A stretch of 64,000 nucleotides of DNA, from positions 1 through 64,000 of the forward strand of contig NZ_JAUAOA010000004.1 in NCBI RefSeq assembly GCF_030542965.1. The letters are read 5' to 3'. Below, one piece after another: positions 1 to 64,000 of the stretch. The notes under the pieces were generated by a model. It ran no database searches. It had not been told where the DNA came from and worked only from the letters and a program-made list of their open reading frames with translations. Numbering within the stretch: the first letter of the stretch is position 1; each line of letters starts with the position of its first letter. The position numbers and the translations under genes are program-made. This stretch comes from Azotosporobacter soli (GTDB taxonomy: Bacteria > Bacillota > Negativicutes > SG130).

Positions 1-33
1 TGAACTGAACCAATAAAAACGGACAATGACAAA

Positions 34-74
34 ACACCCCCAGTTGTAGATAATTAATCTATGACTGGGGGTGT
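34..74 (+). promoter_or_regulatory. Hairpin covering the orfA ribosome binding site
   Basis: An 11-base perfect inverted repeat (ACACCCCCAGT at 34-44 and ACTGGGGGTGT at 64-74) includes the GGGGG ribosome binding site of orfA in its right arm. A transcript reading in from outside the element would carry both arms and hide the site. One starting inside the loop would not. Protection against read-through expression by such hairpins is known for other insertion sequences; here it is inferred. Confidence 0.6.
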
Positions 75-78
75 TCAT

Positions 79-393
79 ATGTCAGGGCAAAGAGGAATAA
101 AACATTTTGGAGAACACATTATTCTCGACGTTCTAAAAATGAAAGAAGAAGGCAAAACGAATCGTGAAATTAGCGAGTTCTATGGATTTAAGGATAAATA
201 CGTAATCAAAGAACTAATCCGAAGACACAACCGAAAACAAAAGATGATTGAATCTGGAATTATTCCACGGAAAAAAGGCAGACCGCCTAAAAGCTATGTT
301 ACCATACAGGATAAAAGAGATAATGAAATCAAGCGTTTAAAGATGGAAAACGAACTATTACGTTCTTTTCTTCAAATCGTTGGAAGGAAGTGA
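79..393 (+). CDS. IS3-family transposase OrfA (HTH protein)
   Basis: Small DNA-binding subunit of an IS3-type transposase, 104 residues from the ATG at 79. That start is preferred over the ATG at 61 because GGGGGTG sits about seven bases upstream. The N-terminal half has the helix-turn-helix pattern (residues about 20-45, with KTNREISEFYGF) that binds the terminal repeats. The C-terminal part (DNEIKRLKMENELLRSFL) looks like the leucine-zipper that pairs OrfA with OrfAB. Its stop overlaps the GTG of orfB by four bases (GTGA), with orfB in the -1 frame. No obvious A6G slippery run is visible, so coupling by re-initiation is as likely as frameshifting. Confidence 0.9.
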   Translation: MSGQRGIKHFGEHIILDVLKMKEEGKTNREISEFYGFKDKYVIKELIRRHNRKQKMIESGIIPRKKGRPPKSYVTIQDKRDNEIKRLKMENELLRSFLQIVGRK

Positions 394-1247
394 GGCCATC
401 TGTAAAATACATGGCAATTTATAAAAACCAAGACAGCTATTCTATCTCTGCAATGTGTGACTTTTTTGATGTATCACGCAGTGGGTACTATGATTTTGTT
501 CATCGCATGAATCAACCGAATCGCAATGAACGAATCGTAGCAGAAATTGCGGTATGCCAAGAAATATCAAAAAGAACGTATGGATATCGAAGGGTTCATT
601 TGTGGCTTCAACAGAATAGAAATATATTTATTGATCCGAAAACCGTTCTTCGCTTAATGAGCAAATATAATTTATTATCTCAAATTCGCCGACGTAAAAA
701 ATACAAGAGAATGCAGCAACAACTTCATAAATATGAAAATCTACTCAATCGTGATTTTGAAGCAACTGCGCCGAATCAGAAATGGGTTACCGACATTTCA
801 TACATCCATACACTCCAAGGAATCCTGTATTTATCAATGATACGCGATGCGTTTGATCGCAGTATTATTGCTTATAAAACAGGAACAGAACAAACTGTAA
901 ATTTAGTTCTTGAAACAATTCGAACTGCCATGAAAAAGGAAAAAGTCACTACAGAGCTGCAACTCCATAGTGACCAAGGGTTTCAATACACTTCACAGGG
1001 GTATTTTAACCTAACTAAAGAGTATGGTATTACACCGTCCATGTCAAGGCGAGGAAATTGTTATGATAACGCATTAGCTGAAAACTTTTTTAGTATTTTG
1101 AAAGCAGAATGCATTTCGAGAATACATCTCAAAACATTTGCAGAGGCTAACGAGGTTATCGATGAGTATATCTATTTTTATAATTTTGAACGCATTCAAC
1201 TAAAAACAAAACTGACACCGTATGAAAAACGATGCCAGTTTGCGTAA
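390..1247 (+). CDS. IS3-family transposase OrfB (DDE integrase)
   Basis: Catalytic subunit of the transposase, 285 residues from a GTG overlapping the orfA stop. An N-terminal HTH_21-like region (residues about 40-95) precedes an rve integrase core. The DDE triad is visible: Asp in WVTDISYIHT, Asp in LHSDQGFQYTS, and Glu in NALAENFFSILKAE. The family's usual NCYDNALAENFF block is intact. The protein ends in the typical YNFERIQLKTKLTPYEK tail. Nothing suggests inactivation, so the element may still be mobile. Confidence 0.94.
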   Translation: MRPSVKYMAIYKNQDSYSISAMCDFFDVSRSGYYDFVHRMNQPNRNERIVAEIAVCQEISKRTYGYRRVHLWLQQNRNIFIDPKTVLRLMSKYNLLSQIRRRKKYKRMQQQLHKYENLLNRDFEATAPNQKWVTDISYIHTLQGILYLSMIRDAFDRSIIAYKTGTEQTVNLVLETIRTAMKKEKVTTELQLHSDQGFQYTSQGYFNLTKEYGITPSMSRRGNCYDNALAENFFSILKAECISRIHLKTFAEANEVIDEYIYFYNFERIQLKTKLTPYEKRCQFA

Positions 1248-1333
1248 TTTAAAGCTATTCTACTTCTGGGCGTTTTATTTTATGTACGTTGTTTCTGGTT
1301 CAGTTCAATAGGAACTGTGGGGTGATCTTCTTT

Positions 1334-4300
1334 TTATTCTTCGTCCCTGTTGACCGGGGCGTCGGTCGTTTTTTTCTTGCGACTGAACTTAGAGGCAAAA
1401 CGTTCCACGACGACAAACAGGACAGGAATCAGGAAGATTCCGAGAACCGTGGCCGCGAGCATGCCGCCGACAACCGCCGTTCCCATCGAATGGCGCGCAC
1501 CGGCGCCGGCGCCGGTTGCAATGGCGAGCGGTACGCAACCCAGGATGAATGCGAACGAAGTCATCAGGATCGGACGCAAGCGCAGTTTCGCTGCTTCAAT
1601 GGCCGCGTCGACGATCGGCATGCCTTTGTCCACACGGACTTTGGCAAACTCGACGATCAAAATGGCATTCTTGGCAGCCAGACCGATCAGCATGACCAGA
1701 CCAATCTGGACATAGACGCTGTTCGCCAACTTAGCGGTCGGCGGTAGGACCCAGTTGTTGATGTGGCAGAGCAGGAAGGAGCCGAACAGGCCGGTCGGAA
1801 CCGATAACAGCACCGCAAACGGGATGCTCCAGCTTTCATAAAGCGCTGCCAGACAGAGGAAGACGAAGAGGATCGCAAAGCCGAAGACAATCGGCGCCCG
1901 TTTGGCGGAGAGTTTTTCTTCGCGGCTTTGATCCGCCCATTCATAACCGAAGGTGCTGGGCAGTGTTTGCGCTGCGACTTCTTCGAGTGCGTTCAGCGCT
2001 TGGCCTGAACTGTAGCCGGGCGCCGGGCTGCCGCCGATTTGTACGGAGCGGAAGCCGTTAAAGCGCTTGATGGCAGTCGGCCCGTTGATTTCATTTGGTT
2101 TGACCAAGGTGTTGAGCGGAACCATCGCTCCATTGCTGCTGCGCACAAAGAAGAAGCGCGTCGCGTCAACATCGGAACGGAACGAAGGATCCGCTTGCAT
2201 GACGACTTTGTAAGTACGGCCGAAACGATTGAAGTCGTTGACTTGCGAACCGCCGAGGAAGGTTTGCAGGGCGCCGAAGACATCGCTGGTCGGAACGCCG
2301 AGTTTCGCTGCCTTTTCACGGTCGACTTCAAAACGGTAGGCCGGAGTGTCGGTACGGAAGGTAGAGTAGATCATGCCGATTTCAGGCCGTTTGCGGGCCT
2401 CGGCAAGAAATTGCTGCGTTGTGGTATTGAGTTCATCGATGCTGCCGCCGCCTTTGTCCTGCAGCATCAGCGTAAAGCCGCCTAAGCTGCCGACGCCCGG
2501 CAATGCCGGAGGATTAAAGGCGAGGACATTTGCTTCCGGCGTCATAAAACCGGCGCCGAACGTGCTGCGGATAAAGTTGGCAAGGCCAAGATCCGCCGTC
2601 GTACGTTCAGACCAGGGTTTCAAACCGGTGAAGATGATCGCCGAGTTTGGTTTAATTGCTCCGACCATGATGTCATAGCCGGTGATGACGATCGTGTCCT
2701 GAACGCCCGGCATCGCGCGGATGCCTGCGGCAACTTTGTTTGCCACCGCGCGGGTGCGGTCCATATTGGCCGCTTCCGGCAAAGCAATTGTGGTGATGTA
2801 ATAGCCTTGGTCTTCGTCGGGGACGAAGGTGGTGGGCAGTGCCTGGAACAAGGCTCCGGTCAGGATGACCAGTACGAGAAGAAGAAGCAGGCTGAGCTTG
2901 GAGCGGCGGATGAAGCCGCCGACGCTGCCGCCGTATTTCTCCGTCATGTTGTCAAACCAAGTGTTAAAACGGTCGAAGAAACGACCCAGCCAGCCGGAAT
3001 GAGCGTTCGGATCGTGCGCTTTCAGAATCAGCGTGCAGAGGGCAGGCGTCAGCGAAAGCGCGACAATCGCGGATAGCGCCATCGAAACGGCGATCGTTAA
3101 AGCGAACTGCTTGTACAATACGCCGACGGTTCCGCCCATAAACGCGACCGGAATGAACACCGAGGCCAGTACGAAGGCGATCGCGACGACAGGGCCCGAC
3201 ACTTCGGACATGGCGCGGATCGTCGCCGCACGCGGGTTGAGCCCGGTATGGCGCATATGGTGTTCGACCGCCTCGACGACGACGATCGCATCATCGACGA
3301 CAAGGCCGATCGCGAGAACCATCGCGAACAGCGTCAGCGTGTTGATCGAAAAGCCGAGAAGCAAAAATGCTCCCATCGTGCCGACCAACGAGACGGGGAT
3401 CGCGAGCATCGGAATCAGCGTGGCCCGCCAGCTTTGCAGGAAGAGGAAGACGATGAAGAGAACCAGAAGTAGCGCCTCTGCGAACGTCTTGACGACTTCA
3501 TCCAGCGATTCTTTTACGAATTTGGTGTTGTCGACGACATATTTGACCTGCATATCGGCAGGAAAGTGCTTGGCGGCATTGTCAATCGAGGCGCGAACCT
3601 TGTTGACCGTATCGAGCGCGTTGGCGTCCGGCGTCAGTTGAACGCCGAAAGTGACCGATTCATGTCCGTTGACGTCACTGTAGTACAGATAGTCTTTGCC
3701 GGCCATCTCGACGCGCGCGACGTCGCCGAGGCGGACGAATGAACCGTCAGGCTGCGCCCGAACCATAATCTTTTCAAACTCCGCCGGTTCGGCCAGACGG
3801 CCTTTGACCTGTGCGGTCATTTGAAACTCCTGGCCGGGACTCGAAGGCTGCTGGCCGATCGTGCCGGCAGGGGCTTGGAGATTCTGTGCTTTGATCGCAT
3901 TGGAAATATCATTGGAGGTAATGCTCAGGCGAGCCATCTTGTCCGGCTGCAACCAGATGCGCATCCCGAAGTCGGAACCATATTCCATGACGTTGCCGAC
4001 GCCTTTGATGCGTTTGAGGTCTTCGACGATGTTGATGCTGCCGTAGTTTTTCATGAAGACGCTGTCATAGGTCCCTTTTTCGGACCAGAGTGAAAAATAA
4101 AGGATCGTATCGGGAGAAACTTTCTTCGTCACGACGCCGTTATTCATAACTTCCGTCGGCAGCTGTGCGCTGGCCTGCGAGACGCGGTTTTGCGTCTGGA
4201 CGGATGCGATATCACCGTCTTTGCCAAGTTCAAACTTGACGCTCATGCTGTACTGACCGTTGTCGGAGCTGGTCGACTGCATTGCGACCATGTCTTCTAC

Positions 4301-4513
4301 GCCATTGACCTGCATTTCGATCAATTGGGCGATCGACTGTTCTACGACTTCCGCATTGGCACCGTTGTAGCTGGTGCTGACGCTGATGTTAGGCGGCGTG
4401 ATCTGCGGATATTGCGCGATCGGCAGTGTGAAAGCGGCGATCAGGCCGCCGATGACGATGAAGATGGATAAGACGATGGCGAAGATCGGACGTTTGATAA
4501 AAAAGTTGGCCAT
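1334..4513 (-). CDS. RND multidrug efflux transporter, AcrB/MexB (HAE1) type
   Basis: Inner-membrane proton/drug antiporter, 1059 residues, about the length of AcrB. It begins MANFFIKRPIFAIV with the first transmembrane helix, followed by the large periplasmic loop and a second, duplicated half. The proton-relay residues are present: Asp407-Asp408 in LVVDDAIVVVEA, and Lys948 in AAKNAILIVEFA (Lys940 in AcrB). It follows the membrane fusion gene by 11 bases, so the two are one operon under the TetR gene upstream. No outer-membrane TolC gene is visible: the IS3 element lies 26 bases after the stop codon, and a TolC gene may lie beyond it or elsewhere. Substrates cannot be read from the sequence. 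Confidence 0.96.
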   Translation of the reverse strand: MANFFIKRPIFAIVLSIFIVIGGLIAAFTLPIAQYPQITPPNISVSTSYNGANAEVVEQSIAQLIEMQVNGVEDMVAMQSTSSDNGQYSMSVKFELGKDGDIASVQTQNRVSQASAQLPTEVMNNGVVTKKVSPDTILYFSLWSEKGTYDSVFMKNYGSINIVEDLKRIKGVGNVMEYGSDFGMRIWLQPDKMARLSITSNDISNAIKAQNLQAPAGTIGQQPSSPGQEFQMTAQVKGRLAEPAEFEKIMVRAQPDGSFVRLGDVARVEMAGKDYLYYSDVNGHESVTFGVQLTPDANALDTVNKVRASIDNAAKHFPADMQVKYVVDNTKFVKESLDEVVKTFAEALLLVLFIVFLFLQSWRATLIPMLAIPVSLVGTMGAFLLLGFSINTLTLFAMVLAIGLVVDDAIVVVEAVEHHMRHTGLNPRAATIRAMSEVSGPVVAIAFVLASVFIPVAFMGGTVGVLYKQFALTIAVSMALSAIVALSLTPALCTLILKAHDPNAHSGWLGRFFDRFNTWFDNMTEKYGGSVGGFIRRSKLSLLLLLVLVILTGALFQALPTTFVPDEDQGYYITTIALPEAANMDRTRAVANKVAAGIRAMPGVQDTIVITGYDIMVGAIKPNSAIIFTGLKPWSERTTADLGLANFIRSTFGAGFMTPEANVLAFNPPALPGVGSLGGFTLMLQDKGGGSIDELNTTTQQFLAEARKRPEIGMIYSTFRTDTPAYRFEVDREKAAKLGVPTSDVFGALQTFLGGSQVNDFNRFGRTYKVVMQADPSFRSDVDATRFFFVRSSNGAMVPLNTLVKPNEINGPTAIKRFNGFRSVQIGGSPAPGYSSGQALNALEEVAAQTLPSTFGYEWADQSREEKLSAKRAPIVFGFAILFVFLCLAALYESWSIPFAVLLSVPTGLFGSFLLCHINNWVLPPTAKLANSVYVQIGLVMLIGLAAKNAILIVEFAKVRVDKGMPIVDAAIEAAKLRLRPILMTSFAFILGCVPLAIATGAGAGARHSMGTAVVGGMLAATVLGIFLIPVLFVVVERFASKFSRKKKTTDAPVNRDEE

Positions 4514-4524
4514 CGGACCACCTC

Positions 4525-5691
4525 CTATTTCTTAGCCGGCAGTTGCAGCTCTTCGAGTTGCATGATGACAACCTGAAGCGGAGTTCCCGGCGGCGTTTTC
4601 ATAAAGCCTTCGACGATGACCGTGTCGGCGGCGGTCAGACCTTCTTCGATGACGACCATATTGCCGACTTTAGGTCCCAATTTGACGGGGCGGCTTTCGG
4701 CCTTATCCTCAGCGCCGACTACCGTGACAAAATTCTTGCCAAGCAGTTCCTGGATGGCGCGCTGTGGAACCAAGAGCGCTCCCTGGCGCATTTCACCATT
4801 GGCGCGGATGCGCGCGAACATGCCCGGAACCAGCATTTTTTGCGGGTTATCGAACAGCGCTTTGATCGTCAGCGTACCGGTCTCCTGCGATAAGCCGCGG
4901 TCGACCTGGTCGATGTGGCCTTTGATCGGATAGACGCTGCCGTCGCTGAGCACCAGATCAAGGTTAAGACCTAAGATGCCGGTCGCATTGTCCGGTATCT
5001 GGTGCGCGAACTGGATGTATTCGTTTTCACTTACACTGAAACGAACGCGGATCGGATCGACCGAGGATACGGTGGCCAGAACGGTGGTACCGGCCTGGAC
5101 GAAGCTGCCGACGCTCAGATCGGTGATATCGATGCGTCCGTCGAGCGGCGAAGTGATGACCGTATCGGACAGGTCAAGCTGGGCTTGTTGGACCAAAGCC
5201 TGGTTGGCTTCGACCTGCGCCGCGTACTGATTGGCTTCGGCGACCGCATTGTCGAGCGTTTGCTGTGAAACCGCCTGTTGGTTGTAAAGTGACTGATAAC
5301 GGTCCACGTCGCGGCGACTGCGGCTAAGTGCGGCAGATGCCTGAGCGACCGTCGCCTGGCGATTTAAAAGCGCCGTATCGTATTGACGGCGGTCGATGGT
5401 AAAGAGCGGCTGTCCTTTATAGACGGTCGCTCCGCCGGCTACCATCTTCGCGACGATGTTGCCGGAAACGCGCGCCTGCACCTTGACTTCATCTTTGGCT
5501 TCTACCTGACCGACAAATTCATAAGCGACAGGCGTATCTTTCTGCATGACCTGCATCGCTTTGACCTGCACGGCTTGCGGCGCTTTACCGGCCTGTTGGC
5601 CACTGCAGCCTGCCAACAGGCTGGTCGCCAAGAGTGCGGCTAGAATTCCCGCAGTGAGGCGGTTTTTTTTCATCGGGTGATTTGTTAACAT
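4525..5691 (-). CDS. RND efflux periplasmic adaptor (membrane fusion protein), lipoprotein
   Basis: AcrA/MexA-type adaptor joining the RND pump to an outer-membrane channel. The N-terminus has a signal peptide with lipobox LLAGCS, so the mature protein is probably anchored by Cys. The barrel-sandwich/lipoyl halves (FVGQVEAKDEVKVQARVSG and SPLDGRIDITD) flank a coiled-coil hairpin rich in Gln and Ala (TVAQASAALSRSRRDVDRYQ). A beta-barrel and a membrane-proximal domain follow. I chose the ATG at 5691 (388 residues, starting MLTNHPMKKN) because a GAGGA site sits seven bases upstream. The longer reading frame would use a TTG at 5727 overlapping the tetR stop. Confidence 0.94.
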   Translation of the reverse strand: MLTNHPMKKNRLTAGILAALLATSLLAGCSGQQAGKAPQAVQVKAMQVMQKDTPVAYEFVGQVEAKDEVKVQARVSGNIVAKMVAGGATVYKGQPLFTIDRRQYDTALLNRQATVAQASAALSRSRRDVDRYQSLYNQQAVSQQTLDNAVAEANQYAAQVEANQALVQQAQLDLSDTVITSPLDGRIDITDLSVGSFVQAGTTVLATVSSVDPIRVRFSVSENEYIQFAHQIPDNATGILGLNLDLVLSDGSVYPIKGHIDQVDRGLSQETGTLTIKALFDNPQKMLVPGMFARIRANGEMRQGALLVPQRAIQELLGKNFVTVVGAEDKAESRPVKLGPKVGNMVVIEEGLTAADTVIVEGFMKTPPGTPLQVVIMQLEELQLPAKK

Positions 5692-5723
5692 GGGCATTCC
5701 TCGCTTTCTGCAGCCGCCCTCTT

Positions 5724-6308
5724 TCAACGAGGACAGTCCTGCTTTTGATCGGCAACAATACCGAACAGAATTACATCAGTGACATAGGAAATCATGTCAG
5801 GGAGGTTGAGCTTGTGCAGCAAAAGAAAATCGTAGTCGAACATTTCTGCCAGAGCGCCTTTTAAAATTTTACGCAAGGCGGGCAGATTCAGAGGGCGGAA
5901 ATAACCGCTGGCCATTCCGGCCGCTAGGAGTTCTTCGACCAAACGCCACATGTCGTCAAAACAATTCTCCTTTTCCTGCCAGAGTTCAGGCATATGACGC
6001 TTAATGTCAATGGCGATCCGGGCGTCTTCCTGTCCGAGAGAAGGAAAGAGCGTTTGCTGGAGCGTCAAAATCGTCTTTATCTTATCGATAAGACTTAAGC
6101 TGTCATCATTCATGACTCGCTGGCGTTGCATCCGGAGATCATTTAGGACAAGGTGTAAGATTTCCGAAATGATTGCATCTTTGCTGGAAAAGGATTCATA
6201 CAGCGTCCGCTTACTGACGCCGAGGCGGCGTGCCAGATCGCTCATCGTGAATTTAAGACCCTGCAAATGCATTTCGGAAAGGGCTGCATTTATAATTCGC
6301 GTTTTAAT
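5724..6308 (-). CDS. TetR-family transcriptional regulator of the RND operon
   Basis: DNA-binding repressor, about 194 residues if it starts at the ATT at 6306-6308, with a C-terminal ligand-binding part. The helix-turn-helix is clear (MSDLARRLGVSKRTLYESFSS). It is the first gene of the minus-strand efflux operon. The start is odd: the only site matching family length follows GGGAGG by nine bases and would be ATT. The next in-frame ATG is at Met within SEMHLQG, which would cut into the first helix. The open frame runs further upstream, but those codons overlap the uppP promoter and do not look like a TetR protein. Confidence 0.88.
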   Translation of the reverse strand: MKTRIINAALSEMHLQGLKFTMSDLARRLGVSKRTLYESFSSKDAIISEILHLVLNDLRMQRQRVMNDDSLSLIDKIKTILTLQQTLFPSLGQEDARIAIDIKRHMPELWQEKENCFDDMWRLVEELLAAGMASGYFRPLNLPALRKILKGALAEMFDYDFLLLHKLNLPDMISYVTDVILFGIVADQKQDCPR

Positions 6309-6342
6309 AAGGCAACACCTCCCTAAATAGAAGAAAAACCCA

Positions 6343-6368
6343 GGTACTATTTTAGTACTACCAGTACC
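6343..6368. promoter_or_regulatory. Candidate TetR operator
   Basis: A 26-base inverted repeat GGTACT-N14-AGTACC has a second palindrome TAGTACTA in its centre (6353-6360). It lies between the tetR start and the uppP promoter, where an autoregulated TetR protein would bind. Assigning it to this regulator is inference. Confidence 0.5.
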
Positions 6369-6420
6369 AATGCTATCATTAACAGCAAGGGCTGTCAATG
6401 ATAACGATGCCTCATAAGCA

Positions 6421-6449
6421 TTGCACCAAGCGACTAAATTCGATATAAT
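6421..6449 (+). promoter_or_regulatory. Sigma-A type promoter for uppP
   Basis: TTGCAC (6421-6426) and TATAAT (6444-6449) are separated by 17 bases, a near-consensus vegetative promoter about 60 bases before the uppP start. Confidence 0.7.
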
Positions 6450-6510
6450 GGAAACGTTTTTAAAAATGACCTGCCGTGCGCGGCAGACAAGGGGAAAAGG
6501 AGCAGATAAG

Positions 6511-7329
6511 ATGTTGTGGTTTATCGCAATCGTATTAGGCATTGTGCAGGGGCTTGGTGAGTTTTTGCCGATATCAAGTTCGGCGCATTTGATCATCGTT
6601 CGTTGGCTGTTTGAGTGGGATCCTCTGATTCGCCAGGGCGGCGAGAATATTGATATTGCGCTTGACGTGGCGCTGCATGTCGGGACGCTGGTCGCGGTGC
6701 TGATTTACTTCTTCCGGGACTGGCTGCAGCTGTTGTTGGGCGGTCTGACGCAGGGCCTGAAAACGCGTGACGGAAAAATGTTTTGGTATCTGGTCGCGGC
6801 GACGATACCGGGCGGCGTGGCCGGTTTGCTGTTGGAGTCGAAGATCGATCAGCTCTTTCGTTCGCAGCCGCTGATTATTGCCGGCGGTATGGCGCTGATG
6901 GGCGTGGTGCTTTATTTCGTCGATAAGACGGTCGCACAGCGCATTTCCTTTGAACGGATCGGATTTAAAGAAGCGATGCTGATCGGCACATCGCAGGCGC
7001 TGGCGCTGATTCCGGGCGTTTCCCGTTCCGGGATCACGATGACGACCGCGCGGATGATGGGTTTTTCGCGCGAAGCGGCGGCGAAGTTTTCTTTCTTGCT
7101 GGCGACGCCGATCATTGGCGGCGCGGCGCTTAAACATACGCCGGATATCATCCATAATATCGCCAATCCGCTCTTTCTTGTCGGATCGCTGACTTCGGCG
7201 ATCGTCGGCCTGTTTTGCATTAGCTTCCTATTAAAATATCTACAGCGTCATAATTTTGCGATCTTTGCCCTCTATCGCCTGGCGATGGCGGCGCTGATCG
7301 TCGTCGTGTACTATCTGCGCGGCGCATAA
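6511..7329 (+). CDS. uppP: Undecaprenyl-diphosphatase UppP (BacA)
   Basis: Integral membrane phosphatase that regenerates undecaprenyl phosphate for cell-wall synthesis; high dosage gives bacitracin resistance. 272 residues, the usual family length, with about eight hydrophobic helices. The two active-site blocks are present: LGEFLPISSSAHLII near residue 15 and PGVSRSGITMTTARMMG in the second half. The ATG at 6511 is preferred to upstream codons because AAAAGGAG lies eight bases before it. It is transcribed alone, divergently from the efflux operon, and ends at a strong terminator. Confidence 0.96.
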   Translation: MLWFIAIVLGIVQGLGEFLPISSSAHLIIVRWLFEWDPLIRQGGENIDIALDVALHVGTLVAVLIYFFRDWLQLLLGGLTQGLKTRDGKMFWYLVAATIPGGVAGLLLESKIDQLFRSQPLIIAGGMALMGVVLYFVDKTVAQRISFERIGFKEAMLIGTSQALALIPGVSRSGITMTTARMMGFSREAAAKFSFLLATPIIGGAALKHTPDIIHNIANPLFLVGSLTSAIVGLFCISFLLKYLQRHNFAIFALYRLAMAALIVVVYYLRGA

Positions 7330-7340
7330 GGGTAAAATGA

Positions 7341-7372
7341 AAGACCTGCAGCATTTGCTGCAGGTCTTTTTT
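7341..7372. terminator. Bidirectional terminator between uppP and dapL
   Basis: A 13-base perfect stem (AAGACCTGCAGCA with its complement, two-base loop) is followed by TTTTTT on the plus strand, with a weaker T-rich tract on the other. It separates two convergent genes. Confidence 0.85.
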
Positions 7373-7380
7373 ACGCGTGA

Positions 7381-8613
7381 TTATAGCTTCAAGCGCGTCT
7401 TGATGCGTTCGACGGCGGCCAGTGTGTTCTCGCGGTTGCCGAAGGCGGTCAGGCGGAAATAGCCTTCGCCGGCAGGTCCGAAACCGGTGCCCGGCGTGCC
7501 GACGATATTCGCTTCGATCAGCAGTTTGTCGAAGAACGACCAGGAATCGAGGCCGCCCGGCGTTTTCAGCCAGATGTAAGGCGCATTTACGCCGCCGAAT
7601 ACTTGAAGACCCAAGCCAGCAAGGCCTTCGCGGATGATTTTGGCGTTGGCCATGTAATAGGCGACCATTTCTTTGACCTGCGCTTTACCGGCTGGTGAGT
7701 AGATCGCCTCCGCACCGCGCTGGATGATGTAAGGAACGCCGTTGAATTTGGTGGTGTGGCGGCGATTCCATAATTTGTTCAGCGAATGCGTTTCGCCGCT
7801 TGCGGTCTTGGCGGTAACGCTCTTCGGCACGACCGTGTAAGCGCAGCGCGTGCCGGTGAAGCCCGCCGTTTTCGAGAAAGAGCGGAATTCGATTGCCACT
7901 TCGTTTGCGCCTTCGATTTCATAAATGCTGTGCGGTACATCGTTTTCCTGGATATAGGATTCATAGGCGGAGTCGAATAAGATGACGGCGCCGTTTGTTT
8001 TTGCGTAGTCGACCCACTTTTTCAGTTCGCTGCGCGAGAGGGTCGTTCCGGTCGGGTTATTGGGGACGCAAAGATAGATGATATCGACTTTTTGCGTCGG
8101 CAGGGCGGGAATGAAATTGTTTTCCGCGTTGCAGGGCAGATAGACTACTTTTTCGAAGATGCCGTTGTTGTATTCGCCGGTGCGGCCTGCCATAACATTG
8201 GTGTCGAGGTAGACCGGATAAACAGGGTCGGTGATCGCGACGACGTTGTCGACGCCAAAAACTTCCTGGATGTTGCCGACATCGCTTTTCGAACCGTCGC
8301 TGACGAAGACTTCATCCATTTCAATTTTGACGCCGCGTGGCGCATAATCGTTCTCGATGATCGCCTTGAGCAAAAAGTCATAGCCCTGTTCCGGGCCGTA
8401 GCCGCGGAATGTTTCCGGCGCGCCCATTTCATCGACGGCCTTGTGCATCGCCTCTAACGAAGCGGCCGGCAACGGCAACGTGACGTCGCCGATGCCAAGG
8501 CGGATTATATCGGCAGTCGGATTTTCGCTTTTGAATTTAGCGACCCGGCGGGCGATTTCGGCAAAGAGATAGCTGCCGGGAAGTTTTAGGTAGTTTTCAT
8601 TCAGTAAAGCCAT
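7381..8613 (-). CDS. dapL: LL-diaminopimelate aminotransferase
   Basis: PLP enzyme converting tetrahydrodipicolinate directly to LL-diaminopimelate, a shortcut in lysine and peptidoglycan synthesis. 410 residues, as usual for DapL. The N-terminal signature [11 protein letters not shown] and [10 protein letters not shown] are typical of the family. The PLP-binding lysine lies in [15 protein letters not shown], and the cofactor-binding [12 protein letters not shown] motif is present. AAGGAGG stands 12 bases before the ATG. It is monocistronic. DapL rather than the succinylase or acetylase route fits a Firmicute of this kind. Confidence 0.96.
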
Positions 8614-8779
8614 AGTGAAAAAGTTCCTCCTTGATAATTGCTGTTAATCTATGTTCTATTAGACTAGAGAGAGAAAGTTTCCTGCCTGTTGAAAAAAAAG
8701 TTAGCAATAAATTATCGATTTGCTAGTCAGTAAAAGACAAAATTGGTAGAATGAGAGGGAGTACAGAGGAGGGGCGTAA

Positions 8780-11587
8780 GTGAAAGACTGGAAACGGGGT
8801 GTACCGCTGCTGACGGCAGTGGCTTTATATTTCATCATTGATTTTATTGATGACGGCATTGTTGGCGAGGCGGCCTCGCAAACAGCTAAGTATTGGCGTG
8901 ATTTTCTAGGTTTACTTGTCGCGCTGAGCTGTGGTGCGCTGATGGCGACCTATCTGCGCGGACGCGCTTTTAAGGCGGGGCTGAAGCGCAGCAACGAGAG
9001 CTTTCGTTTGCTTTATGAGCGTACGCCGCTGATGATCGCCTGCCTGGACAGTCAATACCAGGTGCAACTTTGGAACAAGCGGGTCGAAGAATGTCTCGGT
9101 TATACGGCGGAGGATCTTGAGACCGTCGATGACCCGATGCAGCTATTCTTTGCCGACAAGGAGCGCATCACCGCCGTCTGGCTCAAATTGATGGCCGCTG
9201 ACGGCGATTTTTATGAATATCAGGTCCGGGCAAAAAATGGCGAACTGCGGACGCAGCACTGGTCAAGCAATCGTACCACGAATGGCGAATTGTTGCTCGT
9301 CGGTTATGATGTCACGGCGAAACAGCAAATTGCGGAAAAGTTACGTCGCTCCGAGGAACTGTATCAGAAGATGGTCGAAGCGTCGCCGGATGCGATCGTG
9401 ATCACAACGCCGGACGGCGAAATCACCTTTGCCTCAAAACGGGCGACCCAACTGATCGGTTTCAGCGAGGCGCACCCGGCGCTTGGCGAAAATATTTTCA
9501 ACTTCGTCAGTCCGCAAGACCGGGAACGGGGCCTTGCCATCTGGCAGGCGATGTTTCAGGCGCCGCAAGGGCCGAAAGAATTTCAGTGCTGCGACTGCAA
9601 CGGGAAGACGGTCACGGTCGAGATCAACGGCGAAGCGTTGCGCAATGCGGCGGGTGAGCCTTACGGCAGTGTCTTGGTGATTCGCGACATCAGTGAGCGC
9701 AAGGCGATCGAGGAAAAAGCAAGCCGGGCGGAAGGGCAGTTCCGCACGCTGTTCATCGAACATAAGTCGATCATGTACCTGGTCGACTTTGAAAATCTGG
9801 AAGTCGTCTTAGGGAACAAGGCGGCCGAAACGTTTTACGGCTATGGCGACATGAAAGGCCTGCGCTTCGGTTCGCTCGAAGCGGAGACGCCGCAAGACCT
9901 GCAAGAGCGGATCGCGATCTGCAAGAAGAACGGACGCATGCCGGTACAGGTGAAGCACCGTCTGGCCAATGGCGAGGTACGCGACATGAGCGGCGAACTG
10001 CGTCTCGCGCGACTGCCGGGGTATGAGAAGGCGCTCTTGGTCGTGGTCCTGGAAGATATCACGGAAGCGTTGCAGCTGGAACAGCAGCTGATCATCGCCA
10101 AGGAACGGGCAGAAGCGGCCAACCAATCGAAAAGCGAATTCCTTGCCAATATGAGCCACGAGATCCGTACGCCGATGAACGGAATTCTGGGGATGGCGGA
10201 GCTGCTTTTGGATACCGGGCTCAATGTGCAGCAAAAAGAACAGGTGGAGATCATTTTGAGTTCGGCGGAAGGTCTGCTGACGATCATCAACGACATCCTG
10301 GATTTTTCCAAGATTGAAGCGGGCAAGATGGAGATCGAAGAAGCCGCGTTTGATCTCAGGCAGCTTATGGAACGGACATTGGCTCTGCTGGCTGTCAAAG
10401 TGCAGGAAAAGGGACTTTATTTGGAAAGCCAGCTAAGCGAAGACATTCCGGAATTACTGATCGGCGATTCGCTGCGCTTGCGGCAGGTGCTGTTCAATCT
10501 GGTTGGCAATGCGATCAAATTTACCCAGGAAGGCGGCGTGGCGCTGCGCTGCGAGGTCAAGGAGAAGAGTGCGACGCAGTTTGTTCTGCGCTTTATGGTG
10601 CAGGACACGGGGATCGGCATTCCGCAAAATCGCATGCATAAGCTGTTCCGCGGTTTTTCGCAGGTCGATGCGTCAACGACCCGCCGCTTCGGCGGTACCG
10701 GTCTGGGGCTTGTCATCGCCAAGCAATTGGTCGAGATGATGGGCGGCGAGATCGGCGTCGAGAGCGTGCCGGGACAGGGCTCGACGTTTTGGTTCACGGT
10801 CATGCTGCGCAAAGGCGACGCCGCAGATAATGCGGCACTGCTCATGCAAGAAACGGTGCCGGAGAAAATGCAGGGACGGATTTTGCTGGTGGAGGACAAT
10901 GTCCTCAATCAAAAAGTAATCCGCGGCATGCTTGCCAACCAGGAAATAGAACTCGATGTCGCGGAAAGCGGCGAAGGCGCGCTGGCGGAGCTGTATCGCC
11001 AGGAGTATGACTTGGTCTTGCTGGATATCCAAATGCCGGGCATGGATGGTTATGCGACCTGCCGCGCGATTCGTAGCGGCGAAATCGGTCAGGCCAAGCG
11101 CCAGATCCCGATTGTTGCGATGACCGCCAATGCGATGATCGGCGACCGCGAACGCTGCTTGGCGGCGGGCATGGATGAATATTTGAGCAAACCGGTGAAC
11201 CGACAGATTCTCTATCAGGTTCTGCAGCGTTTTCTGCTGGGCAAAGCGCCGCGCCGCCAGGATAATGTGCCGGTGTTTAAAAAGGACTATCTGCTCGAAA
11301 TGCTGGGCGGCGATAAAACGCTTGAGCAGGAGCTGATTGCGAGTTTTCCCATGGAGATTGCGGCGATCATCGCAGAAATGCAGGTCGCGCTTGCCGAAGA
11401 AGATTGGCCGCTCGTTGCCAGAAAGGCGCATTCAGTCAAAGGTGCGGCCGGTAACTTTGGCGCATTCGCGTTGGAGAAAGCGGCGGGGAAATTGGAAAAA
11501 GCCGCACGGATCAGCCATGAAATCGACTGTACGAAATACTTGCGCCTGCTGGAAGACGAATTTGAACGGCTTTGCCAAGAACTATGA
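8780..11587 (+). CDS. Membrane hybrid sensor histidine kinase (PAS x3, REC, HPt)
   Basis: A 935-residue phosphorelay protein. Two N-terminal transmembrane stretches (residues about 7-20 and 40-58) are followed by three PAS-type sensor segments (about 75-180, 195-300, 315-420). Next come a HisKA dimerisation domain with His460 in MSHEIRTPMNG and an ATPase domain (NAIKFT, DTGIGIP, GGTGLGL). A receiver follows with Asp749 in LLDIQMPGMDG, and a C-terminal HPt domain with His884 in KAHSVKGAAGNFG. All relay residues are present, so His-Asp-His transfer can occur within one chain. The output regulator is not adjacent. The start is a GTG with GAGGAGGGG upstream. Confidence 0.94.
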   Translation: MKDWKRGVPLLTAVALYFIIDFIDDGIVGEAASQTAKYWRDFLGLLVALSCGALMATYLRGRAFKAGLKRSNESFRLLYERTPLMIACLDSQYQVQLWNKRVEECLGYTAEDLETVDDPMQLFFADKERITAVWLKLMAADGDFYEYQVRAKNGELRTQHWSSNRTTNGELLLVGYDVTAKQQIAEKLRRSEELYQKMVEASPDAIVITTPDGEITFASKRATQLIGFSEAHPALGENIFNFVSPQDRERGLAIWQAMFQAPQGPKEFQCCDCNGKTVTVEINGEALRNAAGEPYGSVLVIRDISERKAIEEKASRAEGQFRTLFIEHKSIMYLVDFENLEVVLGNKAAETFYGYGDMKGLRFGSLEAETPQDLQERIAICKKNGRMPVQVKHRLANGEVRDMSGELRLARLPGYEKALLVVVLEDITEALQLEQQLIIAKERAEAANQSKSEFLANMSHEIRTPMNGILGMAELLLDTGLNVQQKEQVEIILSSAEGLLTIINDILDFSKIEAGKMEIEEAAFDLRQLMERTLALLAVKVQEKGLYLESQLSEDIPELLIGDSLRLRQVLFNLVGNAIKFTQEGGVALRCEVKEKSATQFVLRFMVQDTGIGIPQNRMHKLFRGFSQVDASTTRRFGGTGLGLVIAKQLVEMMGGEIGVESVPGQGSTFWFTVMLRKGDAADNAALLMQETVPEKMQGRILLVEDNVLNQKVIRGMLANQEIELDVAESGEGALAELYRQEYDLVLLDIQMPGMDGYATCRAIRSGEIGQAKRQIPIVAMTANAMIGDRERCLAAGMDEYLSKPVNRQILYQVLQRFLLGKAPRRQDNVPVFKKDYLLEMLGGDKTLEQELIASFPMEIAAIIAEMQVALAEEDWPLVARKAHSVKGAAGNFGAFALEKAAGKLEKAARISHEIDCTKYLRLLEDEFERLCQEL

Positions 11588-11623
11588 GCTAATCGAAGGA
11601 ACGCAGCAACGCAAGAGACAAAG

Positions 11624-11676
11624 AAAAAAGACACGAAGGGATTATCTATGAAATAATCGCAACTTCGTGTCTTTTT
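11624..11676. terminator. Bidirectional terminator after the hybrid kinase
   Basis: AAAAAGACACGAAG pairs with CTTCGTGTCTTTTT across a loop that itself contains GATTAT/ATAATC. T-runs occur in both directions, between convergent genes. Confidence 0.8.
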
Positions 11677-11712
11677 GTGATTCTCTTCTTCTTTGCGCGT
11701 TAAAAGGGGCTG

Positions 11713-12585
11713 CTAGCGAGGCAGCTGGGCCTGCTGACGTAGGCGTGCGATGCGCTCCTGCGTCGCGGGATGCGTACTGAAGAGGCTTAAGAACCATTGG
11801 CCGCCGCCGCTGAACGGGTTGATGATGAACATATGCGCGGTCGATGGCGAAGCATTCGGCATGACCCGGTGCTTGGCGTAGTATTCGATCTTTTCCAACG
11901 CACTGGCCAAAGCCAGCGGGTTGCCGCAGATCTGGCCGCCGCTTTCATCGGCGACGTATTCGCGCGAACGGGAAATGCCCATTTGGATCAAGGTCGCGGC
12001 AATCGGCGCTAGGATGATCATGAACAGGCTGCCGATCAGGCCGCTGCCGCCGCTTTCGTCATCGTCGCTGCTGCGGCCAAGACCGCCGAACATCGCGGCC
12101 CACTGCGCCATATGCGCCATATAAGTGATGACGCCGGCCATTGCAGCGGCGACCGTGCTGATCAACGTGTCGCGGTGTTTGATATGCGCCAGCTCATGCG
12201 CGATGACGCCGGATAATTCATCCGGGCTCAGTGCCTGCATGATGCCGGTGGTTACCGCAACCACGCCGTGCTCCGGATTGCGTCCGGTGGCAAAAGCGTT
12301 GGGCGACGGATCCTGCATGATGTAGACGCGCGGCATAGGCAAGCTGGCCCGTGCGGCCAGGTTCTGCACCATGCGGTGCAAATCGGGCGCTTCTTGGGCT
12401 GTTACCTCTTGGGCATTATACATGCTCAGGACGATGCGGTCACTGAACCAATAGGAGCCAAGATTCATCGCGAGCGACATAATCAGCATCAGCAGCAGTC
12501 CGCCTTTGCCGCCGAAGCTTGCGCCGAGCAGGAGCATAAAACCGGTCAAAGCGGCCATCAAGACGGTCGTTTTTAAATTGTTCAT
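11713..12585 (-). CDS. htpX: Zinc metalloprotease HtpX (M48 family)
   Basis: Membrane-bound protease of the M48 family that helps remove misfolded membrane proteins. 290 residues; two hydrophobic helices at the N-terminus, then the zinc site HELAHIKHRD with the third ligand in the SREYVADESGG segment. Another hydrophobic pair lies after the active site. GGAGG precedes the ATG by seven bases. The gene lies directly downstream, on the same strand, of a manganese riboswitch with a built-in terminator. That is an unusual and interesting regulatory link for this protease. Confidence 0.95.
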   Translation of the reverse strand: MNNLKTTVLMAALTGFMLLLGASFGGKGGLLLMLIMSLAMNLGSYWFSDRIVLSMYNAQEVTAQEAPDLHRMVQNLAARASLPMPRVYIMQDPSPNAFATGRNPEHGVVAVTTGIMQALSPDELSGVIAHELAHIKHRDTLISTVAAAMAGVITYMAHMAQWAAMFGGLGRSSDDDESGGSGLIGSLFMIILAPIAATLIQMGISRSREYVADESGGQICGNPLALASALEKIEYYAKHRVMPNASPSTAHMFIINPFSGGGQWFLSLFSTHPATQERIARLRQQAQLPR

Positions 12586-12620
12586 CGTAATTCCTCCCTA
12601 CTATTGTGTTGGATGATATG

Positions 12621-12745
12621 AAAAGACCTCGCCCCATCGGAATGAGACAAGGTCTGGCTTGCAATGGTTCGCTTCATTGCCGATACCGCCGGGTTTCCCG
12701 TATTGACGACAGGTATCGTACAGCTACTCCCCTTGTGGGGAAATA
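12621..12745 (-). promoter_or_regulatory. yybP-ykoY manganese riboswitch upstream of htpX
   Basis: Read on the minus strand, the segment has the hallmarks of the yybP-ykoY aptamer: ACAAGGGGAGTAGC at the 5' side, CGTCAATACG, the GAAACCCGGCGG core, then GCCAGACCTTG. It ends in a 12-base stem with G-U pairs (AGACCTTGTCTC with GGGGCGAGGTCT) followed by TTTT, a terminator. ACAAGG of the aptamer can pair with CCTTGT of the terminator's left arm, so the folded aptamer and the terminator exclude each other. That predicts read-through when Mn2+ is bound. The class is known to sense Mn2+; the mechanism here is inference from pairing. Confidence 0.9.
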
Positions 12746-12758
12746 TGTATTTGGCTAT

Positions 12759-12787
12759 ATGATAGCATGAACGATAAATACGGTCAA
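12759..12787 (-). promoter_or_regulatory. Promoter of the riboswitch-htpX transcript
   Basis: On the minus strand TTGACC and TATCAT are separated by 17 bases (complement of 12782-12787 and 12759-12764). Transcription would start just before the riboswitch aptamer. Confidence 0.7.
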
Positions 12788-12906
12788 TTATATTTGGCGA
12801 AATTTAATGAAAATAAAGCCGCAGGCAGGATTGGCGAAAAAGAAGCCGAAATGATACCATAATGAATTGCTTAAATAAGCACAGATAAGGGAGTGTAATT
12901 GAGACA

Positions 12907-14247
12907 TTGGACAGTAGTGACATAATAATCATCGAAATAATGATCTTATTTGCGTTGATTGTTGCCAACGGTGTTTTTGCGATGACCGAGCTGGCCTTGG
13001 TTTCGGCGCGGACGACAAAACTGGCGCAATTGGCGGACGAGGGCGATAAGGCCGCGCGACTGGCCTTGCGTCTGGCGGAAGAACCGACGGAACTGTTTGC
13101 AGCCGTGCAGGTCGGCATTACGCTGATCGGCATTGTCACCGGCGCGTTCGGCGGCGCAACATTGACCGGAGTTCTGGCGGAAAATCTGCGGATCATACCG
13201 GCTATCGCTCCTTACAGCCAGTGGCTGTCTTTTATTATTGTAATCAGCGCCATAACGTATGCCTCATTGATTTTTGGCGAGTTGCTGCCGAAAAAGATAG
13301 CGGTGAATCATGCGGAAGCGGTGGCTATGCGCATTGCTTATCCAATGTATTGGTTCAGCCGGAGCATTGCGCCCCTGGTGCAATTTCTTAGCGGTTCAAC
13401 AAAACTCTTCGGCCGGATGATCGGCGTGCAGGGGCGGCGTGAAGCGAGTGTGACGGAAGAAGAAGTGAAGATATTGGTTGACCAGGGCGCGGAAAGCGGC
13501 GCTCTGGAAAAATATGAACAGGACATGGTGCACCGCGTCTTTCGCTTGGACGATCTGAAAGCCAGTTCGATCATGACGCCGCGGACGCAGCTTTTGTGGC
13601 TCGACGTCACGGAGCCGCGCGAAGAGAACCTGGCAAGAATTGCAGAAAGCGGACATGCCCGCTTTCCGGTGGCGAAAGAGAGCATGGATGATTTTATCGG
13701 CATCTTGCACAGCAAGGATATCCTGGCGAAACAACTGGCCGGAGAAGACTGGGATCTCGAAAAACTGGCTCGGATGCCGCTTTGCATCCCGAAATCGATG
13801 CCGGTCTTCAAGGTGCTCGAAATGTTCAAAGAAGCGGGCATGCACGAGGCGATGGTGCTCGATGAATACGGCGGCGTGGTCGGCATGCTGACGTTGCATG
13901 ACGTACTGGAAGAAATCATCGGCGACATGCCGCAGCTCGACGAGGAAGATGATCCGCAGATCGTGCAGCGTTCTGACGGTTCATGGCTTTTGGACGGCAT
14001 GCTCGCGATCGATGATTTTAAAAAGATGTTCGGCTATAAAGAGCTGCCGGAGGAAGAACGCAACGACTATCATACGCTGGGCGGCTTCGTCATTTCCTAT
14101 TTCGGTTATATCCCGACCGCGGCGGAAGTGTTCGAATGGAATGGGTTGCGCCTCGAAGTCGTCGACATGGATCGTGCGCGCATCGATAAGATCCTGGTGA
14201 CGCAATTGCCGAAAGAAGCGGAACCCGGAGAAGAGCAGGAAGAATGA
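12907..14247 (+). CDS. HlyC/CorC-family (CNNM-type) membrane protein with CBS domains
   Basis: 446 residues. The N-terminal DUF21/CNNM membrane domain (residues about 5-200) contains hydrophobic helices and the VANGVFAMTELALVSAR start typical of the family. Two CBS motifs follow (about 220-330: MTPRTQLLWLDV, VLDEYGGVVGMLTLHDVLEEI). A C-terminal CorC_HlyC domain (about 350-435) completes it. Members are linked to Mg2+/Co2+ or other divalent-ion efflux; the ion is not evident. The start is probably a TTG, with AAGGGAG about 13 bases upstream, so the N-terminus is somewhat uncertain. A manganese riboswitch lies on the opposite strand just upstream but points the other way. Confidence 0.93.
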   Translation: MDSSDIIIIEIMILFALIVANGVFAMTELALVSARTTKLAQLADEGDKAARLALRLAEEPTELFAAVQVGITLIGIVTGAFGGATLTGVLAENLRIIPAIAPYSQWLSFIIVISAITYASLIFGELLPKKIAVNHAEAVAMRIAYPMYWFSRSIAPLVQFLSGSTKLFGRMIGVQGRREASVTEEEVKILVDQGAESGALEKYEQDMVHRVFRLDDLKASSIMTPRTQLLWLDVTEPREENLARIAESGHARFPVAKESMDDFIGILHSKDILAKQLAGEDWDLEKLARMPLCIPKSMPVFKVLEMFKEAGMHEAMVLDEYGGVVGMLTLHDVLEEIIGDMPQLDEEDDPQIVQRSDGSWLLDGMLAIDDFKKMFGYKELPEEERNDYHTLGGFVISYFGYIPTAAEVFEWNGLRLEVVDMDRARIDKILVTQLPKEAEPGEEQEE

Positions 14248-14248
14248 G

Positions 14249-14287
14249 AAAACGGTCATCTCGTAAAAGACGAGGTGACCGTTTTAA
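14249..14287. terminator. Bidirectional terminator
   Basis: AAAACGGTCATCTCGT and its near-complement ACGAGGTGACCGTTTT form a long stem with an AAAAG loop. It ends transcription of the CorC gene and of the convergent phosphoesterase gene. Confidence 0.8.
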
Positions 14288-14342
14288 ATTAAACGTGAAT
14301 GAAGTTCAACGGGAAGGCGCAAAGAAAAACAAATGCCCTTAT

Positions 14343-15491
14343 TTACGGCTTGAAATGTATGGTGAGCAAGACGATTTCCGGGCGGTTGCCGAGCCGGACG
14401 GGCGGGCCCCAGGTGCCGATGCCGCAAGAAACGACGGCCTGAAAACGATCGATCGATAGATAACCGTAATCGAGCTGATACAATAAGGCGGTGATCAACT
14501 GGTTCGGGAAAAGCTGGCCAAGGTGCGTGTGCCCGGAAAGCTGCAGGTCGACGCTGTTTTGCACGGCTTCGGCAAAACTTTTTGGCTGGTGGTCAAGGAG
14601 CAAAAGCGGCTTTGCAGCGTCAATGTTTTGCAGCAACTCCGATAATGGTTGCCGCTCTTGATTACGAAAGCGTTGCGCGGACAGATCGTCGCGGCCGGCG
14701 AGGTAGAAATTGTTGTTGATGAGGCGAATTTCATCGCGTAGGATCATCACATTTGCTTCTTTCATATAGCGAATGAATTCTTCCGGCTGGCGATCCGTAT
14801 ATTCGTGATTGCCCATGCAGCCATATACGCCGAGCGGCGCTTCAAGACGCCGGAACTCCGCGCAGAGACGACCATCGGCCAAGACCGCGACCGGACCGTC
14901 GATGATGTCGCCGGGCAGAAGGACGAGATCCGGCTTTAGAGCATTGATCCGCTCGACGATCGGCGTCAACTGGCTGACGCCGATCAGACTGCCCAAATGA
15001 ATATCCGAGACCATGGCGATGCGCAGTTCGCTTTGCGTCGGAGCCGCCTTGGCGATGCGGAGCTCATAGTTTTTCAGCACAGGCTGGCTGGCATTATACG
15101 CGCCGTAACCGACCAGTAAAAACATCAGCAGCCATTGGCCGGCTGCCAAACGACGCGGCGCGAAGGGCAGAGGACGTCCGCTCAGAGCCAAGAGGAAGCG
15201 CAGCAGATCGCCGAGTGCGATCAGCCAGAAGAGGTAGAAGGTCGCAGCCAGCCAATATGCGCCGCAGAGCGTCAAGAGATAGCTGAAGGTGCCAGCGCCG
15301 CTTAACGCTTCAACGATTCGGCCTGCCGGATAAAGCAACGCGGCGACGCTCAAAGCGGTGCAGAAAAGTCGGCGGCGGCAAAGCGGCCATGCCAGCTGAC
15401 GCCAGGTTCGTCGTGCGATATATAGGTTGGCGAAGAGATAAATAAGCGTGAAGCTGAAGAGGAAACCGAGATAACTGGGAACCAAATTCAT
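14343..15491 (-). CDS. Membrane metallophosphoesterase (YkuE-like)
   Basis: 382 residues with about four N-terminal hydrophobic helices (residues 1-135), then a calcineurin-like phosphoesterase domain. The metal-binding blocks appear in order: SDIHLGS, LLPGDIIDGP, MGNHEY, and LSGHTHLGQLFP. The two-metal site therefore looks complete. Related proteins act at the membrane on lipid or nucleotide substrates, but the substrate here is unknown. It stands alone, convergent with the CorC-type gene. Confidence 0.9.
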   Translation of the reverse strand: MNLVPSYLGFLFSFTLIYLFANLYIARRTWRQLAWPLCRRRLFCTALSVAALLYPAGRIVEALSGAGTFSYLLTLCGAYWLAATFYLFWLIALGDLLRFLLALSGRPLPFAPRRLAAGQWLLMFLLVGYGAYNASQPVLKNYELRIAKAAPTQSELRIAMVSDIHLGSLIGVSQLTPIVERINALKPDLVLLPGDIIDGPVAVLADGRLCAEFRRLEAPLGVYGCMGNHEYTDRQPEEFIRYMKEANVMILRDEIRLINNNFYLAGRDDLSAQRFRNQERQPLSELLQNIDAAKPLLLLDHQPKSFAEAVQNSVDLQLSGHTHLGQLFPNQLITALLYQLDYGYLSIDRFQAVVSCGIGTWGPPVRLGNRPEIVLLTIHFKP

Positions 15492-15638
15492 AAGCGAAGA
15501 CTCCTTTATTGCTAATCGATTATTATCGTAACATGAAATGAACGAGAGATATAGCGGCAGGAATTTTAAATTGCTGCGAGAAATTAAAAAAGGCCCGGCA
15601 TGATGCCGAAAATTTTGTGATAACGGGAGCGTGTTTGA

Positions 15639-16859
15639 ATGAACCGTGCGGATAAAGAAGAAATGGCCGTTGACGAAGCGCGCCTACAAGAGGGCTGTCA
15701 GGCGCTGATTCAGGCGCCGGGAACGGCGGGTCAGGAACAGGAAGCGGCGGCGGTGCTGCTCGAACTGATGAAAGAGGCCGGTTTCGACCGGGTCTGGAGT
15801 GACGGCGTGGGCAACGTCATCGGCGAAATCAAGGGCGCGTTTCCGGGAGCGAAAGTGCTCTTTGATGCGCAGCTCGACACTATTCCGGTCAGCGGCAGCG
15901 ATCAGTGGAAGATGGATCCCTATGACGGCGACGTGAAGGAGGGGCGGCTTTATGGCCGCGGCGCAGTGGGCATGAAAGGTGCGCTGGCCGCGATGGTTTA
16001 CGGCTTGGCGCCGCTGGCCGCCGGCAAGGAAAAACTGGCGGGAACGTTCTATGTCTCCGGCAGCGTCGGCGGCGAAATTTTTCCCGGGTTAGGCTTCAGC
16101 CAGGTCGTGCATGTCGTGAAGCCGGATGTCGTCGTTCTCGGCGCGCCGTCTGATCTGCAGTTGGCCCATGGGCAACGCGGCAGAGCGGAAGTGTCGATTG
16201 CCACCTATGGGCGAGCGGTCCATTCCGCCTGTGCGGAGCAAGGAAATAATGCCGTCGCTGCGATGCAAAAGCTGATCGGCGAAATGGAAAATATCGTGAC
16301 GCCGCGCCATCGGATCTTGGGCAAGGGTGCGCTTTGCCTGACGAATATCATTTCCGCGCCGTATCCGGCGGTTGGCACGGTGCCGCATAAATGCTGGGCT
16401 ACATTCGACCGCTATTTATTGCCGGGGGAAGGCGAGCAAGAGGCGCTGGGCCCTATTCATCAGGTGATCGCAACTCTGCAAGCGGAGGATGAGACTTTCC
16501 GGGCCGAGGCGGAGCTGGCGCAGGAGGGACTGGAGTGTTATACCGGACAGTATCTTGGCAGCAAACGATGTTTTGCGGCGTGGCTGAACGAAGCGGACGG
16601 GCCGTTTTTTAGCGGCGCAGTGGCGGCGCTTGCCGAAGCGGGCATCAAGGCGAAACCCGTCGTGTATCCGATGGCGACGAACGGCAGTTACTGCGCCGGA
16701 ATTCTCCAGCTGCCGACGCTCGGTTTCGGACCGGGGCGGCCGGAAGATCTGCATGTGGTCGATGAAGCGGTGACGCTTGCGGATCTTTTTTCCGCCGCGC
16801 GCGGTTATCAGGCGCTGGCGCGGCATTTCTTGAAGAAGACAGCCGGAGGTGAAAAATGA
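15639..16859 (+). CDS. M20-family peptidase/deacylase homologue with degraded metal site
   Basis: 406 residues with the overall M20 fold, closest in pattern to YgeY-type hydrolases (GRLYGRG, HGQRGRAEVSIATYG, TNGSYCAG, GFGPGRPEDLHVVDEAV). Several residues that bind the two zinc ions or act in catalysis are replaced. The first His is Gln78 (DAQLDT), the bridging Asp is Gly111 (GRGAVGMKG), the catalytic Glu is Gly145 (SVGGEIF), and the later Glu is Ala169 (GAPSD). Glu146 and His372 remain. It is therefore probably not a working hydrolase and may bind a ligand instead. Its stop overlaps the start of the Crp/Fnr gene by four bases, so the two are translationally coupled. Confidence 0.85.
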   Translation: MNRADKEEMAVDEARLQEGCQALIQAPGTAGQEQEAAAVLLELMKEAGFDRVWSDGVGNVIGEIKGAFPGAKVLFDAQLDTIPVSGSDQWKMDPYDGDVKEGRLYGRGAVGMKGALAAMVYGLAPLAAGKEKLAGTFYVSGSVGGEIFPGLGFSQVVHVVKPDVVVLGAPSDLQLAHGQRGRAEVSIATYGRAVHSACAEQGNNAVAAMQKLIGEMENIVTPRHRILGKGALCLTNIISAPYPAVGTVPHKCWATFDRYLLPGEGEQEALGPIHQVIATLQAEDETFRAEAELAQEGLECYTGQYLGSKRCFAAWLNEADGPFFSGAVAALAEAGIKAKPVVYPMATNGSYCAGILQLPTLGFGPGRPEDLHVVDEAVTLADLFSAARGYQALARHFLKKTAGGEK

Positions 16860-17533
16860 AAAACTGCGATTATCTAAAAGCGATTCCGGTATTCGCCAAT
16901 TTGCCGGACGCATTGTTGGCGCTGATCGATCAACATACGTTGGAGCGGCAGTTGGAAAAAGGCGAAACGATCTTTTTCGAAGGGGAAGCCGGTGAAGGCT
17001 TTCATTACGTCATTGCGGGTCAGGTCAAGATCATCAAGACGTCAGAAGACGGCCGCGAACATATTATCAAAGTGATGCAGCCCGGAGAATTGTTTGCCGA
17101 GGTGTTGCTCTTTAACAGTCTGCCGTATCCGGCGACCGCGATCGCGGTGGAGAGCGCACGCGTCGGTATGATCAGAAACGTCGATCTCGAGCGCCTCGTC
17201 TTAGGTAATAATCAACTGGCGCTGCAATTGATCAAGGCGCTGAGTCAAAGGCTCTTGTATGCGCAGCAAAAAATCAAGAATCTGGCGCTCGACGACGTTT
17301 TGTCGCGTACCGCGGAAGTTCTCTTGCGTCTCGCCGGTGAACAGGTCGGCAAAGAGAAGACGCCGGAAATTAAGCTCGATTTTTCGCGTCAAGATCTGGC
17401 GAGCCTGGTCGGCACGACGCGTGAGACCGTGACGCGAACGCTCAGCGCGTTAAAAAAAGATGCAATCATCGATTTCGAAGGCAGTCGCATCCGTCTGCTT
17501 GACGTGGATTATTTGAAAAGTCTCGTATCGTAA
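16856..17533 (+). CDS. Crp/Fnr-family transcriptional regulator, probably controlling hcp
   Basis: 225 residues: an N-terminal cNMP-type effector domain (about 20-135, with GEAGEGFHYVIAGQVKI and the MQPGELFAEVLLF core) and a C-terminal HTH_Crp domain (SRQDLASLVGTTRETVTRTLSAL). Only one Cys occurs near the N-terminus, so an FNR-type iron-sulphur cluster is unlikely. HcpR-like regulators beside hcp genes sense NO through haem, but the sensor here is unknown. It is coupled to the M20-like gene upstream and followed by a terminator. A perfect CRP-type palindrome lies before hcp, the likely target. Confidence 0.92.
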   Translation: MKNCDYLKAIPVFANLPDALLALIDQHTLERQLEKGETIFFEGEAGEGFHYVIAGQVKIIKTSEDGREHIIKVMQPGELFAEVLLFNSLPYPATAIAVESARVGMIRNVDLERLVLGNNQLALQLIKALSQRLLYAQQKIKNLALDDVLSRTAEVLLRLAGEQVGKEKTPEIKLDFSRQDLASLVGTTRETVTRTLSALKKDAIIDFEGSRIRLLDVDYLKSLVS

Positions 17534-17575
17534 GTCGGGGCTTTAACGCGAAGAGTAGAAGAACAAACAGCGAAG

Positions 17576-17617
17576 ACAGGAAGAGTTCAAAACGAAGAAC
17601 TTTTCCTGTTTTTCTTT
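17576..17617 (+). terminator. Terminator after the Crp/Fnr gene
   Basis: ACAGGAAGAGTTC pairs with GAACTTTTCCTGT (one G-T pair), followed by a T-rich tract. It isolates hcp as a separate transcription unit. Confidence 0.75.
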
Positions 17618-17649
17618 TTTCTTCGACTCTTTGTATTAAAACGAAGCGG

Positions 17650-17692
17650 TGTGATGCGAATCACAGTCAATGGCGGCAAAGTCCGATATGAT
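17650..17692 (+). promoter_or_regulatory. hcp promoter with class II CRP/FNR-type site
   Basis: TGTGATGCGAATCACA (17650-17665) is a perfect palindrome of the TGTGA-N6-TCACA type. A -10 box TATGAT lies at 17687-17692 and no good -35 box is present. With a start near 17699 the palindrome is centred about 41.5 bases upstream, the class II activator position. The regulator encoded just upstream is the natural candidate. Confidence 0.75.
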
Positions 17693-17742
17693 GAGGCCAG
17701 AAGATAAGTTCAGTTAAAAAAAGATACAGGGAGGCACATCAG

Positions 17743-19386
17743 ATGGGAATGTTTTGCTATCAATGTCAGGAAACGGCACGGGGTACCGGCTGCAGCATGC
17801 GCGGCGTATGCGGAAAAACGGCGGATGTCGCGAATTTGCAGGATTTACTGATTCATACGTTAAAAGGGATTTCAGCCTATAATCTGGCGGCGCGCCAAGC
17901 GGGAATCGCGAAACCGGAAGTAGAAAAATTCATCATGGAGTCGCTCTTTTCAACGATTACCAATGCCAATTTCGCGAAAAGCGATTTTGTCGCACGTATC
18001 CGACGCGCTTTGGCGGTACGCGCTGCGCTTAAAAAAGAGCTCGAACAGGCAGGCAAGGCGATCGCATTGACGCATGACAGCGCGCTGTGGTTTGCCGATA
18101 CGGAAGCGGAAATGGACGCCAAAGCGGTCAGCGTCGGCGTACTGGCGACGGAAAACGAAGATGTCCGTTCGCTGCGCGAACTTTTGATCTACGGCGTCAA
18201 GGGCATGGCAGCCTATGCGGAACATGCGTATACGCTTGGTTATGCACAGGACGAGATCTTTGCTTTCGTCGATAAGGCGCTCGCAGCGACGACGGACGAT
18301 ACGCTGAATGCGGACGCACTGGTCGGTTTGGTTCTGGAATGCGGTAAATACGGCGTCGACGTGATGGCGCTTTTGGATAAGGCCAACACTTCGACATACG
18401 GAAATCCGGAAATCACCAAGGTCAATATCGGCGTGCGGAACAATCCGGCCATTTTGATCAGCGGACATGACCTGAAGGATCTGGAAGAGCTGCTCGAACA
18501 GACCAAGGAGAGCGGCGTTGATGTCTATACGCACGGTGAGATGCTGCCGGCGCATTACTATCCGGCCTTTAAGAAGTACGGCAATTTCATCGGCAACTAC
18601 GGCAACGCCTGGTGGCTTCAGGATAAGGAATTTGAAAGCTTCAACGGCCCGATTCTGATGACGACTAACTGCCTCGTACCGCCGAAAGACAGCTATAAAG
18701 ACCGCGTCTATGTGACCGGTGTGGTGGGCTTTGACGGACTGAAACAGATCGCCGATCGCGCTTCGGGCAAGGCTAAAGATTTTTCTGCGCTGATCGAGCA
18801 TGCGAAACGCTGTGCACCGCCTACCGAGTTGGAACAGGGCGAGATCGTCGGCGGTTTTGCGCACAACCAAGTGATCGCGTTGGCGGATAAAGTGGTTGAC
18901 GCCGTGAAAAGCGGTGCGATCAAACGTTTCTTCGTCATGGCAGGCTGTGACGGACGGATGAAAGACCGCGATTACTATCGTGAGTTCGCCGAGGCGCTGC
19001 CGAAGGATACGGTAATCCTTACCGCCGGTTGTGCAAAATACCGCTACAACAAACTCGCGCTCGGCGATATCGGCGGCATTCCGCGCGTGCTTGACGCCGG
19101 ACAGTGCAACGATTCCTATTCGCTGGCCGTCATCGCGCTGAAACTGAAGGAAGTGTTCGCGCTCAGCGACATCAATGAACTGCCTGTTTCCTATAACATC
19201 GCCTGGTATGAGCAAAAAGCGGTCATCGTCTTGCTGGCGCTGCTTTCGCTCGGCGTGAAAAACATCCACCTCGGCCCGACGCTGCCTGCGTTCCTCTCAC
19301 CGAATGTCGCCAAAGTATTGGTCGAAACCTTCGGTATCGCCGGCATCGGCAGCGTGGAAGACGACATCAAAGCCTTTCTGGGCTAA
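17743..19386 (+). CDS. hcp: Hybrid cluster protein (hydroxylamine reductase)
   Basis: 547-residue iron-sulphur enzyme that reduces hydroxylamine or NO under nitrosative stress, in the cytoplasm of anaerobes. The N-terminal cluster ligands are visible as Cys-x2-Cys-x8-Cys-x5-Cys ([12 protein letters not shown]...CSMRGVC). The hybrid-cluster region has conserved His, Glu and Cys residues ([28 protein letters not shown]). Length and the three-domain layout match class I Hcp with a central helical insert. GGGAGG precedes the ATG. The palindrome upstream and the neighbouring Crp/Fnr gene point to induction by a CRP-family activator. Confidence 0.97.
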
Positions 19387-19404
19387 CACCGGCTGAAAAA
19401 AGAA

Positions 19405-19440
19405 AGAAGACCGATCCCGTTATGGGGTCGGTCTTTTTTC
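19405..19440. terminator. Bidirectional terminator after hcp
   Basis: AAGACCGATCCC and GGGGTCGGTCTT form a stem with T-runs on both strands, between convergent genes. Confidence 0.85.
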
Positions 19441-19461
19441 TTGCTTGAACGACGGGCTGGA

Positions 19462-21615
19462 TCAGGCATTCGCTGCGACAACCGCTTCCTGGGCGGTGAC
19501 GGACACCTTATCGCCGTTCTTGACGACGGCGGTGTACTCCGCGGGCTGCCCGTTAAGCAGCAACTGTACCTTGCCGGTCTTCGGCAGGCTGCGCGGGTCA
19601 AAGCGCGATGCCAAAAGCACGTCGCTGATGATCGGCATGCTGGACTCGCTGACCGAGAATTCGAGCTGGCTGCCGTCCGGCGCTTCCTTGTCCGGTTGCG
19701 CGGCGGCCCCGTTTAAGCTGAACGTATAACGGCGCACCGGCATGTTGCAGGGCTGGCCGTTGAAAAACACCGTGATCGATTCGTCGTCTACCTTGCTCAG
19801 GCCGAGCACGTCGCCGACTGTCGGCCCGGGGGCGGACAACATCGCGATGCGGTCGCCGCTTTTGACCGTGTCCGTCAGTTGTGCGGGCTGGCCGTTGTGA
19901 AGGAAAGTCGGCTGCAGAGAATAACTGCGGTCGCTGCCGTTGATTTGGTACTGGTATTCTTTTGGCTGGCTGTCGACGCTCAGCGCCGCCAGCACCTCCT
20001 CAAGCGTTTCCGGCAGTTTGCAAGTCACTTTGTCGCGATCTGTCAGCTTGGTATCCGCGGAAACCGGCTTGCCGTTCAACTGGATGAGCGCGGTAAGCTG
20101 ACAGGGCTGACCTTGCCACTCGATCGCGAGCGGCGCGGGAACGGTGACCGCATCGGCGACCGTTACGACAGGCGGCGCACCGTCTTCGCCTTTTACGACT
20201 TCCAGCACATCACCTTCTTTGATGAGATCTTGAAAGGCGGCTTCCTCGCCGTTCAAGAGCAGACGTCCCGCCTGTCCGTGCGTACCGGGGAAGAAGCGGG
20301 TCTTGCCGTTGACCGACACCGTGCAAGCGAAACCGGGTTTGCCGTGCAGACTGCGAATGTCGATTCCGGCCGCCAGCATCGCATCCGAGACCGAAAGCTG
20401 GCCGAGATTGAAAAGATTCAGCGGCTGTTCGTTGAACGTGACATTGACGAAGGTCAGCGAATGGCCGGCGGAGAGCTTCAAGATGCCGAGCGGCGTGACC
20501 GCATCGGGCGAACAGAGCTCAGGCGGAATGCTGTGAATGCCGTCGACGTTTTCCGGGCAGCGCACCGCGACGCGAGGGCCAGGGATGTCGAGTGCCTGGG
20601 CGATCGCTTCCGGCAGCAGCGGCGTGAGCGCACCGCCGCCGACCAGCAGCACCGCTTGCGGCGGTTGGTTGTTCAGCGTCATGATCTGCGTGGCGATCAA
20701 TTGCGCCAGATCGCCGACTTGCGTCGTGATGCTGGCGGTGATGTCCGCCGTCGGAATTTTGTGCGACATGCCAAGGATATCGGTGAAAGAGACTTTCTTT
20801 GCCTTGACGTTGTTCAATTGGCGTTTTACTTTTTCCGCTACGTTAAAATCGAGCAGGTAACGCTGTGACAGAGCTTCGGTGATTTCGTCGCCCGCGCAGG
20901 GAACCATGCCGTAACCGACGACGGTACCGTCTTTGGTGATCGCGACGTCGGACGTGCCTGCGCCGACGTCGACCAAGGCCAGGTTCAGGTGACGCATCGT
21001 CGGGGGAATCAGGACATTGATCGCGGCAATCGGTTCCAGCGTCATCGTCGACATTTCCAAACCGACCTGCTGAATCGCCGATTGCAGCGAGTCGATGACC
21101 TGGCGCGGCAAAAAGGTGGCGATTAGTTCCAGGTTTGCGGTCTTGCCGCGTTGACCGATCAGGGTCTTGAGGCGCGAACCGTCCAAATTAAAATGAACGA
21201 CGCTGTAACCTACGCAGTAATAAGCGGTCGGGTCTACCGTATGCGAAGAGGCCAGCTGGTGCTGCGCCGCCTGGATCGCGGTAAGCTCGAGCGCACGTTC
21301 ATCCGAGGCGGCCAGGACGCCGCGGGTGGAAACGTCGAGTTCGCCGCTGCTGCGAATCGTACAAAGCGCCCGTCCGGCGGCGGCGACTGAAACGCGGCGC
21401 AAAGGCCCGTGTTTGGCTTCGAGACTCTTTTTAACTTCCGCCAAGACGTTGGCGACTTCAGGCACATCGTGGATCTGGCCGTCCAGCATAGCGCGGGTAT
21501 GATGTTCACGCCGTTCCGAAGCCAGCAATTCGATGCTGCCGCCCTTGTTTTCGCCAACGAGCCCAATAACGCTGCGGGTGCCGATGTCCAGAGCGAAAAG
21601 TAATTTCTTATCCAT
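19462..21615 (-). CDS. FtsA/PilM-like ATPase with C-terminal small-domain repeats
   Basis: 717 residues from the ATG at 21615, chosen because AAGGAG lies six bases upstream. Residues about 1-340 are an actin-like ATPase related to FtsA: phosphate-1 FALDIGTRSVIGLV, the ADVGAGTSDVAITKDG-like phosphate-2 block written here as VDVGAGTSDVAI, and the adenosine block LLVGGGALTPLL. Residues about 345-717 contain repeats ending in patterns such as LLNGQPAEYTAVVKNGDKVSV, FLHNGQPA...VKSGDRIAML and LLNGEEAAFQDLIKEGDVLEV. They look like small beta-rich, possibly beta-grasp domains. No C-terminal amphipathic membrane helix of classical FtsA is obvious. It stands alone, not in a division cluster. Confidence 0.85.
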   Translation of the reverse strand: MDKKLLFALDIGTRSVIGLVGENKGGSIELLASERREHHTRAMLDGQIHDVPEVANVLAEVKKSLEAKHGPLRRVSVAAAGRALCTIRSSGELDVSTRGVLAASDERALELTAIQAAQHQLASSHTVDPTAYYCVGYSVVHFNLDGSRLKTLIGQRGKTANLELIATFLPRQVIDSLQSAIQQVGLEMSTMTLEPIAAINVLIPPTMRHLNLALVDVGAGTSDVAITKDGTVVGYGMVPCAGDEITEALSQRYLLDFNVAEKVKRQLNNVKAKKVSFTDILGMSHKIPTADITASITTQVGDLAQLIATQIMTLNNQPPQAVLLVGGGALTPLLPEAIAQALDIPGPRVAVRCPENVDGIHSIPPELCSPDAVTPLGILKLSAGHSLTFVNVTFNEQPLNLFNLGQLSVSDAMLAAGIDIRSLHGKPGFACTVSVNGKTRFFPGTHGQAGRLLLNGEEAAFQDLIKEGDVLEVVKGEDGAPPVVTVADAVTVPAPLAIEWQGQPCQLTALIQLNGKPVSADTKLTDRDKVTCKLPETLEEVLAALSVDSQPKEYQYQINGSDRSYSLQPTFLHNGQPAQLTDTVKSGDRIAMLSAPGPTVGDVLGLSKVDDESITVFFNGQPCNMPVRRYTFSLNGAAAQPDKEAPDGSQLEFSVSESSMPIISDVLLASRFDPRSLPKTGKVQLLLNGQPAEYTAVVKNGDKVSVTAQEAVVAANA

Positions 21616-21826
21616 GTGTGACTCCTTCAATCCTTCCGAATTCCACTATAGTCAGTATAACAATTCGACTCATTTTGTAAATTTCCTTTCAAAATGGCTT
21701 TCGGAAAGGCTGAAATGAGAGAAAATGAGACAGGTTTTGCCGGATAGTATATATTTAAGAAGCGAAGTCTGGTAAAATGTAAAGTAAGTTTGAATTTTTT
21801 TGATTAGCATTGAGAGGAGCACAAGT

Positions 21827-22666
21827 GTGACTAAAGTACACATTGTGGTGGATAGTATAGCGCAATGCCCGCCGGAGCTGTTTGCGCAGCATGAAAATTT
21901 ATATAAAGTGCCTTTGCGGGTTGCCTTGGGCGATACGGAATGGCGCGAGGACGAAATCAGCACGACGGAGCTGTTTCGCAGGGAAAAAGAAACCGGTTTG
22001 CCGATTAAGACGTCGCAGCCGTCGCCCGGCGACTGGCTGCAAGTGCTGCAGCCGATTCTCGACGCAGGCGATGAGGTGGTGTTAATCACCGTATCCGGCG
22101 GTCTGAGCGGCACGGTGCAGGGGGCGCGCAGCGCGGCTGCGATGCTGGCAAAAGACCGCATTTTTGTCGTCGATTCAGGCACGGCTTCGATTGGCGAAGC
22201 CTATTTAGTCGATGTCGCCTTGAAAATGGCCGATGACGGCGTCGGCGCGAGAGAAATTGCAGAACATCTTGCCGCACGCGCGGCGGCGACGCATACGTTT
22301 CTGGTACCGGATACGCTCGAATACCTGCATAAGGGCGGACGGATCGGCGGCGCGGCGGCACTGTTCGGTTCCATTTTGCAAATCCGTCCGGTGGTTTACC
22401 TGGTAGACGGCAAAGTCGCCGTTCTCGATAAGGTGAGGACGAAACAACGCGCCATCAAGCGTATGTTGGCGGAAGTCGCCAAGTATGATGCTTTTGAATA
22501 TATCGGCGTCGGTCATATCGACGCTCCGGAAGAAGGGCAGGCTTTGCTGGAAGAAGTCAAACTGCTGTTTCCGGGTGTGCCGCTTAAAACGGCGGATGTT
22601 GGAGCGGTGGTAGGCGCCCACTTAGGACCAGGGCTGGTGGGGATCATATTTCAGGAACGGATGTAG
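21827..22666 (+). CDS. fakB: DegV-family fatty-acid-binding protein (FakB-like)
   Basis: 279 residues from the GTG at 21827, which has GAGAGGAG seven bases upstream. DegV proteins bind a fatty acid and present it to the kinase FakA for phosphorylation, feeding host or exogenous fatty acids into phospholipids. Visible blocks are KVHIVVDS at the start, KTSQPSPGDW (binding the carboxylate), LITVSGGLSGTVQGARSAA, VDSGTASIGEA, and YLHKGGRIGGAAALFGSIL. The next gene, 13 bases downstream, is the matching kinase, so this is a fakB-fakA operon. Confidence 0.92.
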   Translation: MTKVHIVVDSIAQCPPELFAQHENLYKVPLRVALGDTEWREDEISTTELFRREKETGLPIKTSQPSPGDWLQVLQPILDAGDEVVLITVSGGLSGTVQGARSAAAMLAKDRIFVVDSGTASIGEAYLVDVALKMADDGVGAREIAEHLAARAAATHTFLVPDTLEYLHKGGRIGGAAALFGSILQIRPVVYLVDGKVAVLDKVRTKQRAIKRMLAEVAKYDAFEYIGVGHIDAPEEGQALLEEVKLLFPGVPLKTADVGAVVGAHLGPGLVGIIFQERM

Positions 22667-22679
22667 GAGGCCATAACGG

Positions 22680-24296
22680 ATGGAATGGATTACAGGAAAT
22701 GATTTTCGCCGCATGATTGTCGGTGCACACCGAACGTTCATGCGCGAACACGAATATATCAACAATTTGAATGTTTTTCCGGTGCCGGACGGCGATACCG
22801 GAACGAATATGCTTATGACGTTGGGCGCGGTTGCGCGCGCGGTCAGCGAAGCGCCGGAAGAAGGCATCGGCTCGCTCAGCCGTCGTGCGGCTGACAGTGC
22901 GATCATGGGCGCAAGAGGCAATTCGGGCGTAATTCTGTCGCAGATCTTCCGCGGCATCGCCAGAGGCTTGGCCGGCAAGGAACGCGCCACGTCCGACGAG
23001 TTGGGCAAAGCGTTTCAATACGGCGTTTTGTACGCCTACCGTTCGGTATCGAAACCGGTCGAAGGTACGATCCTCACGGTGGCGAAAGGGATTGCCAAGG
23101 GCGCGCGCCGCGCTGTGCGCGAGCATGTTCCGTTTGCCGATATCCTAAGCGAAGCGATTTCTGCCGGCGAGGCGGAATTGGCCCGGACGCCGGAACTTTT
23201 GCCGATCTTAAAATCGGCCGGCGTCGTCGATGCCGGCGGCAAAGGCCTGACGGTCTTTTTAACAGGTTGTCTGGCCGGACTGAGCGGCGAGATGACAAGT
23301 CCGGAAACGGACTGGGATCGTCACCTGACGGTAAGCGGCGCGCCGCTTCTGGCGGGCGAATCGGCTGCCGACCTGACGCATCCGTACTGCACCGAATTTT
23401 TGGTGAAAGGCTATCGCCTGTCAGTTGCCGACGCGAGAAAGCTGCTGGCCAGCCAGGGCGATTCGCAGGTTGTCGCGGAAGGCGGCGAATTCCTGAAGGT
23501 TCACTTGCATACCGCGCATCCGGGCGCTGTTTTGGAGATGGCGCTGGGCTGGGGAACCTTGCACAATATTAAAATCGACAATATGTCCGATCAGCATCGC
23601 CAGACGATCGTCGTGCCGGAACCGACAGGACGGCCGCGTGTGCCGCTGGGCGTTATCAGCGTCGCTGCCGGAGCCGGTTTGGCGGAGATGATGCAGCAGT
23701 TGGGCGCGGAACATATCGTGATGGGCGGACAGACGATGAATCCTCCGGTAGAAGAGTTCGTCGCGACCGTTCATCAAGGCAATGCCGACAGGTATATTCT
23801 GCTGCCGAACAATAAGAACATCATCCTGGCTGCTGCTCAGGTAAAGAAATTGCTCGGCGAGCGGATCGAAGTGATCCCGTCGGGCAATGTGCCGCAGGGC
23901 TTGGCGGCTTTGGTTGCCTTTGATCCGGCGCTCGGAATGGAAGAAAATGTTGCGAACATGAAAGCGCGCATCACCGACATCAAAGGCGGCGCCGTTACGG
24001 TCGCGGTGCGCGACAGCGTCGTCGACGATAAAACGGTTGCAGCCGGACGCTATATCGGCGTTGTCGATAATCGGGTTTTGGTGGACGGCGAAGAATTGAG
24101 CGATGCCTTAGTCGGTCTGATCGAAAAACTGGCCGATGATGATACGGAAATCATCAGTCTTTACTACGGTGAAGGCTTGCACGAAGAAGAGGCCAGAGCG
24201 CTTGCGACTTTGATCAAAGAAGCGTGGCCGTCGGCCGAGGTTGAACTCTATCCGGGCGGCCAGCCGCACTATCACTTCATTGTCAGTGTCGAGTAG
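22680..24296 (+). CDS. fakA: Fatty acid kinase subunit A (DAK2 domain)
   Basis: 538 residues. The N-terminal DAK2 (dihydroxyacetone-kinase-like) nucleotide domain carries the Mg-ATP motif NVFPVPDGDTGTNM and GARGNSGVILSQIFRG. A middle domain (about 220-320) and a C-terminal DegV-like half follow (VSVAAGAGLAEMMQQLGAE, LLPNNKNIILAA). It phosphorylates fatty acids bound to FakB. GGAGG lies nine bases before the ATG. A cyclodeaminase-like gene begins nine bases after its stop. Confidence 0.94.
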   Translation: MEWITGNDFRRMIVGAHRTFMREHEYINNLNVFPVPDGDTGTNMLMTLGAVARAVSEAPEEGIGSLSRRAADSAIMGARGNSGVILSQIFRGIARGLAGKERATSDELGKAFQYGVLYAYRSVSKPVEGTILTVAKGIAKGARRAVREHVPFADILSEAISAGEAELARTPELLPILKSAGVVDAGGKGLTVFLTGCLAGLSGEMTSPETDWDRHLTVSGAPLLAGESAADLTHPYCTEFLVKGYRLSVADARKLLASQGDSQVVAEGGEFLKVHLHTAHPGAVLEMALGWGTLHNIKIDNMSDQHRQTIVVPEPTGRPRVPLGVISVAAGAGLAEMMQQLGAEHIVMGGQTMNPPVEEFVATVHQGNADRYILLPNNKNIILAAAQVKKLLGERIEVIPSGNVPQGLAALVAFDPALGMEENVANMKARITDIKGGAVTVAVRDSVVDDKTVAAGRYIGVVDNRVLVDGEELSDALVGLIEKLADDDTEIISLYYGEGLHEEEARALATLIKEAWPSAEVELYPGGQPHYHFIVSVE

Positions 24297-24304
24297 GAGG
24301 AGCC

Positions 24305-24895
24305 ATGTCGCTTAGCACGAGCCTGCAAACAATGACAGAGTCGCTGCAGAACGGTCCGCCGCCTGGCGGCGGAAGCGTCGCGGCCGTTTACGGAAGCTTG
24401 GCGATCGCCTTGGTGCAAATGCTTGCGCCTTTGGCAAATGCAGAGCCGGATTTACGCGCGCAAGCGAAGCGGCTCGAAGAATCGCTTCGTGCGCTGGCAG
24501 CCGAAGATGAAGCGATCCTTAAGGAACTGCTGCCGTTCTTTTCGCCGGGACGTCCGTTAGGCGACGAAGCGCAGCCGGTGATACGGCGTGCGGCGCAAGT
24601 TCCGCTGGCCATTGCGGCCGATTGTCTGGCCGCGCTTCGTCTGTGCGAGGCGCTGGCGAAACGTTTGCCGTCCCATGCGCTGGCGGATTTGTCAGTCGCT
24701 GCGGGCGGTGCGTATAGCGGCGTAAAAGGCGCTGCGCTGATTTCTTTGACGAATGCTCCGCTCTTGGCCGAAGAATCAAAGCGCGATGCAGTCGTGGCCC
24801 GCTTGCGCGCACTGCTGAAAGAAGCGTCTGCGCAGCGAAAAAAAATAAACCTCTTTATCGAAGAGCAAGCACCGTATCGGTTGCTGCGCCCATAA
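24305..24895 (+). CDS. Cyclodeaminase/cyclohydrolase-family protein (FTCD_C-like)
   Basis: 196-residue helical protein of the formiminotransferase-cyclodeaminase C-terminal family. The family signature PPPGGGSVAAVYGSLAIALVQM appears near residue 19. Family members interconvert formimino- or methenyl-tetrahydrofolate, but many stand-alone members are uncharacterised. GGAGGAG precedes the ATG, nine bases after fakA, so it is probably co-transcribed with fakB-fakA. A link between folate and fatty-acid genes is not established and is only noted. Confidence 0.85.
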   Translation: MSLSTSLQTMTESLQNGPPPGGGSVAAVYGSLAIALVQMLAPLANAEPDLRAQAKRLEESLRALAAEDEAILKELLPFFSPGRPLGDEAQPVIRRAAQVPLAIAADCLAALRLCEALAKRLPSHALADLSVAAGGAYSGVKGAALISLTNAPLLAEESKRDAVVARLRALLKEASAQRKKINLFIEEQAPYRLLRP

Positions 24896-24904
24896 AGAAG
24901 ACAT

Positions 24905-24941
24905 CGGTCAGGCTTCGTAAAAGAAGTCGGGCCGTTTTTTT
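24905..24941 (+). terminator. Terminator of the fakB-fakA operon
   Basis: CGGTCAGGCTTC pairs with GAAGTCGGGCCG (one mismatch and two G-T pairs), followed by seven T. Confidence 0.75.
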
Positions 24942-25074
24942 GTTCTTACGTCACGAAGGAGTATTGGCGGCAATGGCGAAGAAAAGAGAATAAGTGGAAA
25001 TTATGGCTTGTACAGACCAAGAGAAGGTTTTTTTGCTGAACTGTTGACCAGCAAGCGGCTAGGGAGGGATAGGC

Positions 25075-26286
25075 ATGGAAGTGTTTGTGGCCCGGCAACC
25101 TATTTTTGATATTCATCAAAAGGTATTTGCCTATGAGTTATTGTTTCGGGTCGGCAAAGAAACCGCCTTTAGCGGACTCGACGGCGATGAAGCCACCTCG
25201 GAAGTGATCTGTCGCAGCTTTTTTGCGATCGGGATGGATGCCATGACCGGCGGTAAACGCGCTTTCATCAATTTTACCGGCAATTTGCTGCTGAGCGAGA
25301 TTCCCCTCCTCTTGCCGAAAGATATCGTCGTGGTGGAAATTTTAGAGAACGTCGATCCGACGCCGGAAGTCGTCGAAGCTTGCCGACGCTTGAAAAAAGA
25401 AGGCTATATTCTGGCGCTGGATGATTTTGTTTTTGAACCGCGCTTCAAGCCGCTCCTGGCGCTGGCGGATATCGTCAAGGTCGATTTCACCCTGACCAAG
25501 GGAGAGGAACGGCGCAGGGTCGTAAAAATGCTCGATAACGGACATCTGAAATTTCTCGCGGAAAAAGTAGAAACGCGCGAGGAATATAATCAAGCGGTGG
25601 CGATGGGCTACAGTTACTTTCAAGGCTATTTTTTCAGTAAACCGGTGCTCCTTTCCGGCAAGGATATGGCCAGCAACCGGATTCATCCGCTCAAAGTCCT
25701 GCGTGAACTGAATAAGCCGGAAATTGAATTCCCGACGATTGAGAAACTGGTTCTGCAGGATATCGCGATGACCTATCAGTTGTTGAAGTTCATCAATTCG
25801 GCGTCGTTCGGTTTTCGCAAGGAGATCGGTTCGGTGCGTCAGGCATTGGTGCTGCTCGGACGGAAAGAACTGATGAAATGGGTCTCGCTGATCGCGCTGC
25901 GCTCGGTAAGCAAGGGCAAGACCGATGAACTGATTGTGGTCTGCATGATTCGCGCCCGCTTTGGCGAATTGATCGGACAAAAAGCAGGCTTCAAGGGACG
26001 AACGGAAGAAGTCTTTATGATGGGGCTGTTCTCGCTGATCGATGTGTTCGTTGATATGGCGATGGCCGATATTTTGCCGGAACTGCCGCTTTCCTCCGAT
26101 GTCAAGGAGGCGCTGCTCGGACAGGACAACATGTTCCGCCGCATCTTCAAACTCATTGTCGCCTATGAACAGGCGGATTGGGAAAACTTTTTCGACTATA
26201 CCAAGGAACTGCAGCTTGATGATGGCGAGATGCCCGATCTCTACCGCCAGGCGGTAGAGTGGGCTGACGAAGTGATCCGCCTGTGA
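25075..26286 (+). CDS. EAL-HDOD signalling protein (YuxH/CdgJ type)
   Basis: 403 residues. The N-terminal EAL-like domain (about 1-200) begins VARQPIFD and has ELLFR in place of the catalytic EAL motif, with VVEILENV, LDDF and VKVDF blocks. The C-terminal HDOD domain (about 205-395) lacks the HD metal motif. The family generally does not cleave c-di-GMP and acts as an adaptor, for example in motility. GGGAGG stands before the ATG. It is alone in its transcription unit. Confidence 0.9.
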   Translation: MEVFVARQPIFDIHQKVFAYELLFRVGKETAFSGLDGDEATSEVICRSFFAIGMDAMTGGKRAFINFTGNLLLSEIPLLLPKDIVVVEILENVDPTPEVVEACRRLKKEGYILALDDFVFEPRFKPLLALADIVKVDFTLTKGEERRRVVKMLDNGHLKFLAEKVETREEYNQAVAMGYSYFQGYFFSKPVLLSGKDMASNRIHPLKVLRELNKPEIEFPTIEKLVLQDIAMTYQLLKFINSASFGFRKEIGSVRQALVLLGRKELMKWVSLIALRSVSKGKTDELIVVCMIRARFGELIGQKAGFKGRTEEVFMMGLFSLIDVFVDMAMADILPELPLSSDVKEALLGQDNMFRRIFKLIVAYEQADWENFFDYTKELQLDDGEMPDLYRQAVEWADEVIRL

Positions 26287-26291
26287 CGAAA

Positions 26292-26320
26292 AAGCCCCGC
26301 AGCGTATTGCTGCGGGGCTT
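26292..26320 (-). terminator. Terminator hairpin AAGCCCCGCAGC
   Basis: Perfect 12-base stem with a GTATT loop. The T-run (CTTTTTCG) follows on the minus strand, so it mainly stops minus transcripts. A near copy of the hairpin occurs at 26525-26553. Confidence 0.75.
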
Positions 26321-26524
26321 GAAACTGTCAAAAAAACGAAATCTAGTGGGACGTTTTTTACACGAAGAGTCGAAGAAGGGAAGGCCGGAAGAGATTTTAA
26401 ATTCTTCCTTTCTTTTCGCCGGGCTGATAGTATCAGCCCGTTTCGCTTCTTCGTGTTATCGTTTCCTTTAATCGTTCTAGTCGCTCCTGTTATCGTATTC
26501 TATTTTTCAATTATCTACACGCTG
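26321..26524. other. Intergenic segment with nested hairpins
   Basis: Holds no gene that I can support. It contains GGGCTGATAGTATCAGCCC (perfect stem, near 26423) and a longer imperfect pairing of ACACGAAGAGTCGAAGAAG with CTTCTTCGTGT, lying between two near-identical terminator hairpins. Confidence 0.5.
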
Positions 26525-26553
26525 AAGCCCCGCAGTTTTTTGCTGCGGGGCTT
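26525..26553. terminator. Terminator hairpin after tex
   Basis: AAGCCCCGCAG and CTGCGGGGCTT form a stem around a T-rich loop. It lies just past the tex stop codon and is almost the same sequence as the hairpin at 26292-26320. Confidence 0.65.
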
Positions 26554-26568
26554 TGTTGCGTCTGAGAG

Positions 26569-28752
26569 TTATGCTTTTTGCGCCGGCACCTGTTTCAGGC
26601 TGAGTGCGATACGGCCGCGCGCTTCGTCGACGCTCAGGATCATTACGTCGAGAATATCGCCGACCGAAACGATGTCGAGCGGATGACGGAACATTTTATG
26701 GCTGAGCTCGGAGCGATGAATCAGGCCGTTCGTTTTGATGCCGATGTCGACGAATACGCCGAAATCGATCACGTTGTGCACCGTACCGCGCACGACGCTG
26801 CCGGGCGTGAGTTCGGCCAGCGTGACAAGATTCTTGCGCGTCAGAGGTGCGGGCAGATCCTCGCGCGGATCGCGACCGGGCTTTGCGAAGGCCGACAAAA
26901 TGTCGCGCACGGTCGGTTCGCCGGCGTTCAGTGCGGCGGCCAGTGATTTGGCGTCGCTTTTGGCGACGGCGTCCTGCACGGCGGGCAGTTGCTGCTTGTC
27001 GGCCAAAGCGGTCGGCGCGAAGCCGAGTTCAGACAGGATACTTTCCGCCAGCGGATAGGACTCCGGATGCACGGGCGTATTGTCTAACGGATTCTTTGCC
27101 GCGACGATGCGCAGGAATCCGGCGCATTGCGTAAAGGCCGCCTGACCGAGGCGGGGTACTTTCAAAAGCTTTTTCCGACTGTCGAAGCTGCCGTTCTCGT
27201 CGCGGAAGGAAACGATGTTCTTCGCGACGGTCGCGTTGATGCCTGAGACGTGCTTGAGCAGCTCAACCGAGGCGGTGTTAAGGTCGATGCCGACATGGTT
27301 GACCGCCGAATCGACGACCGAGTCGAGTGTGCCGGCCAGCTCTTTTTGATTCACGTCATGCTGGTATTGACCGACGCCGATCGATTTCGGATCGATCTTT
27401 ACCAGCTCAGCCAGCGGATCCTGGACGCGACGGGCGATGGAAACCGCGCCGCGCAGCGAGACGTCGAGACCGGGCAGTTCGTCTTTTGCGAGCTTGGAAG
27501 CCGAATAGACCGATGCGCCCGCTTCATTGGTGATCAGATAGTGCAGATTAAGGTTGTGCTCCCGGATCAGTTCGGCAAGGAATTCTTCCGTTTCGTAAGA
27601 GGCCGTGCCGTTGCCGATTGCGACAAGCGTGACGTTATGTTTGCGCAGAAGTTCAAGCAGTTCGACCGCGCCCTTTGCCTTTTGACCGGCGCCCAGCGTA
27701 ATGAAAAGCGTTGTGGTTGCCAAAACGGTGCCGTTTGCATTGACGACCGCCGCTTTGCAGCCGGTACGGAAACCAGGATCGAGCCCCAGTACGGTATGGC
27801 CGCCCAAGGGCTGCTGCAAAAGCAGTTGGCGCAGGTTCAGGCCGAAGACCCGGATGGCCTGTTTCTCGGCGTTTTCTGTCAGTTGGCCGCGGATCTCGCG
27901 TTCAAGCGCCGGGAAGAGCAGGCGTTTATATCCGTCGGCAATCGCCAGCGTCAATTGTTCCTGAAAGAGGGATGCGCCCGTGACTACCTTGCTGTGGATG
28001 AACTGGAGCAATTGTTCCTGCGGCACGACCAGCTGGACTTTGAGTACGTCCTTGCTTTCGCCGCGATTTACCGCCAGGATGCGGTGCGAGGGAATGCGGC
28101 GCACCGGTTCGCTGTATTCGCGGTAGGTAAGAAAGGCCTTGCCCGATTCTTCATCGACCGCGAGCGTCGTCGCGATTTCGCCCTGCTGCCAGATCATCCG
28201 GCGCAGCTGCGCGCGGATGTCGGCGCGTTCGGCTACGAGTTCCGCGATGATGTCGCGTGCGCCGGCGAGCGCGTCTTCCGCCGTCTCGACGCCGAGTTCG
28301 GTGTTGATGTATTCGGCTGCAAGGGAGAGTATATCGCCGTTAACGCTTGGAGCCTGCGCCAGGAAAAGCTCGGAGAGAGGTTCCAGGCCTTTTTCGCGCG
28401 CCGCCTGCGCGCGTGTTCTTTTCTTAGGTCGATAAGGCAGGTAGAGGTCTTCGAGCTCCTGCAGTTTCGTGGTTGCGCTGATGGCAGCCGATAATTCCTC
28501 GGTCAACTTGCCCTGCTCTTCGATGCTGGCCAGAATGTCTTCCTGGCGTTTGGCTAGGTTGCGCAAATATTGCAAGCGGTCTACAATAGTGCGTAGCGCT
28601 TCTTCGTCGAGTTCGCCGGTTACTTCTTTGCGGTAACGGGCGATGAAAGGAATCGTGTTGCCGTCATCGAGCAAGCGGATCGTGGCTTCGACTTGAGCCG
28701 GACGAACGCGCAGCTCCTGTGCGATCAAATTCGGAATATCTTGTACGATCAT
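26569..28752 (-). CDS. tex: Tex-family RNA-binding transcription accessory protein
   Basis: 727 residues. Tex N-terminal helical region, then a YqgF-like nuclease fold (VLGLDPGFRTGCKAAVV, about residue 325), helix-hairpin-helix elements (DLNTASVELLKHVSGI, SFDSRKKLLKVPRLG) and a C-terminal S1 RNA-binding domain (GSVVRGTVHNVIDFGVFVDIG). The protein binds nucleic acid and associates with transcription. Length and domain order fit the family. It is monocistronic on the minus strand. Confidence 0.95.
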   Translation of the reverse strand: MIVQDIPNLIAQELRVRPAQVEATIRLLDDGNTIPFIARYRKEVTGELDEEALRTIVDRLQYLRNLAKRQEDILASIEEQGKLTEELSAAISATTKLQELEDLYLPYRPKKRTRAQAAREKGLEPLSELFLAQAPSVNGDILSLAAEYINTELGVETAEDALAGARDIIAELVAERADIRAQLRRMIWQQGEIATTLAVDEESGKAFLTYREYSEPVRRIPSHRILAVNRGESKDVLKVQLVVPQEQLLQFIHSKVVTGASLFQEQLTLAIADGYKRLLFPALEREIRGQLTENAEKQAIRVFGLNLRQLLLQQPLGGHTVLGLDPGFRTGCKAAVVNANGTVLATTTLFITLGAGQKAKGAVELLELLRKHNVTLVAIGNGTASYETEEFLAELIREHNLNLHYLITNEAGASVYSASKLAKDELPGLDVSLRGAVSIARRVQDPLAELVKIDPKSIGVGQYQHDVNQKELAGTLDSVVDSAVNHVGIDLNTASVELLKHVSGINATVAKNIVSFRDENGSFDSRKKLLKVPRLGQAAFTQCAGFLRIVAAKNPLDNTPVHPESYPLAESILSELGFAPTALADKQQLPAVQDAVAKSDAKSLAAALNAGEPTVRDILSAFAKPGRDPREDLPAPLTRKNLVTLAELTPGSVVRGTVHNVIDFGVFVDIGIKTNGLIHRSELSHKMFRHPLDIVSVGDILDVMILSVDEARGRIALSLKQVPAQKA

Positions 28753-28897
28753 CGGGTGAATTCACCTGCTTTTCATTAATTTTACACTGGGCCAAAGAGG
28801 CCAGCAGTCTTACTCTTCAACATTATAGCATAGATAAGACACGGATATCGGATCGCTGACGCAGGAAAAAAGAAGGGGCGCAAAGTGGAGGAATGTC

Positions 28898-30244
28898 ATG
28901 CCTGATTTTAACGGATATATGCGTCGCCGCATTTTGGCGTTAGCCTGGCCGGTGGTGCTTGAGATGTCATGGTTCATGATCGTCAATCTTTTGGTCACCG
29001 CGATGGTCGGGCGCTTGGGCGCTGTTTCGCTCGCCGCGGTCGGTTTGGCGACGATGGTTCAGTTTTCCAGCACGATGATCTTTGCTGCGGCGGGAACGGG
29101 GGCGGCGGCGCTCGTTGCGCGGGCCAGCGGCGCAGGCGATTGGCCGCGGGTGCGCTTGATCACCGGTCAGGCGATTGTCGTCAGCCTTTGCTGCGGTTTT
29201 CTCCTGACGCTGATCGGCTGGCAACTTTCGGCGCACGTTTTCGGCCTTGTCGGCGCGGAAGAGGCGGTAGCGACGCTGGGCGGCGAACTGCTGAGGATTC
29301 AATTTCTCTCGGCGCCCTGCCTACTGCTCTTCTCGGTCGGTAATGCGATTCTGCGCGGCATCGGCAAGACGAGACTGACGCTCTTGATCAGCTTTGTCGC
29401 GCATAGCATGAACCTGAGCGTGAGCTTTCTTCTGATCAACGGCATTGCCGTGCCGACGCTTGGTGCGAGCGGTGCGGCCTGGGGCTCCTGCGCGGCGCAG
29501 ACGGCAGGCGCGCTGGCTGTTTTTCTCGTCCTCTTCCGGCAGCGCAGCATCCGTTTACGCGCCAAGCAAATGTGGCCGCTGAGAGTGAACGTGATGCGCG
29601 AAATTCTGGCGATCAGCGTGCCTGCCGGACTGGAGCAATTGGCGATGCAGGGCGGGCGCATCGTCTATACCTTTTTGCTTGCCGAAATCGGCGCGGTTCA
29701 GTTTGCGGCGCATCAGATCGCGATGCAGGTCGAGTCGATCTCCTTTCTGCCGGGCTTCGCCTTTTCCATTGCGGCGATGACGCTGGTCGGGCAGAATCTT
29801 GGCCGAAGCTTGTCGCATCGGGCCGAACAGTACGTCTGGCAGACGAACCGCATGGCGCTAGGTAGCATGACCGCGATGGCGCTGATCTTTTTTCTCTTTG
29901 CCGAACCGCTGACGCGTCTATTCATCAGCGATCCGGACGTCGTCTATTGGGGCAGTCTGTGCGTCAAGATCGCCGCGCTGGAACAGCCGACGATCGCGCT
30001 GACGTATGTCTTCGCCGGTGCGCTGCGCGGCGCAGGCTATACGAAATGGCCGATGTATATTACTGCGCTCGGCGTTTGGGGTGTTCGCATCCCGGTCGTC
30101 TATGCGGCGCTGAAAATTTTTCACTGCGACATCACGGCAGCCTGGTACATCACCGCGGCGGACTTTTTGCTGCGCAGCCTGATCCTATGGCGACGCTTTC
30201 GCGTCGGCGACTGGAAACGAAAAGAACTGCCGCAAAGAGACTGA
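28898..30244 (+). CDS. MATE-family efflux transporter
   Basis: 448 residues with about twelve hydrophobic segments arranged as two halves. The start RRRILALAWPVVLEMSWFMIVNLLVTAMVGRLG and the repeated block in the second half (REILAISVPAGLEQLAMQGG) are typical of the NorM/DinF class. MATE proteins export cationic drugs or metabolites using Na+ or H+. GGAGGAATGTC precedes the ATG. Substrate is unknown; neighbours are unrelated. Confidence 0.92.
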   Translation: MPDFNGYMRRRILALAWPVVLEMSWFMIVNLLVTAMVGRLGAVSLAAVGLATMVQFSSTMIFAAAGTGAAALVARASGAGDWPRVRLITGQAIVVSLCCGFLLTLIGWQLSAHVFGLVGAEEAVATLGGELLRIQFLSAPCLLLFSVGNAILRGIGKTRLTLLISFVAHSMNLSVSFLLINGIAVPTLGASGAAWGSCAAQTAGALAVFLVLFRQRSIRLRAKQMWPLRVNVMREILAISVPAGLEQLAMQGGRIVYTFLLAEIGAVQFAAHQIAMQVESISFLPGFAFSIAAMTLVGQNLGRSLSHRAEQYVWQTNRMALGSMTAMALIFFLFAEPLTRLFISDPDVVYWGSLCVKIAALEQPTIALTYVFAGALRGAGYTKWPMYITALGVWGVRIPVVYAALKIFHCDITAAWYITAADFLLRSLILWRRFRVGDWKRKELPQRD

Positions 30245-30274
30245 AACGTCTCCTTTGGGCAGTGTCTTTTGCTT

Positions 30275-31294
30275 TTATTCTTCAATGACTTCGCAAATCG
30301 TCAATGTGGAAGTCTGCATAAGGTCGATCGAGCGGCCGCCGCCTTCATTCGGCAAGTGAAGCTGAGGTCGCAGCGGAAAGTGGGCGTGATTAGCGGTGAC
30401 GTAGCCGGTTTCGCCGGTGTTCAGGCGGACGAGATTGCCGACGGAAAAAAGCGGTACGGCATGGAGGAAGGTCGTCAACAAACGAAGATCAAAGAGCGTA
30501 TTTCCTTTGGACATCATTTCCTCCAAGACTTCCTGACGCGGCGTGCCGCTCAAGAGCGAAGCTCGCAGCGCATTGTCGAAATAGTTGGCGATCGCGACAA
30601 TCTGTGCGTGCGGATGCAGTTGCTCGCGCGCGCGGCCGAGCGGAAAGCCGGAACCGTCGTAGCGCTCATGATGTTCGGCTGCAATGCGGCAGGCTGTGAC
30701 GTTGCGCGCCAGCAGCGTCAGGAGATTGCGGCCGTAGAGCGGGTGCAGGTCCGGGATGTCGTTGTGCGGCGGATTGGAAAGCTGCACCGCCTTGCCGATA
30801 TCATGCAGCAACGCGCCGATGCCAAGTTCTTCAAGCTCCGGGCGGGACAAACCGAGGGTAAGGCCGGTAATCAACGACAAGAGGCAGACGTTGATCGCAT
30901 GCGTCATTTCGTTTTCCTCTGGCTGGCGAATCTGAATGTGCAAGATGTCCGGCAACTGGCGTTTGCTTTCTTCGATTGCTGCGCCGACCAACGTTTCCAG
31001 TTGCTTTAGATACGAGGTGCTCAGTTTCGGATTAGGCAGACGGCTGGTTTGCAGCTGGTAAAGCGATTGGAAGCAAAGCTCGATCTCGCCGCGCAGTTCG
31101 GCTGAAATCGCCGAACGTTCTTTTAGTTTTTCGGCGATCGGATCATAGACGCGCAGCGATGAGATGCGCAGACGTTCTAAGCGTTTCAGATAACGGGTCG
31201 TCAGTTGGATGCCTTTTTCTAAGAGCAGCGTGCCGGATTCGTCAAAAATGTCCTGGGCCAGGATCATGCCTGGCGAAGCGTTGCTAATGTGCAT
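30275..31294 (-). CDS. HD-GYP domain protein (c-di-GMP phosphodiesterase type)
   Basis: 339 residues from the ATG at 31294, where GGGAGG lies nine bases upstream. An N-terminal region of about 120 residues (GMILAQDIFDESGTLLLEKG) precedes an HD-GYP domain. HDIGKA, the HHERYDGSGFPLG variant of the HHE...DGxGYP motif, and IVAIANYFDNAL are visible. The domain hydrolyses c-di-GMP; in this variant Tyr of GYP is Phe. It is convergent with the MATE gene. Confidence 0.9.
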   Translation of the reverse strand: MHISNASPGMILAQDIFDESGTLLLEKGIQLTTRYLKRLERLRISSLRVYDPIAEKLKERSAISAELRGEIELCFQSLYQLQTSRLPNPKLSTSYLKQLETLVGAAIEESKRQLPDILHIQIRQPEENEMTHAINVCLLSLITGLTLGLSRPELEELGIGALLHDIGKAVQLSNPPHNDIPDLHPLYGRNLLTLLARNVTACRIAAEHHERYDGSGFPLGRAREQLHPHAQIVAIANYFDNALRASLLSGTPRQEVLEEMMSKGNTLFDLRLLTTFLHAVPLFSVGNLVRLNTGETGYVTANHAHFPLRPQLHLPNEGGGRSIDLMQTSTLTICEVIEE

Positions 31295-31480
31295 GAAATA
31301 GATCCTCCCGCGAAAAATAAAAGCTCCATTCATTTATTATATGACAGATGGAGCTTTAGCAGCTATGGCCGCAAGTCCTACATGAGCCGGGACTTTTAAA
31401 TCGATTTTAAAAAAACGCAGGCGCAGTAAATTAGAAAAAAACGACAAAATAAAACAATTTATACAAAACTGTAACTCCTA

Positions 31481-31509
31481 TTGACAAGACAGGGATTGCA
31501 TATTAAAAT
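31481..31509 (+). promoter_or_regulatory. Promoter of the Fur-family gene
   Basis: TTGACA (31481-31486) and TAAAAT (31504-31509) are spaced by 17 bases. AT-rich partly symmetric sequence (TTAAAATTAGGTATAATTAA) overlaps the -10 box and could be an autoregulatory Fur/PerR-type box, but this is weak. Confidence 0.6.
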
Positions 31510-31575
31510 TAGGTATAATTAAAGGAAAACTATTATCAATAGATAGGGTTTGTTCTAGAAAGGTGGTGAGAATGT

Positions 31576-32007
31576 ATGGCAATTTGCGTTACGACTATGT
31601 TGCGTGAACGCGGCTTCAAAGTGACTCCGCAGCGACTGGCGATCTACAATTATCTTTCGTCTACGAAAGCCCATCCCAATGCTGAGACGATCTTTAATGA
31701 TTTGCAGCCGGTGTATCCTACGATGAGTTTGGCGACTGTCTATAAAACAATGGAGATTCTGCGCGAAATCGGTCTGGTCCAGGTGCTCAATATTGGGGAA
31801 GATAGTTTCCGCTACGATGCCTTTACGGAGAATCATCCGCATGTCCGCTGCATGTCCTGCGGGCGCGTCGATGACATCGACGATATCAAGGCAGGAAAAT
31901 TTGTCGATGATGTAGCATCTTCGACGAACTACCAGTTAACGGGGCAACAATTCTACTTCTTCGGCGTTTGTCCGGAGTGTCAGAAACAAAGAAAGAATCC
32001 GAGTTAG
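31576..32007 (+). CDS. Fur-family metalloregulator, PerR-like
   Basis: 143 residues. Winged helix at the N-terminus (KVTPQRLAIYNYL, HPNAETIFNDL, MSLATVYKTMEIL) and a dimerisation domain with two Cys-x2-Cys pairs (CMSC and CPEC) that hold structural zinc. The regulatory site FRYDAFTENHPHVRC contains an Asp in the place typical of PerR and two His, which suggests peroxide or iron sensing. The exact member (PerR, Fur or Zur) cannot be settled. AAGGTGG stands about ten bases before the ATG. It forms a single-gene unit with a terminator behind. Confidence 0.9.
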   Translation: MAICVTTMLRERGFKVTPQRLAIYNYLSSTKAHPNAETIFNDLQPVYPTMSLATVYKTMEILREIGLVQVLNIGEDSFRYDAFTENHPHVRCMSCGRVDDIDDIKAGKFVDDVASSTNYQLTGQQFYFFGVCPECQKQRKNPS

Positions 32008-32023
32008 TTTGTGCTGCAATTAT

Positions 32024-32048
32024 GCCCGGCAATCGCCGGGCTTTTTTT
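32024..32048. terminator. Terminator after the Fur-family gene
   Basis: GCCCGGC-AATC-GCCGGGC followed by seven T; it separates convergent genes. Confidence 0.85.
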
Positions 32049-33135
32049 ATTTCTGCACATTGCCGTTTACGCTGACGCCGCTCGCCTTCGGATTGACGTC
32101 GAGCGCGTTTGGAATGTTGCGGATCGTATTTTGCTCGATGCTGCTGTAAGTGGCGAATGCGGAGACGCGGATGCCGGACGTTTGCTTGTTGCGGCCGCTC
32201 TTATCGGCGACGATGGTATTGTTTCGCACCGAACAGTGGCTGCCGTTCAGATCGATGCCGAGGCGTGAATTATGCAGTGTGATTAAATTGTTCTCGATGC
32301 GGTTGTTGTCGGCAAAAACCGCGATGGCGGCTTGTGCGTTCGGCGTCTCGTCAGTGGCCGGATTGGCGGTAATGCGGTTGTGGAGAATCTTGCCGCCCGA
32401 GGTTTGCAGCTTGATCGCGCGGCGGTTGAAAGCGTCAAAGGTGCAATCCTTAATCGTCAGATCGCACAGCCAGTCTTTCTTGCCGTTGATCTGGACGCAG
32501 TCGCCGGAGTCGAGACTGCCGACGTCTTTGAACGTGCAGCCGATGATGCTCAGCGATTCGACGTTCCAGGCGGATATCGCGCGTACATTGCCGACGGATT
32601 CACTGCGGATGCCATGAAAATAGCTGTTGCTAAGTGCGATGTCGCCGCCGCCCTTGACGATCAGCGCACGCGCGGTCGCTTTGGCATCGCCTGCGAAATT
32701 GCGGATCTCACAATTTTGCAGCAGAACGGAATGCGCATTGTTTAGGATCAGTGCGGTTTTGCGCTTCTGGTTGCCGTCGAGAACCAGATTGGAAAGCGTG
32801 ACATGATCAGAGGCGATCTGAAGAAGCTCTGCGCCGCTGCTTCGGCCCTTGATGATCGTGTCTTTCTCGCCGACAAGCATCACGCCGCTCGGCAGCGTCA
32901 GCGTATCGATCAGATAGGTGCCGCTAGGGAGATGAAGATACTGGTTGCTTTTTAATTTTCCAAGTGCCGTCTGGAAAGCGCTCGTGTCATTGTTTTTGCC
33001 GTCGCCTTTGACGCCGAAGGCGCTTATCTCAACGCGGCTTCGTTTCTCGGACGGTTGGTTTGCGCTGACGCTGGAGAGAGGGACGAATAAGTACAAGGCT
33101 AATAAGGCTGCGACGAAAAGTCTTGCAAAGTTCAT
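32047..33135 (-). CDS. Exported right-handed beta-helix protein (pectate-lyase-like fold)
   Basis: 362 residues with a signal peptide (MNFARLFVAALLALYLFVPL, cleavage near SVSA). The mature start VEISAFGVKGDGKNNDTSAFQTAL is the usual beginning of pectate-lyase-3 or GH28-related helices. Many parallel-beta-helix rungs follow (NSYFHGIRSESVG, NCEIRNFAG, NRIENNLITLHNS, HCSVRNNTIV). Such proteins often cleave or bind polysaccharides, but no catalytic triad can be picked out here. Confidence 0.85.
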   Translation of the reverse strand: MNFARLFVAALLALYLFVPLSSVSANQPSEKRSRVEISAFGVKGDGKNNDTSAFQTALGKLKSNQYLHLPSGTYLIDTLTLPSGVMLVGEKDTIIKGRSSGAELLQIASDHVTLSNLVLDGNQKRKTALILNNAHSVLLQNCEIRNFAGDAKATARALIVKGGGDIALSNSYFHGIRSESVGNVRAISAWNVESLSIIGCTFKDVGSLDSGDCVQINGKKDWLCDLTIKDCTFDAFNRRAIKLQTSGGKILHNRITANPATDETPNAQAAIAVFADNNRIENNLITLHNSRLGIDLNGSHCSVRNNTIVADKSGRNKQTSGIRVSAFATYSSIEQNTIRNIPNALDVNPKASGVSVNGNVQK

Positions 33136-33349
33136 GCGGTGCTAGGCTCCTTTTTCTGCGATTCATAATAATGTAATCTTATCAAGAATTTATTACAAAG
33201 AAAGGCGCGTTTTTCTTACGTGTTTCTGACAAATTTCCGACTGAGGCGGAAATTTGTGAACAGGAATTTTTTTTTCAACGGCGAATTTCTTTCTAGACTG
33301 GAACGAAGTCGTCGGAAGCGTTCGTTATGATGGTGAGGAGGATGTTGTT

Positions 33350-33991
33350 ATGGATTTGGCGGCTTATATCGATCATACGGTATTGAAACCGGATGCGACG
33401 AGTGAGGATGTGCGCATATTGTGCAGCGAGGCGAAAGAGCATCAGTTTGCCGCTGTATGCGTCAACCCTTGTTTTGTCGATCTGGCGGCGCATTTATTAA
33501 AAGGCAGCAACGTTAAGGTGGCGACGGTCATCGGCTTTCCGCTCGGCGCGAACTTGAGCAGCGTCAAGGCTTTCGAAACCGAACAGGCCGTTTTGCAAAA
33601 AGCCGATGAAATCGATATGGTGATCAATCTCGGTGCTGCGAAACTGGGCCTCTGGGAAGCGGTGCAGGCCGATATCGAGGCGGTCGTTACAGCCGCAGAC
33701 GGCAGGACCGTTAAGGTGATCGTCGAGACCGGGCTTTTGAACAAGAGCGAAAAAAGACGGGTCTGTGAAACGGTTCTAGCAAGCGGCGCGCATTTCATCA
33801 AGACGTCGACCGGCTTCGGGCCGGGCGGTGCGACGGTAGAAGATGTGGCCTTATTCAAATCGATCGTCGGCGACCGGATCGGGATCAAAGCATCCGGCGG
33901 CGTGCGCAGCAAAGAAGATGCCGAAAGAATGATTGCCGCCGGTGCAACGCGGATCGGGACAAGCGGCGGCGTGAAGATCGTCAGCGGCTGA
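33350..33991 (+). CDS. deoC: Deoxyribose-phosphate aldolase
   Basis: 213 residues. Class I aldolase splitting 2-deoxyribose 5-phosphate into glyceraldehyde 3-phosphate and acetaldehyde. The Schiff-base lysine lies in HFIKTSTGFGPGGA, the second active-site lysine in IGIKASGGVR, and the Asp in the DEIDMVINLGA block. It begins YIDHTVLKPDAT, as usual. GAGGATG precedes the ATG. It stands alone upstream of a two-component system. Confidence 0.95.
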   Translation: MDLAAYIDHTVLKPDATSEDVRILCSEAKEHQFAAVCVNPCFVDLAAHLLKGSNVKVATVIGFPLGANLSSVKAFETEQAVLQKADEIDMVINLGAAKLGLWEAVQADIEAVVTAADGRTVKVIVETGLLNKSEKRRVCETVLASGAHFIKTSTGFGPGGATVEDVALFKSIVGDRIGIKASGGVRSKEDAERMIAAGATRIGTSGGVKIVSG

Positions 33992-34071
33992 GTTGGCAAA
34001 GGCGTTGAAGAAAAAAAGAAAAACGTTATGGATGAGCAAATTATACATGGATGTATAAAAGAAGGTGCCCC

Positions 34072-34746
34072 ATGAAAGTTTTGTTGGTTGAGGATGATTG
34101 CAAACTTCTCGATGCACTGTCACACCTGCTGAAAGAAACCGGCTATGTCGTCGATAGCGCGGCGGATGGCGAGGCGGGAAGCGAAATGGCGGCGATGGGA
34201 GTGTATGACGTCATCGTTCTTGACCGGATGCTGCCGAAACTGGACGGTCTTTCTTTGTTGAAAGAGATTCGCGAGCGGGGCGTCGATACGCCGATTTTGC
34301 TTCTGACTGCGCTGGATGCGCCGGAGCAAAGGGTGGAAGGCCTGCATGCGGGCGCGGATGATTATCTGATCAAGCCGTTTTTTGCCGCAGAGTTGATCGC
34401 GCGGCTGAAGAATTTGACCCGCCGGAGCCATAAGGGGCTGGTGAATGACGCGATCACGGTCGGCTCGTTGACGCTCGAGCCATTGCGCAGCCAAGTGGTA
34501 AAGGGGCGGGATACGTTTCAATTGACGACCAAAGAAATGCTGCTCTTGGAACTCTTGATGATCAATGCAGGGCAAGTCGTGACGCGCGAATGTATTATGG
34601 CCAAGATCTGGGGTTATAATTCGGATTGCGATTTTGCCAGCATCGATGTCTACATCCATTTTTTACGCAAGAAATTGAATGTTTCCAATATCCGTACGGT
34701 GCGCGGCATCGGTTATTGTTTGCAGGAGGATTGCCATGTTCCATAA
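34072..34746 (+). CDS. OmpR/PhoB-family response regulator
   Basis: 224 residues from the ATG at 34072 with AGAAGGTG upstream. Receiver domain with phosphorylated Asp in DVIVLDRMLPKLDG and conserved Lys in DYLIKPFF. A C-terminal winged helix follows (FQLTTKEMLLLELLM, SIDVYIHFLRKKLN, IRTVRGIGYCL). The next gene, a sensor kinase, starts inside its last codons, so the pair is translationally coupled. Confidence 0.94.
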   Translation: MKVLLVEDDCKLLDALSHLLKETGYVVDSAADGEAGSEMAAMGVYDVIVLDRMLPKLDGLSLLKEIRERGVDTPILLLTALDAPEQRVEGLHAGADDYLIKPFFAAELIARLKNLTRRSHKGLVNDAITVGSLTLEPLRSQVVKGRDTFQLTTKEMLLLELLMINAGQVVTRECIMAKIWGYNSDCDFASIDVYIHFLRKKLNVSNIRTVRGIGYCLQEDCHVP

Positions 34747-36043
34747 ACTGCGTCTTAAGCTTACGTTGGTCAACGCGTCGCTGATGCTGCTTTTATTCGC
34801 GCTTTTGATCGGCGGCGCGTACGGGTTATCTCAAGTTGATGCGAATGCGCGTGAAGAACATATCGGTGAGAGGATCATCGCCGACATACGGGCGGGGCGG
34901 CTGCAAGAAGTGCCGCTGCCGCCCGTTTTCCTGCCGGGCGGCGAAGGGCCGCCGCCCAAAGGACGTTTTTTTGCGCCTCCGCCGCCGCCGAATTCAAGGA
35001 TTTTCTTCGTGAAGGTAAGCACTGCAGGAGAAATCCTCTTCCAGTCGAACGGCCAGCCGTTTTCGCAAGCGCAATTGGCGGCGCTTGTGGAAAATGTTTT
35101 TAATGCGAAAGAAAACAAAGGCATGTTGGCATGGGGTGACGGTGATTACTTCTATCAGAAAGAGCCGCCCAAGGACGGCGAAGCGGGAATCCTGCTCTTT
35201 CACGACCTGTCACAGGCCAAGCACATGCAGCGGACGGTGATGACGGCGCTTTTGGTCGTCGGCGTCATCTGCGCGCTCTTGTCGTTCGGCGCCAGTTTTT
35301 TTCTTGCCAACCGGGCGATGCTGCCAATCAAGAACGCCTGGCAACAGCAAAAGGATTTTCTTTCCGATGTTTCGCATGAACTGCGCACGCCGCTCGCCAT
35401 CATTCAGACCAATCTCGAGATTGTGCGGCAAAAGCCGTGCGTTACGGTGGCCGAGCAGGACAAATGGCTGGAGAATATCCAGACAGAATGCGTCAGCATG
35501 GCAAAAATGGTGGACTCGTTGCTTTTTTTGGCGCGCTCGGATGCGCAGCAGCAGCAGCTTATAAAACAGCGTTTTGCGCTGCATGGCCTGGTCATACAAG
35601 TGGTCGCGTCGTTTCAGGCAATGGCGCTTGCTAAAGGCGTGACGCTTAGCGCTGAGGCGGAGGAAGCGATTGTCGGCTATGGCGATGAAATGCAGATCAG
35701 ACAGGCGATCACCATCCTGCTCGATAACGCGCTGCGCCATACGTCAAGCGGCGGACGGGTCGACGTTTCGCTCACGCGAAGCGGCAAACGCGCGGTGATA
35801 ACGGTGGCTGATTCCGGCGAAGGGATTGAGGCGGCGTATCTGGAAAAGATCTTTGACCGCTTCTACCAGGTCGATAAGGCGCGCAGCAACGGCGGCAGCG
35901 CGGGGCTGGGCCTGGCGATTGCCAAATGCATCAGCGAAAGCCATGGCGGAGGTATCGATGTGAGCAGCGTGGTGGGAAACGGTGCGACCTTTACGCTTTG
36001 GCTGCCGCTTGAAGCGGCGATACGTTGCAATGAGAAAAAGTGA
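34736..36043 (+). CDS. Sensor histidine kinase partner, with proline-rich extracytoplasmic loop
   Basis: 435 residues from the ATG at 34736 (AGGAGG six bases upstream), overlapping the regulator gene by 11 bases. Two transmembrane helices (about 10-28 and 160-190) enclose a short extracytoplasmic domain with an unusual proline stretch (EGPPPKGRFFAPPPPPNS). HisKA follows with VSHELRTPLAIIQ, then an ATPase domain (DNALRHTSSGG, DSGEGIE, GLGLAIAKCI). The proline-rich segment recalls the proline repeats of the protein encoded just downstream; a functional link is conjecture. Confidence 0.93.
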   Translation: MFHKLRLKLTLVNASLMLLLFALLIGGAYGLSQVDANAREEHIGERIIADIRAGRLQEVPLPPVFLPGGEGPPPKGRFFAPPPPPNSRIFFVKVSTAGEILFQSNGQPFSQAQLAALVENVFNAKENKGMLAWGDGDYFYQKEPPKDGEAGILLFHDLSQAKHMQRTVMTALLVVGVICALLSFGASFFLANRAMLPIKNAWQQQKDFLSDVSHELRTPLAIIQTNLEIVRQKPCVTVAEQDKWLENIQTECVSMAKMVDSLLFLARSDAQQQQLIKQRFALHGLVIQVVASFQAMALAKGVTLSAEAEEAIVGYGDEMQIRQAITILLDNALRHTSSGGRVDVSLTRSGKRAVITVADSGEGIEAAYLEKIFDRFYQVDKARSNGGSAGLGLAIAKCISESHGGGIDVSSVVGNGATFTLWLPLEAAIRCNEKK

Positions 36044-36048
36044 AAATG

Positions 36049-36094
36049 AGGCAGACAAATAATTTGAAAAAATTTGTCTGCCTTGCTTTTTTTT
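36049..36094 (+). terminator. Terminator after the two-component system
   Basis: AGGCAGACAAAT and ATTTGTCTGCCT form a perfect stem followed by TTGC and eight T. Confidence 0.85.
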
Positions 36095-36169
36095 AAGGCT
36101 GCTTTAAGATTTGCTGCCGAAAGATAAAACGAGAGGCAGATAAACTCTAGAAAGCAGGAGGGATATAGC

Positions 36170-37384
36170 GTGCGAATTTCATCCTTAAGCAACAATTGGT
36201 ATCTGTATCAGCAAAACAAGACGCAGGACGCGAGCGACAGCAGCGTGACGCAGCAAACCGATCAGACAAGTACGAGAAAACAGCAGCATGGTCTGAGCAG
36301 CGAAGAAGCGCAAGCCGTATTTAGCGGCATGATGAACCAAGGATTCATCGCGCCGCCAGCATCAAGCAGCAACGATGATACGACGCAAAGCATTATGAGC
36401 TTTTTGGAAAAAGTCAAGAACGGCACCGCGACAAGCGACGACATCAGCAATCTGCAAAGCGTATTAAATGGCAGCAGCACGACAACAACCAGCGATACCA
36501 CATCCGGTACGAGCAGTAGCCTAAGCATAGAAGACTTTTTCAAAAAAGTAAAAGACGGCACGGTGACCGACGAAGACCTTAGTACAATGCAGACACAACT
36601 AAATTCGATGCAAAGTCTTGCCGGTGCGGCGATGACGCCTCCGCCCGGACCGCCGCCTGGGCCGCCGCCCGGCGGAATGAAGGACAGCAGTACGCAAAGC
36701 AGCATCATCAGCTTTCTTGACAAGGTGAAAAACGGCACAGTGACCGCTGATGACCTGACCAGCCTACAGACTGTGCTTAACGCCAGCGACTCCGACAGTG
36801 CAAACGAGGCAAGTTCTTCGACAACGAATAGTGATGTACTGAGTTTGGAAGAGTTCTTAAAGAAGCTAAAAGAAGGCACGGTTACTGACGAGGATCTCAG
36901 CGCGCTGCAAACTATGCTGAACACGCAAAACGGAACAGCAGGAGCGGCCGGCATGCCGCCGCAGGGGCCGCCTCCGGGACCGCCGCCCGGCAACAAGGAC
37001 AGTGATGATACGACCGACAGCATCATCAGCTTCTTAGATAAGGTGAAAAACGGTACGGCGACGGCGGCCGATCTGACCAGTTTGCAAACGGTACTGAATG
37101 CCGGCAGTTCCGAAAGCACGGACTCGACCAGTTCTTCAACGACGAGCACCAGCAGTACGTTGAGTCTGGAAGAATTCTTGAAAAAGCTGAAAGCCGGAAC
37201 GGTGAGCGATGACGACCTCAGTGCGATGCAGACGGCGCTCAATTCGAGCGATTCCTCAAGCACGCAATTGTCCGCCGCGATGACGGAACAATTATTTAAA
37301 ATGGCGATGACGGCCTATGAAAACAATTCGTACACGCCGGACTGGCTCAGCTCTTCCAGTACAAAATCGATTTATTCGGTATAG
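36170..37384 (+). CDS. Repetitive protein with EF-hand-like repeats and proline-rich linkers
   Basis: 404 residues from a GTG with GGAGGG upstream. I do not recognise the family. Three pairs of about 26-residue repeats occur: type A (SFLDKVKNGTVTADDLTSLQ) and type B (EEFLKKLKEGTVTDEDLSAL). They are separated by Ser/Thr-rich linkers, two of which contain PPPGPPPGPPPG runs. Each repeat resembles an EF-hand loop (KxKNGTVTxxDL) in which the first Ca2+-binding acidic residues are replaced by Lys. There is no signal peptide. The start MRISSLS resembles that of the small protein at 47476. It follows a two-component system, though behind a terminator. Confidence 0.75.
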   Translation: MRISSLSNNWYLYQQNKTQDASDSSVTQQTDQTSTRKQQHGLSSEEAQAVFSGMMNQGFIAPPASSSNDDTTQSIMSFLEKVKNGTATSDDISNLQSVLNGSSTTTTSDTTSGTSSSLSIEDFFKKVKDGTVTDEDLSTMQTQLNSMQSLAGAAMTPPPGPPPGPPPGGMKDSSTQSSIISFLDKVKNGTVTADDLTSLQTVLNASDSDSANEASSSTTNSDVLSLEEFLKKLKEGTVTDEDLSALQTMLNTQNGTAGAAGMPPQGPPPGPPPGNKDSDDTTDSIISFLDKVKNGTATAADLTSLQTVLNAGSSESTDSTSSSTTSTSSTLSLEEFLKKLKAGTVSDDDLSAMQTALNSSDSSSTQLSAAMTEQLFKMAMTAYENNSYTPDWLSSSSTKSIYSV

Positions 37385-37419
37385 GCGGAGCACTGCCTCT
37401 TATTGAAAAGAAGAGCATA

Positions 37420-37473
37420 AAAAAGAGAAGTTCTCCTAATTGGATTTCATCGATTAGGAGAACTTCTCTTTTA
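37420..37473 (+). terminator. Very strong terminator after the repeat protein
   Basis: AAAAGAGAAGTTCTCCTAAT and its exact complement form a 20-base perfect stem, followed by TTATT. Confidence 0.85.
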
Positions 37474-37658
37474 TTCGTATGGATGCGAAAGTCGCTTTGG
37501 TAAACTAAATTGGATAGTAATGCAGTGCATGAATAAAATCAGCTCTTTTTGCGAAAGTGGTTTCAGACTCAGTTAAATCAACCTAAATAAGAAAAAACAA
37601 ATGAAGCAGAAAAATCTATTTTGCGAGGTTCGTTTTTGCGAAAAAAGCTGCGACGAAT

Positions 37659-37688
37659 TTGCTCTCTTTGTCCACTGCGTGCTACAAT
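37659..37688 (+). promoter_or_regulatory. Promoter of the phosphohexomutase gene
   Basis: TTGCTC and TACAAT are spaced by 18 bases, about 35 bases before the start codon. Confidence 0.5.
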
Positions 37689-37720
37689 AAGCAAAGCAAA
37701 AAAACAGAGGCGGGGATGCA

Positions 37721-39073
37721 ATGAAGGGCGTATTTAAGGCGTGTGATATTCGCGGCGTGGCCGGAGAAGAACTGACGGCAGAGCTGGCGTACCGGATTGG
37801 ACGGGCGATCGGCGTGAAACTGGCCGGACGTAAAGTGGTAGTGGGCGGCGATATCCGTTTATCCACTCCCTGGCTGAAGGCGGAACTGATCAAGGCACTG
37901 CTCGAATCGGGCTGCCAGGTGACGGATGTCGGGATACTCGCGACGCCGGTTTTCTACTATGCGCTGAGAAAGACCGGCGCGGACGGCGGCGTGATGGTCA
38001 CCGCATCGCACAATCCGGGAAAATATAATGGTTTTAAAATGGTCTTTGGCAATATGCCTGTTAGCGAAGAAGACGTGGCCGAGATCGGCCGCCTGGTCGA
38101 AGAAAATGCGCGCGTCGATGGAACGGGGACACTAACGGAACTGGCGCTGATCGAAGACTATCTGCGTGATACGTCCGCACTGGCGGCTGACGGCAAAGGG
38201 ATGAAGGTCGTCGTCGATGCCGGAAACGGCGCAACGGCGCTGATCGCGCCGAAACTTTTTCGCGCGGCGGGTTATGAAGTGGTCGAACTGTATTGTGAGC
38301 CGGACGGACATTTTCCCAATCGTCCGCCCAATCCGGCGCTGGCCGAGAATCTGGCCGATCTGGGACGTGCAGTGCGGCAAAGCGGTGCGCAGCTCGGCGT
38401 CGCGTTCGACGGCGACGGCGACCGCGTCGGCTTTGTCGATGAAAACGGACGCCCGATCGACAATGACGACATCATCGTGCTCTTGGCGCGCGCCTTTTTG
38501 GAACACGAACCCGGCACGATCATTTATGATGCGAAATGTTCGATGGTCGCCGCCGAGGAAATCGTCAAAGCGGGCGGCAAGGCGGTGATGGCGCGGGCGG
38601 GGCATACGTTCAGCAAGGCGGCCTTCCTGCGCGAGCGCGCGCTGTTCGCCGGAGAGATCAGCGGACATTTCTTCTTTCGCGAACTCAATTATGACGACGG
38701 TATGTATGCCGGACTCCAGATCTGCCAGTTCGTAGCCGAGCACGGCTCTCTGGCCGAATTGGTCGATGCGATTCCGAACTATCTCTTGACGCCGGACATT
38801 CGGGTGAAATACGTTAAACCGGATAAAGAAGAAGTGCTCGAACAAATTGCGCTGGCGCTCGCCGCGTACCAACCGAACCGGATCGACGGCGTGCGCATCG
38901 ATTTTGCCGACGGCTGGGGCATGATCCGCGCGTCGGTCACCGAGCCGCTCTTCACGCTGCGCTTTGAAGCAAAAACGCGCCAGCGGCTCGACGAAATCAT
39001 CGAGCTTTTGCTGGCGGCGTTGCCGGATAAAATAAGAGCGGCAGTGCTTAACGCTTTACCGCCGCTGAATTGA
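37721..39073 (+). CDS. Phosphomannomutase/phosphoglucomutase
   Basis: 450-residue alpha-D-phosphohexomutase that interconverts hexose 1- and 6-phosphates for sugar-nucleotide synthesis. Catalytic serine in VTASHNPGKYNGFK, metal loop in FDGDGDRVGFVDENG, sugar-binding loop GEISGHFFFRE, and the C-terminal phosphate loop near RASVTEPLFTLRFEA. Length and order fit the AlgC/ManB group. AGAGGCGGGG lies before the ATG. Its 3' end overlaps the 3' end of the convergent kinase gene by 26 bases. Confidence 0.94.
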   Translation: MKGVFKACDIRGVAGEELTAELAYRIGRAIGVKLAGRKVVVGGDIRLSTPWLKAELIKALLESGCQVTDVGILATPVFYYALRKTGADGGVMVTASHNPGKYNGFKMVFGNMPVSEEDVAEIGRLVEENARVDGTGTLTELALIEDYLRDTSALAADGKGMKVVVDAGNGATALIAPKLFRAAGYEVVELYCEPDGHFPNRPPNPALAENLADLGRAVRQSGAQLGVAFDGDGDRVGFVDENGRPIDNDDIIVLLARAFLEHEPGTIIYDAKCSMVAAEEIVKAGGKAVMARAGHTFSKAAFLRERALFAGEISGHFFFRELNYDDGMYAGLQICQFVAEHGSLAELVDAIPNYLLTPDIRVKYVKPDKEEVLEQIALALAAYQPNRIDGVRIDFADGWGMIRASVTEPLFTLRFEAKTRQRLDEIIELLLAALPDKIRAAVLNALPPLN

Positions 39074-40658
39074 AACGGATATAAAAAGTGGTTCCCTTGG
39101 GACTCGTATCGATTTTTAACCGGGCCTTGTGCTTTGCGGCGATGTTGTAACAGACCGCGAGGCCGAGGCCTGTTCCTTTGTCCTTGGTCGTGAAGAATGG
39201 CGTGCCCAGTTTTTCGATCATCGAAGAGGGAATGCCGCAGCCCTGGTCGCGGATCGATAGGACGATCTCTTCGCCCTCCAGTTTTGTACCAAGCGTCAAC
39301 GTGCCCTGCGGCGTCATCGCTTCCAGGCCGTTGCGCGCCAGATTCAAAATCAGCTGACGGATCTCCTGGCTGTGCATGACCATGTCAGGCAGCTCGGGAT
39401 CAAGATCCAATTCCAGGAACTTGTTTTGCATGATCGCGTCCGACTGAATCAGCGGCGTCAAAACCGTGACGATCTGATTCAGGTTCTGCTCTTCAAGCGG
39501 AGCGCTCTTGCCGCGCGCAAGCGAAAGGAATTCGCTGATGATCGTATTGGCGCGATCCAGTTCATCGACCATCAGATCGAAATAGTCGCGGTAGGGCTGG
39601 CACTCATCCTTGCTGCTTAAAAGCTGCAAAAAACCGCGTACCGTCGTCATCGGATTGCGCACCTCATGCCCGATGCTGGCCGCCAGTTCGCCGACCAGAT
39701 TCAGCTGCGCCAGACGGGCCAACTCGTGTTTCAGTTTGACGGTGTCGCTAACGTCGCGGATGACGATCAGCACTTCGTTTTCCGCCGTCGGTACGACGCG
39801 CGCCTCAAAGTGATAATCCTGATCACCGCGCGTCATGTCATACTCGAGTTCCTGCGGCTTTTCCGTCGCCAGTGCGGTTAAGAGACTGCCCATCAGCAGG
39901 CGGGTGGTCTGCTCCGGCAGCAGATTGGCGATGTTCTGTCCGACGACGATCGCCGGTGCGAGACCCTGCAGACGGGCGGTCGGGCAATGATAATAAAGGA
40001 CGCTGCCGGCCGCATCGAGACGAAAGACGAGATCGGGCATGAAGTTGACGACCTGCTGATGCAGTTCAGAGAGCGCCTCGAACTCCTGGTTGCGGCGGCG
40101 CAGATTGGCGCGGCTTTGCTGCAGCGATTCTTCGGCCTGCTTGCGATCCGTGATGTCGACAATGCCCGAGACCATATAAGTCTGACCATTCATTTCGATC
40201 AGTTCGGCAGAAATCAGACCGGTCTTAATGATGCCGTTGCGCGTACGAAAATTGACCTCGATATTGTGCAGCTGACGATGCAGCGCCAATTGACGGAAAA
40301 AAGCTTCCCGATACTCCTGCCGTTCCCAGAAACGAATGTCATGCGAAGTCCTGCCCATGACGTCGTCGCGCGAATAGCCGAACATATTGGTGAAGCTGTT
40401 GTTGACCGATATGAAATACGGATCGGGAAAAGACGTCAAAGTAATGGCGATCGGAATGCTGTTGAAAATCGTGGCAAAATAGCCGTCGGACATCGGCAAG
40501 GCGGCTTGGGCATGGAATAATTGGTTGTGGCGCAGGCCTGGCATCAGGCACTGCGGCTGGTATTCCGGCGGCTGGACCGTTTCCAGTTCGGCGATGCGTC
40601 GGTGCAAAGAATTCAGTTCATATAATAATTCTTCCCGCGACAGGTCTTGCAAATCCAT
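39048..40658 (-). CDS. PAS-domain sensor histidine kinase (sporulation-kinase type)
   Basis: 536 residues from the ATG at 40658 (GAGAGGATTTAGGT upstream); soluble, with no transmembrane helix. Two PAS-type domains (about 70-185 and 200-310) precede a HisKA domain with the variant HEVRNPMTTVRGFLQLL, which is typical of KinA/KinE-like kinases. An ATPase domain follows (NLARNGLEAM, DQGCGIP, TTKDKGTGLGL). Kinases of this class often feed the Spo0 phosphorelay; that assignment is inference. The C-terminal coding end overlaps the convergent mutase gene. Confidence 0.9.
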   Translation of the reverse strand: MDLQDLSREELLYELNSLHRRIAELETVQPPEYQPQCLMPGLRHNQLFHAQAALPMSDGYFATIFNSIPIAITLTSFPDPYFISVNNSFTNMFGYSRDDVMGRTSHDIRFWERQEYREAFFRQLALHRQLHNIEVNFRTRNGIIKTGLISAELIEMNGQTYMVSGIVDITDRKQAEESLQQSRANLRRRNQEFEALSELHQQVVNFMPDLVFRLDAAGSVLYYHCPTARLQGLAPAIVVGQNIANLLPEQTTRLLMGSLLTALATEKPQELEYDMTRGDQDYHFEARVVPTAENEVLIVIRDVSDTVKLKHELARLAQLNLVGELAASIGHEVRNPMTTVRGFLQLLSSKDECQPYRDYFDLMVDELDRANTIISEFLSLARGKSAPLEEQNLNQIVTVLTPLIQSDAIMQNKFLELDLDPELPDMVMHSQEIRQLILNLARNGLEAMTPQGTLTLGTKLEGEEIVLSIRDQGCGIPSSMIEKLGTPFFTTKDKGTGLGLAVCYNIAAKHKARLKIDTSPKGTTFYIRFNSAAVKR

Positions 40659-40994
40659 ACCTAAATCCTCTCTTTGCAAACAGTCTGAAATTCCTCCCGA
40701 ACGACTATTCGACAAATGCTATAAAACAATTATACAGGAATTAGGCGATAAAGGGAAGTAATTTCGGGAAACGTGTCGATTTTTGACTGGAAAATCTTTG
40801 CAAACTGTTAAACAGAAAAAGTTTTTAAAAGACAAACGTCCAAAAGCCACGCAAAAGAGTGAGCGGGCGTTTCAGAGGGGTGCTGCAACGATAAAGAGGC
40901 GAGGATTCATGTTTTTGCTGCTCGCAACGGCTTCAATGCAGCTGCAACGCAAAAAAAGAAGGTCGCAGCATAGAAGGGAATCCTAACTGGCGGC

Positions 40995-41023
40995 TTGGCG
41001 AGCGCGCCGTTTTCTACTATAAT
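40995..41023 (+). promoter_or_regulatory. Promoter of walJ
   Basis: TTGGCG and TATAAT with a 17-base spacer, about 40 bases before the walJ start codon. Confidence 0.65.
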
Positions 41024-41062
41024 ACAGGCAGGGCCTTGTGCCTCACGGAAAAGGAGAAAAGT

Positions 41063-41839
41063 ATGCAAGTACACGTCTTAGCCAGTGGCAGTACTGGAAA
41101 CTGCATCGTATTGGATTTTGCACACACCCGTTTGCTGGTCGACGCGGGGATCAGCACGCGGCGCATAAAAAATGGCCTGGCCGAGATCGGCTTGCAGCCG
41201 GAAGAACTCGACGGCGTGTTTCTTACGCATGAGCATCGCGACCATGTCAACGGTCTGGCGACATTGACGAAGAAATACCGCTTGCCGGTTTATGCGACGG
41301 CGGCTACCTGGCAGAATATGTTCTGCCGTGCGGCCATTCCTGACGAATGCTGCCGCATACTGAGCGAGAACGTCGGCATCGGCGCAGTCAATGTGCGCCC
41401 CTTTGCGATTTCGCATGACGCCGCCGCACCGGTCGGCTATTCGTTTTATACCAAAGAACTCAAATGCACGGTTGCGACCGACCTTGGTTTTGTTACCGAC
41501 GGCGTGCGCGAAGCGCTCGACTACAGCGATATTTTAGTACTCGAATCCAACCACGATGTCGAAATGCTGCAACAGGGAAGTTATCCGTGGCATTTGAAAC
41601 GCCGCATCCTGAGCAACCGCGGCCATCTTTCGAACGTCGACGCCGGTTGGGCGATCGCCCGTATGGCGAAAAAGGACAAGCTGCAGGTCTTGCTGGCGCA
41701 TCTTAGTCAGGAAAACAACTGTCAGGAACTGGCCGAACGGACCGTGGCCAACATCGTGAGCGAGCAGGGCTTTTGCCTGGAAAATCAAATCAAGCTTCAT
41801 ATGACGCAACCCGATCAGCGGGTCAGCATCGCATTATAA
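41063..41839 (+). CDS. walJ: MBL-fold metallohydrolase WalJ (YycJ)
   Basis: 258 residues from the ATG at 41063, with AAAAGGAG eight bases upstream. Metallo-beta-lactamase fold with LASGSTGNCIVLD at the start and the metal motif FLTHEHRDHVNGL. SHDAAAPVGY and ESNHDVEML blocks follow. In Firmicutes this enzyme accompanies the WalKR wall-stress system and has been linked to cell division and DNA metabolism; here WalKR is absent, but an HtrA protease follows, as in many wal clusters. Confidence 0.92.
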   Translation: MQVHVLASGSTGNCIVLDFAHTRLLVDAGISTRRIKNGLAEIGLQPEELDGVFLTHEHRDHVNGLATLTKKYRLPVYATAATWQNMFCRAAIPDECCRILSENVGIGAVNVRPFAISHDAAAPVGYSFYTKELKCTVATDLGFVTDGVREALDYSDILVLESNHDVEMLQQGSYPWHLKRRILSNRGHLSNVDAGWAIARMAKKDKLQVLLAHLSQENNCQELAERTVANIVSEQGFCLENQIKLHMTQPDQRVSIAL

Positions 41840-41871
41840 AAGAAGAGACAGGACAGCAGGGAGGAATGAAA

Positions 41872-42987
41872 ATGAGAGAGGGATATCGAAAATGGGCGCC
41901 GTATTTTCTTGTGGCGGTCTTAGGGGCCTGCATCGGCGGCGGACTCGTCCTGGGTTACGGCGGATCTATGCTTGGCAAAGATAAAACGCGTCCGGCGGGC
42001 GACAAGATCACCTTGTCGCAGGGCAAGGCGACTGCGCAGCTGTCGGAAGCGCGCAACACGCCGCTCGTGCGTGCGGCGCAGGCGGTCGGCCCGGCAGTCG
42101 TCGGCATCACGAACAAAGCCTATGCGCGCGACTATTTCAACCGCAAGGTACTGGTCGATAAAGGCGTCGGCTCGGGCGTCATCTTCGACGCCAAGGGCTA
42201 CATCGCGACGAACAACCATGTCGTTGAAGGTGCGCAGGAACTGTCGGTATCGCTCTCGGACGGTCGCGTCGTTACCGGACGCGTCGTCGGAACCGATCCG
42301 GTGACCGATCTGGCAGTCGTTAAAGTTGACGAAAGCAATCTTCCGGTTGCTGTGCTTGGCGATTCGGACAGCCTGATGGTCGGCGAACCTGCGATGGCGA
42401 TCGGCAATCCGCTTGGTCTTGAATTCAAAGGTAGCGTAACGGTCGGCGTCATTAGCGCGTTGAACCGCTCGATCGAGATCGGCGAGCGCAAGTTCAAACT
42501 GATCCAGACTGATGCGGCGATTAATCCCGGCAATTCCGGCGGCGCACTGGTCAACGCCGATGGAGTGCTGATCGGCATCAACAGTGCGAAGATCTCAGCC
42601 GAGGGCGTCGAAGGCATTGGCCTTGCGATTCCGATCAACAGCGCGCGTCCGATTCTCGAATCGCTGATTGAAAAAGGCCGCGTCGTGCGCGCTTACATCG
42701 GAATCGGCATTCTTGATAAGGCCAGCGCAGCAAACTACGGTTACCGCCTCGATCTCGAACAGGGCGTCTATGTCGCTCGCGTACAACAAAACGGCCCGGC
42801 CGGACGCGCAGGCATCCGTGAAGGCGACATCATCCTCAAGATCGGCGGAGCCGACGTCAACAGCGTCGCCGATCTGCGCTCCGCGGTCGATGCGCAAACG
42901 GTCGGCGGCAAAGTCGATGTTGTGATCCAGCGCAAGAACAAACAGATGACGACGAGTGTGCAGCTTGAAGAAATGCCCCAACAATAA
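41872..42987 (+). CDS. HtrA/DegP-type serine protease, membrane-anchored
   Basis: 371 residues from the ATG at 41872 (GGGAGG seven bases upstream). N-terminal transmembrane anchor (about 10-32, FLVAVLGACIGGGLVLG), trypsin-like domain with His116 (NNHVVEG), Asp146 (TDLAVVKV) and Ser222 (NPGNSGGAL), then one PDZ domain (about 270-365, GVYVARVQQNGPAGRAGIREGD). It degrades or refolds damaged envelope proteins outside the membrane. It is 32 bases after walJ, an arrangement common in Firmicutes. Confidence 0.94.
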   Translation: MREGYRKWAPYFLVAVLGACIGGGLVLGYGGSMLGKDKTRPAGDKITLSQGKATAQLSEARNTPLVRAAQAVGPAVVGITNKAYARDYFNRKVLVDKGVGSGVIFDAKGYIATNNHVVEGAQELSVSLSDGRVVTGRVVGTDPVTDLAVVKVDESNLPVAVLGDSDSLMVGEPAMAIGNPLGLEFKGSVTVGVISALNRSIEIGERKFKLIQTDAAINPGNSGGALVNADGVLIGINSAKISAEGVEGIGLAIPINSARPILESLIEKGRVVRAYIGIGILDKASAANYGYRLDLEQGVYVARVQQNGPAGRAGIREGDIILKIGGADVNSVADLRSAVDAQTVGGKVDVVIQRKNKQMTTSVQLEEMPQQ

Positions 42988-42994
42988 TGAAGGC

Positions 42995-43116
42995 GGGCGA
43001 AGGATAAGCGGCGTCTGGCGTTGTTGCCGCGGAAGTTCGAATCCTCAACGTACCATCGCGTACGCCTGTGGTTCGAACTCCCGCGTCGCCTAGCCACACT
43101 TGCTTCTCCTTCGCCC
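42995..43116. repeat. 122-base inverted-repeat element with tRNA T-arm-like arms
   Basis: The outer arms GGGCGAAGGATAAGC (42995-43009) and GCTTCTCCTTCGCCC (43102-43116) pair with one mismatch. Inner segments around CGCGGAAGTTCGAATCC and GGTTCGAACTCCCGCG also pair, giving one long imperfect hairpin. Both inner arms contain the GTTCGAA sequence of tRNA T-arms. No complete cloverleaf can be drawn, so it is not called a tRNA. No T-run follows it. Confidence 0.65.
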
Positions 43117-43220
43117 TTAATTTGCTGGAAACATGTTTCAGGCCTTTCTTTTTATCTTCGAAACTTCGTGTTGAACACTCTATCAGGTTAAGAAATCAAT
43201 TTTTAGTAAGGGGAACAACG

Positions 43221-43700
43221 ATGAGAATTACCATCCTTGCCGTCGGCAAGATTAAGGAAAAGTATTTGAGCGCAGGGATCGCCGAATTCGTGAAGCGCTT
43301 GACGCCGTTTTGCAAGCTGAGCATCGTCGAACTCGACGAAGAACGGATGCCGGACAATCCGTCGGCGGCGGAAAAAGTGCAGGCGCTGACGAAAGAAGGC
43401 GAGCGCGTCTTGAAACAGGTCAAGGACGGCACGCGCCTGATCGTGCTCGACGTCGCCGGTAAGCTGATTTCGTCCGAAGAACTGTCGGCCAACTTCGACC
43501 GCTTGGCCGTGAGTGGTCAAAGCGACCTCACCTTCGTGATCGGCGGCGCGTTCGGACTTTCGCCCGATCTCGTCAAAGCCGCCGACGAACGCATTTCATT
43601 TTCGAAGATGACGTTTACGCACCAAATGATCCGGTTACTGCTGGTGGAGCAGATTTATCGGGCGTTTAAGATTAGTCGGGGAGAAAAGTATCACTGGTAA
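43221..43700 (+). CDS. rlmH: 23S rRNA pseudouridine(1915) N3-methyltransferase RlmH
   Basis: 159 residues, exactly the family length, from the ATG at 43221 with AAGGGG upstream. SPOUT-class methyltransferase acting on pseudouridine 1915 of the assembled ribosome. Visible are MRITILAVGKIKEKYL at the start, the SAM-binding FVIGGAFGLSPDL, and the C-terminal MTFTHQMIRLLLVEQIYRAF with KYHW at the end. A diverged copy of its last 110 bases lies at 50289-50397. Confidence 0.97.
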   Translation: MRITILAVGKIKEKYLSAGIAEFVKRLTPFCKLSIVELDEERMPDNPSAAEKVQALTKEGERVLKQVKDGTRLIVLDVAGKLISSEELSANFDRLAVSGQSDLTFVIGGAFGLSPDLVKAADERISFSKMTFTHQMIRLLLVEQIYRAFKISRGEKYHW

Positions 43701-43708
43701 CAAAAAAG

Positions 43709-43743
43709 CGAGCAACATTTCGTGAGATGTTGCTCGTTTTTTT
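43709..43743 (+). terminator. Terminator of rlmH
   Basis: CGAGCAACAT and ATGTTGCTCG around an eight-base loop, followed by seven T. Confidence 0.85.
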
Positions 43744-43759
43744 ATTGCCAGAATGAAAG

Positions 43760-44212
43760 TAGTATTTTGAACATGGTCAGCTTTGGCAAATCAAATTTGA
43801 GTGTGATGTAGCAGTTGCTCAGTTGTGCACTTTTCGCCGTCGCAATTTTTTCGTCGATTGCTGTTGCCATCCATGGCGCGCTCGACACTAGGCGCATCCA
43901 GCGCCGTCGCAAGCGGATGGGGGCGCAGCGGTGGATGGAATGCCCGCAGAAGAAGGCGTCCATGGTCAAACGCTATGCCATCCATGGCGCGTTTGACACT
44001 AGAAACATCCGGTTTCGTCGCCAGCCTGCGGCGTGTGACGTCCTGTCACACGTTCCATCCTCCTTGTCTGTGGCTCCCTGTCTGCTCGTCCTCGCGCCGA
44101 AACGTTTTGAAAAAAACGCGACGCGGGGATGGTGGGGAACGGGGACGTTGTTTTTAAGTCAATTTATTAAACAATGCAAGCCTGACCCTGGGACCATCCA
44201 ATGGTAGACGAT
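43760..44212 (+). repeat. Structured dispersed repeat, copy A
   Basis: Noncoding-looking segment similar to copy B (50455-51000) and, in parts, to C (48714-48790) and D (56660-56890, inverted). It holds two related units starting GCCATCCATGGCGCG. Each continues GACACTA plus a hairpin plus GTCGC: the first hairpin is GGCGC-ATCCA-GCGCC and the second GAAAC-ATCCG-GTTTC, so the stem bases differ but still pair. Further on are GTGTGAC-GTCCT-GTCACAC, CGTTTT-GAA-AAAACG, a GC-rich GGGGATGGTGGGGAACGGGG end, and the tag AATGCAAGCCTGACC (44173-44187). Confidence 0.7.
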
Positions 44213-44440
44213 TAGATTCCCCAAATAATCAAAGATATAATTCATATCGAGCCTCCTTTGTTAGGTGTTATTGCTAAAATGATTCGCGTATGCTTTGCTT
44301 TGCAGCCTTTCTCAAGTTTTCTTCCATTGGCAGCCGAGACACCGAAAACTCGTTGTCTCGGCTGGCCCTTGTGAAATAACCCTTCTTTGCGTAGGTGCTA
44401 TAAGACTCTTATCAGAGTCTCGTATGGGGTGAGTGTTCCG
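44213..44440. other. Intergenic segment without a recognisable gene
   Basis: Together with copy A this makes 740 bases without a supported gene. The only structure seen is AGACTCTTATCAGAGTCT near 44405, a hairpin beyond the DUF2703 stop codon without a strong T-run. Confidence 0.4.
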
Positions 44441-44866
44441 TTATTGGCAGCCGCAGCCAGGAGAACATACAGGCGTCTTTTGCTCATCCACTAAACCTAA
44501 TGTCTTGTGTGCCGCCTGACGGATAGCTTTTGCCGGAATATCTTCATACTCCTCGCCTTCAAACATTATAGTTCGACAATAGGTATCGGTTCCCAGCAAA
44601 TCAGTACAGGAACCACAGTAGTTTTTTGACACTTTGATATTTAGGATATCTTCGATGGGAACTCCATTAAAGAAGAGCGTATTTGATTGAGGAACTTGAG
44701 TATCATTAAGTTTGGTCTCGAACCATTCGACTTGAATCCCTTGTTGCTGTAATGCTCTGTTCAATCTTTTTACTTCCTGATTAAGATTCTCACCCGTATC
44801 ATAACAACGATTGCAGGTTTCCCCTGACACATCAAGGTGTCTCCATTCAATTTTTAGTGTTTTCAT
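44441..44866 (-). CDS. DUF2703 protein (Cys-rich)
   Basis: 141 residues starting at the ATG at 44866, which has GGAGGG seven bases upstream; two earlier ATGs are in frame. DUF2703 proteins begin with LKIEWRHLDVSGETCNRC, seen here, and contain Cys pairs (CNRC, CGSC) plus a CSPGCGC tail. The role is unknown; the cysteines suggest metal binding or redox activity. It lies behind sigZ on the same strand, an arrangement that suggests SigZ may control it. Confidence 0.85.
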   Translation of the reverse strand: MKTLKIEWRHLDVSGETCNRCYDTGENLNQEVKRLNRALQQQGIQVEWFETKLNDTQVPQSNTLFFNGVPIEDILNIKVSKNYCGSCTDLLGTDTYCRTIMFEGEEYEDIPAKAIRQAAHKTLGLVDEQKTPVCSPGCGCQ

Positions 44867-45076
44867 TTTCATACCCTCCATAAGTTTTTATGTGAAATCA
44901 AAATACTCTTTTTTGGGGGGCTTGCTGTCCGTTTAACAGTAGCCTCATACTAACCATAAAGCCAGTTCTTTTCATTAAAACCTCCTGAAGTATTTTGACT
45001 TCTACTAATTAAGACGAACGGGAAGGCGATTTGGTCGCAAAAAAAATCTACAACATTTCGTTGTAGATTACTCACT

Positions 45077-45643
45077 TCACTGACAAGTGTCTGAGCACTT
45101 GCAGTTTTTCTTTTTATGGTATTCAACGATATTACCATGTCTGTCGAACTCAAGTCTGCAGCAGGCTGAGAGTAATTCCTTCAATTTATTCCTGGCTCTT
45201 TGTACTCTGGTTTTCGAACCGGAAATGGATATTCCGAGCTTCTCCGCTATCTCCTTGTGCTTCAAATTTTGTAAAATATATAACTCCAAAGGCTTTCTAT
45301 ACCTATCAGGCAATCCAGACAGAAGCGCTTTTAGACAAGCGGTAATTTCCTCGTTCATATTCACTGATTCGTTCTCTTCAGTGATCGTCTCTTTTATATC
45401 ATTTATCTGGACAAGTTCGGCATTTCTTCCCCGATAATAATCGATGATTGCGTTATAAGTAATTTTATAAAGCCATGCTTTAAGATTGGATAAACTAGCC
45501 AAATGATCAATATTGCCGTATACCTTGATAAAGACTTCCTGAAGTATATCTTCCGCAGCGTATCTATCACTTACTTTAGTTTGAATGTAACTCAACAATT
45601 GACTTTTAAAATCAACCCAGACTGTCTCTAATCTTTGATCCAT
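45077..45643 (-). CDS. sigZ: RNA polymerase sigma factor SigZ
   Basis: 188 residues, an ECF-type sigma factor. Region 2 shows RYAAEDILQEVFIKVYGNI and LKAWLYKITYNAIIDYYR; region 4 shows LPDRYRKPLELYILQNLKHKEIAEKLGISISGSKTRV. The C-terminus carries extra cysteines (CCRLEF, NCKCSDTC), as in SigZ, which could sense metal or redox state. No anti-sigma gene is adjacent. About 210 bases separate it from DUF2703 downstream. Confidence 0.9.
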   Translation of the reverse strand: MDQRLETVWVDFKSQLLSYIQTKVSDRYAAEDILQEVFIKVYGNIDHLASLSNLKAWLYKITYNAIIDYYRGRNAELVQINDIKETITEENESVNMNEEITACLKALLSGLPDRYRKPLELYILQNLKHKEIAEKLGISISGSKTRVQRARNKLKELLSACCRLEFDRHGNIVEYHKKKNCKCSDTCQ

Positions 45644-45829
45644 AACAACATACGCCCTTCCTCTTTCGGTGATTTAACATATAATAAACTCATTTTAGTA
45701 ATAAACCCTTAAAGTACGGAACAGAGCGTCGAGAGAAAATTGCATGTTTAGACACCGAGGGAATAGTGAAATAAACCACTCGATTTCCGCTATCCGTTGT
45801 GTAGGCCACTCGTTTTACGGGTGGTCCTA

Positions 45830-46135
45830 ACAATTTTATATAGATTGCCCCTTGCAGGATAAAAGATCTCCGATCTTCTGGATCAGCCTAACGTATCAAA
45901 ATTCCATTGTGCACAAGATTATCGACTGACTTACTAACAGTGCTTTTATCAACGCCGATCATCTCCGTCAACAGGTTTAGCCAAATAGTCCCTACTCTAA
46001 CAATCGCAACGATGGAATAACTCTGGCTCAGCGTTATTCCACAACACGAAGCATCACCACGTTCCAGAACTACTAATTTGCGGACCAAAATCCGCAAACT
46101 TTCTCCCCAGTAATTGCGTTTGAGGGAGATTAATC
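45830..46135 (-). pseudogene. MarR-family regulator, broken by a stop codon
   Basis: The frame reads LKRNYWGESLRILVRK near the start and WLNLLTEMIGVDKSTVSKSV in the winged helix, typical of one MarR group (with ASCCGITLSQ). It meets TAG after NGILIR. Reading through the TAG gives ADPEDRRSFIL, which is the expected beta-wing sequence, so the stop is an internal nonsense mutation. The N-terminus also seems frameshifted: the likely ATG (ATGATTAATCTCCC) is in another frame. A 69-residue reading frame from a TTG at 46097 is all that remains open. Confidence 0.75.
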
Positions 46136-46163
46136 ATGAAAATTACCACTCTTTCTAATTATA

Positions 46164-46209
46164 CTTGGCTTATCCAACTATAATCAATATAACTGTTGGA
46201 TAAGCCAAG
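46164..46209. promoter_or_regulatory. Twin palindromic operator near the MarR pseudogene
   Basis: CTTGGCTTATCCAAC (46164-46178) and GTTGGATAAGCCAAG (46195-46209) are exact complements. Each arm is also a dyad of the form TTGG-N5-CCAA. The spacer contains TATAAT. This fits two MarR-type operators over a promoter; the assignment is inference. Confidence 0.55.
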
Positions 46210-46255
46210 GAAGTCTAATGGGAGCAATGCCAGCAAACGTGTTATGCATTGAAGT

Positions 46256-46468
46256 GTGAGTAATTATCAGGGCATTTTAGGTCAGGCTTGCGTTATTGAA
46301 AAAAACGACTTGTTTATAAAAAACACTTCGTACTTCCTCAATAAAAATATGCGATTAAAAAGTTTCGCCGCTTATTACGATACGGAGGGAAATAGCTTCT
46401 TTAGCTACTCAAACGGCGAAAAAAGGTCAATATCTTTGTTTATATACGGTCACCATTGGTCTCTTTAA
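46256..46468 (+). CDS. Short unknown reading frame, possibly a remnant
   Basis: 70 residues from a GTG, AT-rich, with no recognised domain and no clear ribosome binding site. Its last codons lie in the left arm of a 19-base inverted repeat (46453-46501). Near its start is a near-match (46280-46294) in reverse to the AATGCAAGCCTGACC tag of the dispersed repeats. It may be noise or the remains of a mobile element. Confidence 0.2.
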   Translation: MSNYQGILGQACVIEKNDLFIKNTSYFLNKNMRLKSFAAYYDTEGNSFFSYSNGEKRSISLFIYGHHWSL

Positions 46469-46501
46469 GAAAGAATAATCCCTTCTTAAAGAGACCAATG
46501 G
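46453..46501. repeat. Perfect 19-base inverted repeat
   Basis: CCATTGGTCTCTTTAAGAA and its exact complement, separated by 11 bases. No T-run follows, so it is not an ordinary terminator. Confidence 0.7.
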
Positions 46502-46571
46502 CAGCGACTTTTTCGGACTGGTTAGGACGAGTCCCGAATCGCAGTTCGCTAGTCCAGATTAATAAAATGAA

Positions 46572-46620
46572 AAAACAAAAGAGTTCCTGCGTCTGATTAC
46601 GCGGGAACTCTTTTGTTTTT
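46572..46620. terminator. Terminator-like hairpin
   Basis: AAAACAAAAGAGTTCC-(T)GCGT pairs with ACGCGGGAACTCTTTTGTTTT. T-rich on both strands. The remaining sequence between 46469 and 46865 has no gene that I can support. Confidence 0.7.
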
Positions 46621-46717
46621 GTCTAAGGAGAAAGGACTTTCTTTGGAAGAAAAACGGAAGTACGGCGATGCAAAAGGTGAAGACCGAGTGAGGACTGAAA
46701 GTCTGTATAAATGCCGC

Positions 46718-46745
46718 TTGACTTTTATTCGAAAGAGGATATAGT
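46718..46745 (+). promoter_or_regulatory. Promoter of the secreted repeat protein gene
   Basis: TTGACT and TATAGT with a 16-base spacer, about 120 bases before the start codon. Confidence 0.5.
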
Positions 46746-46865
46746 ATGATAATATAAAACCTGTACCCGATGTACTGTAAATGAAAATATGGTACAAGCT
46801 TTCCTGCAGCAGAGTAAAAGGTAGCCTATGTTTTAAAAAAACGCCAAATGACAGGAGGAAAGAAG

Positions 46866-47414
46866 ATGAAAAAAATCTGGATCGCCTTCGCGCTGTTTTT
46901 ATCATTCAGCGTTGTCGGCATGGGGAGCGCGTCGGCTTTTCCGGCGCCTGGGACGTTGCCGCCGCCAGATATGGCGCAGCTGGTGAAAGACGTTTTACAT
47001 GACCTGGTGGCTTCGGGGACGATAAACCAAAAACAATCCGATACGGCACGGGATTATCTCAAGGAAAACGCTTCTGATCCCAGAAAAATCGACCCGCGCA
47101 AGATGGTCGACGATATGATGAACCTCGGCCTGACCGATAAGCAGGCGAAGGCGATCATCGAGGCGCTTCGCCCGCCTAAGCCACCCGGCTTGCCCGCTTC
47201 GATAGATGAGAAAGTGAAGAGTACGCTCGGGGAGATGGTCGACTCGAAAGTGATCACGCAGGCGCAAGCCGATCAAGTGAGCGATTATCTGAAAAAGAAC
47301 AAACCCGGCCCGCTTGGAGAGGATGACGCAGCGAAGCTTCTCCGCGACCTCGAAAGCATGGGCTTGACCGAACAACAGGCACAGGCCATTCGCGACAAGG
47401 TGTTTCGTCGCTGA
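46866..47414 (+). CDS. Small exported protein with two tandem helical repeats
   Basis: 182 residues from the ATG at 46866 (GGAGG eight bases upstream). A signal peptide (KKIWIAFALFLSFSVVG, cleavage near SASA) is followed by two similar segments of about 65 residues. Each starts with a unit like VLHDLVASGTINQKQSD or TLGEMVDSKVITQAQAD and ends with MMNLGLTDKQAKAI or LESMGLTEQQAQAI. The halves are joined by a PPKPPGLP linker. No known family is recognised. Likely periplasmic. Confidence 0.75.
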   Translation: MKKIWIAFALFLSFSVVGMGSASAFPAPGTLPPPDMAQLVKDVLHDLVASGTINQKQSDTARDYLKENASDPRKIDPRKMVDDMMNLGLTDKQAKAIIEALRPPKPPGLPASIDEKVKSTLGEMVDSKVITQAQADQVSDYLKKNKPGPLGEDDAAKLLRDLESMGLTEQQAQAIRDKVFRR

Positions 47415-47475
47415 CGTTTTTACCCGGAGAAACCGATCGGGATGCAGCATACGAACGAAAGAGGAGGGGGCAATT

Positions 47476-47814
47476 ATGTCGATATCTTCGATCAGCCAAC
47501 AGGCGGCGCAACGTTTTAGCACATACGGTTTTCCAAGCAGAAACCAAAATCAGGATTCTCTCAGTCCACAGGAAAAAGAACAATTGGCCACATCGACAAA
47601 CCGCAACATGCAGACTTCGGCGCTGTTGATTTCCGAAGACAGTACGGAAAAGAGCGAAAGCGCGAAATCTGAGAAAAAATCTGATAAAAAATCCAAGGAA
47701 GAAGCGCTGGTGGCGGAGCAGAATCTCAATAAACAGGGGACGGTCCTGGTGAACGGAAGCAATGAAAGAAAGCAAAGAGGCATCGATGCCACCGGCATCG
47801 ATATACGGATATAA
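47476..47814 (+). CDS. Small hydrophilic protein of unknown function
   Basis: 112 residues with GAGGAGGGGG before the ATG, so it is probably translated. Rich in Ser, Lys, Glu and Gln with a highly charged middle (AKSEKKSDKKSKEE), likely disordered. Its start MSISSIS resembles MRISSLS of the repeat protein at 36170. Located between two other unknown genes on the same strand, 61 and 49 bases away, possibly one operon. Confidence 0.6.
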   Translation: MSISSISQQAAQRFSTYGFPSRNQNQDSLSPQEKEQLATSTNRNMQTSALLISEDSTEKSESAKSEKKSDKKSKEEALVAEQNLNKQGTVLVNGSNERKQRGIDATGIDIRI

Positions 47815-47863
47815 GACAAGGGGGAAAGGCTTACTGTGAAACAGGCCAGGCAGGGAGGCAATC

Positions 47864-48544
47864 GTGATGCAAGGAATCGATCTTAATGCGCTGGAAAAAG
47901 GAAAATTCATTCAAGTTAACCAGAGCCAGTTCAAGAGTCTTATGAGGCAGTGCGTCACGTCGGACCGGTATCGTAAGGCCTATGTGCGAATCGACTGGGA
48001 TGTGGTCTTTGCAGATGCGTATGAAAAAGAGAGGAAAGAAGACCTCGTACTTTTTCAGGTCTATGTAGGAGACATGGTCAGTAACGAACCGATTCGTCCG
48101 GAAGGATGGAACTGTCTGGTCCTCGGCGATGTCAAAGCCCCCTGGGTCGATCTGAGCAATCCGCTTTCCTGCGCTGAAGGCGGCTCCTTCATCGTCATCG
48201 GGAATGTGGAATGCGAACATTTCAGCAACCACTGGGGAAAGATCGTCATCGTGGACGGTGATCTCGTCGCGCATAAACTCCTGTTGAATGCGTTTGAGGA
48301 TGCGTCTTTGGTGGTGACGAGGAACATCCGGACGGAATATTTCTTCGGCCGGGAGAGCGGCGCTGTCGTAGGCGGAACCGCGCAGATGGCGTACGGCAAC
48401 GGATATTGCGAGGCGATCGGCGGCAAAGGAACGATCCAGGCGAAACAGGATGCGCAGCGCTCGTATGCGTTCCTCGGTTTCGAAGAGGCGAGCGCGCGGG
48501 AGACCGACGTCTGGGATCGCATCCGAAGGGAATATGAAGAGTAG
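47864..48544 (+). CDS. Unknown protein with polymer-like beta-helix character
   Basis: 226 residues. I do not recognise a family. The middle (about 75-175) has regular hydrophobic/glycine turns (LVLGDVKAPWVDL, SFIVIGNVECEHF, IVIVDGDLVAHKL, LVVTRNIRTEYFF) like a short left- or right-handed beta-helix. No signal peptide. The C-terminal part is charged. GGAGG lies upstream of the start codons. Confidence 0.6.
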   Translation: MMQGIDLNALEKGKFIQVNQSQFKSLMRQCVTSDRYRKAYVRIDWDVVFADAYEKERKEDLVLFQVYVGDMVSNEPIRPEGWNCLVLGDVKAPWVDLSNPLSCAEGGSFIVIGNVECEHFSNHWGKIVIVDGDLVAHKLLLNAFEDASLVVTRNIRTEYFFGRESGAVVGGTAQMAYGNGYCEAIGGKGTIQAKQDAQRSYAFLGFEEASARETDVWDRIRREYEE

Positions 48545-48626
48545 AGAAGGCGACAAAAGCTTCTGCTCGCCTTGCTGCGGAGACGACCGGGAAATCAATG
48601 GTTGAAAAGCTAGGCAAAGGGACAGA

Positions 48627-48672
48627 AAAAGCGGCCGATATCCTTAAAAAAAGGATGCCGACCGCTTTTTAT
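48627..48672 (+). terminator. Terminator after the beta-helix-like gene
   Basis: AAAAGCGGCCGATATCCTT pairs with AAGGATGCCGACCGCTTTTT. Similar hairpins with a GCGGTCAAC core occur at 50401 and 57888. Confidence 0.8.
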
Positions 48673-48713
48673 TTTACTGAGATAAAAAGAGTTTGCCTTG
48701 CAGGAGAAGGCAG

Positions 48714-48790
48714 CCTATGCCATCATCCATAGTGCGTTTGGCTCTAGGAAAATTCGATTTTGGCGTCAGGCGGCATGTGGCGTCTGGAGG
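48714..48790 (+). repeat. Structured dispersed repeat, partial copy C
   Basis: Diverged version of one hairpin unit of copy A. CTATGCCATCATCCATAGTG and TTTGGCTCTAG are followed by a stem AAAAT-TCG-ATTTT and GGCGTC. The stem has a third, different base composition but still pairs. Confidence 0.5.
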
Positions 48791-48859
48791 TGCTGCGTGC
48801 CTGCGCCCATCTGTTTGGGTGTTATCGAAAGTCTGAATCTGGAAGGCTGCGATTTCTGA

Positions 48860-48985
48860 TCAAGAGAACAGCCGGTGGCAAGTGTGCAAAACGATAGCGA
48901 GAAGCAGCAGTGAAACCACACTTCCTATGCCTAGAATCCAAATATCTTGGTTGCCATCTGTAGCTGTTTTTTCCATATCGCTCAT
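48860..48985 (-). CDS. 41-residue single-pass membrane protein
   Basis: Starts at the ATG at 48985 with GGAGG six bases upstream. The sequence begins MSDMEKTATDGNQDIWIL and has one hydrophobic helix (about 18-35, LGIGSVVSLLLLAIVLH). It looks like a real small gene because of its strong ribosome binding site. Function unknown; small membrane proteins of this kind often modulate a transporter or kinase. Confidence 0.6.
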   Translation of the reverse strand: MSDMEKTATDGNQDIWILGIGSVVSLLLLAIVLHTCHRLFS

Positions 48986-49187
48986 AGTAGGCCTCCCTAT
49001 CAATCCACATATTCGGGTATTTGTACCCTGTTTCATGAGTTTAGTGTACAATGAGCGGTCGGGTTAAGTACAACACCCCTTGTACATGGGCCTATGTATG
49101 AAAGATATGACCTCGTAGGCGTAAAAGAAAAAGCCAAAGTCCGATATATCTTTGCTTTAAGCTATAGGTGATGCATAGATGCTTGTA

Positions 49188-50087
49188 TTATAGATTATTC
49201 TTTAAAACATCAAAGTGATCCAAGGTGAACTTCATCCATAAGCGCGTCATTCTCGACAGATAGCCGTTTGCTTTCCAGGCCAGAGCCAAATGCCACGGTT
49301 TGATTTCAGTAGCCAAGGGAAGGCACTTCACTTTGGTCGGATCCAGTTTTTTGCAAATTTCTGATGGAACGAAAGCGACGGCTAAATGCGATGCGACGAT
49401 TTCCACCATGAAATCCCATTGCATCGTTTCGCAAACGACATGGGGAATAAATCCGTGCTCCTCGCATTTTTCCAGGATGTGATCACGTAGTGTGAAGCCT
49501 TCGCCGTAAAGGACAAACGACTCTTGTTGCAAATCCTTAAAGTCGACGATTTCTTCTTTTGCCAAGCGATGGTCGATATGACAGACCAGCCGCAACGGGT
49601 CGTTCAACAAAGGGACATGTTCCAATTCTGCCTTGTTCAAGCTGGGCAAGACGATCACGCCGATATCGATGCTGCTTTCGATCAAGCCTCGTTCTACTCT
49701 GCGCGAGCCGATTTCAATCAAGTCTATTTTGATTTTAGGATATTGAACGTTGAACCCGCCAATGATGCGAGGGAAAAGTGCGCTGACCATAGGCGGTATG
49801 CCTATTTTTATTACACCGCTTGGAATTCCCGCTAAATCGGCCATTTCTTCACGAATGTTGTCAATGATCGTTAAGGCATCTCTAGCCTTTTTAATCAACA
49901 ACTGACCGGCTTCTGTCAAGATGACTCCTTTAGAAGTGCGTTCGAATAAGGAAATCCCCAATTCGTTTTCCAAGTTTTTTATTAACTTGCTGATCGTGGA
50001 TTGCGATACATATAAATTTTCGGCAGCTTTGGTAAAGCTGCCCGTTTGAGCCACTTCAGCAAAATAGACTAAATGGATAATTTCCAT
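49188..50087 (-). CDS. LysR-family transcriptional regulator
   Basis: 299 residues. N-terminal winged helix (HLVYFAEVAQTGSFTKAAENL, VSQSTISKLIKNLE) and a substrate-binding domain (about 90-290). GAGGTG lies before the ATG. Divergent neighbours are only repeats and a pseudogene, so its target is not evident; LysR regulators usually control an adjacent divergent gene, which here may have been lost. Confidence 0.92.
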   Translation of the reverse strand: MEIIHLVYFAEVAQTGSFTKAAENLYVSQSTISKLIKNLENELGISLFERTSKGVILTEAGQLLIKKARDALTIIDNIREEMADLAGIPSGVIKIGIPPMVSALFPRIIGGFNVQYPKIKIDLIEIGSRRVERGLIESSIDIGVIVLPSLNKAELEHVPLLNDPLRLVCHIDHRLAKEEIVDFKDLQQESFVLYGEGFTLRDHILEKCEEHGFIPHVVCETMQWDFMVEIVASHLAVAFVPSEICKKLDPTKVKCLPLATEIKPWHLALAWKANGYLSRMTRLWMKFTLDHFDVLKNNL

Positions 50088-50288
50088 TTCAGCACCTCAA
50101 TCGTAAATACATATTTGGCAGCGTGAATTTCGACTGTATAGCATGAGGCGGATGCAGCTTCTTTTTTGAAAGATAACTGCCTGATGATCGCGTTTATAGG
50201 ATACCGTCTGCATTAGCACAATGGTTATAGTTTTCGGATGAGAACCAAATTCTCCTTCTTTATCTGGTGGAGGCGCGTTCTCTCTTTC

Positions 50289-50397
50289 GCTGACGAACGC
50301 ATTTCGTTCTTGAAAAGGACGTTTGCACACTAAATGATTCGACTGTTGCTTGTTGAGCAGATTTATCGAGCGTTTAAAGAAGTATTATTGGTAACAG
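50289..50397 (+). pseudogene. Diverged 3' fragment of rlmH
   Basis: Matches the last 110 or so bases of rlmH (43575-43700), including the stretch GAGCAGATTTATCGxGCGTTTAA. A deletion of about 12 bases lies near the end, and GGTAAC and a terminator follow. It begins abruptly in the middle of the gene and has no start. Confidence 0.8.
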
Positions 50398-50400
50398 AAA

Positions 50401-50445
50401 AAAGCGGTCAACATCCTTGTAACAGAGGAATGTTGATCGCTTTTT
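50401..50445 (+). terminator. Terminator behind the rlmH fragment
   Basis: AAAGCGGTCAACATCC pairs with GAATGTTGATCGCTTT, then TTATT. Confidence 0.75.
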
Positions 50446-50454
50446 ATTCATTAT

Positions 50455-51032
50455 TATGGAAGGAAGTTACAATGTGAAAAGAGAAAGTGTTTATAAGATG
50501 TGACAAGTTTGATGACTTTGGCAAACCAAACTTGAGAGTGATGTGATGATTAATTCGCTTTGTCCCTTTCGCCGTCGCAATTTCTTCAAAACTATCGGCG
50601 CTCGTCGATCGCTATTGCCATCCATGGCGCGCTCGACACTAGGCGCATCCAGCGCTGTCGCGGGCGGACATGGGCGCAGTAGCCTGCGGTGATGGAATGC
50701 CCGCATCAGAAGGCGTCCATGGTCAAACGCTATGCCATCCATGGCGCGTTTGACACTAGAAACATCCGGTTTCGTCGCCAGCCTGCGGCGTGACGTCCTG
50801 ACGTTCCATCCCCCTTGCCTGCCGCTTCCTGTCCGCTCGTCCTCGCGCCTACTTGTTTTGAAAAAACGCGGCGGCGGGGATGGTGGGGAACGGGAATGTT
50901 GGGATGAGGTCGGTGATTTTTTGTTGTGGTGATTGAGGGAAATAAGTCAATTTATTAAATAATGCAAGCCTGACCCCGAGATTCCATTAAATAATGCAAG
51001 CCTGACCCCGAGATTCCTGACCCCGAGATTCC
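50455..51032 (+). repeat. Structured dispersed repeat, copy B with tandem tags
   Basis: Long relative of copy A with the same two hairpin units (near 50617 and 50733), the same order and orientation, and a duplicated rlmH end in front. It ends in 32-base direct repeats (50954-50985 and 50986-51017) and a third partial unit (51018-51032), each with CCTGACCCCGAGATTCC. No gene can be supported from 50088 to 51243. Confidence 0.7.
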
Positions 51033-51145
51033 CCGTCTACATGTTTTGAAAAAAAGTGGCGACGGGGAGGGTGGGGAACGGGGAGCTTGGGAGGCGATTG
51101 ATGATTTTGGTTGTGATGATTGAGGGAAATAAGTCTATTTATTAG
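51026..51145 (+). repeat. Repeat copy B' (3' part only)
   Basis: Second copy of the repeat's 3' section directly before the defence cassette: CCCCGTC and GACGGGG bracket GTTTTGAAAAAAAG, then GGGTGGGGAACGGGG and the TTATTAGACAATGTAAGC tail. Confidence 0.6.
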
Positions 51146-51243
51146 ACAATGTAAGCTGAAATATCTTAGAGATTCCCAATTGGTCGGAGCTTCGTAAAAT
51201 CTCAATTTATTAAGTTTATTTATGAATTTAGGAGTGAAAATTA

Positions 51244-52137
51244 ATGATTAGATTAGAATTTATGCAAAAATCGCTACTGAATCGAGAGAAAGAAGTGGAG
51301 GCTTTTTGCGTAAATTTATATCATTCGATTCAGAAAAAAAGGCGTGAAGAATTAGATGAATGGAGTTCTAAATATCTCCCTATAGGTGCATTTATTGGCA
51401 AAAAAAAAGTAAGTGAATTTCCGTTTTTAGAAATTATGATTGCAGATTTTAAAACTCTTTGTAAACTAAGACGGCATCTTCGAAAAAGGTCTATAAATAT
51501 GGAAAAGGATTTAAAGAAATATCTGATAGATACAGCATATAAAAAAATCAATCATAAAGAATTTACACAAATTCTAGGAGGAACGGTATGTCCGTATTGC
51601 AACAGAAATTATATCAATTCAACAAATTCATCTACTACAAGTCAGTTTGACCATTTTTTTAATAAGGATAAATTTCCCATTTTTGCGGTGTCATTCTATA
51701 ATTTAATTCCTGTATGTCCTAGCTGTAATAGGATAAAACATGTTCATGATTTGTCTTACTCTCCATATGATGAATCTGTTTCTCCAGATCAAATGTATTC
51801 TTTTAACTACTACATTAAAGGAATCGGATATATGAGAGATTGCAAACAGATGAAAATAATTATAGATGAAAAAGCAGCGTCTAAAATGCGGCGTAATAAG
51901 GAAATTTTAAAGTTGGAAGCTTTATATCAGATTCATGGTGATGTTGTAGTCGAACTGCTCAAAAAAAAACATATCTATACGCGGGAATATCTTATGTATA
52001 TTAAAAATAGATTAAATTTGCAAGAGAGCGATATTAAGCGAATTATTACATTTGCTTATACGGATGAGGTAGACTATGGAAAGAGAACATTATCTAAATT
52101 TATAACAGATATTAGTAAAAATATTAAGCTGATCTAG
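51244..52137 (+). CDS. HNH endonuclease, PtuB-like (defence cassette gene 1)
   Basis: 297 residues, AT-rich. Central HNH fold with four zinc ligands Cys116-x2-Cys119 (VCPYCNRNYI) and Cys158-x2-Cys161 (VCPSCNR), plus Asp136-His137 (QFDHFF) as the metal-binding and catalytic pair. This is the layout of PtuB-type HNH nucleases that degrade DNA with an ATPase partner. The N-terminal helical part and C-terminal tail are not recognised. TTAGGAG lies about nine bases before the ATG. The ATPase gene begins 11 bases downstream. Confidence 0.88.
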   Translation: MIRLEFMQKSLLNREKEVEAFCVNLYHSIQKKRREELDEWSSKYLPIGAFIGKKKVSEFPFLEIMIADFKTLCKLRRHLRKRSINMEKDLKKYLIDTAYKKINHKEFTQILGGTVCPYCNRNYINSTNSSTTSQFDHFFNKDKFPIFAVSFYNLIPVCPSCNRIKHVHDLSYSPYDESVSPDQMYSFNYYIKGIGYMRDCKQMKIIIDEKAASKMRRNKEILKLEALYQIHGDVVVELLKKKHIYTREYLMYIKNRLNLQESDIKRIITFAYTDEVDYGKRTLSKFITDISKNIKLI

Positions 52138-52148
52138 AGAGGGTTGAC

Positions 52149-54140
52149 ATGAAATTACTTGGTTTAATTGTAAAATCTTATGCGGGTCTATTAAGTGAAG
52201 AAATATTTTCATTTACTGATGAATATAATATTTCTTTTGACTTCGAGACCGAGTTTTTGAAAATTGAAAAAAACAACAATTACATACCGGAGTTGTATGG
52301 AAAAACTATTTACAACATTACACCCGTAATAGGAGGGAATGGTAGTGGGAAAACCACGATATTAAATATGTTGGGAAGAAGGATGCTGGAGAGAATTTCA
52401 TACTCTATAGATGACACAGGAAATAATACAGATCAGTATTTCCTGTTATTTAATTTTCATAATAACGTTTATTATTTGGAATCTATACATTTCTGTCCGA
52501 GAAATATCAAGAGATTCTCTAGTAAAGCTGGGATTTTCAATATATATTTTGAAGACGATAGAATAGGATATAAAGAAGAAAAAGAAAAAGAAAAAGAAAA
52601 AGAAAAACATTTTAACGATTCGATAATTTACATTAACAATTCATATTTATATGCTTTAAATGATAAATCACTTGTAAATAAAGGTGATGATATGGAACAA
52701 TTTGTTCCAAGGGTAATTAATGGCGTTCCTTCTTTAGCTCAACTCTATGATACATATATTGATTTGAATAATGAGGGGATTTTGTATTCGCCTTTAATTA
52801 TACAGTTTAAAAAAGGAGAGTGGTTTCAAGGGGAAAAGGGAACTTTTCAGCTTTCACCAATTAAGAATGAAAAAATAAAGCATATAAGTGATTGTCATCA
52901 GTATATGCCTGAGAACATAGAGGATTTTTATCTCCATTTGTTTAGTGGTGTTATAGAAGCGTGTTGCAATATTTGTAAAAATATTAGTAAAAATGATAAG
53001 GAATTTGATTATTCATTTTCAAAATTTAAGAAACAACACAAAAGTGGCAAATTTCGTTCGCGTGAACAATTTAAAAAGGTGTGTTCTGAGTTTCAGAAGA
53101 TAATACCAAATGATAAAGACCTGTTTAAAAAATATGTAAATTATCTTTCTGAATTATTTCTAGCTTTTTATGATATTAGAGGGCAAGTTACAACAGGCTA
53201 TAAATTCTTTAGTATTACATTTTCCAAAGGGAAGAAGGAGGAATTTAGTGCGTTTCTAGAAGCATATGATAAACTCAAAGAATTTGCTGCTTATATAAAA
53301 CAAGCTTGGGAGGTGAAAAATGACTTAAATAAAGTGCAAGAAGATTATATATATGACGATTTACTATCATCCTCTAGAAAGGATTTAGGGACTTGGGTGT
53401 ATGAGGCAATGCCGTTTGAGATTAATAAACTTGAAATGGCTACTGGTGAACAAAATATATTAAATTTAGTGAGTATTGCTACCGGTCAATTGAAAAAGTT
53501 TTGTTTACAGCAACCAGGATGGTCTTATAGTCTAAATAAAAATTTAATAGTACTGATAGATGAGATAGAACTTAATATGCACATTGAATGGTCACGAAGG
53601 ATGATTGGATTTTTGAAAAATTATTTTGATAAGATGAAAATTAAAATTTTTGATCAGGAAGAAATATTCTATAAAACCAATAATACTATACAGCTTATCT
53701 TTTCAACCCACTCTCCTTTTATGCTTTCGGATATTGTGAATCAGAATATAATTTTACTAGAGAAACAGGGAAAGCAGATAAAAACTGTTCAGGCTATATC
53801 CAAAACTTTTGCTCAAAATATCCAAGAAATTATGACTGATTCGTTCTTCGTAAAAGATTATTGGGGAGAATATGCAAAAGAGTTGTTGGAAGAAGTAATA
53901 ATTGCATTGCAGCCAGAATACAAAGAGAAGGTTTCAGAAGAAAAGAAAAAGAAAATGGTTTATGTTATACGCCAAATCGGAGAGCCTTTGTTAAGAGATA
54001 AACTTATGGAAATGTATCAAAAGAAATACTATTCCGAAACCGTTGAAAAGAAAGAAGTAGTTCAACGAATAAAGGAACTATATGGAGAATTTGACAGTAA
54101 GGCTATAAATGAAATAGAAAAAATGTTTCATGAAACATAA
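52149..54140 (+). CDS. AAA/SMC-like ATPase, PtuA-like (defence cassette gene 2)
   Basis: 663 residues. Walker A at 62-69 (GGNGSGKT), an ABC-type signature-like MATGEQNILN near residue 435, Walker B with Asp471-Glu472 (VLIDEIELNMH) and a switch His521 (FSTHSPFML). This is the SMC/OLD-like ATPase pattern of Septu PtuA and relatives. About 350 residues of helical insert lie between the nucleotide motifs. It includes Lys-Glu alternation encoded by five GAAAAA hexamers at 52578-52607. No TOPRIM domain is seen, unlike OLD nucleases. Paired with the HNH protein upstream. Confidence 0.88.
   Translation: MKLLGLIVKSYAGLLSEEIFSFTDEYNISFDFETEFLKIEKNNNYIPELYGKTIYNITPVIGGNGSGKTTILNMLGRRMLERISYSIDDTGNNTDQYFLLFNFHNNVYYLESIHFCPRNIKRFSSKAGIFNIYFEDDRIGYKEEKEKEKEKEKHFNDSIIYINNSYLYALNDKSLVNKGDDMEQFVPRVINGVPSLAQLYDTYIDLNNEGILYSPLIIQFKKGEWFQGEKGTFQLSPIKNEKIKHISDCHQYMPENIEDFYLHLFSGVIEACCNICKNISKNDKEFDYSFSKFKKQHKSGKFRSREQFKKVCSEFQKIIPNDKDLFKKYVNYLSELFLAFYDIRGQVTTGYKFFSITFSKGKKEEFSAFLEAYDKLKEFAAYIKQAWEVKNDLNKVQEDYIYDDLLSSSRKDLGTWVYEAMPFEINKLEMATGEQNILNLVSIATGQLKKFCLQQPGWSYSLNKNLIVLIDEIELNMHIEWSRRMIGFLKNYFDKMKIKIFDQEEIFYKTNNTIQLIFSTHSPFMLSDIVNQNIILLEKQGKQIKTVQAISKTFAQNIQEIMTDSFFVKDYWGEYAKELLEEVIIALQPEYKEKVSEEKKKKMVYVIRQIGEPLLRDKLMEMYQKKYYSETVEKKEVVQRIKELYGEFDSKAINEIEKMFHET
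52578..52607 (+). repeat. (GAAAAA)5 hexanucleotide tract in the ATPase gene
   Basis: Five exact hexamers coding Glu-Lys alternation. Slippage would change the protein length in whole codons and not the frame. Confidence 0.85.
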
Positions 54141-54261
54141 CTTTTTAGGGAATTAGGGGGCGGTCATTTTTGAAATTATAAATCAAACGATACGATTATT
54201 TATGGTTGAATTAACCTATGGCGGAATCTAAAAAAGTTATATGAAAAGGTTGGAGGATTTT

Positions 54262-55434
54262 ATGAAAGTTGTAGATATTCAAATAGATAAAAGAAGTGAC
54301 TGCAAATCGGTATTAACAATTATGACACTAGACGATTACAAAAAGGTTGCGTATCAAGCTTTTATTGCTGATGGCAATATGGAAGGGCAAAGAGGTGTTA
54401 TTAAAAAATCATCGGCTGCTATGAAAATAAGGAAAAGGATGCAAACTGATTTTGTTAATGGTGCAGTATTTCCACAAGTAGTAATTGGTGCATTAAATAT
54501 TTCTAAAGCTTTTAATATTGGCGACATCATTTCTATTTCGGATTTTGATTTAGAGGCTATTTCGATTATTGATGGTATGCAAAGAAGTAATATATATTTT
54601 AATAACATTGATGGGAATGAAAAAAGAGAAATCAGAGTGGAATTTTGGATAGCTGAAGACAGTATACAATTGTTGTACAGAATGCTAGTGCTTAATACAG
54701 GACAAATGCCATGGAATACACGGAGACAAATAGAAGTTGTTTTTTCAAATCTATCTAAAAATATGACAGAAATGCTGTTTGCGAAATATAGTGATTTAAT
54801 AGGAAAAGTTGATATTTATGGGATTGACGATGCTAAACAAAGACGAGAGGCGGGTAAATATCATAAATCTGATATTATTGAAGCATATCTAGCGTTTAAT
54901 ACTAGAAATGTAAAGGTGAAAGTTTCGGATGAGTTGGCAGATGAATTTCAACGTTTCGATATGATGGAAACTATTGAGAAACCAAAAAGTTTGGATTTTT
55001 TTGTTGATACATTAGCAATGATGTGCAAATTAGATCTAGCATTTGCAAAATTTTCAATGAATGATAGTGAGGGACAATTTAGAGAGGGAAGAGATATTTT
55101 TGGCAGTGTAACAGCTTGTATAGGCTTCATCGTAGCTGGTGCAGAATTTATAATGGGGAAAAGTTCAGTTGATAGAACTGTTGAAATACAAGAAGAAAAG
55201 GCCAAAGAGTTTGTTGATAAAATAGAGGAAATCATTCGAAAAACTGAAGAAATGGCTTTGGTAAATACCGAGGACTATTTAGGAAGGGACACTCTGAATA
55301 GAATATGTAATGGTTTACCGAAGTCGAAAATTGGAGATGAATTACGAAGACTTTTTAAGAATGCTTTTATGAGCATGATTAGATATGATGGATTTACAGA
55401 ACTTCCTGATCTTGCAGACTTTTGGAGAGAATAA
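54262..55434 (+). CDS. DGQHR/DUF262-like protein (defence cassette gene 3)
   Basis: 390 residues from the ATG at 54262, with TTGGAGG six bases upstream; an ATG at 54241 is also in frame. Asp104-Gly-Met-Gln-Arg108 (IIDGMQRSN) resembles the (V/I)DGQxR motif of DGQHR, DndB and DUF262 proteins. LNTGQMPW (144-151) matches their second conserved block, in which a threonine-glycine follows Asn. Such ParB/Srx-like domains bind NTPs or nick DNA in other defence systems. Here Met replaces the usual Gln in the motif. The gap of 121 bases from gene 2 to this start could hold a promoter. Confidence 0.7.
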   Translation: MKVVDIQIDKRSDCKSVLTIMTLDDYKKVAYQAFIADGNMEGQRGVIKKSSAAMKIRKRMQTDFVNGAVFPQVVIGALNISKAFNIGDIISISDFDLEAISIIDGMQRSNIYFNNIDGNEKREIRVEFWIAEDSIQLLYRMLVLNTGQMPWNTRRQIEVVFSNLSKNMTEMLFAKYSDLIGKVDIYGIDDAKQRREAGKYHKSDIIEAYLAFNTRNVKVKVSDELADEFQRFDMMETIEKPKSLDFFVDTLAMMCKLDLAFAKFSMNDSEGQFREGRDIFGSVTACIGFIVAGAEFIMGKSSVDRTVEIQEEKAKEFVDKIEEIIRKTEEMALVNTEDYLGRDTLNRICNGLPKSKIGDELRRLFKNAFMSMIRYDGFTELPDLADFWRE

Positions 55435-55435
55435 A

Positions 55436-56575
55436 ATGAGTAGAAATGTAAACAATATTCAAAATGTTATTCAGGAGAAATTAAAAGAAGGTGTTGATGA
55501 AGAAAATAAAAAAAGAATTTCTCCTGCAAAAAAACGTATTCATTTAAGCCAGAAAGAATATACTATTATTGAAAACGCAAAATTGCATAAAAAGCAAATT
55601 GATGGATTAGGTTATGCAGCGTATGTTGAATTTGAAAATGAAAAGTATTTTTGTTTGATAGCTAAAAAAATTGAAGAAGGCGCGTTGGATTTTGAAGTTA
55701 TAGATGATGATGAATTAAATACTGGCATCGGTATATTACTAGCAGGTGAAAATTGTATTGAAATACGGGATGAAATTACTTCGTTAGATATAATTGAAGA
55801 GTGCTTAGGTTTAGAATGCGAGAATGAAGAAACTTGCGTAGATATAAAAGCAAAATTGATTATAGAGAGTTTCTTTGAATATTATCAAGTATATATAATC
55901 CCAGAAGAATATAAAGAGTTTCAGTATGAAGAAGATCTAATTAGAAATTTTTTTTATGCTACCATTAAAAGAAATATTTTGTGCGCAAATGAAATCACTT
56001 CTGAGAATTTGAAAAAAATATTATTGTTAAAAAGTAGCAGAAGCATTTTGCCAACATTATTAAATATGTGTGGGTTAAAACGGCGTTCACATCTTTTTTT
56101 AGAAATATATAGATGTCTGGAATATCTATATATCATAATAAAAATTCTAGAATGGAAGAGTAAACATGATATAGCTCTTTTAAGTCTAGTTGATTTAGTT
56201 TTAAAAGAGAAACTAAGGTTTCCGGAGAGAGTAAGTATAAAAGAACTTGTGTTTAATTATGCACACCAAGATATTATTGATAAATACTATAACTATATAA
56301 TGGATAAAGATTCTGATGTAAAGCCAGAAATAGAAAAAAATAAAAAGGCAGAAAAAGTTGCGGATTATATATATTCTCAAAGATGTAGTATTGCACATTT
56401 TCAATATAAGCAGGAAAAAACGATTTGTGATGAACGTTTAATTGAACAATTTAGCCTTATCACAGAGCTTGTTTATGCGGTTTTTGAAAATTTAGATGTG
56501 AATATAGTTGAACTGTGCGAATTGACGAAGGTATGGGGAAAACCTTTGACGGAAGAAGCAGCTGGGACGGCTTGA
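55436..56575 (+). CDS. Protein with HEPN-like Rx4H motif (defence cassette gene 4)
   Basis: 379 residues. The ATG at 55436 starts right after gene 3 (one base between stop and start), with GGAGAG six bases upstream, so the two are coupled. No full domain is recognised. The C-terminal helical region has Arg316-Cys-Ser-Ile-Ala-His321 (SQRCSIAHFQYK), the Rx4-6H pattern of HEPN RNase folds. A helical segment before it (KKAEKVADYIY) fits the first HEPN helices. The N-terminal 150 residues are acidic and may bind a partner. A role as an RNA-cutting effector is inference. Confidence 0.55.
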   Translation: MSRNVNNIQNVIQEKLKEGVDEENKKRISPAKKRIHLSQKEYTIIENAKLHKKQIDGLGYAAYVEFENEKYFCLIAKKIEEGALDFEVIDDDELNTGIGILLAGENCIEIRDEITSLDIIEECLGLECENEETCVDIKAKLIIESFFEYYQVYIIPEEYKEFQYEEDLIRNFFYATIKRNILCANEITSENLKKILLLKSSRSILPTLLNMCGLKRRSHLFLEIYRCLEYLYIIIKILEWKSKHDIALLSLVDLVLKEKLRFPERVSIKELVFNYAHQDIIDKYYNYIMDKDSDVKPEIEKNKKAEKVADYIYSQRCSIAHFQYKQEKTICDERLIEQFSLITELVYAVFENLDVNIVELCELTKVWGKPLTEEAAGTA

Positions 56576-56659
56576 AAGCACTAAAAAACAGGAGCATTGC
56601 AACTAATCAAGAGGCTTGTGAAGGTCATTTCTGGATTAAAACAAGGGGGAGACATACAT

Positions 56660-56890
56660 TGCTTTCCGTCCTCCGTTCCCCCAAGCCCCGCGTCAGCGGT
56701 TTTTCCAGAACGTTTAGGACGAGGACAGTCAGGCAGGAAGTACAGGACAAGTCTGGCCGCGTAGGCAGCATGGACGCTGCCTACGAGCGAGCGTCAGGGA
56801 TGACGCGTTCGCGAGGGATGCGGCCAGGCGCAGGCGTGTACGACTATGCCTGACCCGCAGGCCGTCGTTCAGGTAAAACCACTGACGCGG
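56660..56890 (-). repeat. Structured dispersed repeat, inverted copy D
   Basis: The outer arms CCGCGTCAGCGGTTTTTCC (56688-56706) and GGTAAAACCACTGACGCGG (56872-56890) pair with two mismatches. Inside is a three-way fold: CTGGCCGC with GCGGCCAG, GTAGGCAGC-ATGGAC-GCTGCCTAC, and GCGTC-AGGGAT-GACGC. The segment near 56665-56735 is the reverse complement of the 3' part of copies A and B (CGTTCC, CCCCGCGTC, AACGTTTAGGACGAGGAC). It stands right behind the defence cassette in opposite orientation to copy B. Confidence 0.7.
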
Positions 56891-56972
56891 AAAGAGCTAA
56901 AGGAAGCAAATAATCACAGCATGATCAAGTTGAATTTGCAAAAGCAATGAATGACGTTCTGAATTGCAAACG

Positions 56973-57013
56973 ACGCAGCCTCCGCAAGAGAGACAAGGGG
57001 GTGCGTTTTTTTT
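56973..57013 (+). terminator. Terminator before the aldolase gene
   Basis: ACGCAGCCTCC pairs with GGGGGTGCGT, then seven T. Confidence 0.7.
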
Positions 57014-57048
57014 ACTGAAGAATAAACAAAAAAGGGAGCAACGCACAC

Positions 57049-57807
57049 ATGTACAAAAACCCTCTGAAAGAAAAAATACGCACCTGCGAACCAATATCCG
57101 GCTGCATGATCCAAGGAGCTTTCCCAGCTTTCGTTGAAATCTGCGGCCTGGCCGGATTCGATTTCATCTTTATCGATGCCGAGCATGGCGCGCTTTCGAC
57201 GCGCGACTGCGAGGAACTGGTGCGGGCGGCGGAGGTGCGTCATACGGTGCCGCTCGTTAGAGTGCCGAATGCCGCGCCGGACACGATCCTGCGCTTCATG
57301 GACATCGGGGCGATGGGCGTGATACTGCCGGGCGTCTCGGCGAAAGAAGAGGCGGAAGCGGCGGTTCGCGCGGTCAAGTATTATCCGGAAGGAAAGCGCG
57401 GTCTGAATGCGGTCAGGGCTTCGGACTATGGGATGACAAAGCCGCTCGCGCAGTATGTGGTCGATGCCAATCGGGAAACGGTGGTGTTGGCGATCATCGA
57501 GAATACGAGCGCGCTGGAGAATCTGGCGGAAATTCTCGCGGTCGACGGGCTCGACGGGGTGATCCTCGGTACCGCGGATTTGTCGCAAGCGCTTGGCGTA
57601 CCGGGACAGGGGCAGCATCCGAAGGTGCAAGAAGCCTATCAAACGTTTCTAAAGGAAGGGTTGAAAGCGGGCAAAGCGATCGGCGCAGTGGTGCGACCCG
57701 GCGAAAGCGTGCAGGACTATCTGGATGCGGGGGTATCGATGCTGATCACGAGCGCTTACTCTCTTTTTGCCAAGGAAGCGAAACGTTTCGTTAGCGAACT
57801 GAAATAA
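57049..57807 (+). CDS. HpcH/HpaI-family aldolase
   Basis: 252-residue class II pyruvate aldolase of the HpcH/HpaI group. Metal- and substrate-binding blocks: FIFIDAEHGALS, RVPNAAPDTILRFMDIGAMGVILPGVS, and NLAEILAVDGLDGVILGTADLSQALG. The family splits 2-keto-3-deoxy or 4-hydroxy-2-oxo acids; the substrate is not clear. AAAGGGAG lies before the ATG. Base composition returns to that of the core genes. Confidence 0.92.
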   Translation: MYKNPLKEKIRTCEPISGCMIQGAFPAFVEICGLAGFDFIFIDAEHGALSTRDCEELVRAAEVRHTVPLVRVPNAAPDTILRFMDIGAMGVILPGVSAKEEAEAAVRAVKYYPEGKRGLNAVRASDYGMTKPLAQYVVDANRETVVLAIIENTSALENLAEILAVDGLDGVILGTADLSQALGVPGQGQHPKVQEAYQTFLKEGLKAGKAIGAVVRPGESVQDYLDAGVSMLITSAYSLFAKEAKRFVSELK

Positions 57808-57887
57808 ATTTGTTTCTTACGCGGGCCGCTGCAATGCATGCGTTTTGCCGTTTGCCCCGCATGTGGGAAGATAACCGACTGAGCGTG

Positions 57888-57933
57888 AAAAGCGGTCAAC
57901 ACTCCTTAGCAAAGAAGGAGGTTGACCGCTTTT
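57888..57933. terminator. Terminator between the aldolase and carbonic anhydrase genes
   Basis: AAAAGCGGTCAAC with GTTGACCGCTTTT, the stem carrying CTCC/GGAG inside. It serves both convergent genes. Confidence 0.8.
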
Positions 57934-57936
57934 GCT

Positions 57937-58593
57937 TTATTTGAAGAAGGTAACCTGACCTGATTCGAGGTGGTATTTAGCGCCTACCAATTGAACGCCT
58001 TCCAGATGTGCGATCACGGGATCGCTGCGCAGCGAGGCGATCATGTTGATGACGTTGGCATCGGCCGCGGCTTCGTATAGGTTCGCAGCTTTCTGCTCTT
58101 TGGCGACTGCGACTGCGGGTTGGATTTTGTCGGCGATTGCCTTAATATTAGGCGGAAGGTCGCCGCCGTCAAGCGCAGCCTTCACCGCGCCGCATTTTTC
58201 GTGGCCCAGGACGACGACCAGCTTGGCGCCAAGATGTTCTACGGCGTATTCGACGCTGCCGAGTTCGATCGCGTCGAGGACGTTGCCTGCGACGCGTACG
58301 ACGAAGAGATCGCCCAGGCCTTGGTCAAAGAGGAGTTCCGGAGCGACGCGCGAATCCGAACAGGTGACGATCACGGCAAAGGGATGTTGTCCTTTGCTTA
58401 GCTCGCTCCGTTCGTTCTTGCCGATCTTCCGGTCGGCATATTTTTCGGAGAGGAAACGCGTGTTGCCGTCCGCCAGCATTTTTTCTGCGGTTTCGGCCGG
58501 GACAAAGGACGCGGGGGCGGACGCCAGAACCGAGCTGATGATGGAAAGCACGAAGAAAAGGGTGAGCAAAAGGGGAAGGTACCGTTTACGCAT
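57937..58593 (-). CDS. Exported beta-class carbonic anhydrase
   Basis: 218 residues. A signal peptide (MRKRYLPLLLTLFFVLSI, cleavage near SVLA) leads into a beta-carbonic anhydrase: zinc ligands Cys and Asp-Arg in VTCSDSRVAPE, then His and Cys in VLGHEKCGAVKAAL. It interconverts CO2 and bicarbonate outside the inner membrane. A periplasmic beta-type enzyme fits a diderm cell. Single gene unit. Confidence 0.92.
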   Translation of the reverse strand: MRKRYLPLLLTLFFVLSIISSVLASAPASFVPAETAEKMLADGNTRFLSEKYADRKIGKNERSELSKGQHPFAVIVTCSDSRVAPELLFDQGLGDLFVVRVAGNVLDAIELGSVEYAVEHLGAKLVVVLGHEKCGAVKAALDGGDLPPNIKAIADKIQPAVAVAKEQKAANLYEAAADANVINMIASLRSDPVIAHLEGVQLVGAKYHLESGQVTFFK

Positions 58594-58913
58594 CGTTTCG
58601 TCAACTCCTTTAATACGATTTGCTGATTCCGCTTCGACGATGCAGAGACGGTTTCCTGCCGTTTAAGACTATGAATTAACAAAAAATTTACAGCTGCTCG
58701 TAAATGAATGCGCATTGTTTTGCGCCGCAGGCGTTCCTGCACAGAAAAAGAAGCAGGCGCATGGCGCAGCGTCGTTTTGAATGGGGTTGACAAAAATGCA
58801 GAAGATATCTACCATTAACTATAGAAAATATTTATAGAATTAAAAGATTTTGGATATGTTCATGAATTCGCTTTAGCTACGTGGATGTATTTGAAACATC
58901 AAAGGAGAAGAAC
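58594..58913. other. Intergenic region with one promoter
   Basis: 320 bases without a gene. TTGACA (58787-58792) and TACCAT (58810-58815), 17 bases apart, form a probable promoter for the ABC operon. No other structure was seen. Confidence 0.55.
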
Positions 58914-59744
58914 ATGAAAAAAATTATCTTGGCAGTAGCCGCTCTTTGTATCATGGTAGTCACGGCCGCCTGCGGCAACACGGAAAAGCCTGCAGCGACG
59001 CAGGAAAAAGGAGCCGCGCCGACCGAAATCATCGTGGCATCCGGTTCGTCGTCGATTCCGAACAGTTATATTGAAAAAGGCGTGCATAAGGGGCACGAGG
59101 TCGATATCTGGAATGCCATCGCGGCGAAGACCGGCTTGAAAGTCACGTTTGTGACCGGCGAGTTCAACACGCTCTTCGGCTATCTGGATTCGGGCAAGGC
59201 TGATACCGTGGGCAATACGATCACGCTGAATGCGAAGCGCAAAGAAAAGTATGATTTTTCGGAGCCGTATGCGTACATCCCCGAAAAATTGGTGGTGCAT
59301 TCGGATCGAACCGACATTAAAAAACTCAAAGACATCAATGGGATGAACTGCGGTTTTTCGGCAGGCTCGAATGGCGGCAATCTGTTCCAGCAGATTGCGA
59401 AAGAGCAGGGCATCAAGATCAACATGGTCGCGTATGACAGCTCGGAGTTGCTGGATGAAGCCTTTCGCCAAGGCAAAGTGGATGTCATGATCTTTGCCGG
59501 AGCCGAGGTCGCATATAAGATCAACAACAAAGTGCTGGATGCCAGAATGGTGGAAGAAAATATTGCGGTTGGCGCGAAAGCGTATCCGTTTGTAAAAGGC
59601 AATGCCAAGTCGGAAGCGTTGAATAAGATCGTGACAAAAGCGATTAAGGAAATGCAACAGGATGGTACGCTGGAAAAAATATATATGAAGTGGTATGGAA
59701 TGGATTTCAGCAAAAAACCGGAGAGCGGTAAAATAGCGGAGTAA
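58914..59744 (+). CDS. Polar amino-acid ABC transporter, substrate-binding lipoprotein
   Basis: 276 residues from the ATG at 58914. Signal peptide with lipobox VTAACGN, then a family 3 solute-binding domain (SIPNSYIEKGVHKGHEVDIWNAIAAKTGLKVTFV, DTVGNTITLNAKRKEKYDFSEPYAYI). Such proteins bind cystine, glutamine or other amino acids. GGAGAAG lies upstream of the ATG. ATPase and permease genes follow, so this is a complete importer; the substrate is open. Confidence 0.92.
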   Translation: MKKIILAVAALCIMVVTAACGNTEKPAATQEKGAAPTEIIVASGSSSIPNSYIEKGVHKGHEVDIWNAIAAKTGLKVTFVTGEFNTLFGYLDSGKADTVGNTITLNAKRKEKYDFSEPYAYIPEKLVVHSDRTDIKKLKDINGMNCGFSAGSNGGNLFQQIAKEQGIKINMVAYDSSELLDEAFRQGKVDVMIFAGAEVAYKINNKVLDARMVEENIAVGAKAYPFVKGNAKSEALNKIVTKAIKEMQQDGTLEKIYMKWYGMDFSKKPESGKIAE

Positions 59745-59879
59745 GTATGCGAAACAAGTTGCCGGCCTGATGCTGCTGTTATGGCGAGGGCAGGCAACTT
59801 GTTTTCTCATAGCGTAGAAAAAAATACCGTGCCGATTGCCGAACCATTTTGGCAACCGCACAGTCAAGTGAGAGGGCAA

Positions 59880-60620
59880 ATGATTAAAGTAGAGCAGTTA
59901 AAAGTGCAGTTCGGCGAAAACGTAGTCTTGAAAAACGTCGATGTTCAAATAGAAAATGGCGAAGTCGTTGTCTTGATCGGTCCGTCAGGCAGCGGAAAAT
60001 CAACCTTTCTGCGCTGTTTGAATTTCCTGGTCAGGCCAGTGGAGGGCCGGATCAGCGTGGATGGAGTTACGCTGGATGCCAAAACGGTCTCGAAACGGGA
60101 GATTGACCACATCAGGCAGAAAACGGCGATGGTCTTTCAAAATTATAATCTGCTTAAGAATATGACCGCGCTGCAGAACATCATGGAACCGATGGTGACG
60201 GTGCAAAAAATAAGCAAAAAAGAAGCCGAAAAAGTGGCGTTGGGCCTGCTGGAAAAGGTGGGGCTTTTGCAGAAAAAAGATGCCTACCCCAAAGAAATGT
60301 CGGGCGGGCAACAGCAGCGAATCGGAATCGCGCGCGCGTTGGCGGTCAATGCCAATGTGATTTTGTTTGACGAACCGACCTCCTCGCTCGATCCGGAGTT
60401 GGTCGGCGAAGTCCTGGGCGTCATCAAGCAAGTGGTGGCAGAGCATAATAAGACGATGCTGATCGTGACGCATGAAATGAATTTTGCCCGCGAAGTGGCC
60501 GATCGGATTCTCTTTTTAGAAGACGGTGCGATTACGGCGATGGGAACGCCGCAGGAAATCTTTGAAAACGGCGCAAATGAGAGAATCAAAAAATTTATCA
60601 ATACGGTCAGTGCCAATTAA
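59880..60620 (+). CDS. Polar amino-acid ABC transporter, ATPase
   Basis: 246 residues from the ATG at 59880 (GAGAGGG just upstream; an earlier frame has no good site). Walker A GPSGSGKST, Q-loop MVFQNYNL, signature MSGGQQQRIGIARAL, Walker B VILFDEPTSSLD and the switch His in VTHEMNFA are all there. It energises the importer whose binding protein is upstream and permease downstream. Confidence 0.95.
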   Translation: MIKVEQLKVQFGENVVLKNVDVQIENGEVVVLIGPSGSGKSTFLRCLNFLVRPVEGRISVDGVTLDAKTVSKREIDHIRQKTAMVFQNYNLLKNMTALQNIMEPMVTVQKISKKEAEKVALGLLEKVGLLQKKDAYPKEMSGGQQQRIGIARALAVNANVILFDEPTSSLDPELVGEVLGVIKQVVAEHNKTMLIVTHEMNFAREVADRILFLEDGAITAMGTPQEIFENGANERIKKFINTVSAN

Positions 60621-60647
60621 ATAAGAAGATGATATGAGGATGAAGCG

Positions 60648-61313
60648 ATGAATTTTGATGTTGTATGGTTTGTTAGCCTGTTTCCCATTGTCCTGCCCGC
60701 GCTCGAATTGACGATTAGCATGTCGCTGCTGTCGCTGCTGCTTACCGTCTTGCTGTCGGTTTTCATTTCGATTATCCGGCACTTTCGTCTGCCTGGACTG
60801 TCGCCGTTCTTCGGCGCGTATATCACTCTTTTTCGCGCAACGCCGCTCGTGGCGCAGCTCTTTATCCTGTATTTTGGTCTTCCTTCGCTGATTCCGGCGA
60901 TGAAGTCGATGAGCGCCTTTCAGACAACCGTGCTGGCGTTGACGTTAAACACTTCGGCGTTTATGTCCGAAACGCTCAGAGCGGCGATCGAATCGGTGGA
61001 TGAGGGGCAGATCGAAGCCTGTTACTCGATGGGCATGACGCGCTACCAGACGATGGTGCGCGTGGTGCTGCCGCAGGCTTTCGTCGTCGCGCTGCCCTCG
61101 CTTGGCAACCAGTTTATCGGCATCATCAAAGGCACCGCGCTCGGCTTCACCGTTGGACTCGCCGATATCATGGCCCAGGCAAAAATCGCAGCGGCGCTCG
61201 ATCTTCGCTTCTTCGAGGCTTATTTATGCGTCACGCTGATCTATCTGCTGCTGGTGATTTGTGTTGAAAAAATGCAGAGCATACTGGAAAGACGGCTGCA
61301 AAAATTCAGTTAA
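60648..61313 (+). CDS. Polar amino-acid ABC transporter, permease
   Basis: 221 residues, about five hydrophobic helices, with the HisM/ArtM family EAA loop (EACYSMGMTRYQTMVRVVLPQAF). It starts 27 bases after the ATPase stop. Completes the three-gene importer. Confidence 0.94.
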   Translation: MNFDVVWFVSLFPIVLPALELTISMSLLSLLLTVLLSVFISIIRHFRLPGLSPFFGAYITLFRATPLVAQLFILYFGLPSLIPAMKSMSAFQTTVLALTLNTSAFMSETLRAAIESVDEGQIEACYSMGMTRYQTMVRVVLPQAFVVALPSLGNQFIGIIKGTALGFTVGLADIMAQAKIAAALDLRFFEAYLCVTLIYLLLVICVEKMQSILERRLQKFS

Positions 61314-61435
61314 GGACAGTCTGTTTGATTTGCAAGACAAGGGAGTGCGTATTTATTTTAATCAGCAGGTCATTTCTAATCTTTGAAGAATGCTAGTAGC
61401 ATAGAAACAGCGTTATGAAAAAGGAGCTTACTGGC

Positions 61436-62065
61436 ATGAAAACCAAGATCTATTATGTTATGGACACGATGTGCGGCTGGTGTTATGGCTTTAGTGACGT
61501 AATAAGCCAAATTCATGCGGCGCATAAGGATAAATTTGATTTCACGGTTGTGCCTTCCGGGATGTGGGTTGGCGGGCATGTGCAGAAAATGAACAGCGCT
61601 CTGGCTGCGTTTATGAAAACGCATAATGTGACCATTGCCCAACTGTCCGGGAAAACGTTTGGCAGTGCGTTTGAAAAAAACATCCTAGAAAAAGAGAATT
61701 TCGTTTTAGACAGCCTGCCTGGCGCTAAGGCGATGCTCGTCATGCAAACGCTGCAAAAAGAGAGTCTGTTCGAATACATGAAAAAAATATATCATGCCTT
61801 TTATGTGCTGGGCCAAGACGCGAATGATTGGCAGGTTTATGCGGAGCTTGCACTTTCTTTTGGCATTGCGAAGGATGTTTTTGAAAAAGAATATTTTTCG
61901 GCTGCGCAGGGAAAGAGCGTGCAGGAGAGTTTTGCTTTCGCGCAGCAATTAGGCGTGTCGACCTATCCCAGTGTGGTGGCAGTCGTGGATGGGAAGGCGC
62001 ACTTACTTTCACAGGGGTATAAAACGTTCGATGAAGTCAATGCAGCAATTCGCAACTATCGCTAA
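61436..62065 (+). CDS. DsbA-family (FrnE-like) thioredoxin-fold protein
   Basis: 209 residues from the ATG at 61436, with AAAGGAG nine bases upstream. The redox motif Cys-Gly-Trp-Cys lies at the start (MDTMCGWCYGFSDV), and the cis-proline segment GVSTYPSVVAVVDG is present. No signal peptide, so it acts in the cytoplasm, probably as a thiol oxidoreductase or isomerase. Its target is unknown. Confidence 0.9.
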   Translation: MKTKIYYVMDTMCGWCYGFSDVISQIHAAHKDKFDFTVVPSGMWVGGHVQKMNSALAAFMKTHNVTIAQLSGKTFGSAFEKNILEKENFVLDSLPGAKAMLVMQTLQKESLFEYMKKIYHAFYVLGQDANDWQVYAELALSFGIAKDVFEKEYFSAAQGKSVQESFAFAQQLGVSTYPSVVAVVDGKAHLLSQGYKTFDEVNAAIRNYR

Positions 62066-62118
62066 GCGGTAGGTAAGAGCAGGGGAAAATAAGAAAAATA
62101 GCCTTTTCAATGGCAAAG

Positions 62119-62154
62119 ACGCTCCTGCGCGAGATAAAGCAGGGGCGTTTTTCG
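62119..62154 (+). terminator. Terminator after the DsbA-like gene
   Basis: ACGCTCCTGC and GCAGGGGCGT around a ten-base loop, then TTTTT. Confidence 0.75.
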
Positions 62155-62205
62155 TATCTTGACGGCAGGTGATGTGGGCTTGCTTGGAGAATGAATCTCA
62201 AAATA

Positions 62206-62239
62206 TTTAATAAAAAGGACATATGACCTTTTTATTAAA
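62206..62239. promoter_or_regulatory. Perfect 13-base dyad upstream of the Crp/Fnr gene
   Basis: TTTAATAAAAAGG and CCTTTTTATTAAA, eight bases apart, about 42 bases before the start codon. A likely operator, possibly for the adjacent regulator itself. Confidence 0.5.
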
Positions 62240-62280
62240 GGGAGAAATAGATAGAATCAGATAAAAGAAGAGAGATTGAG

Positions 62281-62970
62281 GTGTTGAGAAAATTGCTTGA
62301 CCTCTTTAAACCGCAAGAGAAATTAGCTGAATTCTTGAGCCGGGTTCCTAAGGAAATAAAAGAACGGTGTCTGGTAAAAACGATCGCGGCCGGAGAAGCG
62401 ATTACGCAAAAAGGCGAACCGGTAAATTGCGTTTATATCTTGATTCATGGCGATACACGGGTTATCAACGAATTTCCGAATGGGGAACGGTATAGTTTCG
62501 CACATTTGACGCCGATTAGTTTTATCGGCGAATTAGAAGTTTTTGCGGAGGAAGAGGCGTATGCCTGCAATGTGGAAGCCGAGACGGACTGTGAAGTGAT
62601 GATCGTAGTCCGGGAAGATTTTGAGAAATGGTTGAAGCTGGATGCGGAGTTTTTGCTTACGGTTGTTGGCGTTCTTGCGAAGAAGATGTATATTTCATCC
62701 TTTGAAGCAGGAGAGATCAAGTTTTTTTCGGGTATTCGAAAATTGCAGGCATACATTGTGAAATACTGTAGGACGATCAAAGAGGATGAACAGTTTTTAA
62801 TCAATAAGAAACGACAGCAAATTGCCGACGAAATCGGCACAAGCGTTAAAACGGTCAATCGGAATATCGAAGCGTTAAAAGAAAGCGAGATGCTGTCGGT
62901 GAAAAAAGGAAAGATTTATATTACAAAGGAGCAGTATGCAAAGATGGTTGCCGTCCTGGAAAGGTGCTAA
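62281..62970 (+). CDS. Crp/Fnr-family regulator (YeiL-like)
   Basis: 229 residues from a GTG. N-terminal cNMP-binding-like domain (EPVNCVYILIHGDTRVI, FIGELEVFAEEE) and C-terminal winged helix (RQQIADEIGTSVKTVNRNIEAL). The pattern is close to YeiL-type regulators. Few Cys, with no FNR-type cluster set. The dyad upstream suggests autoregulation. Its targets are unknown. Confidence 0.88.
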   Translation: MLRKLLDLFKPQEKLAEFLSRVPKEIKERCLVKTIAAGEAITQKGEPVNCVYILIHGDTRVINEFPNGERYSFAHLTPISFIGELEVFAEEEAYACNVEAETDCEVMIVVREDFEKWLKLDAEFLLTVVGVLAKKMYISSFEAGEIKFFSGIRKLQAYIVKYCRTIKEDEQFLINKKRQQIADEIGTSVKTVNRNIEALKESEMLSVKKGKIYITKEQYAKMVAVLERC

Positions 62971-63134
62971 AGCTTGCAGCTTTACCAGTTAGGTTTCTGA
63001 TTCGGAGCATGCCTTTTGATAGACGCCTGTAATAAAGCGCGGAAAAGGAGGGGGAGCGTAGGCGCTGGCGCAGACGTAAAATCCAGTTTTTTTCATAACG
63101 TAATAAAAAGAATAAATCGAGGAGGGCTTTTATG

Positions 63135-64000
63135 ATGAAGTTGAATCGGGTAGCTGCAATCGTTCTTATCCTATTGGCGGTATTTTCGACAGGTGTGTTG
63201 GCGCAGGAAGCGAAGGGTAACGCACTGGTGCTGCAAACGGACTTCGGCTTGAAAGACGGCGCGGTAAGCGCAATGAAGGGTGTGGCAATCGGCGTTGACG
63301 CGGATTTGAGGATCTTCGATCTGACGCATGAAATTCCGGCGTATAATATTTGGGAAGCGTCATATCGCCTGATGCAGACGGCATCGTACTGGCCTGCGGG
63401 TACGGTTTTTGTTTCGGTTGTCGATCCTGGCGTAGGAACGGATCGCAAGTCTGTTGTTGTAAAAACGAAGACAGGGCATTATTTCGTAACGCCGGACAAT
63501 GGAACGCTGACGTTGATCGAAGAGTCGATGGGCATCAGTGAAGTGCGGGAAATTGATGAAAACATCAATCGCCTGCCGGGTTCCAGCGATTCGTACACGT
63601 TTCATGGCCGCGATGTTTATGCCTATACCGGTGCGCGTTTAGCGGCAAAAGCGATCACGTTTGAGCAGATCGGACCTGTTGTGAACCGCGAGATTGTTAA
63701 GATTGGGTATCAAAAAGCTGTAATGCAAGGCGATGCCGTCTTGGGCAATATTCCGATCCTGGATATCCAGTACGGCAATGTCTGGACGAATATTGACAAG
63801 AAATTGATCGACGCACTGAACATTAAAAAGAATGATCTGCTGAAGGTGGAAATCTACAACAAAGGAAACCGGGTCTACCAGGGCACGATTCCTTACGTGA
63901 ACAGCTTCGGAGACGTACCGGACGGAAAGCCGCTGGCATATGCCAACAGTCTGATGCAGCTTTCCTTTGCGCTGAACATGGATAGCTTCTCTGCTGTTCA
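63135..64000 (+). CDS. Exported SAM hydroxide adenosyltransferase-family protein (partial)
   Basis: Open to the end of the window, 288 complete codons from the ATG at 63135; a second ATG at 63132 is in frame, but GGAGGG is better spaced from 63135. A signal peptide (VAAIVLILLAVFSTG, cleavage near VLAQ) precedes a DUF62/SAM-halogenase-like domain. TDFGLKDGAV, THEIPAYNI, VDPGVGTDRKSV, TPDNGTL and FHGRDVYAYTG are its conserved blocks. Cytosolic members hydrolyse S-adenosylmethionine to adenosine. An exported version must use another substrate or have another role; that is inference. Confidence 0.88.
   Translation, partial: MKLNRVAAIVLILLAVFSTGVLAQEAKGNALVLQTDFGLKDGAVSAMKGVAIGVDADLRIFDLTHEIPAYNIWEASYRLMQTASYWPAGTVFVSVVDPGVGTDRKSVVVKTKTGHYFVTPDNGTLTLIEESMGISEVREIDENINRLPGSSDSYTFHGRDVYAYTGARLAAKAITFEQIGPVVNREIVKIGYQKAVMQGDAVLGNIPILDIQYGNVWTNIDKKLIDALNIKKNDLLKVEIYNKGNRVYQGTIPYVNSFGDVPDGKPLAYANSLMQLSFALNMDSFSAV

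Follow-up and report, generated by a model that had tools for sequence, protein, structure and literature searches.

Our analysis of the 64,000-nt window (the whole stretch of Azotosporobacter soli DNA analysed) indicated, with high confidence, that the leader of htpX is a genuine Mn2+ yybP-ykoY transcriptional ON switch that would induce HtpX along with manganese exporters. Sequence, covariation, a non-circular search and recurrence in relatives and other phyla give good support for an element of this class, with a terminator as its expression platform, ahead of htpX. Membership in the class is very likely, and htpX, which recurs as its target, is new among the targets of this known riboswitch class. 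Manganese riboswitches are known for exporters. In the literature searched, no report linked such a riboswitch to htpX, an earlier mention elsewhere being possible, and no paper on yybP-ykoY in Negativicutes was found; htpX goes unmentioned in the main text of a 2013 survey covering the class (PMC3766115) and in a 2022 review of manganese homeostasis (PMC9334652). The evidence comprises the leader's sequence, structure, covariation, switch strand, recurrence and gene partners, from which we infer Mn2+ binding, the direction of control and the task of HtpX.

The encoded protein matched NCBIfam NF002826 (379.3 bits, cut-off 369) and Pfam Peptidase_M48 (PF01435; 130.8 bits, cut-off 20.3), and its translation carries the HEXXH zinc site as HELAH. 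The leader occupies window positions 12787-12586 on the minus strand, with the following parts (models R1 and R2 are described below).

11713 to 12585, minus strand: htpX, zinc metalloprotease HtpX (M48 family), 290 aa, HELAH motif; from family profiles and translation
12593 to 12598, minus strand: ribosome-binding site GGGAGG; read from the sequence
12624 to 12655, minus strand: intrinsic terminator, 14 pairs and a 4-nt loop, then TTTTC; -19.8 kcal/mol alone
12645 to 12738, minus strand: yybP-ykoY (Mn2+) riboswitch aptamer, very likely; from models R1 and R2
12647 to 12652, minus strand: P1.1 3' strand CCTTGT, common to the terminator; from leader sequence and folding
12661 to 12680, minus strand: helix P4, GCAATG...CATTGC; from sequence, fold and aligned aptamers
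12704 to 12709, minus strand: loop L3 motif TCGTCA, last A at 12704; this A invariant in 24/24
12723 to 12732, minus strand: loop L1 motif GGGGAGTAGC; invariant in 24/24 aligned aptamers
12731 to 12736, minus strand: P1.1 5' strand ACAAGG; from leader sequence and aligned aptamers
12759 to 12787, minus strand: promoter-like site TTGACC-17-TATCAT, second hexamer preceded by TG; consensus match only

The aptamer stretch (minus strand, 12738-12645) reads ACAAGGGGAGUAGC...GUCGUCAAUACGG...CCGGC...GCAAGCCAGACCUUGU, includes the class L1 motif GGGGAGUAGC at 12732-12723, and contains helices P1.1, P1.2, P3.1 and P3.2 together with the P4 hairpin. Folding of the whole leader gave a z-score of -5.17, and none of 200 shuffles folded equally well. 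In the available text of PMC6754395, the Mn-coordinating adenosine is A41 in L. lactis and A48 in X. oryzae, within the motifs UCA41 and ACA48, to which A12704 would correspond. The L1 and L3 motifs are 13 nt apart, too close to accommodate helix P2, so the window leader appears as a three-way junction, whereas the crystallised yybP-ykoY element is a four-way junction with P2. E. coli alx has 15 nt at the same place, so P2 seems non-defining for the class; its absence was rejected as a peculiarity of the window copy, since most leaders here are similarly short-spaced. At 12743-12726, an upstream hairpin (UUCCCC/GGGGAG, predicted fold) would tie up L1 together with the 5' strand of P1; it competes with L1 in the window copy and has no counterpart in the other leaders that were read by eye. 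Divergent from the htpX leader (12907-14247, plus strand) lies a CNNM/CorC-type transporter gene (Pfam CNNM, CBS, CorC_HlyC), whose related proteins bear on Mg/Mn balance according to the portion of PMC9334652 available.

The P1 3' strand CCTTGT pairs with ACAAGG as P1 and is also part of the 5' arm of the terminator stem. A hairpin that re-uses this strand and is followed by a T-run was counted in 19 of 24 htpX leaders (among which L148/L046, L152/L088 and L155/L034 are duplicate places) and at 87 of the 123 remaining sites, while shuffles pooled over all sites gave 112 of 2940; the five uncounted htpX leaders still show a hairpin on visual inspection, one that has fewer T after it or a long loop. 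The P1.1-versus-terminator mechanism has been published for the L. lactis yoaB ON switch, in which Mn2+ holds P1.1 and the terminator is prevented (PMC11087558, as excerpted). This system resembles the window leader in its L1 and L3 motifs and in a P1.1 3' strand common to the terminator (available portions of PMC11087558 and PMC6754395), and differs in its target, an exporter there and a membrane protease here. By the same route, Mn2+ bound between L1 and L3 would hold P1.1 (ACAAGG/CCUUGU) and block the terminator so that htpX is read, while in its absence the P1.1 3' strand would go into the terminator and transcription would end before htpX. With P1.1 forced, the predicted fold was -34.8 kcal/mol versus -53.2 kcal/mol for the terminator fold, which is therefore favoured by about 18 kcal/mol without ligand; on these folding energies, switching would have to be kinetic. 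The terminator in the window is trailed by only four U.

When the leader was used as a DNA query against 60 genomes of its class (Negativicutes), 19 gave matches. The 26 loci listed represent 24 distinct places; among these loci the gene behind the leader was TerC or HtpX wherever one was in view (none was at L011). The alignment held 24 aptamers (the identical L020 omitted, L034 added), and its structure of 25 pairs was written by hand after the known architecture. In it, 91.4% of cells were paired and 13 pairs had changed on both sides, with a covariation score of 0.342 vs 0.173 in shuffled alignments (0 of 500 reached 0.342), while slid-partner controls paired at most 44.8%. L1 did not vary, and neither did the L3 adenosine. 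P1.2 and the inner four pairs of P1.1 give no covariation because they do not vary; RNAalifold unaided recovered P1.1, P1.2 and most of P3.1. A separate alignment of htpX leaders only (21 sites, 19 distinct rows, fitted to the model) yielded 96.8% pairing, 16 pairs changed on both sides and a score of 0.561 vs 0.209 shuffled (0 of 500 reached 0.561). In the more distant htpX leaders, the P1.1 core reads AAAGG/CCUUU.

Two model searches extended this observation. Model R1, with the window leader in its training set and E. coli outside it, scored the window aptamer at 84.5 bits (as a training member), E. coli alx at 38.3 bits and E. coli mntP weakly at 14.4 bits (E 0.74). Model R2 was built from 16 TerC leaders only, which makes its test on htpX leaders non-circular; it scored the window leader at 86.4 bits (E 7.8e-23), found an htpX leader in all 20 of the htpX sources given, the window included, and found alx at 28.6 bits (E 1.1e-5), with mntP not found. 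The window leader resembles alx, which both models find and which has a similar L1-L3 spacing, and is unlike mntP, which R1 barely finds and R2 misses; the targets of both E. coli elements are exporters, unlike htpX.

The first-pass annotation had described an aptamer, a terminator and a mutually exclusive ACAAGG/CCTTGT pairing before htpX, and this description stood on covariation, the R2 search and recurrence, whereas the Rfam yybP-ykoY match proposed for it did not appear. No Rfam family reached its gathering cut-off anywhere in the 64,000 nt or at ten related loci, and within 601 bases spanning the leader no match to RF00080 appeared even at E <= 10. The verified E. coli riboswitches, used as positive controls, failed likewise: RF00080 missed alx completely and scored mntP at 41.6 bits, where 45 are required. 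The Rfam silence is therefore no refutation, and Rfam was dropped as the arbiter of membership. In its current form (Rfam 15) the RF00080 Manganese model covers the class narrowly, and little can be read from a missing match; much of the class escapes it, so that counts of the regulon are probably too low. In the organism's own genome, RF00080 gave six matches, all under the cut-off (E 0.049 to 2.6), of which L005 is a TerC leader (C30) and L002 overlaps an R1 site (33.1 bits); L001, L003, L004 and L006, which R1 does not find, were set aside. Weak CRISPR-repeat, lncRNA and snoRNA matches in the leader, far below their own cut-offs, were discarded as chance.

Across the class, 117 of 380 genomes had an R1 match and 353 of them had HtpX, so most htpX genes of the class lack a detectable switch. 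The census of 140 distinct sites combined some of the class matches, drawn from those listed, with seven outside-class sites (four genomes), four leader-search sites and L002; L217 was removed as a duplicate, and L118, L123, L129 and L130 because they coincide with L159, L155, L157 and L154. Gene labels came from BLASTP to 12 reference proteins, with curated models for some only, and related genomes in all counts are non-independent observations. The first gene was TerC at 82 sites (one Alx-like), HtpX at 17, a member of the Na/Ca-exchanger family at nine, GDT1 at five, a P-type ATPase at two, a ~110-aa membrane protein at nine, a ~92-aa protein at eight and carbonic anhydrase at one, with four unclassified and three sites with none in view. 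The named targets are mostly manganese exporter families, plus one protease. At 58 TerC sites 1.9 kb or more of sequence could be seen, and 34 of these had htpX farther downstream on the same strand in the sequence retrieved. Positions suggest two more direct switch-htpX cases (G029:C30 and G307:C4). At 80 htpX loci, kept as nearest relatives and some with little upstream sequence, R1 matched directly upstream of htpX in eight (L034, L043, L045, L046, L049, L052, L057 and L088) and about 0.8 kb upstream in three more (L037, L051 and L096), where, read by eye, a TerC-like sequence immediately precedes htpX.

The recurrence of the pairing before htpX in relatives, which the first-pass annotation had proposed to look for, was borne out by the 17 of 140 sites that directly precede htpX and also beyond the class. 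In a Nitrospirota group (the class of the L049 genome), R1 matched in 42 of 120 genomes. Among 33 sites there (30 of the loci returned or named, 54 being listed, plus L150, L151 and L153; L147 and L148 are common to both censuses), 10 precede htpX, four of these with GDT1 (UPF0016) next in view; the remaining first genes were carbonic anhydrase (six), P-type ATPase (four) and others (13). The deltaproteobacterial site L088 also precedes htpX.

This recurrent pairing suggests that HtpX is part of the cell's response to excess manganese. As an ON switch, the leader would have HtpX made together with manganese exporters (TerC, GDT1, Na/Ca-exchanger-family proteins and P-type pumps) at high cell manganese. 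In a quality-control role, HtpX would most likely clear membrane or exported proteins mis-metalated or mis-assembled under manganese excess, and would do so in the neighbourhood of the translocon or at it, the place where TerC proteins act. The available portion of PMC10550928 describes a B. subtilis system with the same partners, TerC and HtpX: the manganese riboswitch of meeY (ykoY) accompanies a TerC protein, the TerC protein MeeF acts in the metalation of exported enzymes, and HtpX co-purifies with MeeF. The link there is physical (co-immunoprecipitation), whereas here it consists of regulation in common and gene order. The first-pass guess that HtpX helps with metal-damaged membrane proteins fits the partners TerC and GDT1 and this co-purification, with the task itself still a matter of interpretation; for its other guess, a need of HtpX for manganese, nothing turned up on either side. 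There is about an even chance that HtpX belongs to the core of a manganese-excess regulon in several phyla, where, alongside TerC and GDT1, it would see to it that proteins of the membrane and those exported carry the right metal, or would remove the ones that do not. If so, a long-studied protease of unclear task would gain a defined inducing signal. The task of HtpX becomes directly testable in any case. HtpX is tied to manganese by two partners, downstream of TerC in Negativicutes and upstream of GDT1 in the Nitrospirota group, in agreement with the HtpX-TerC contact in the published excerpt (PMC10550928).

It is possible, if somewhat doubtful, that the switch is real and HtpX is instead a manganese-homeostasis protease removing Mn/Mg importers, as YqgP-FtsH does with MgtE. 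Mn-induced proteolysis of MgtE by the rhomboid YqgP and FtsH of B. subtilis is reported in the available part of PMC7231995, the htpX leader class is common with exporters, and the CNNM/CorC gene adjoins htpX divergently; against this, this HtpX has no known substrate, and no importer family occurs among the classified first genes of the 140 sites (four being unclassified). The YqgP-FtsH system, as far as that source extends, is alike in setting a membrane protease against manganese stress and differs in that manganese acts via the protease domain rather than mRNA and the protease belongs to another family. A use of Mn2+ as cofactor, or metalation of HtpX via TerC, so that the protease is made when manganese is available, is unlikely. 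It draws on the 34 of 58 TerC sites followed by htpX and on the B. subtilis co-purification excerpted from PMC10550928, but family models call HtpX a zinc metalloprotease, and an excess-sensing riboswitch would be an odd means of meeting a cofactor need.

That the element before htpX is vestigial or now answers to another ligand is very improbable: the missing Rfam match and the lack of room for P2 are consistent with it, but L1 and the adenosine of L3 are invariant in 24/24, the helices still covary among htpX leaders, and a TerC-only model finds them. A protein-bound or other attenuator with a chance likeness to a riboswitch, for which the missing Rfam match alone speaks, is exceedingly improbable given 86.4 bits (E 7.8e-23) from a model blind to the window leader and an element common with known manganese exporter families.

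The organism's own genome carries four copies of the element, situated before htpX, before TerC (C30), before a pair of small proteins (C28) of which the first has ~92 aa and, with a weaker score (33.1 bits), before a Na/Ca-exchanger-family gene (C3). R1 switches precede the ~92-aa protein, which has no Pfam match, at L146 (own genome, C28:2172-2266), L169, L164, L190, L191, L168, L170 and L171, followed at some loci by a small protein with a DUF2076 match under cut-off; these two genes are possible unrecognised manganese genes. Switches also precede the ~110-aa membrane protein, likewise without a Pfam match, at L178, L174, L187, L186, L180, L181, L184, L185 and L243. In the Nitrospirota group, a switch precedes beta-carbonic anhydrase at L151, L262, L265, L272, L273 and L278, and genome G380 carries three switches within 7 kb, before htpX, a P-type ATPase and carbonic anhydrase.

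Follow-up and report, generated by a model that had tools for sequence, protein, structure and literature searches.

A two-hairpin palindromic repeat of Azotosporobacter soli and other bacteria with the features of a small DNA insertion element

In a 64,000-nt stretch of the Azotosporobacter soli genome (contig NZ_JAUAOA010000004.1; hereafter the window), short hairpin units downstream of rlmH, first noted at 43866-44040, differ from one another by base changes that leave their stems paired. An earlier sequence-only reading took these changes as a sign of selection for structure, either in RNA or in single-stranded DNA recognised by a transposase. The locus raises the question of which molecule the hairpins serve, and of how the units came to lie where they do.

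Architecture of the unit and its setting in the window

The full unit is 56–57 nt long in the A. soli window (52–60 nt across the family, with hairpins of about 9 and 5 bp) and consists of a first stem (GTCNNNNGC/GCNNNNGAC, capped by GCC-RTCCNT-GGC), an ACTA joint, a second hairpin (GNNNC-RTCCN-GNNNC) and a 3' GTCG. The upstream stem, GTC...GAC around GCCATCCATGGC, is longer than the hairpin originally described and covaries as well. The following features were assigned:

43221-43700, plus strand: rlmH (SPOUT methyltransferase; Pfam PF02590, E 5e-56), upstream of copy A
43839-44122, plus strand: larger palindromic host element, copy A, with outer arms GTCGCAATTTTTTC (43839-43852) and GAAAAAAACGCGAC (44109-44122), holding units 1 and 2
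43853-43909, plus strand: unit 1, copy A, 57 nt; stem 1 GTCGATTGC/GCGCTCGAC around GCCATCCATGGC, ACTA, 3' GTCG
43891-43905, plus strand: hairpin 2 of unit 1, copy A, GGCGC-ATCCA-GCGCC; DNA fold of the unit as drawn, z -2.5
43965-44020, plus strand: unit 2, copy A, 56 nt; stem 1 GTCAAACGC/GCGTTTGAC around GCCATCCATGGC, ACTA, 3' GTCG
44002-44016, plus strand: hairpin 2 of unit 2, copy A, GAAAC-ATCCG-GTTTC; DNA fold of the unit, z -5.8
48715-48769, plus strand: decayed relative (copy C); AAAAT/ATTTT pairs, outer G-C pair and stem 1 lost
50288-50377, plus strand: rlmH 3'-end pseudogene fragment, 81% identity, duplicated along with copy B
50570-50876, plus strand: larger palindromic host element, copy B, with outer arms CGCCGTCGCAATTTCTTCAAAAC (50570-50592) and GTTTTGAAAAAACGCGGCGGCG (50855-50876)
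50604-50660, plus strand: unit 1, copy B; GGCGC/GCGCT, final stem-2 pair G-T
50722-50777, plus strand: unit 2, copy B, 100% identical to unit 2, copy A

Both stem pairs that the sequence-only reading had named for copy A, GGCGC/GCGCC with loop ATCCA and GAAAC/GTTTC with loop ATCCG, were found in the two units of that copy, and the flanks GACACTA and GTCGC are constant, as stated. The same stems had been claimed for copy B, which holds for unit 2 but not for unit 1, whose last pair is G-T rather than G-C. For copy C, the AAAAT/ATTTT pairing is real, but stem 1 and the outer G-C pair have been lost, and the fold is no better than that of shuffled sequences (z -0.8). Copy C retains 74.5% identity (blastn E 7.5e-5) and scores E 0.2 with R1, a covariance model built from units and slightly weakened by the absence of one of 18 stem pairs; each of the four units of copies A and B scores about 1e-14. 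A degenerate pattern matched five times in the window, where 0.56 matches (sd 0.78) would be expected, and a chance origin of the window units is excluded.

A host element of 220-330 nt with a long outer stem carries units 1 and 2 as passengers. The 3' end of rlmH, the spacer and the entire repeat region recur 6.7 kb away as a block duplication; because copies A and B thus belong to one duplicated block, they are not independent evidence, and the comparison of unit 1 with unit 2 is the sole independent one within the region first described. Relatives of the host element occur elsewhere in A. soli on contigs C8, C11, C14, C18, C21 and C24, among them one copy on C8 (C8a) that lacks any unit and copies on C21 that are likewise unit-free. 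Unit 2 of copy A lies directly 3' of GTCCATG in a hairpin of the host, for which C8a provides a related unit-free site.

Several other features of the neighbourhood were recorded. A further, unit-free member of the host family lies on the minus strand at window positions 56700-56900 and resembles the C14 and C1 copies. The duplicates (43580-44190 and 50288-51020) bracket about 6.1 kb containing a DUF2703 gene, an ECF sigma factor and a LysR regulator, an arrangement in which the duplicated rlmH 3' end may recall island integration at that site. Just downstream of both host elements lies a short repeat, AAGTCAATTTATTAAAYAATGCAAGCCTGACCC (window 44156-44190, 46280-46315, 50940-50975 and 50986-51017), which on contig C2 (L017, about 1500) directly adjoins the end of a helix-turn-helix ORF of 150 aa and may be the end of a transposase element. 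An ORF at window 36620-37145 contains tandem 318-bp internal repeats with proline-rich PPPGPPPG and EEFLKKLK segments. On contig C8, TGTCATTGCGAGCGCAGCGCGGCAATCTTC (L018, about 1450-1480) resembles a classical CGTC-type REP, a class that A. soli may also carry.

Distribution of the family and covariation of its stems

Genome counts were obtained by searches with the R1 model, those of a first round being lower bounds. The A. soli genome contains eight units, and R1 matched 28 of 300 genomes sampled from the class (Negativicutes) and 10 of 398 from the phylum. Deeper R1 searches yielded 27 units in genome G027, 40 in G037 and at least 47 in Sporomusa silvacetica (G110), and copy numbers of 6-20 were seen in four Desulfobacterota genomes, with eight copies in a Wallbacteria genome. 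Carriers found by a pattern scan include S. silvacetica, Selenomonadales MAGs, Desulfocapsaceae, Desulfobulbaceae, Desulfoarculaceae, Wallbacteria and a few others, a list that is incomplete because the pattern demanded C at position four of stem 2 and so left out the A. soli sub-type and several others. The units are interspersed, at up to tens per genome, in Negativicutes, other Bacillota, Desulfobacterota and Wallbacteria, and head-to-tail tandem units occur. Searches of viral contigs, phages and plasmids gave no match to the unit or to the host element.

The claim that stem changes preserve pairing holds far outside the window. Paired changes affect 7 of 18 pairs already among the seven distinct A. 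soli units, and stem 1 appears as GTCAAACGC/GCGTTTGAC, GTCGGACGC/GCGTCCGAC or GTCGGCAGC/TCTGCCGAC under the common cap GCC-RTCCNT-GGC. Further copies with broken pairs had been named beforehand as the observation that would count against the claim; among 94 distinct units, 96.8% of stem cells still pair, and 264 cells have changed on both sides, against 84.5 (sd 10.8) in shuffled controls and at most 39 with slid partners. Relatedness among units inflates such double-change counts, but the slid controls retain that relatedness and stay near zero. The double changes fall at 13 of 17 pairs, and covariation was seen again in a second sampling of 50 distinct units drawn partly from the same genomes. 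While the stems change by matched Watson-Crick pairs, the loops, the joint and the 3' end stay fixed (of 130 parsed units, 103 have ACTA and 116 have GTCG).

Non-canonical pairs were counted to distinguish RNA from DNA. A first parsing of the stems gave 15 G-U and 21 A-C; a larger one gave 14 G-U and 29 A-C in about 1690 stem cells (G-U 0.8%), in which wobble is undercounted because this parsing selects mostly Watson-Crick stems. The unfiltered per-pair table agrees that G-U is scarce, except at the loop-adjacent purine of RTCC. By comparison, 19 tRNAs encoded at these loci have 13 G-U among the 133 cells of their acceptor stems (9.8%) and no A-C, so that G-U is about 12-fold rarer in the units (Fisher p 8e-9). 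Orientation relative to flanking genes, with ORFs roughly called, was the same in 40 cases and opposite in 45. Of the two features expected of a structured RNA, covariation is therefore present and tolerance of G-U is not, and the scarcity of G-U together with random orientation favours pairing at the DNA level over a conserved RNA.

Insertion sites and units inside protein genes

Empty sites were sought by joining the two 60-nt flanks of a unit and querying the product against all loci. In A. soli, C8a reads GCGTCGTCCATG^ACGC where C8b holds a unit, with 23 of 24 junction positions matching. The S. silvacetica empty site TCCTTTAGGACG^CCGGCAGAAGCC (GGACG^CCGGC, L125) matches the filled flanks at 24 of 24 junction positions and at 96-100% overall. 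The g40 genomes carry the unit at TACGCG^TCGC within a larger CATCTG-type repeat, of which unit-free copies also exist, and at two loci (L055 and L058) a unit splits a partial 5S sequence beside a tandem 5S copy that is unit-free. Filled and empty sites differ by the exact module, and no target duplication is visible; several of the empty sites belong to paralogous repeats and not to the orthologous locus, and some could therefore be deletions. Units were not seen to move within any one strain.

Target preference is weak: a G or C precedes the unit in 39 of 44 distinct contexts, and the following bases tend towards Y-M-G. The landing sites include larger palindromic repeats and tandem 5S rRNA remnants, to which Desulfobacterota add the reading frames of ordinary genes; the units of Negativicutes are mostly intergenic or within larger repeats. 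One larger repeat, CCATCTGCGGCGTTGCTCC...GTACGCG...GCATCTGG (L014, L015, L028, L040, L074 and many other loci), is common to several Negativicutes families and is a frequent target. The inverted units at L074 were considered as possible transposon ends and rejected, since ordinary genes lie between them. In other Bacillota, unit-like hairpins were also noted in an apparent rRNA-operon spacer after a tRNA (L249, about 1437-1556) and directly before a 16S gene (L246, about 1501-1557).

The units of Desulfobulbales come in steps of 54 nt and lie inside long frames, and 14 of 19 units in the Desulfobacterota sample fall in frames of at least 200 codons. A sense copy encodes, for example, VGRSSAIPGAPDTRPSMAV. 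In endonuclease IV, the unit stretch has no counterpart in E. coli Nfo (a gap in the phmmer alignment); a DAK2/DegV protein contains two units in one genome and a single unit in a second, and the frame is open in both. PurF carries a unit in frame at its N-terminus, a radical SAM/methyltransferase/DUF5714 protein and others also hold one in frame, and a phosphopantetheinyl transferase gene contains one in antisense.

Explanations, relatives and meaning

The RNA half of the original proposal is disfavoured, as G-U is not enriched over A-C and is far rarer than in tRNA stems, and orientation is random. We regard it as very unlikely that the hairpins are selected as a structured non-coding RNA, one form of which would be a CsrA-binding sponge transcribed from the reverse strand. 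The reverse-strand loops all read (A)NGGAY with a closing C-G, a CANGGAYG-like arrangement resembling the CsrA/RsmE site; 15 of the 17 unit-bearing genomes have CsrA, RsmW is the best sub-threshold bacterial Rfam match (reverse strand, E 1), and the slight excess of A-C over G-T (29 against 14, p 0.03) runs in the direction expected of a reverse-strand RNA. However, mismatches of the C-T or A-A kind occur as often as A-C, units lie within protein genes, no CsrA match was found in G053 (100% complete, 15 units) or G302, and the commonest hairpin-2 pentaloop on the reverse strand is CGGAT, without the A. No Rfam family was matched at the gathering score, and nothing significant appeared at E up to 1. 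Integron attC sites and hammerhead-type ribozymes were also considered, and no attC core or catalytic motifs were seen.

Two further accounts were weighed. Template switching during replication copies one arm of a hairpin or inverted repeat into the other (PMC8794818, PMC8604942) and can create covariation in palindromes with no function needed, so that covariation alone is no proof of selection. Nearly all variation is strictly Watson-Crick with very few wobble intermediates, as copying predicts, and arm homogenisation may explain part of the covariation and of the near-perfect matching. As a full explanation it is nevertheless unlikely: the RTCC loop, ACTA and GTCG are conserved across phyla while the stems diverge, which implies recognition, and the structure recurs at independent insertion sites, which implies that intact copies move or spread. 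The mechanism may instead act together with insertion. It is more improbable still that the units are passive parts of larger palindromic repeats and that only the latter move or duplicate. Most units in the Sporomusa, g40 and g11 genomes do share one host repeat, and both window copies lie inside a larger element and a duplicated block; yet unrelated hosts in different genera carry the unit, as do 5S remnants and protein genes; its boundaries are precise, and unit-free sites exist. That account is contradicted as a complete one and is valid for recent amplification within a genus.

Precise insertion, spread across phyla and insertion into coding frames favour the DNA option, and the family is probably a very small non-autonomous DNA insertion element, REP/RPE-like, whose hairpins act as single-stranded DNA. 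A putative trans-acting strand-transfer enzyme, of the HUH/Y1 type or similar, would recognise the hairpins in single-stranded DNA and join the GTC... and ...GTCG ends into a target; pairing would be kept since only folding copies would move, and template-switch correction of the palindromes may add to the matching of the arms. A unit inside a larger repeat, as in the window, would then multiply along with its host. The transposase proposed at the outset remains hypothetical, as no autonomous partner or linked enzyme was found, nor, in the loci read, any transposase-carrying element with unit ends. Y1 transposases (PF01797) occur in 157 of 300 genomes of the class, and Y1 was set aside as a co-occurring partner because its distribution is patchy and does not follow that of the unit. 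The near-complete genome G037, with its 40 units, gave no PF01797 match, and current mobility by the Y1 family is unsupported there.

Among known systems, MITEs derived from IS200/IS605 and mobilised by Y1/HUH enzymes have subterminal hairpins and directional ends and insert exactly, without target duplication. The unit likewise inserts without target duplication, as filled and empty sites indicate, and has fixed directional ends; it differs in having no fixed tetranucleotide target, besides the enzyme findings above. Rickettsia palindromic elements (RPEs) and other coding palindromic repeats are non-autonomous, lie in frame in unrelated genes and in spacers, and are mobilised in a way that is not understood (PMC10969869, PMC3733652). 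The unit is similarly palindromic, intergenic as well as in frame in unrelated genes (endonuclease IV, PurF, DAK2/DegV, radical SAM), but it is set apart by the description of RPEs, which are about 150 bp (as quoted in review) and come from Rickettsia, whereas the unit has 52-60 nt, two RTCC-loop hairpins, ACTA and GTCG, and crosses phyla.

The GTAG- and CGTC-tagged REP superfamilies are small high-copy hairpins with varied stems, inter- and intragenic in many phyla, the CGTC class being without a dedicated transposase (PMC3733652). The unit shares the small size, high copy number, varied stems, intergenic and intragenic positions and presence in several phyla, but consists of two different hairpins in the same orientation, linked by a fixed joint. 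GTAG-tagged REPs are single hairpins with an unpaired GTAG, whereas the unit begins with GTC... (in the stem) and ends with ...GTCG. CGTC-tagged REPs have an unpaired CGTC at one end, a stem of 8-9 bp starting with AT pairs, a loop of 4-5 and a CCA tail (PMC3733652); the unit has two hairpins, no AT start, no CCA tail and an unpaired 3' GTCG. Expansion segments of 5S rRNA and interrupted 5S pseudogenes involve hairpin insertions into 5S genes and remnants, accompanied by intact 5S genes in the same genome, and the accessible part of the survey describing them, which concerns other orders, makes no mention of genomic repeats or transposition (PMC7812874); the 5S insert here differs in being a unit also found elsewhere in the genome. 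Neither 'Sporomusa' nor 'Desulf-' appears in the text of PMC3733652, and the open-access literature on repeats in Sporomusa, Negativicutes and Desulfobacterota yielded no description of the family. As the unit works like RPEs and intragenic REPs, carries neither REP tag and was not found described, we treat it as a new variant among known palindromic repeats. A bolder reading is doubtful: a still-active, hitherto undescribed class of transposable module, minimal in size at about 55 nt and working as single-stranded DNA, would use its own code (RTCC loops, ACTA, GTCG) and its own putative enzyme, spread between phyla and write new protein segments of 18-19 residues.

The family also offers a caution, in that its covariation is overwhelming and nearly wobble-free, and a functional RNA cannot be read from strong covariation alone. 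The best-known mobile palindromic repeats in coding sequences are those of Rickettsia. Given the crisp consensus, the filled and empty sites, the many copies in cultured Sporomusa silvacetica and the in-frame insertions in housekeeping genes, the mobility of this family, its choice of target and its effect on proteins are testable.
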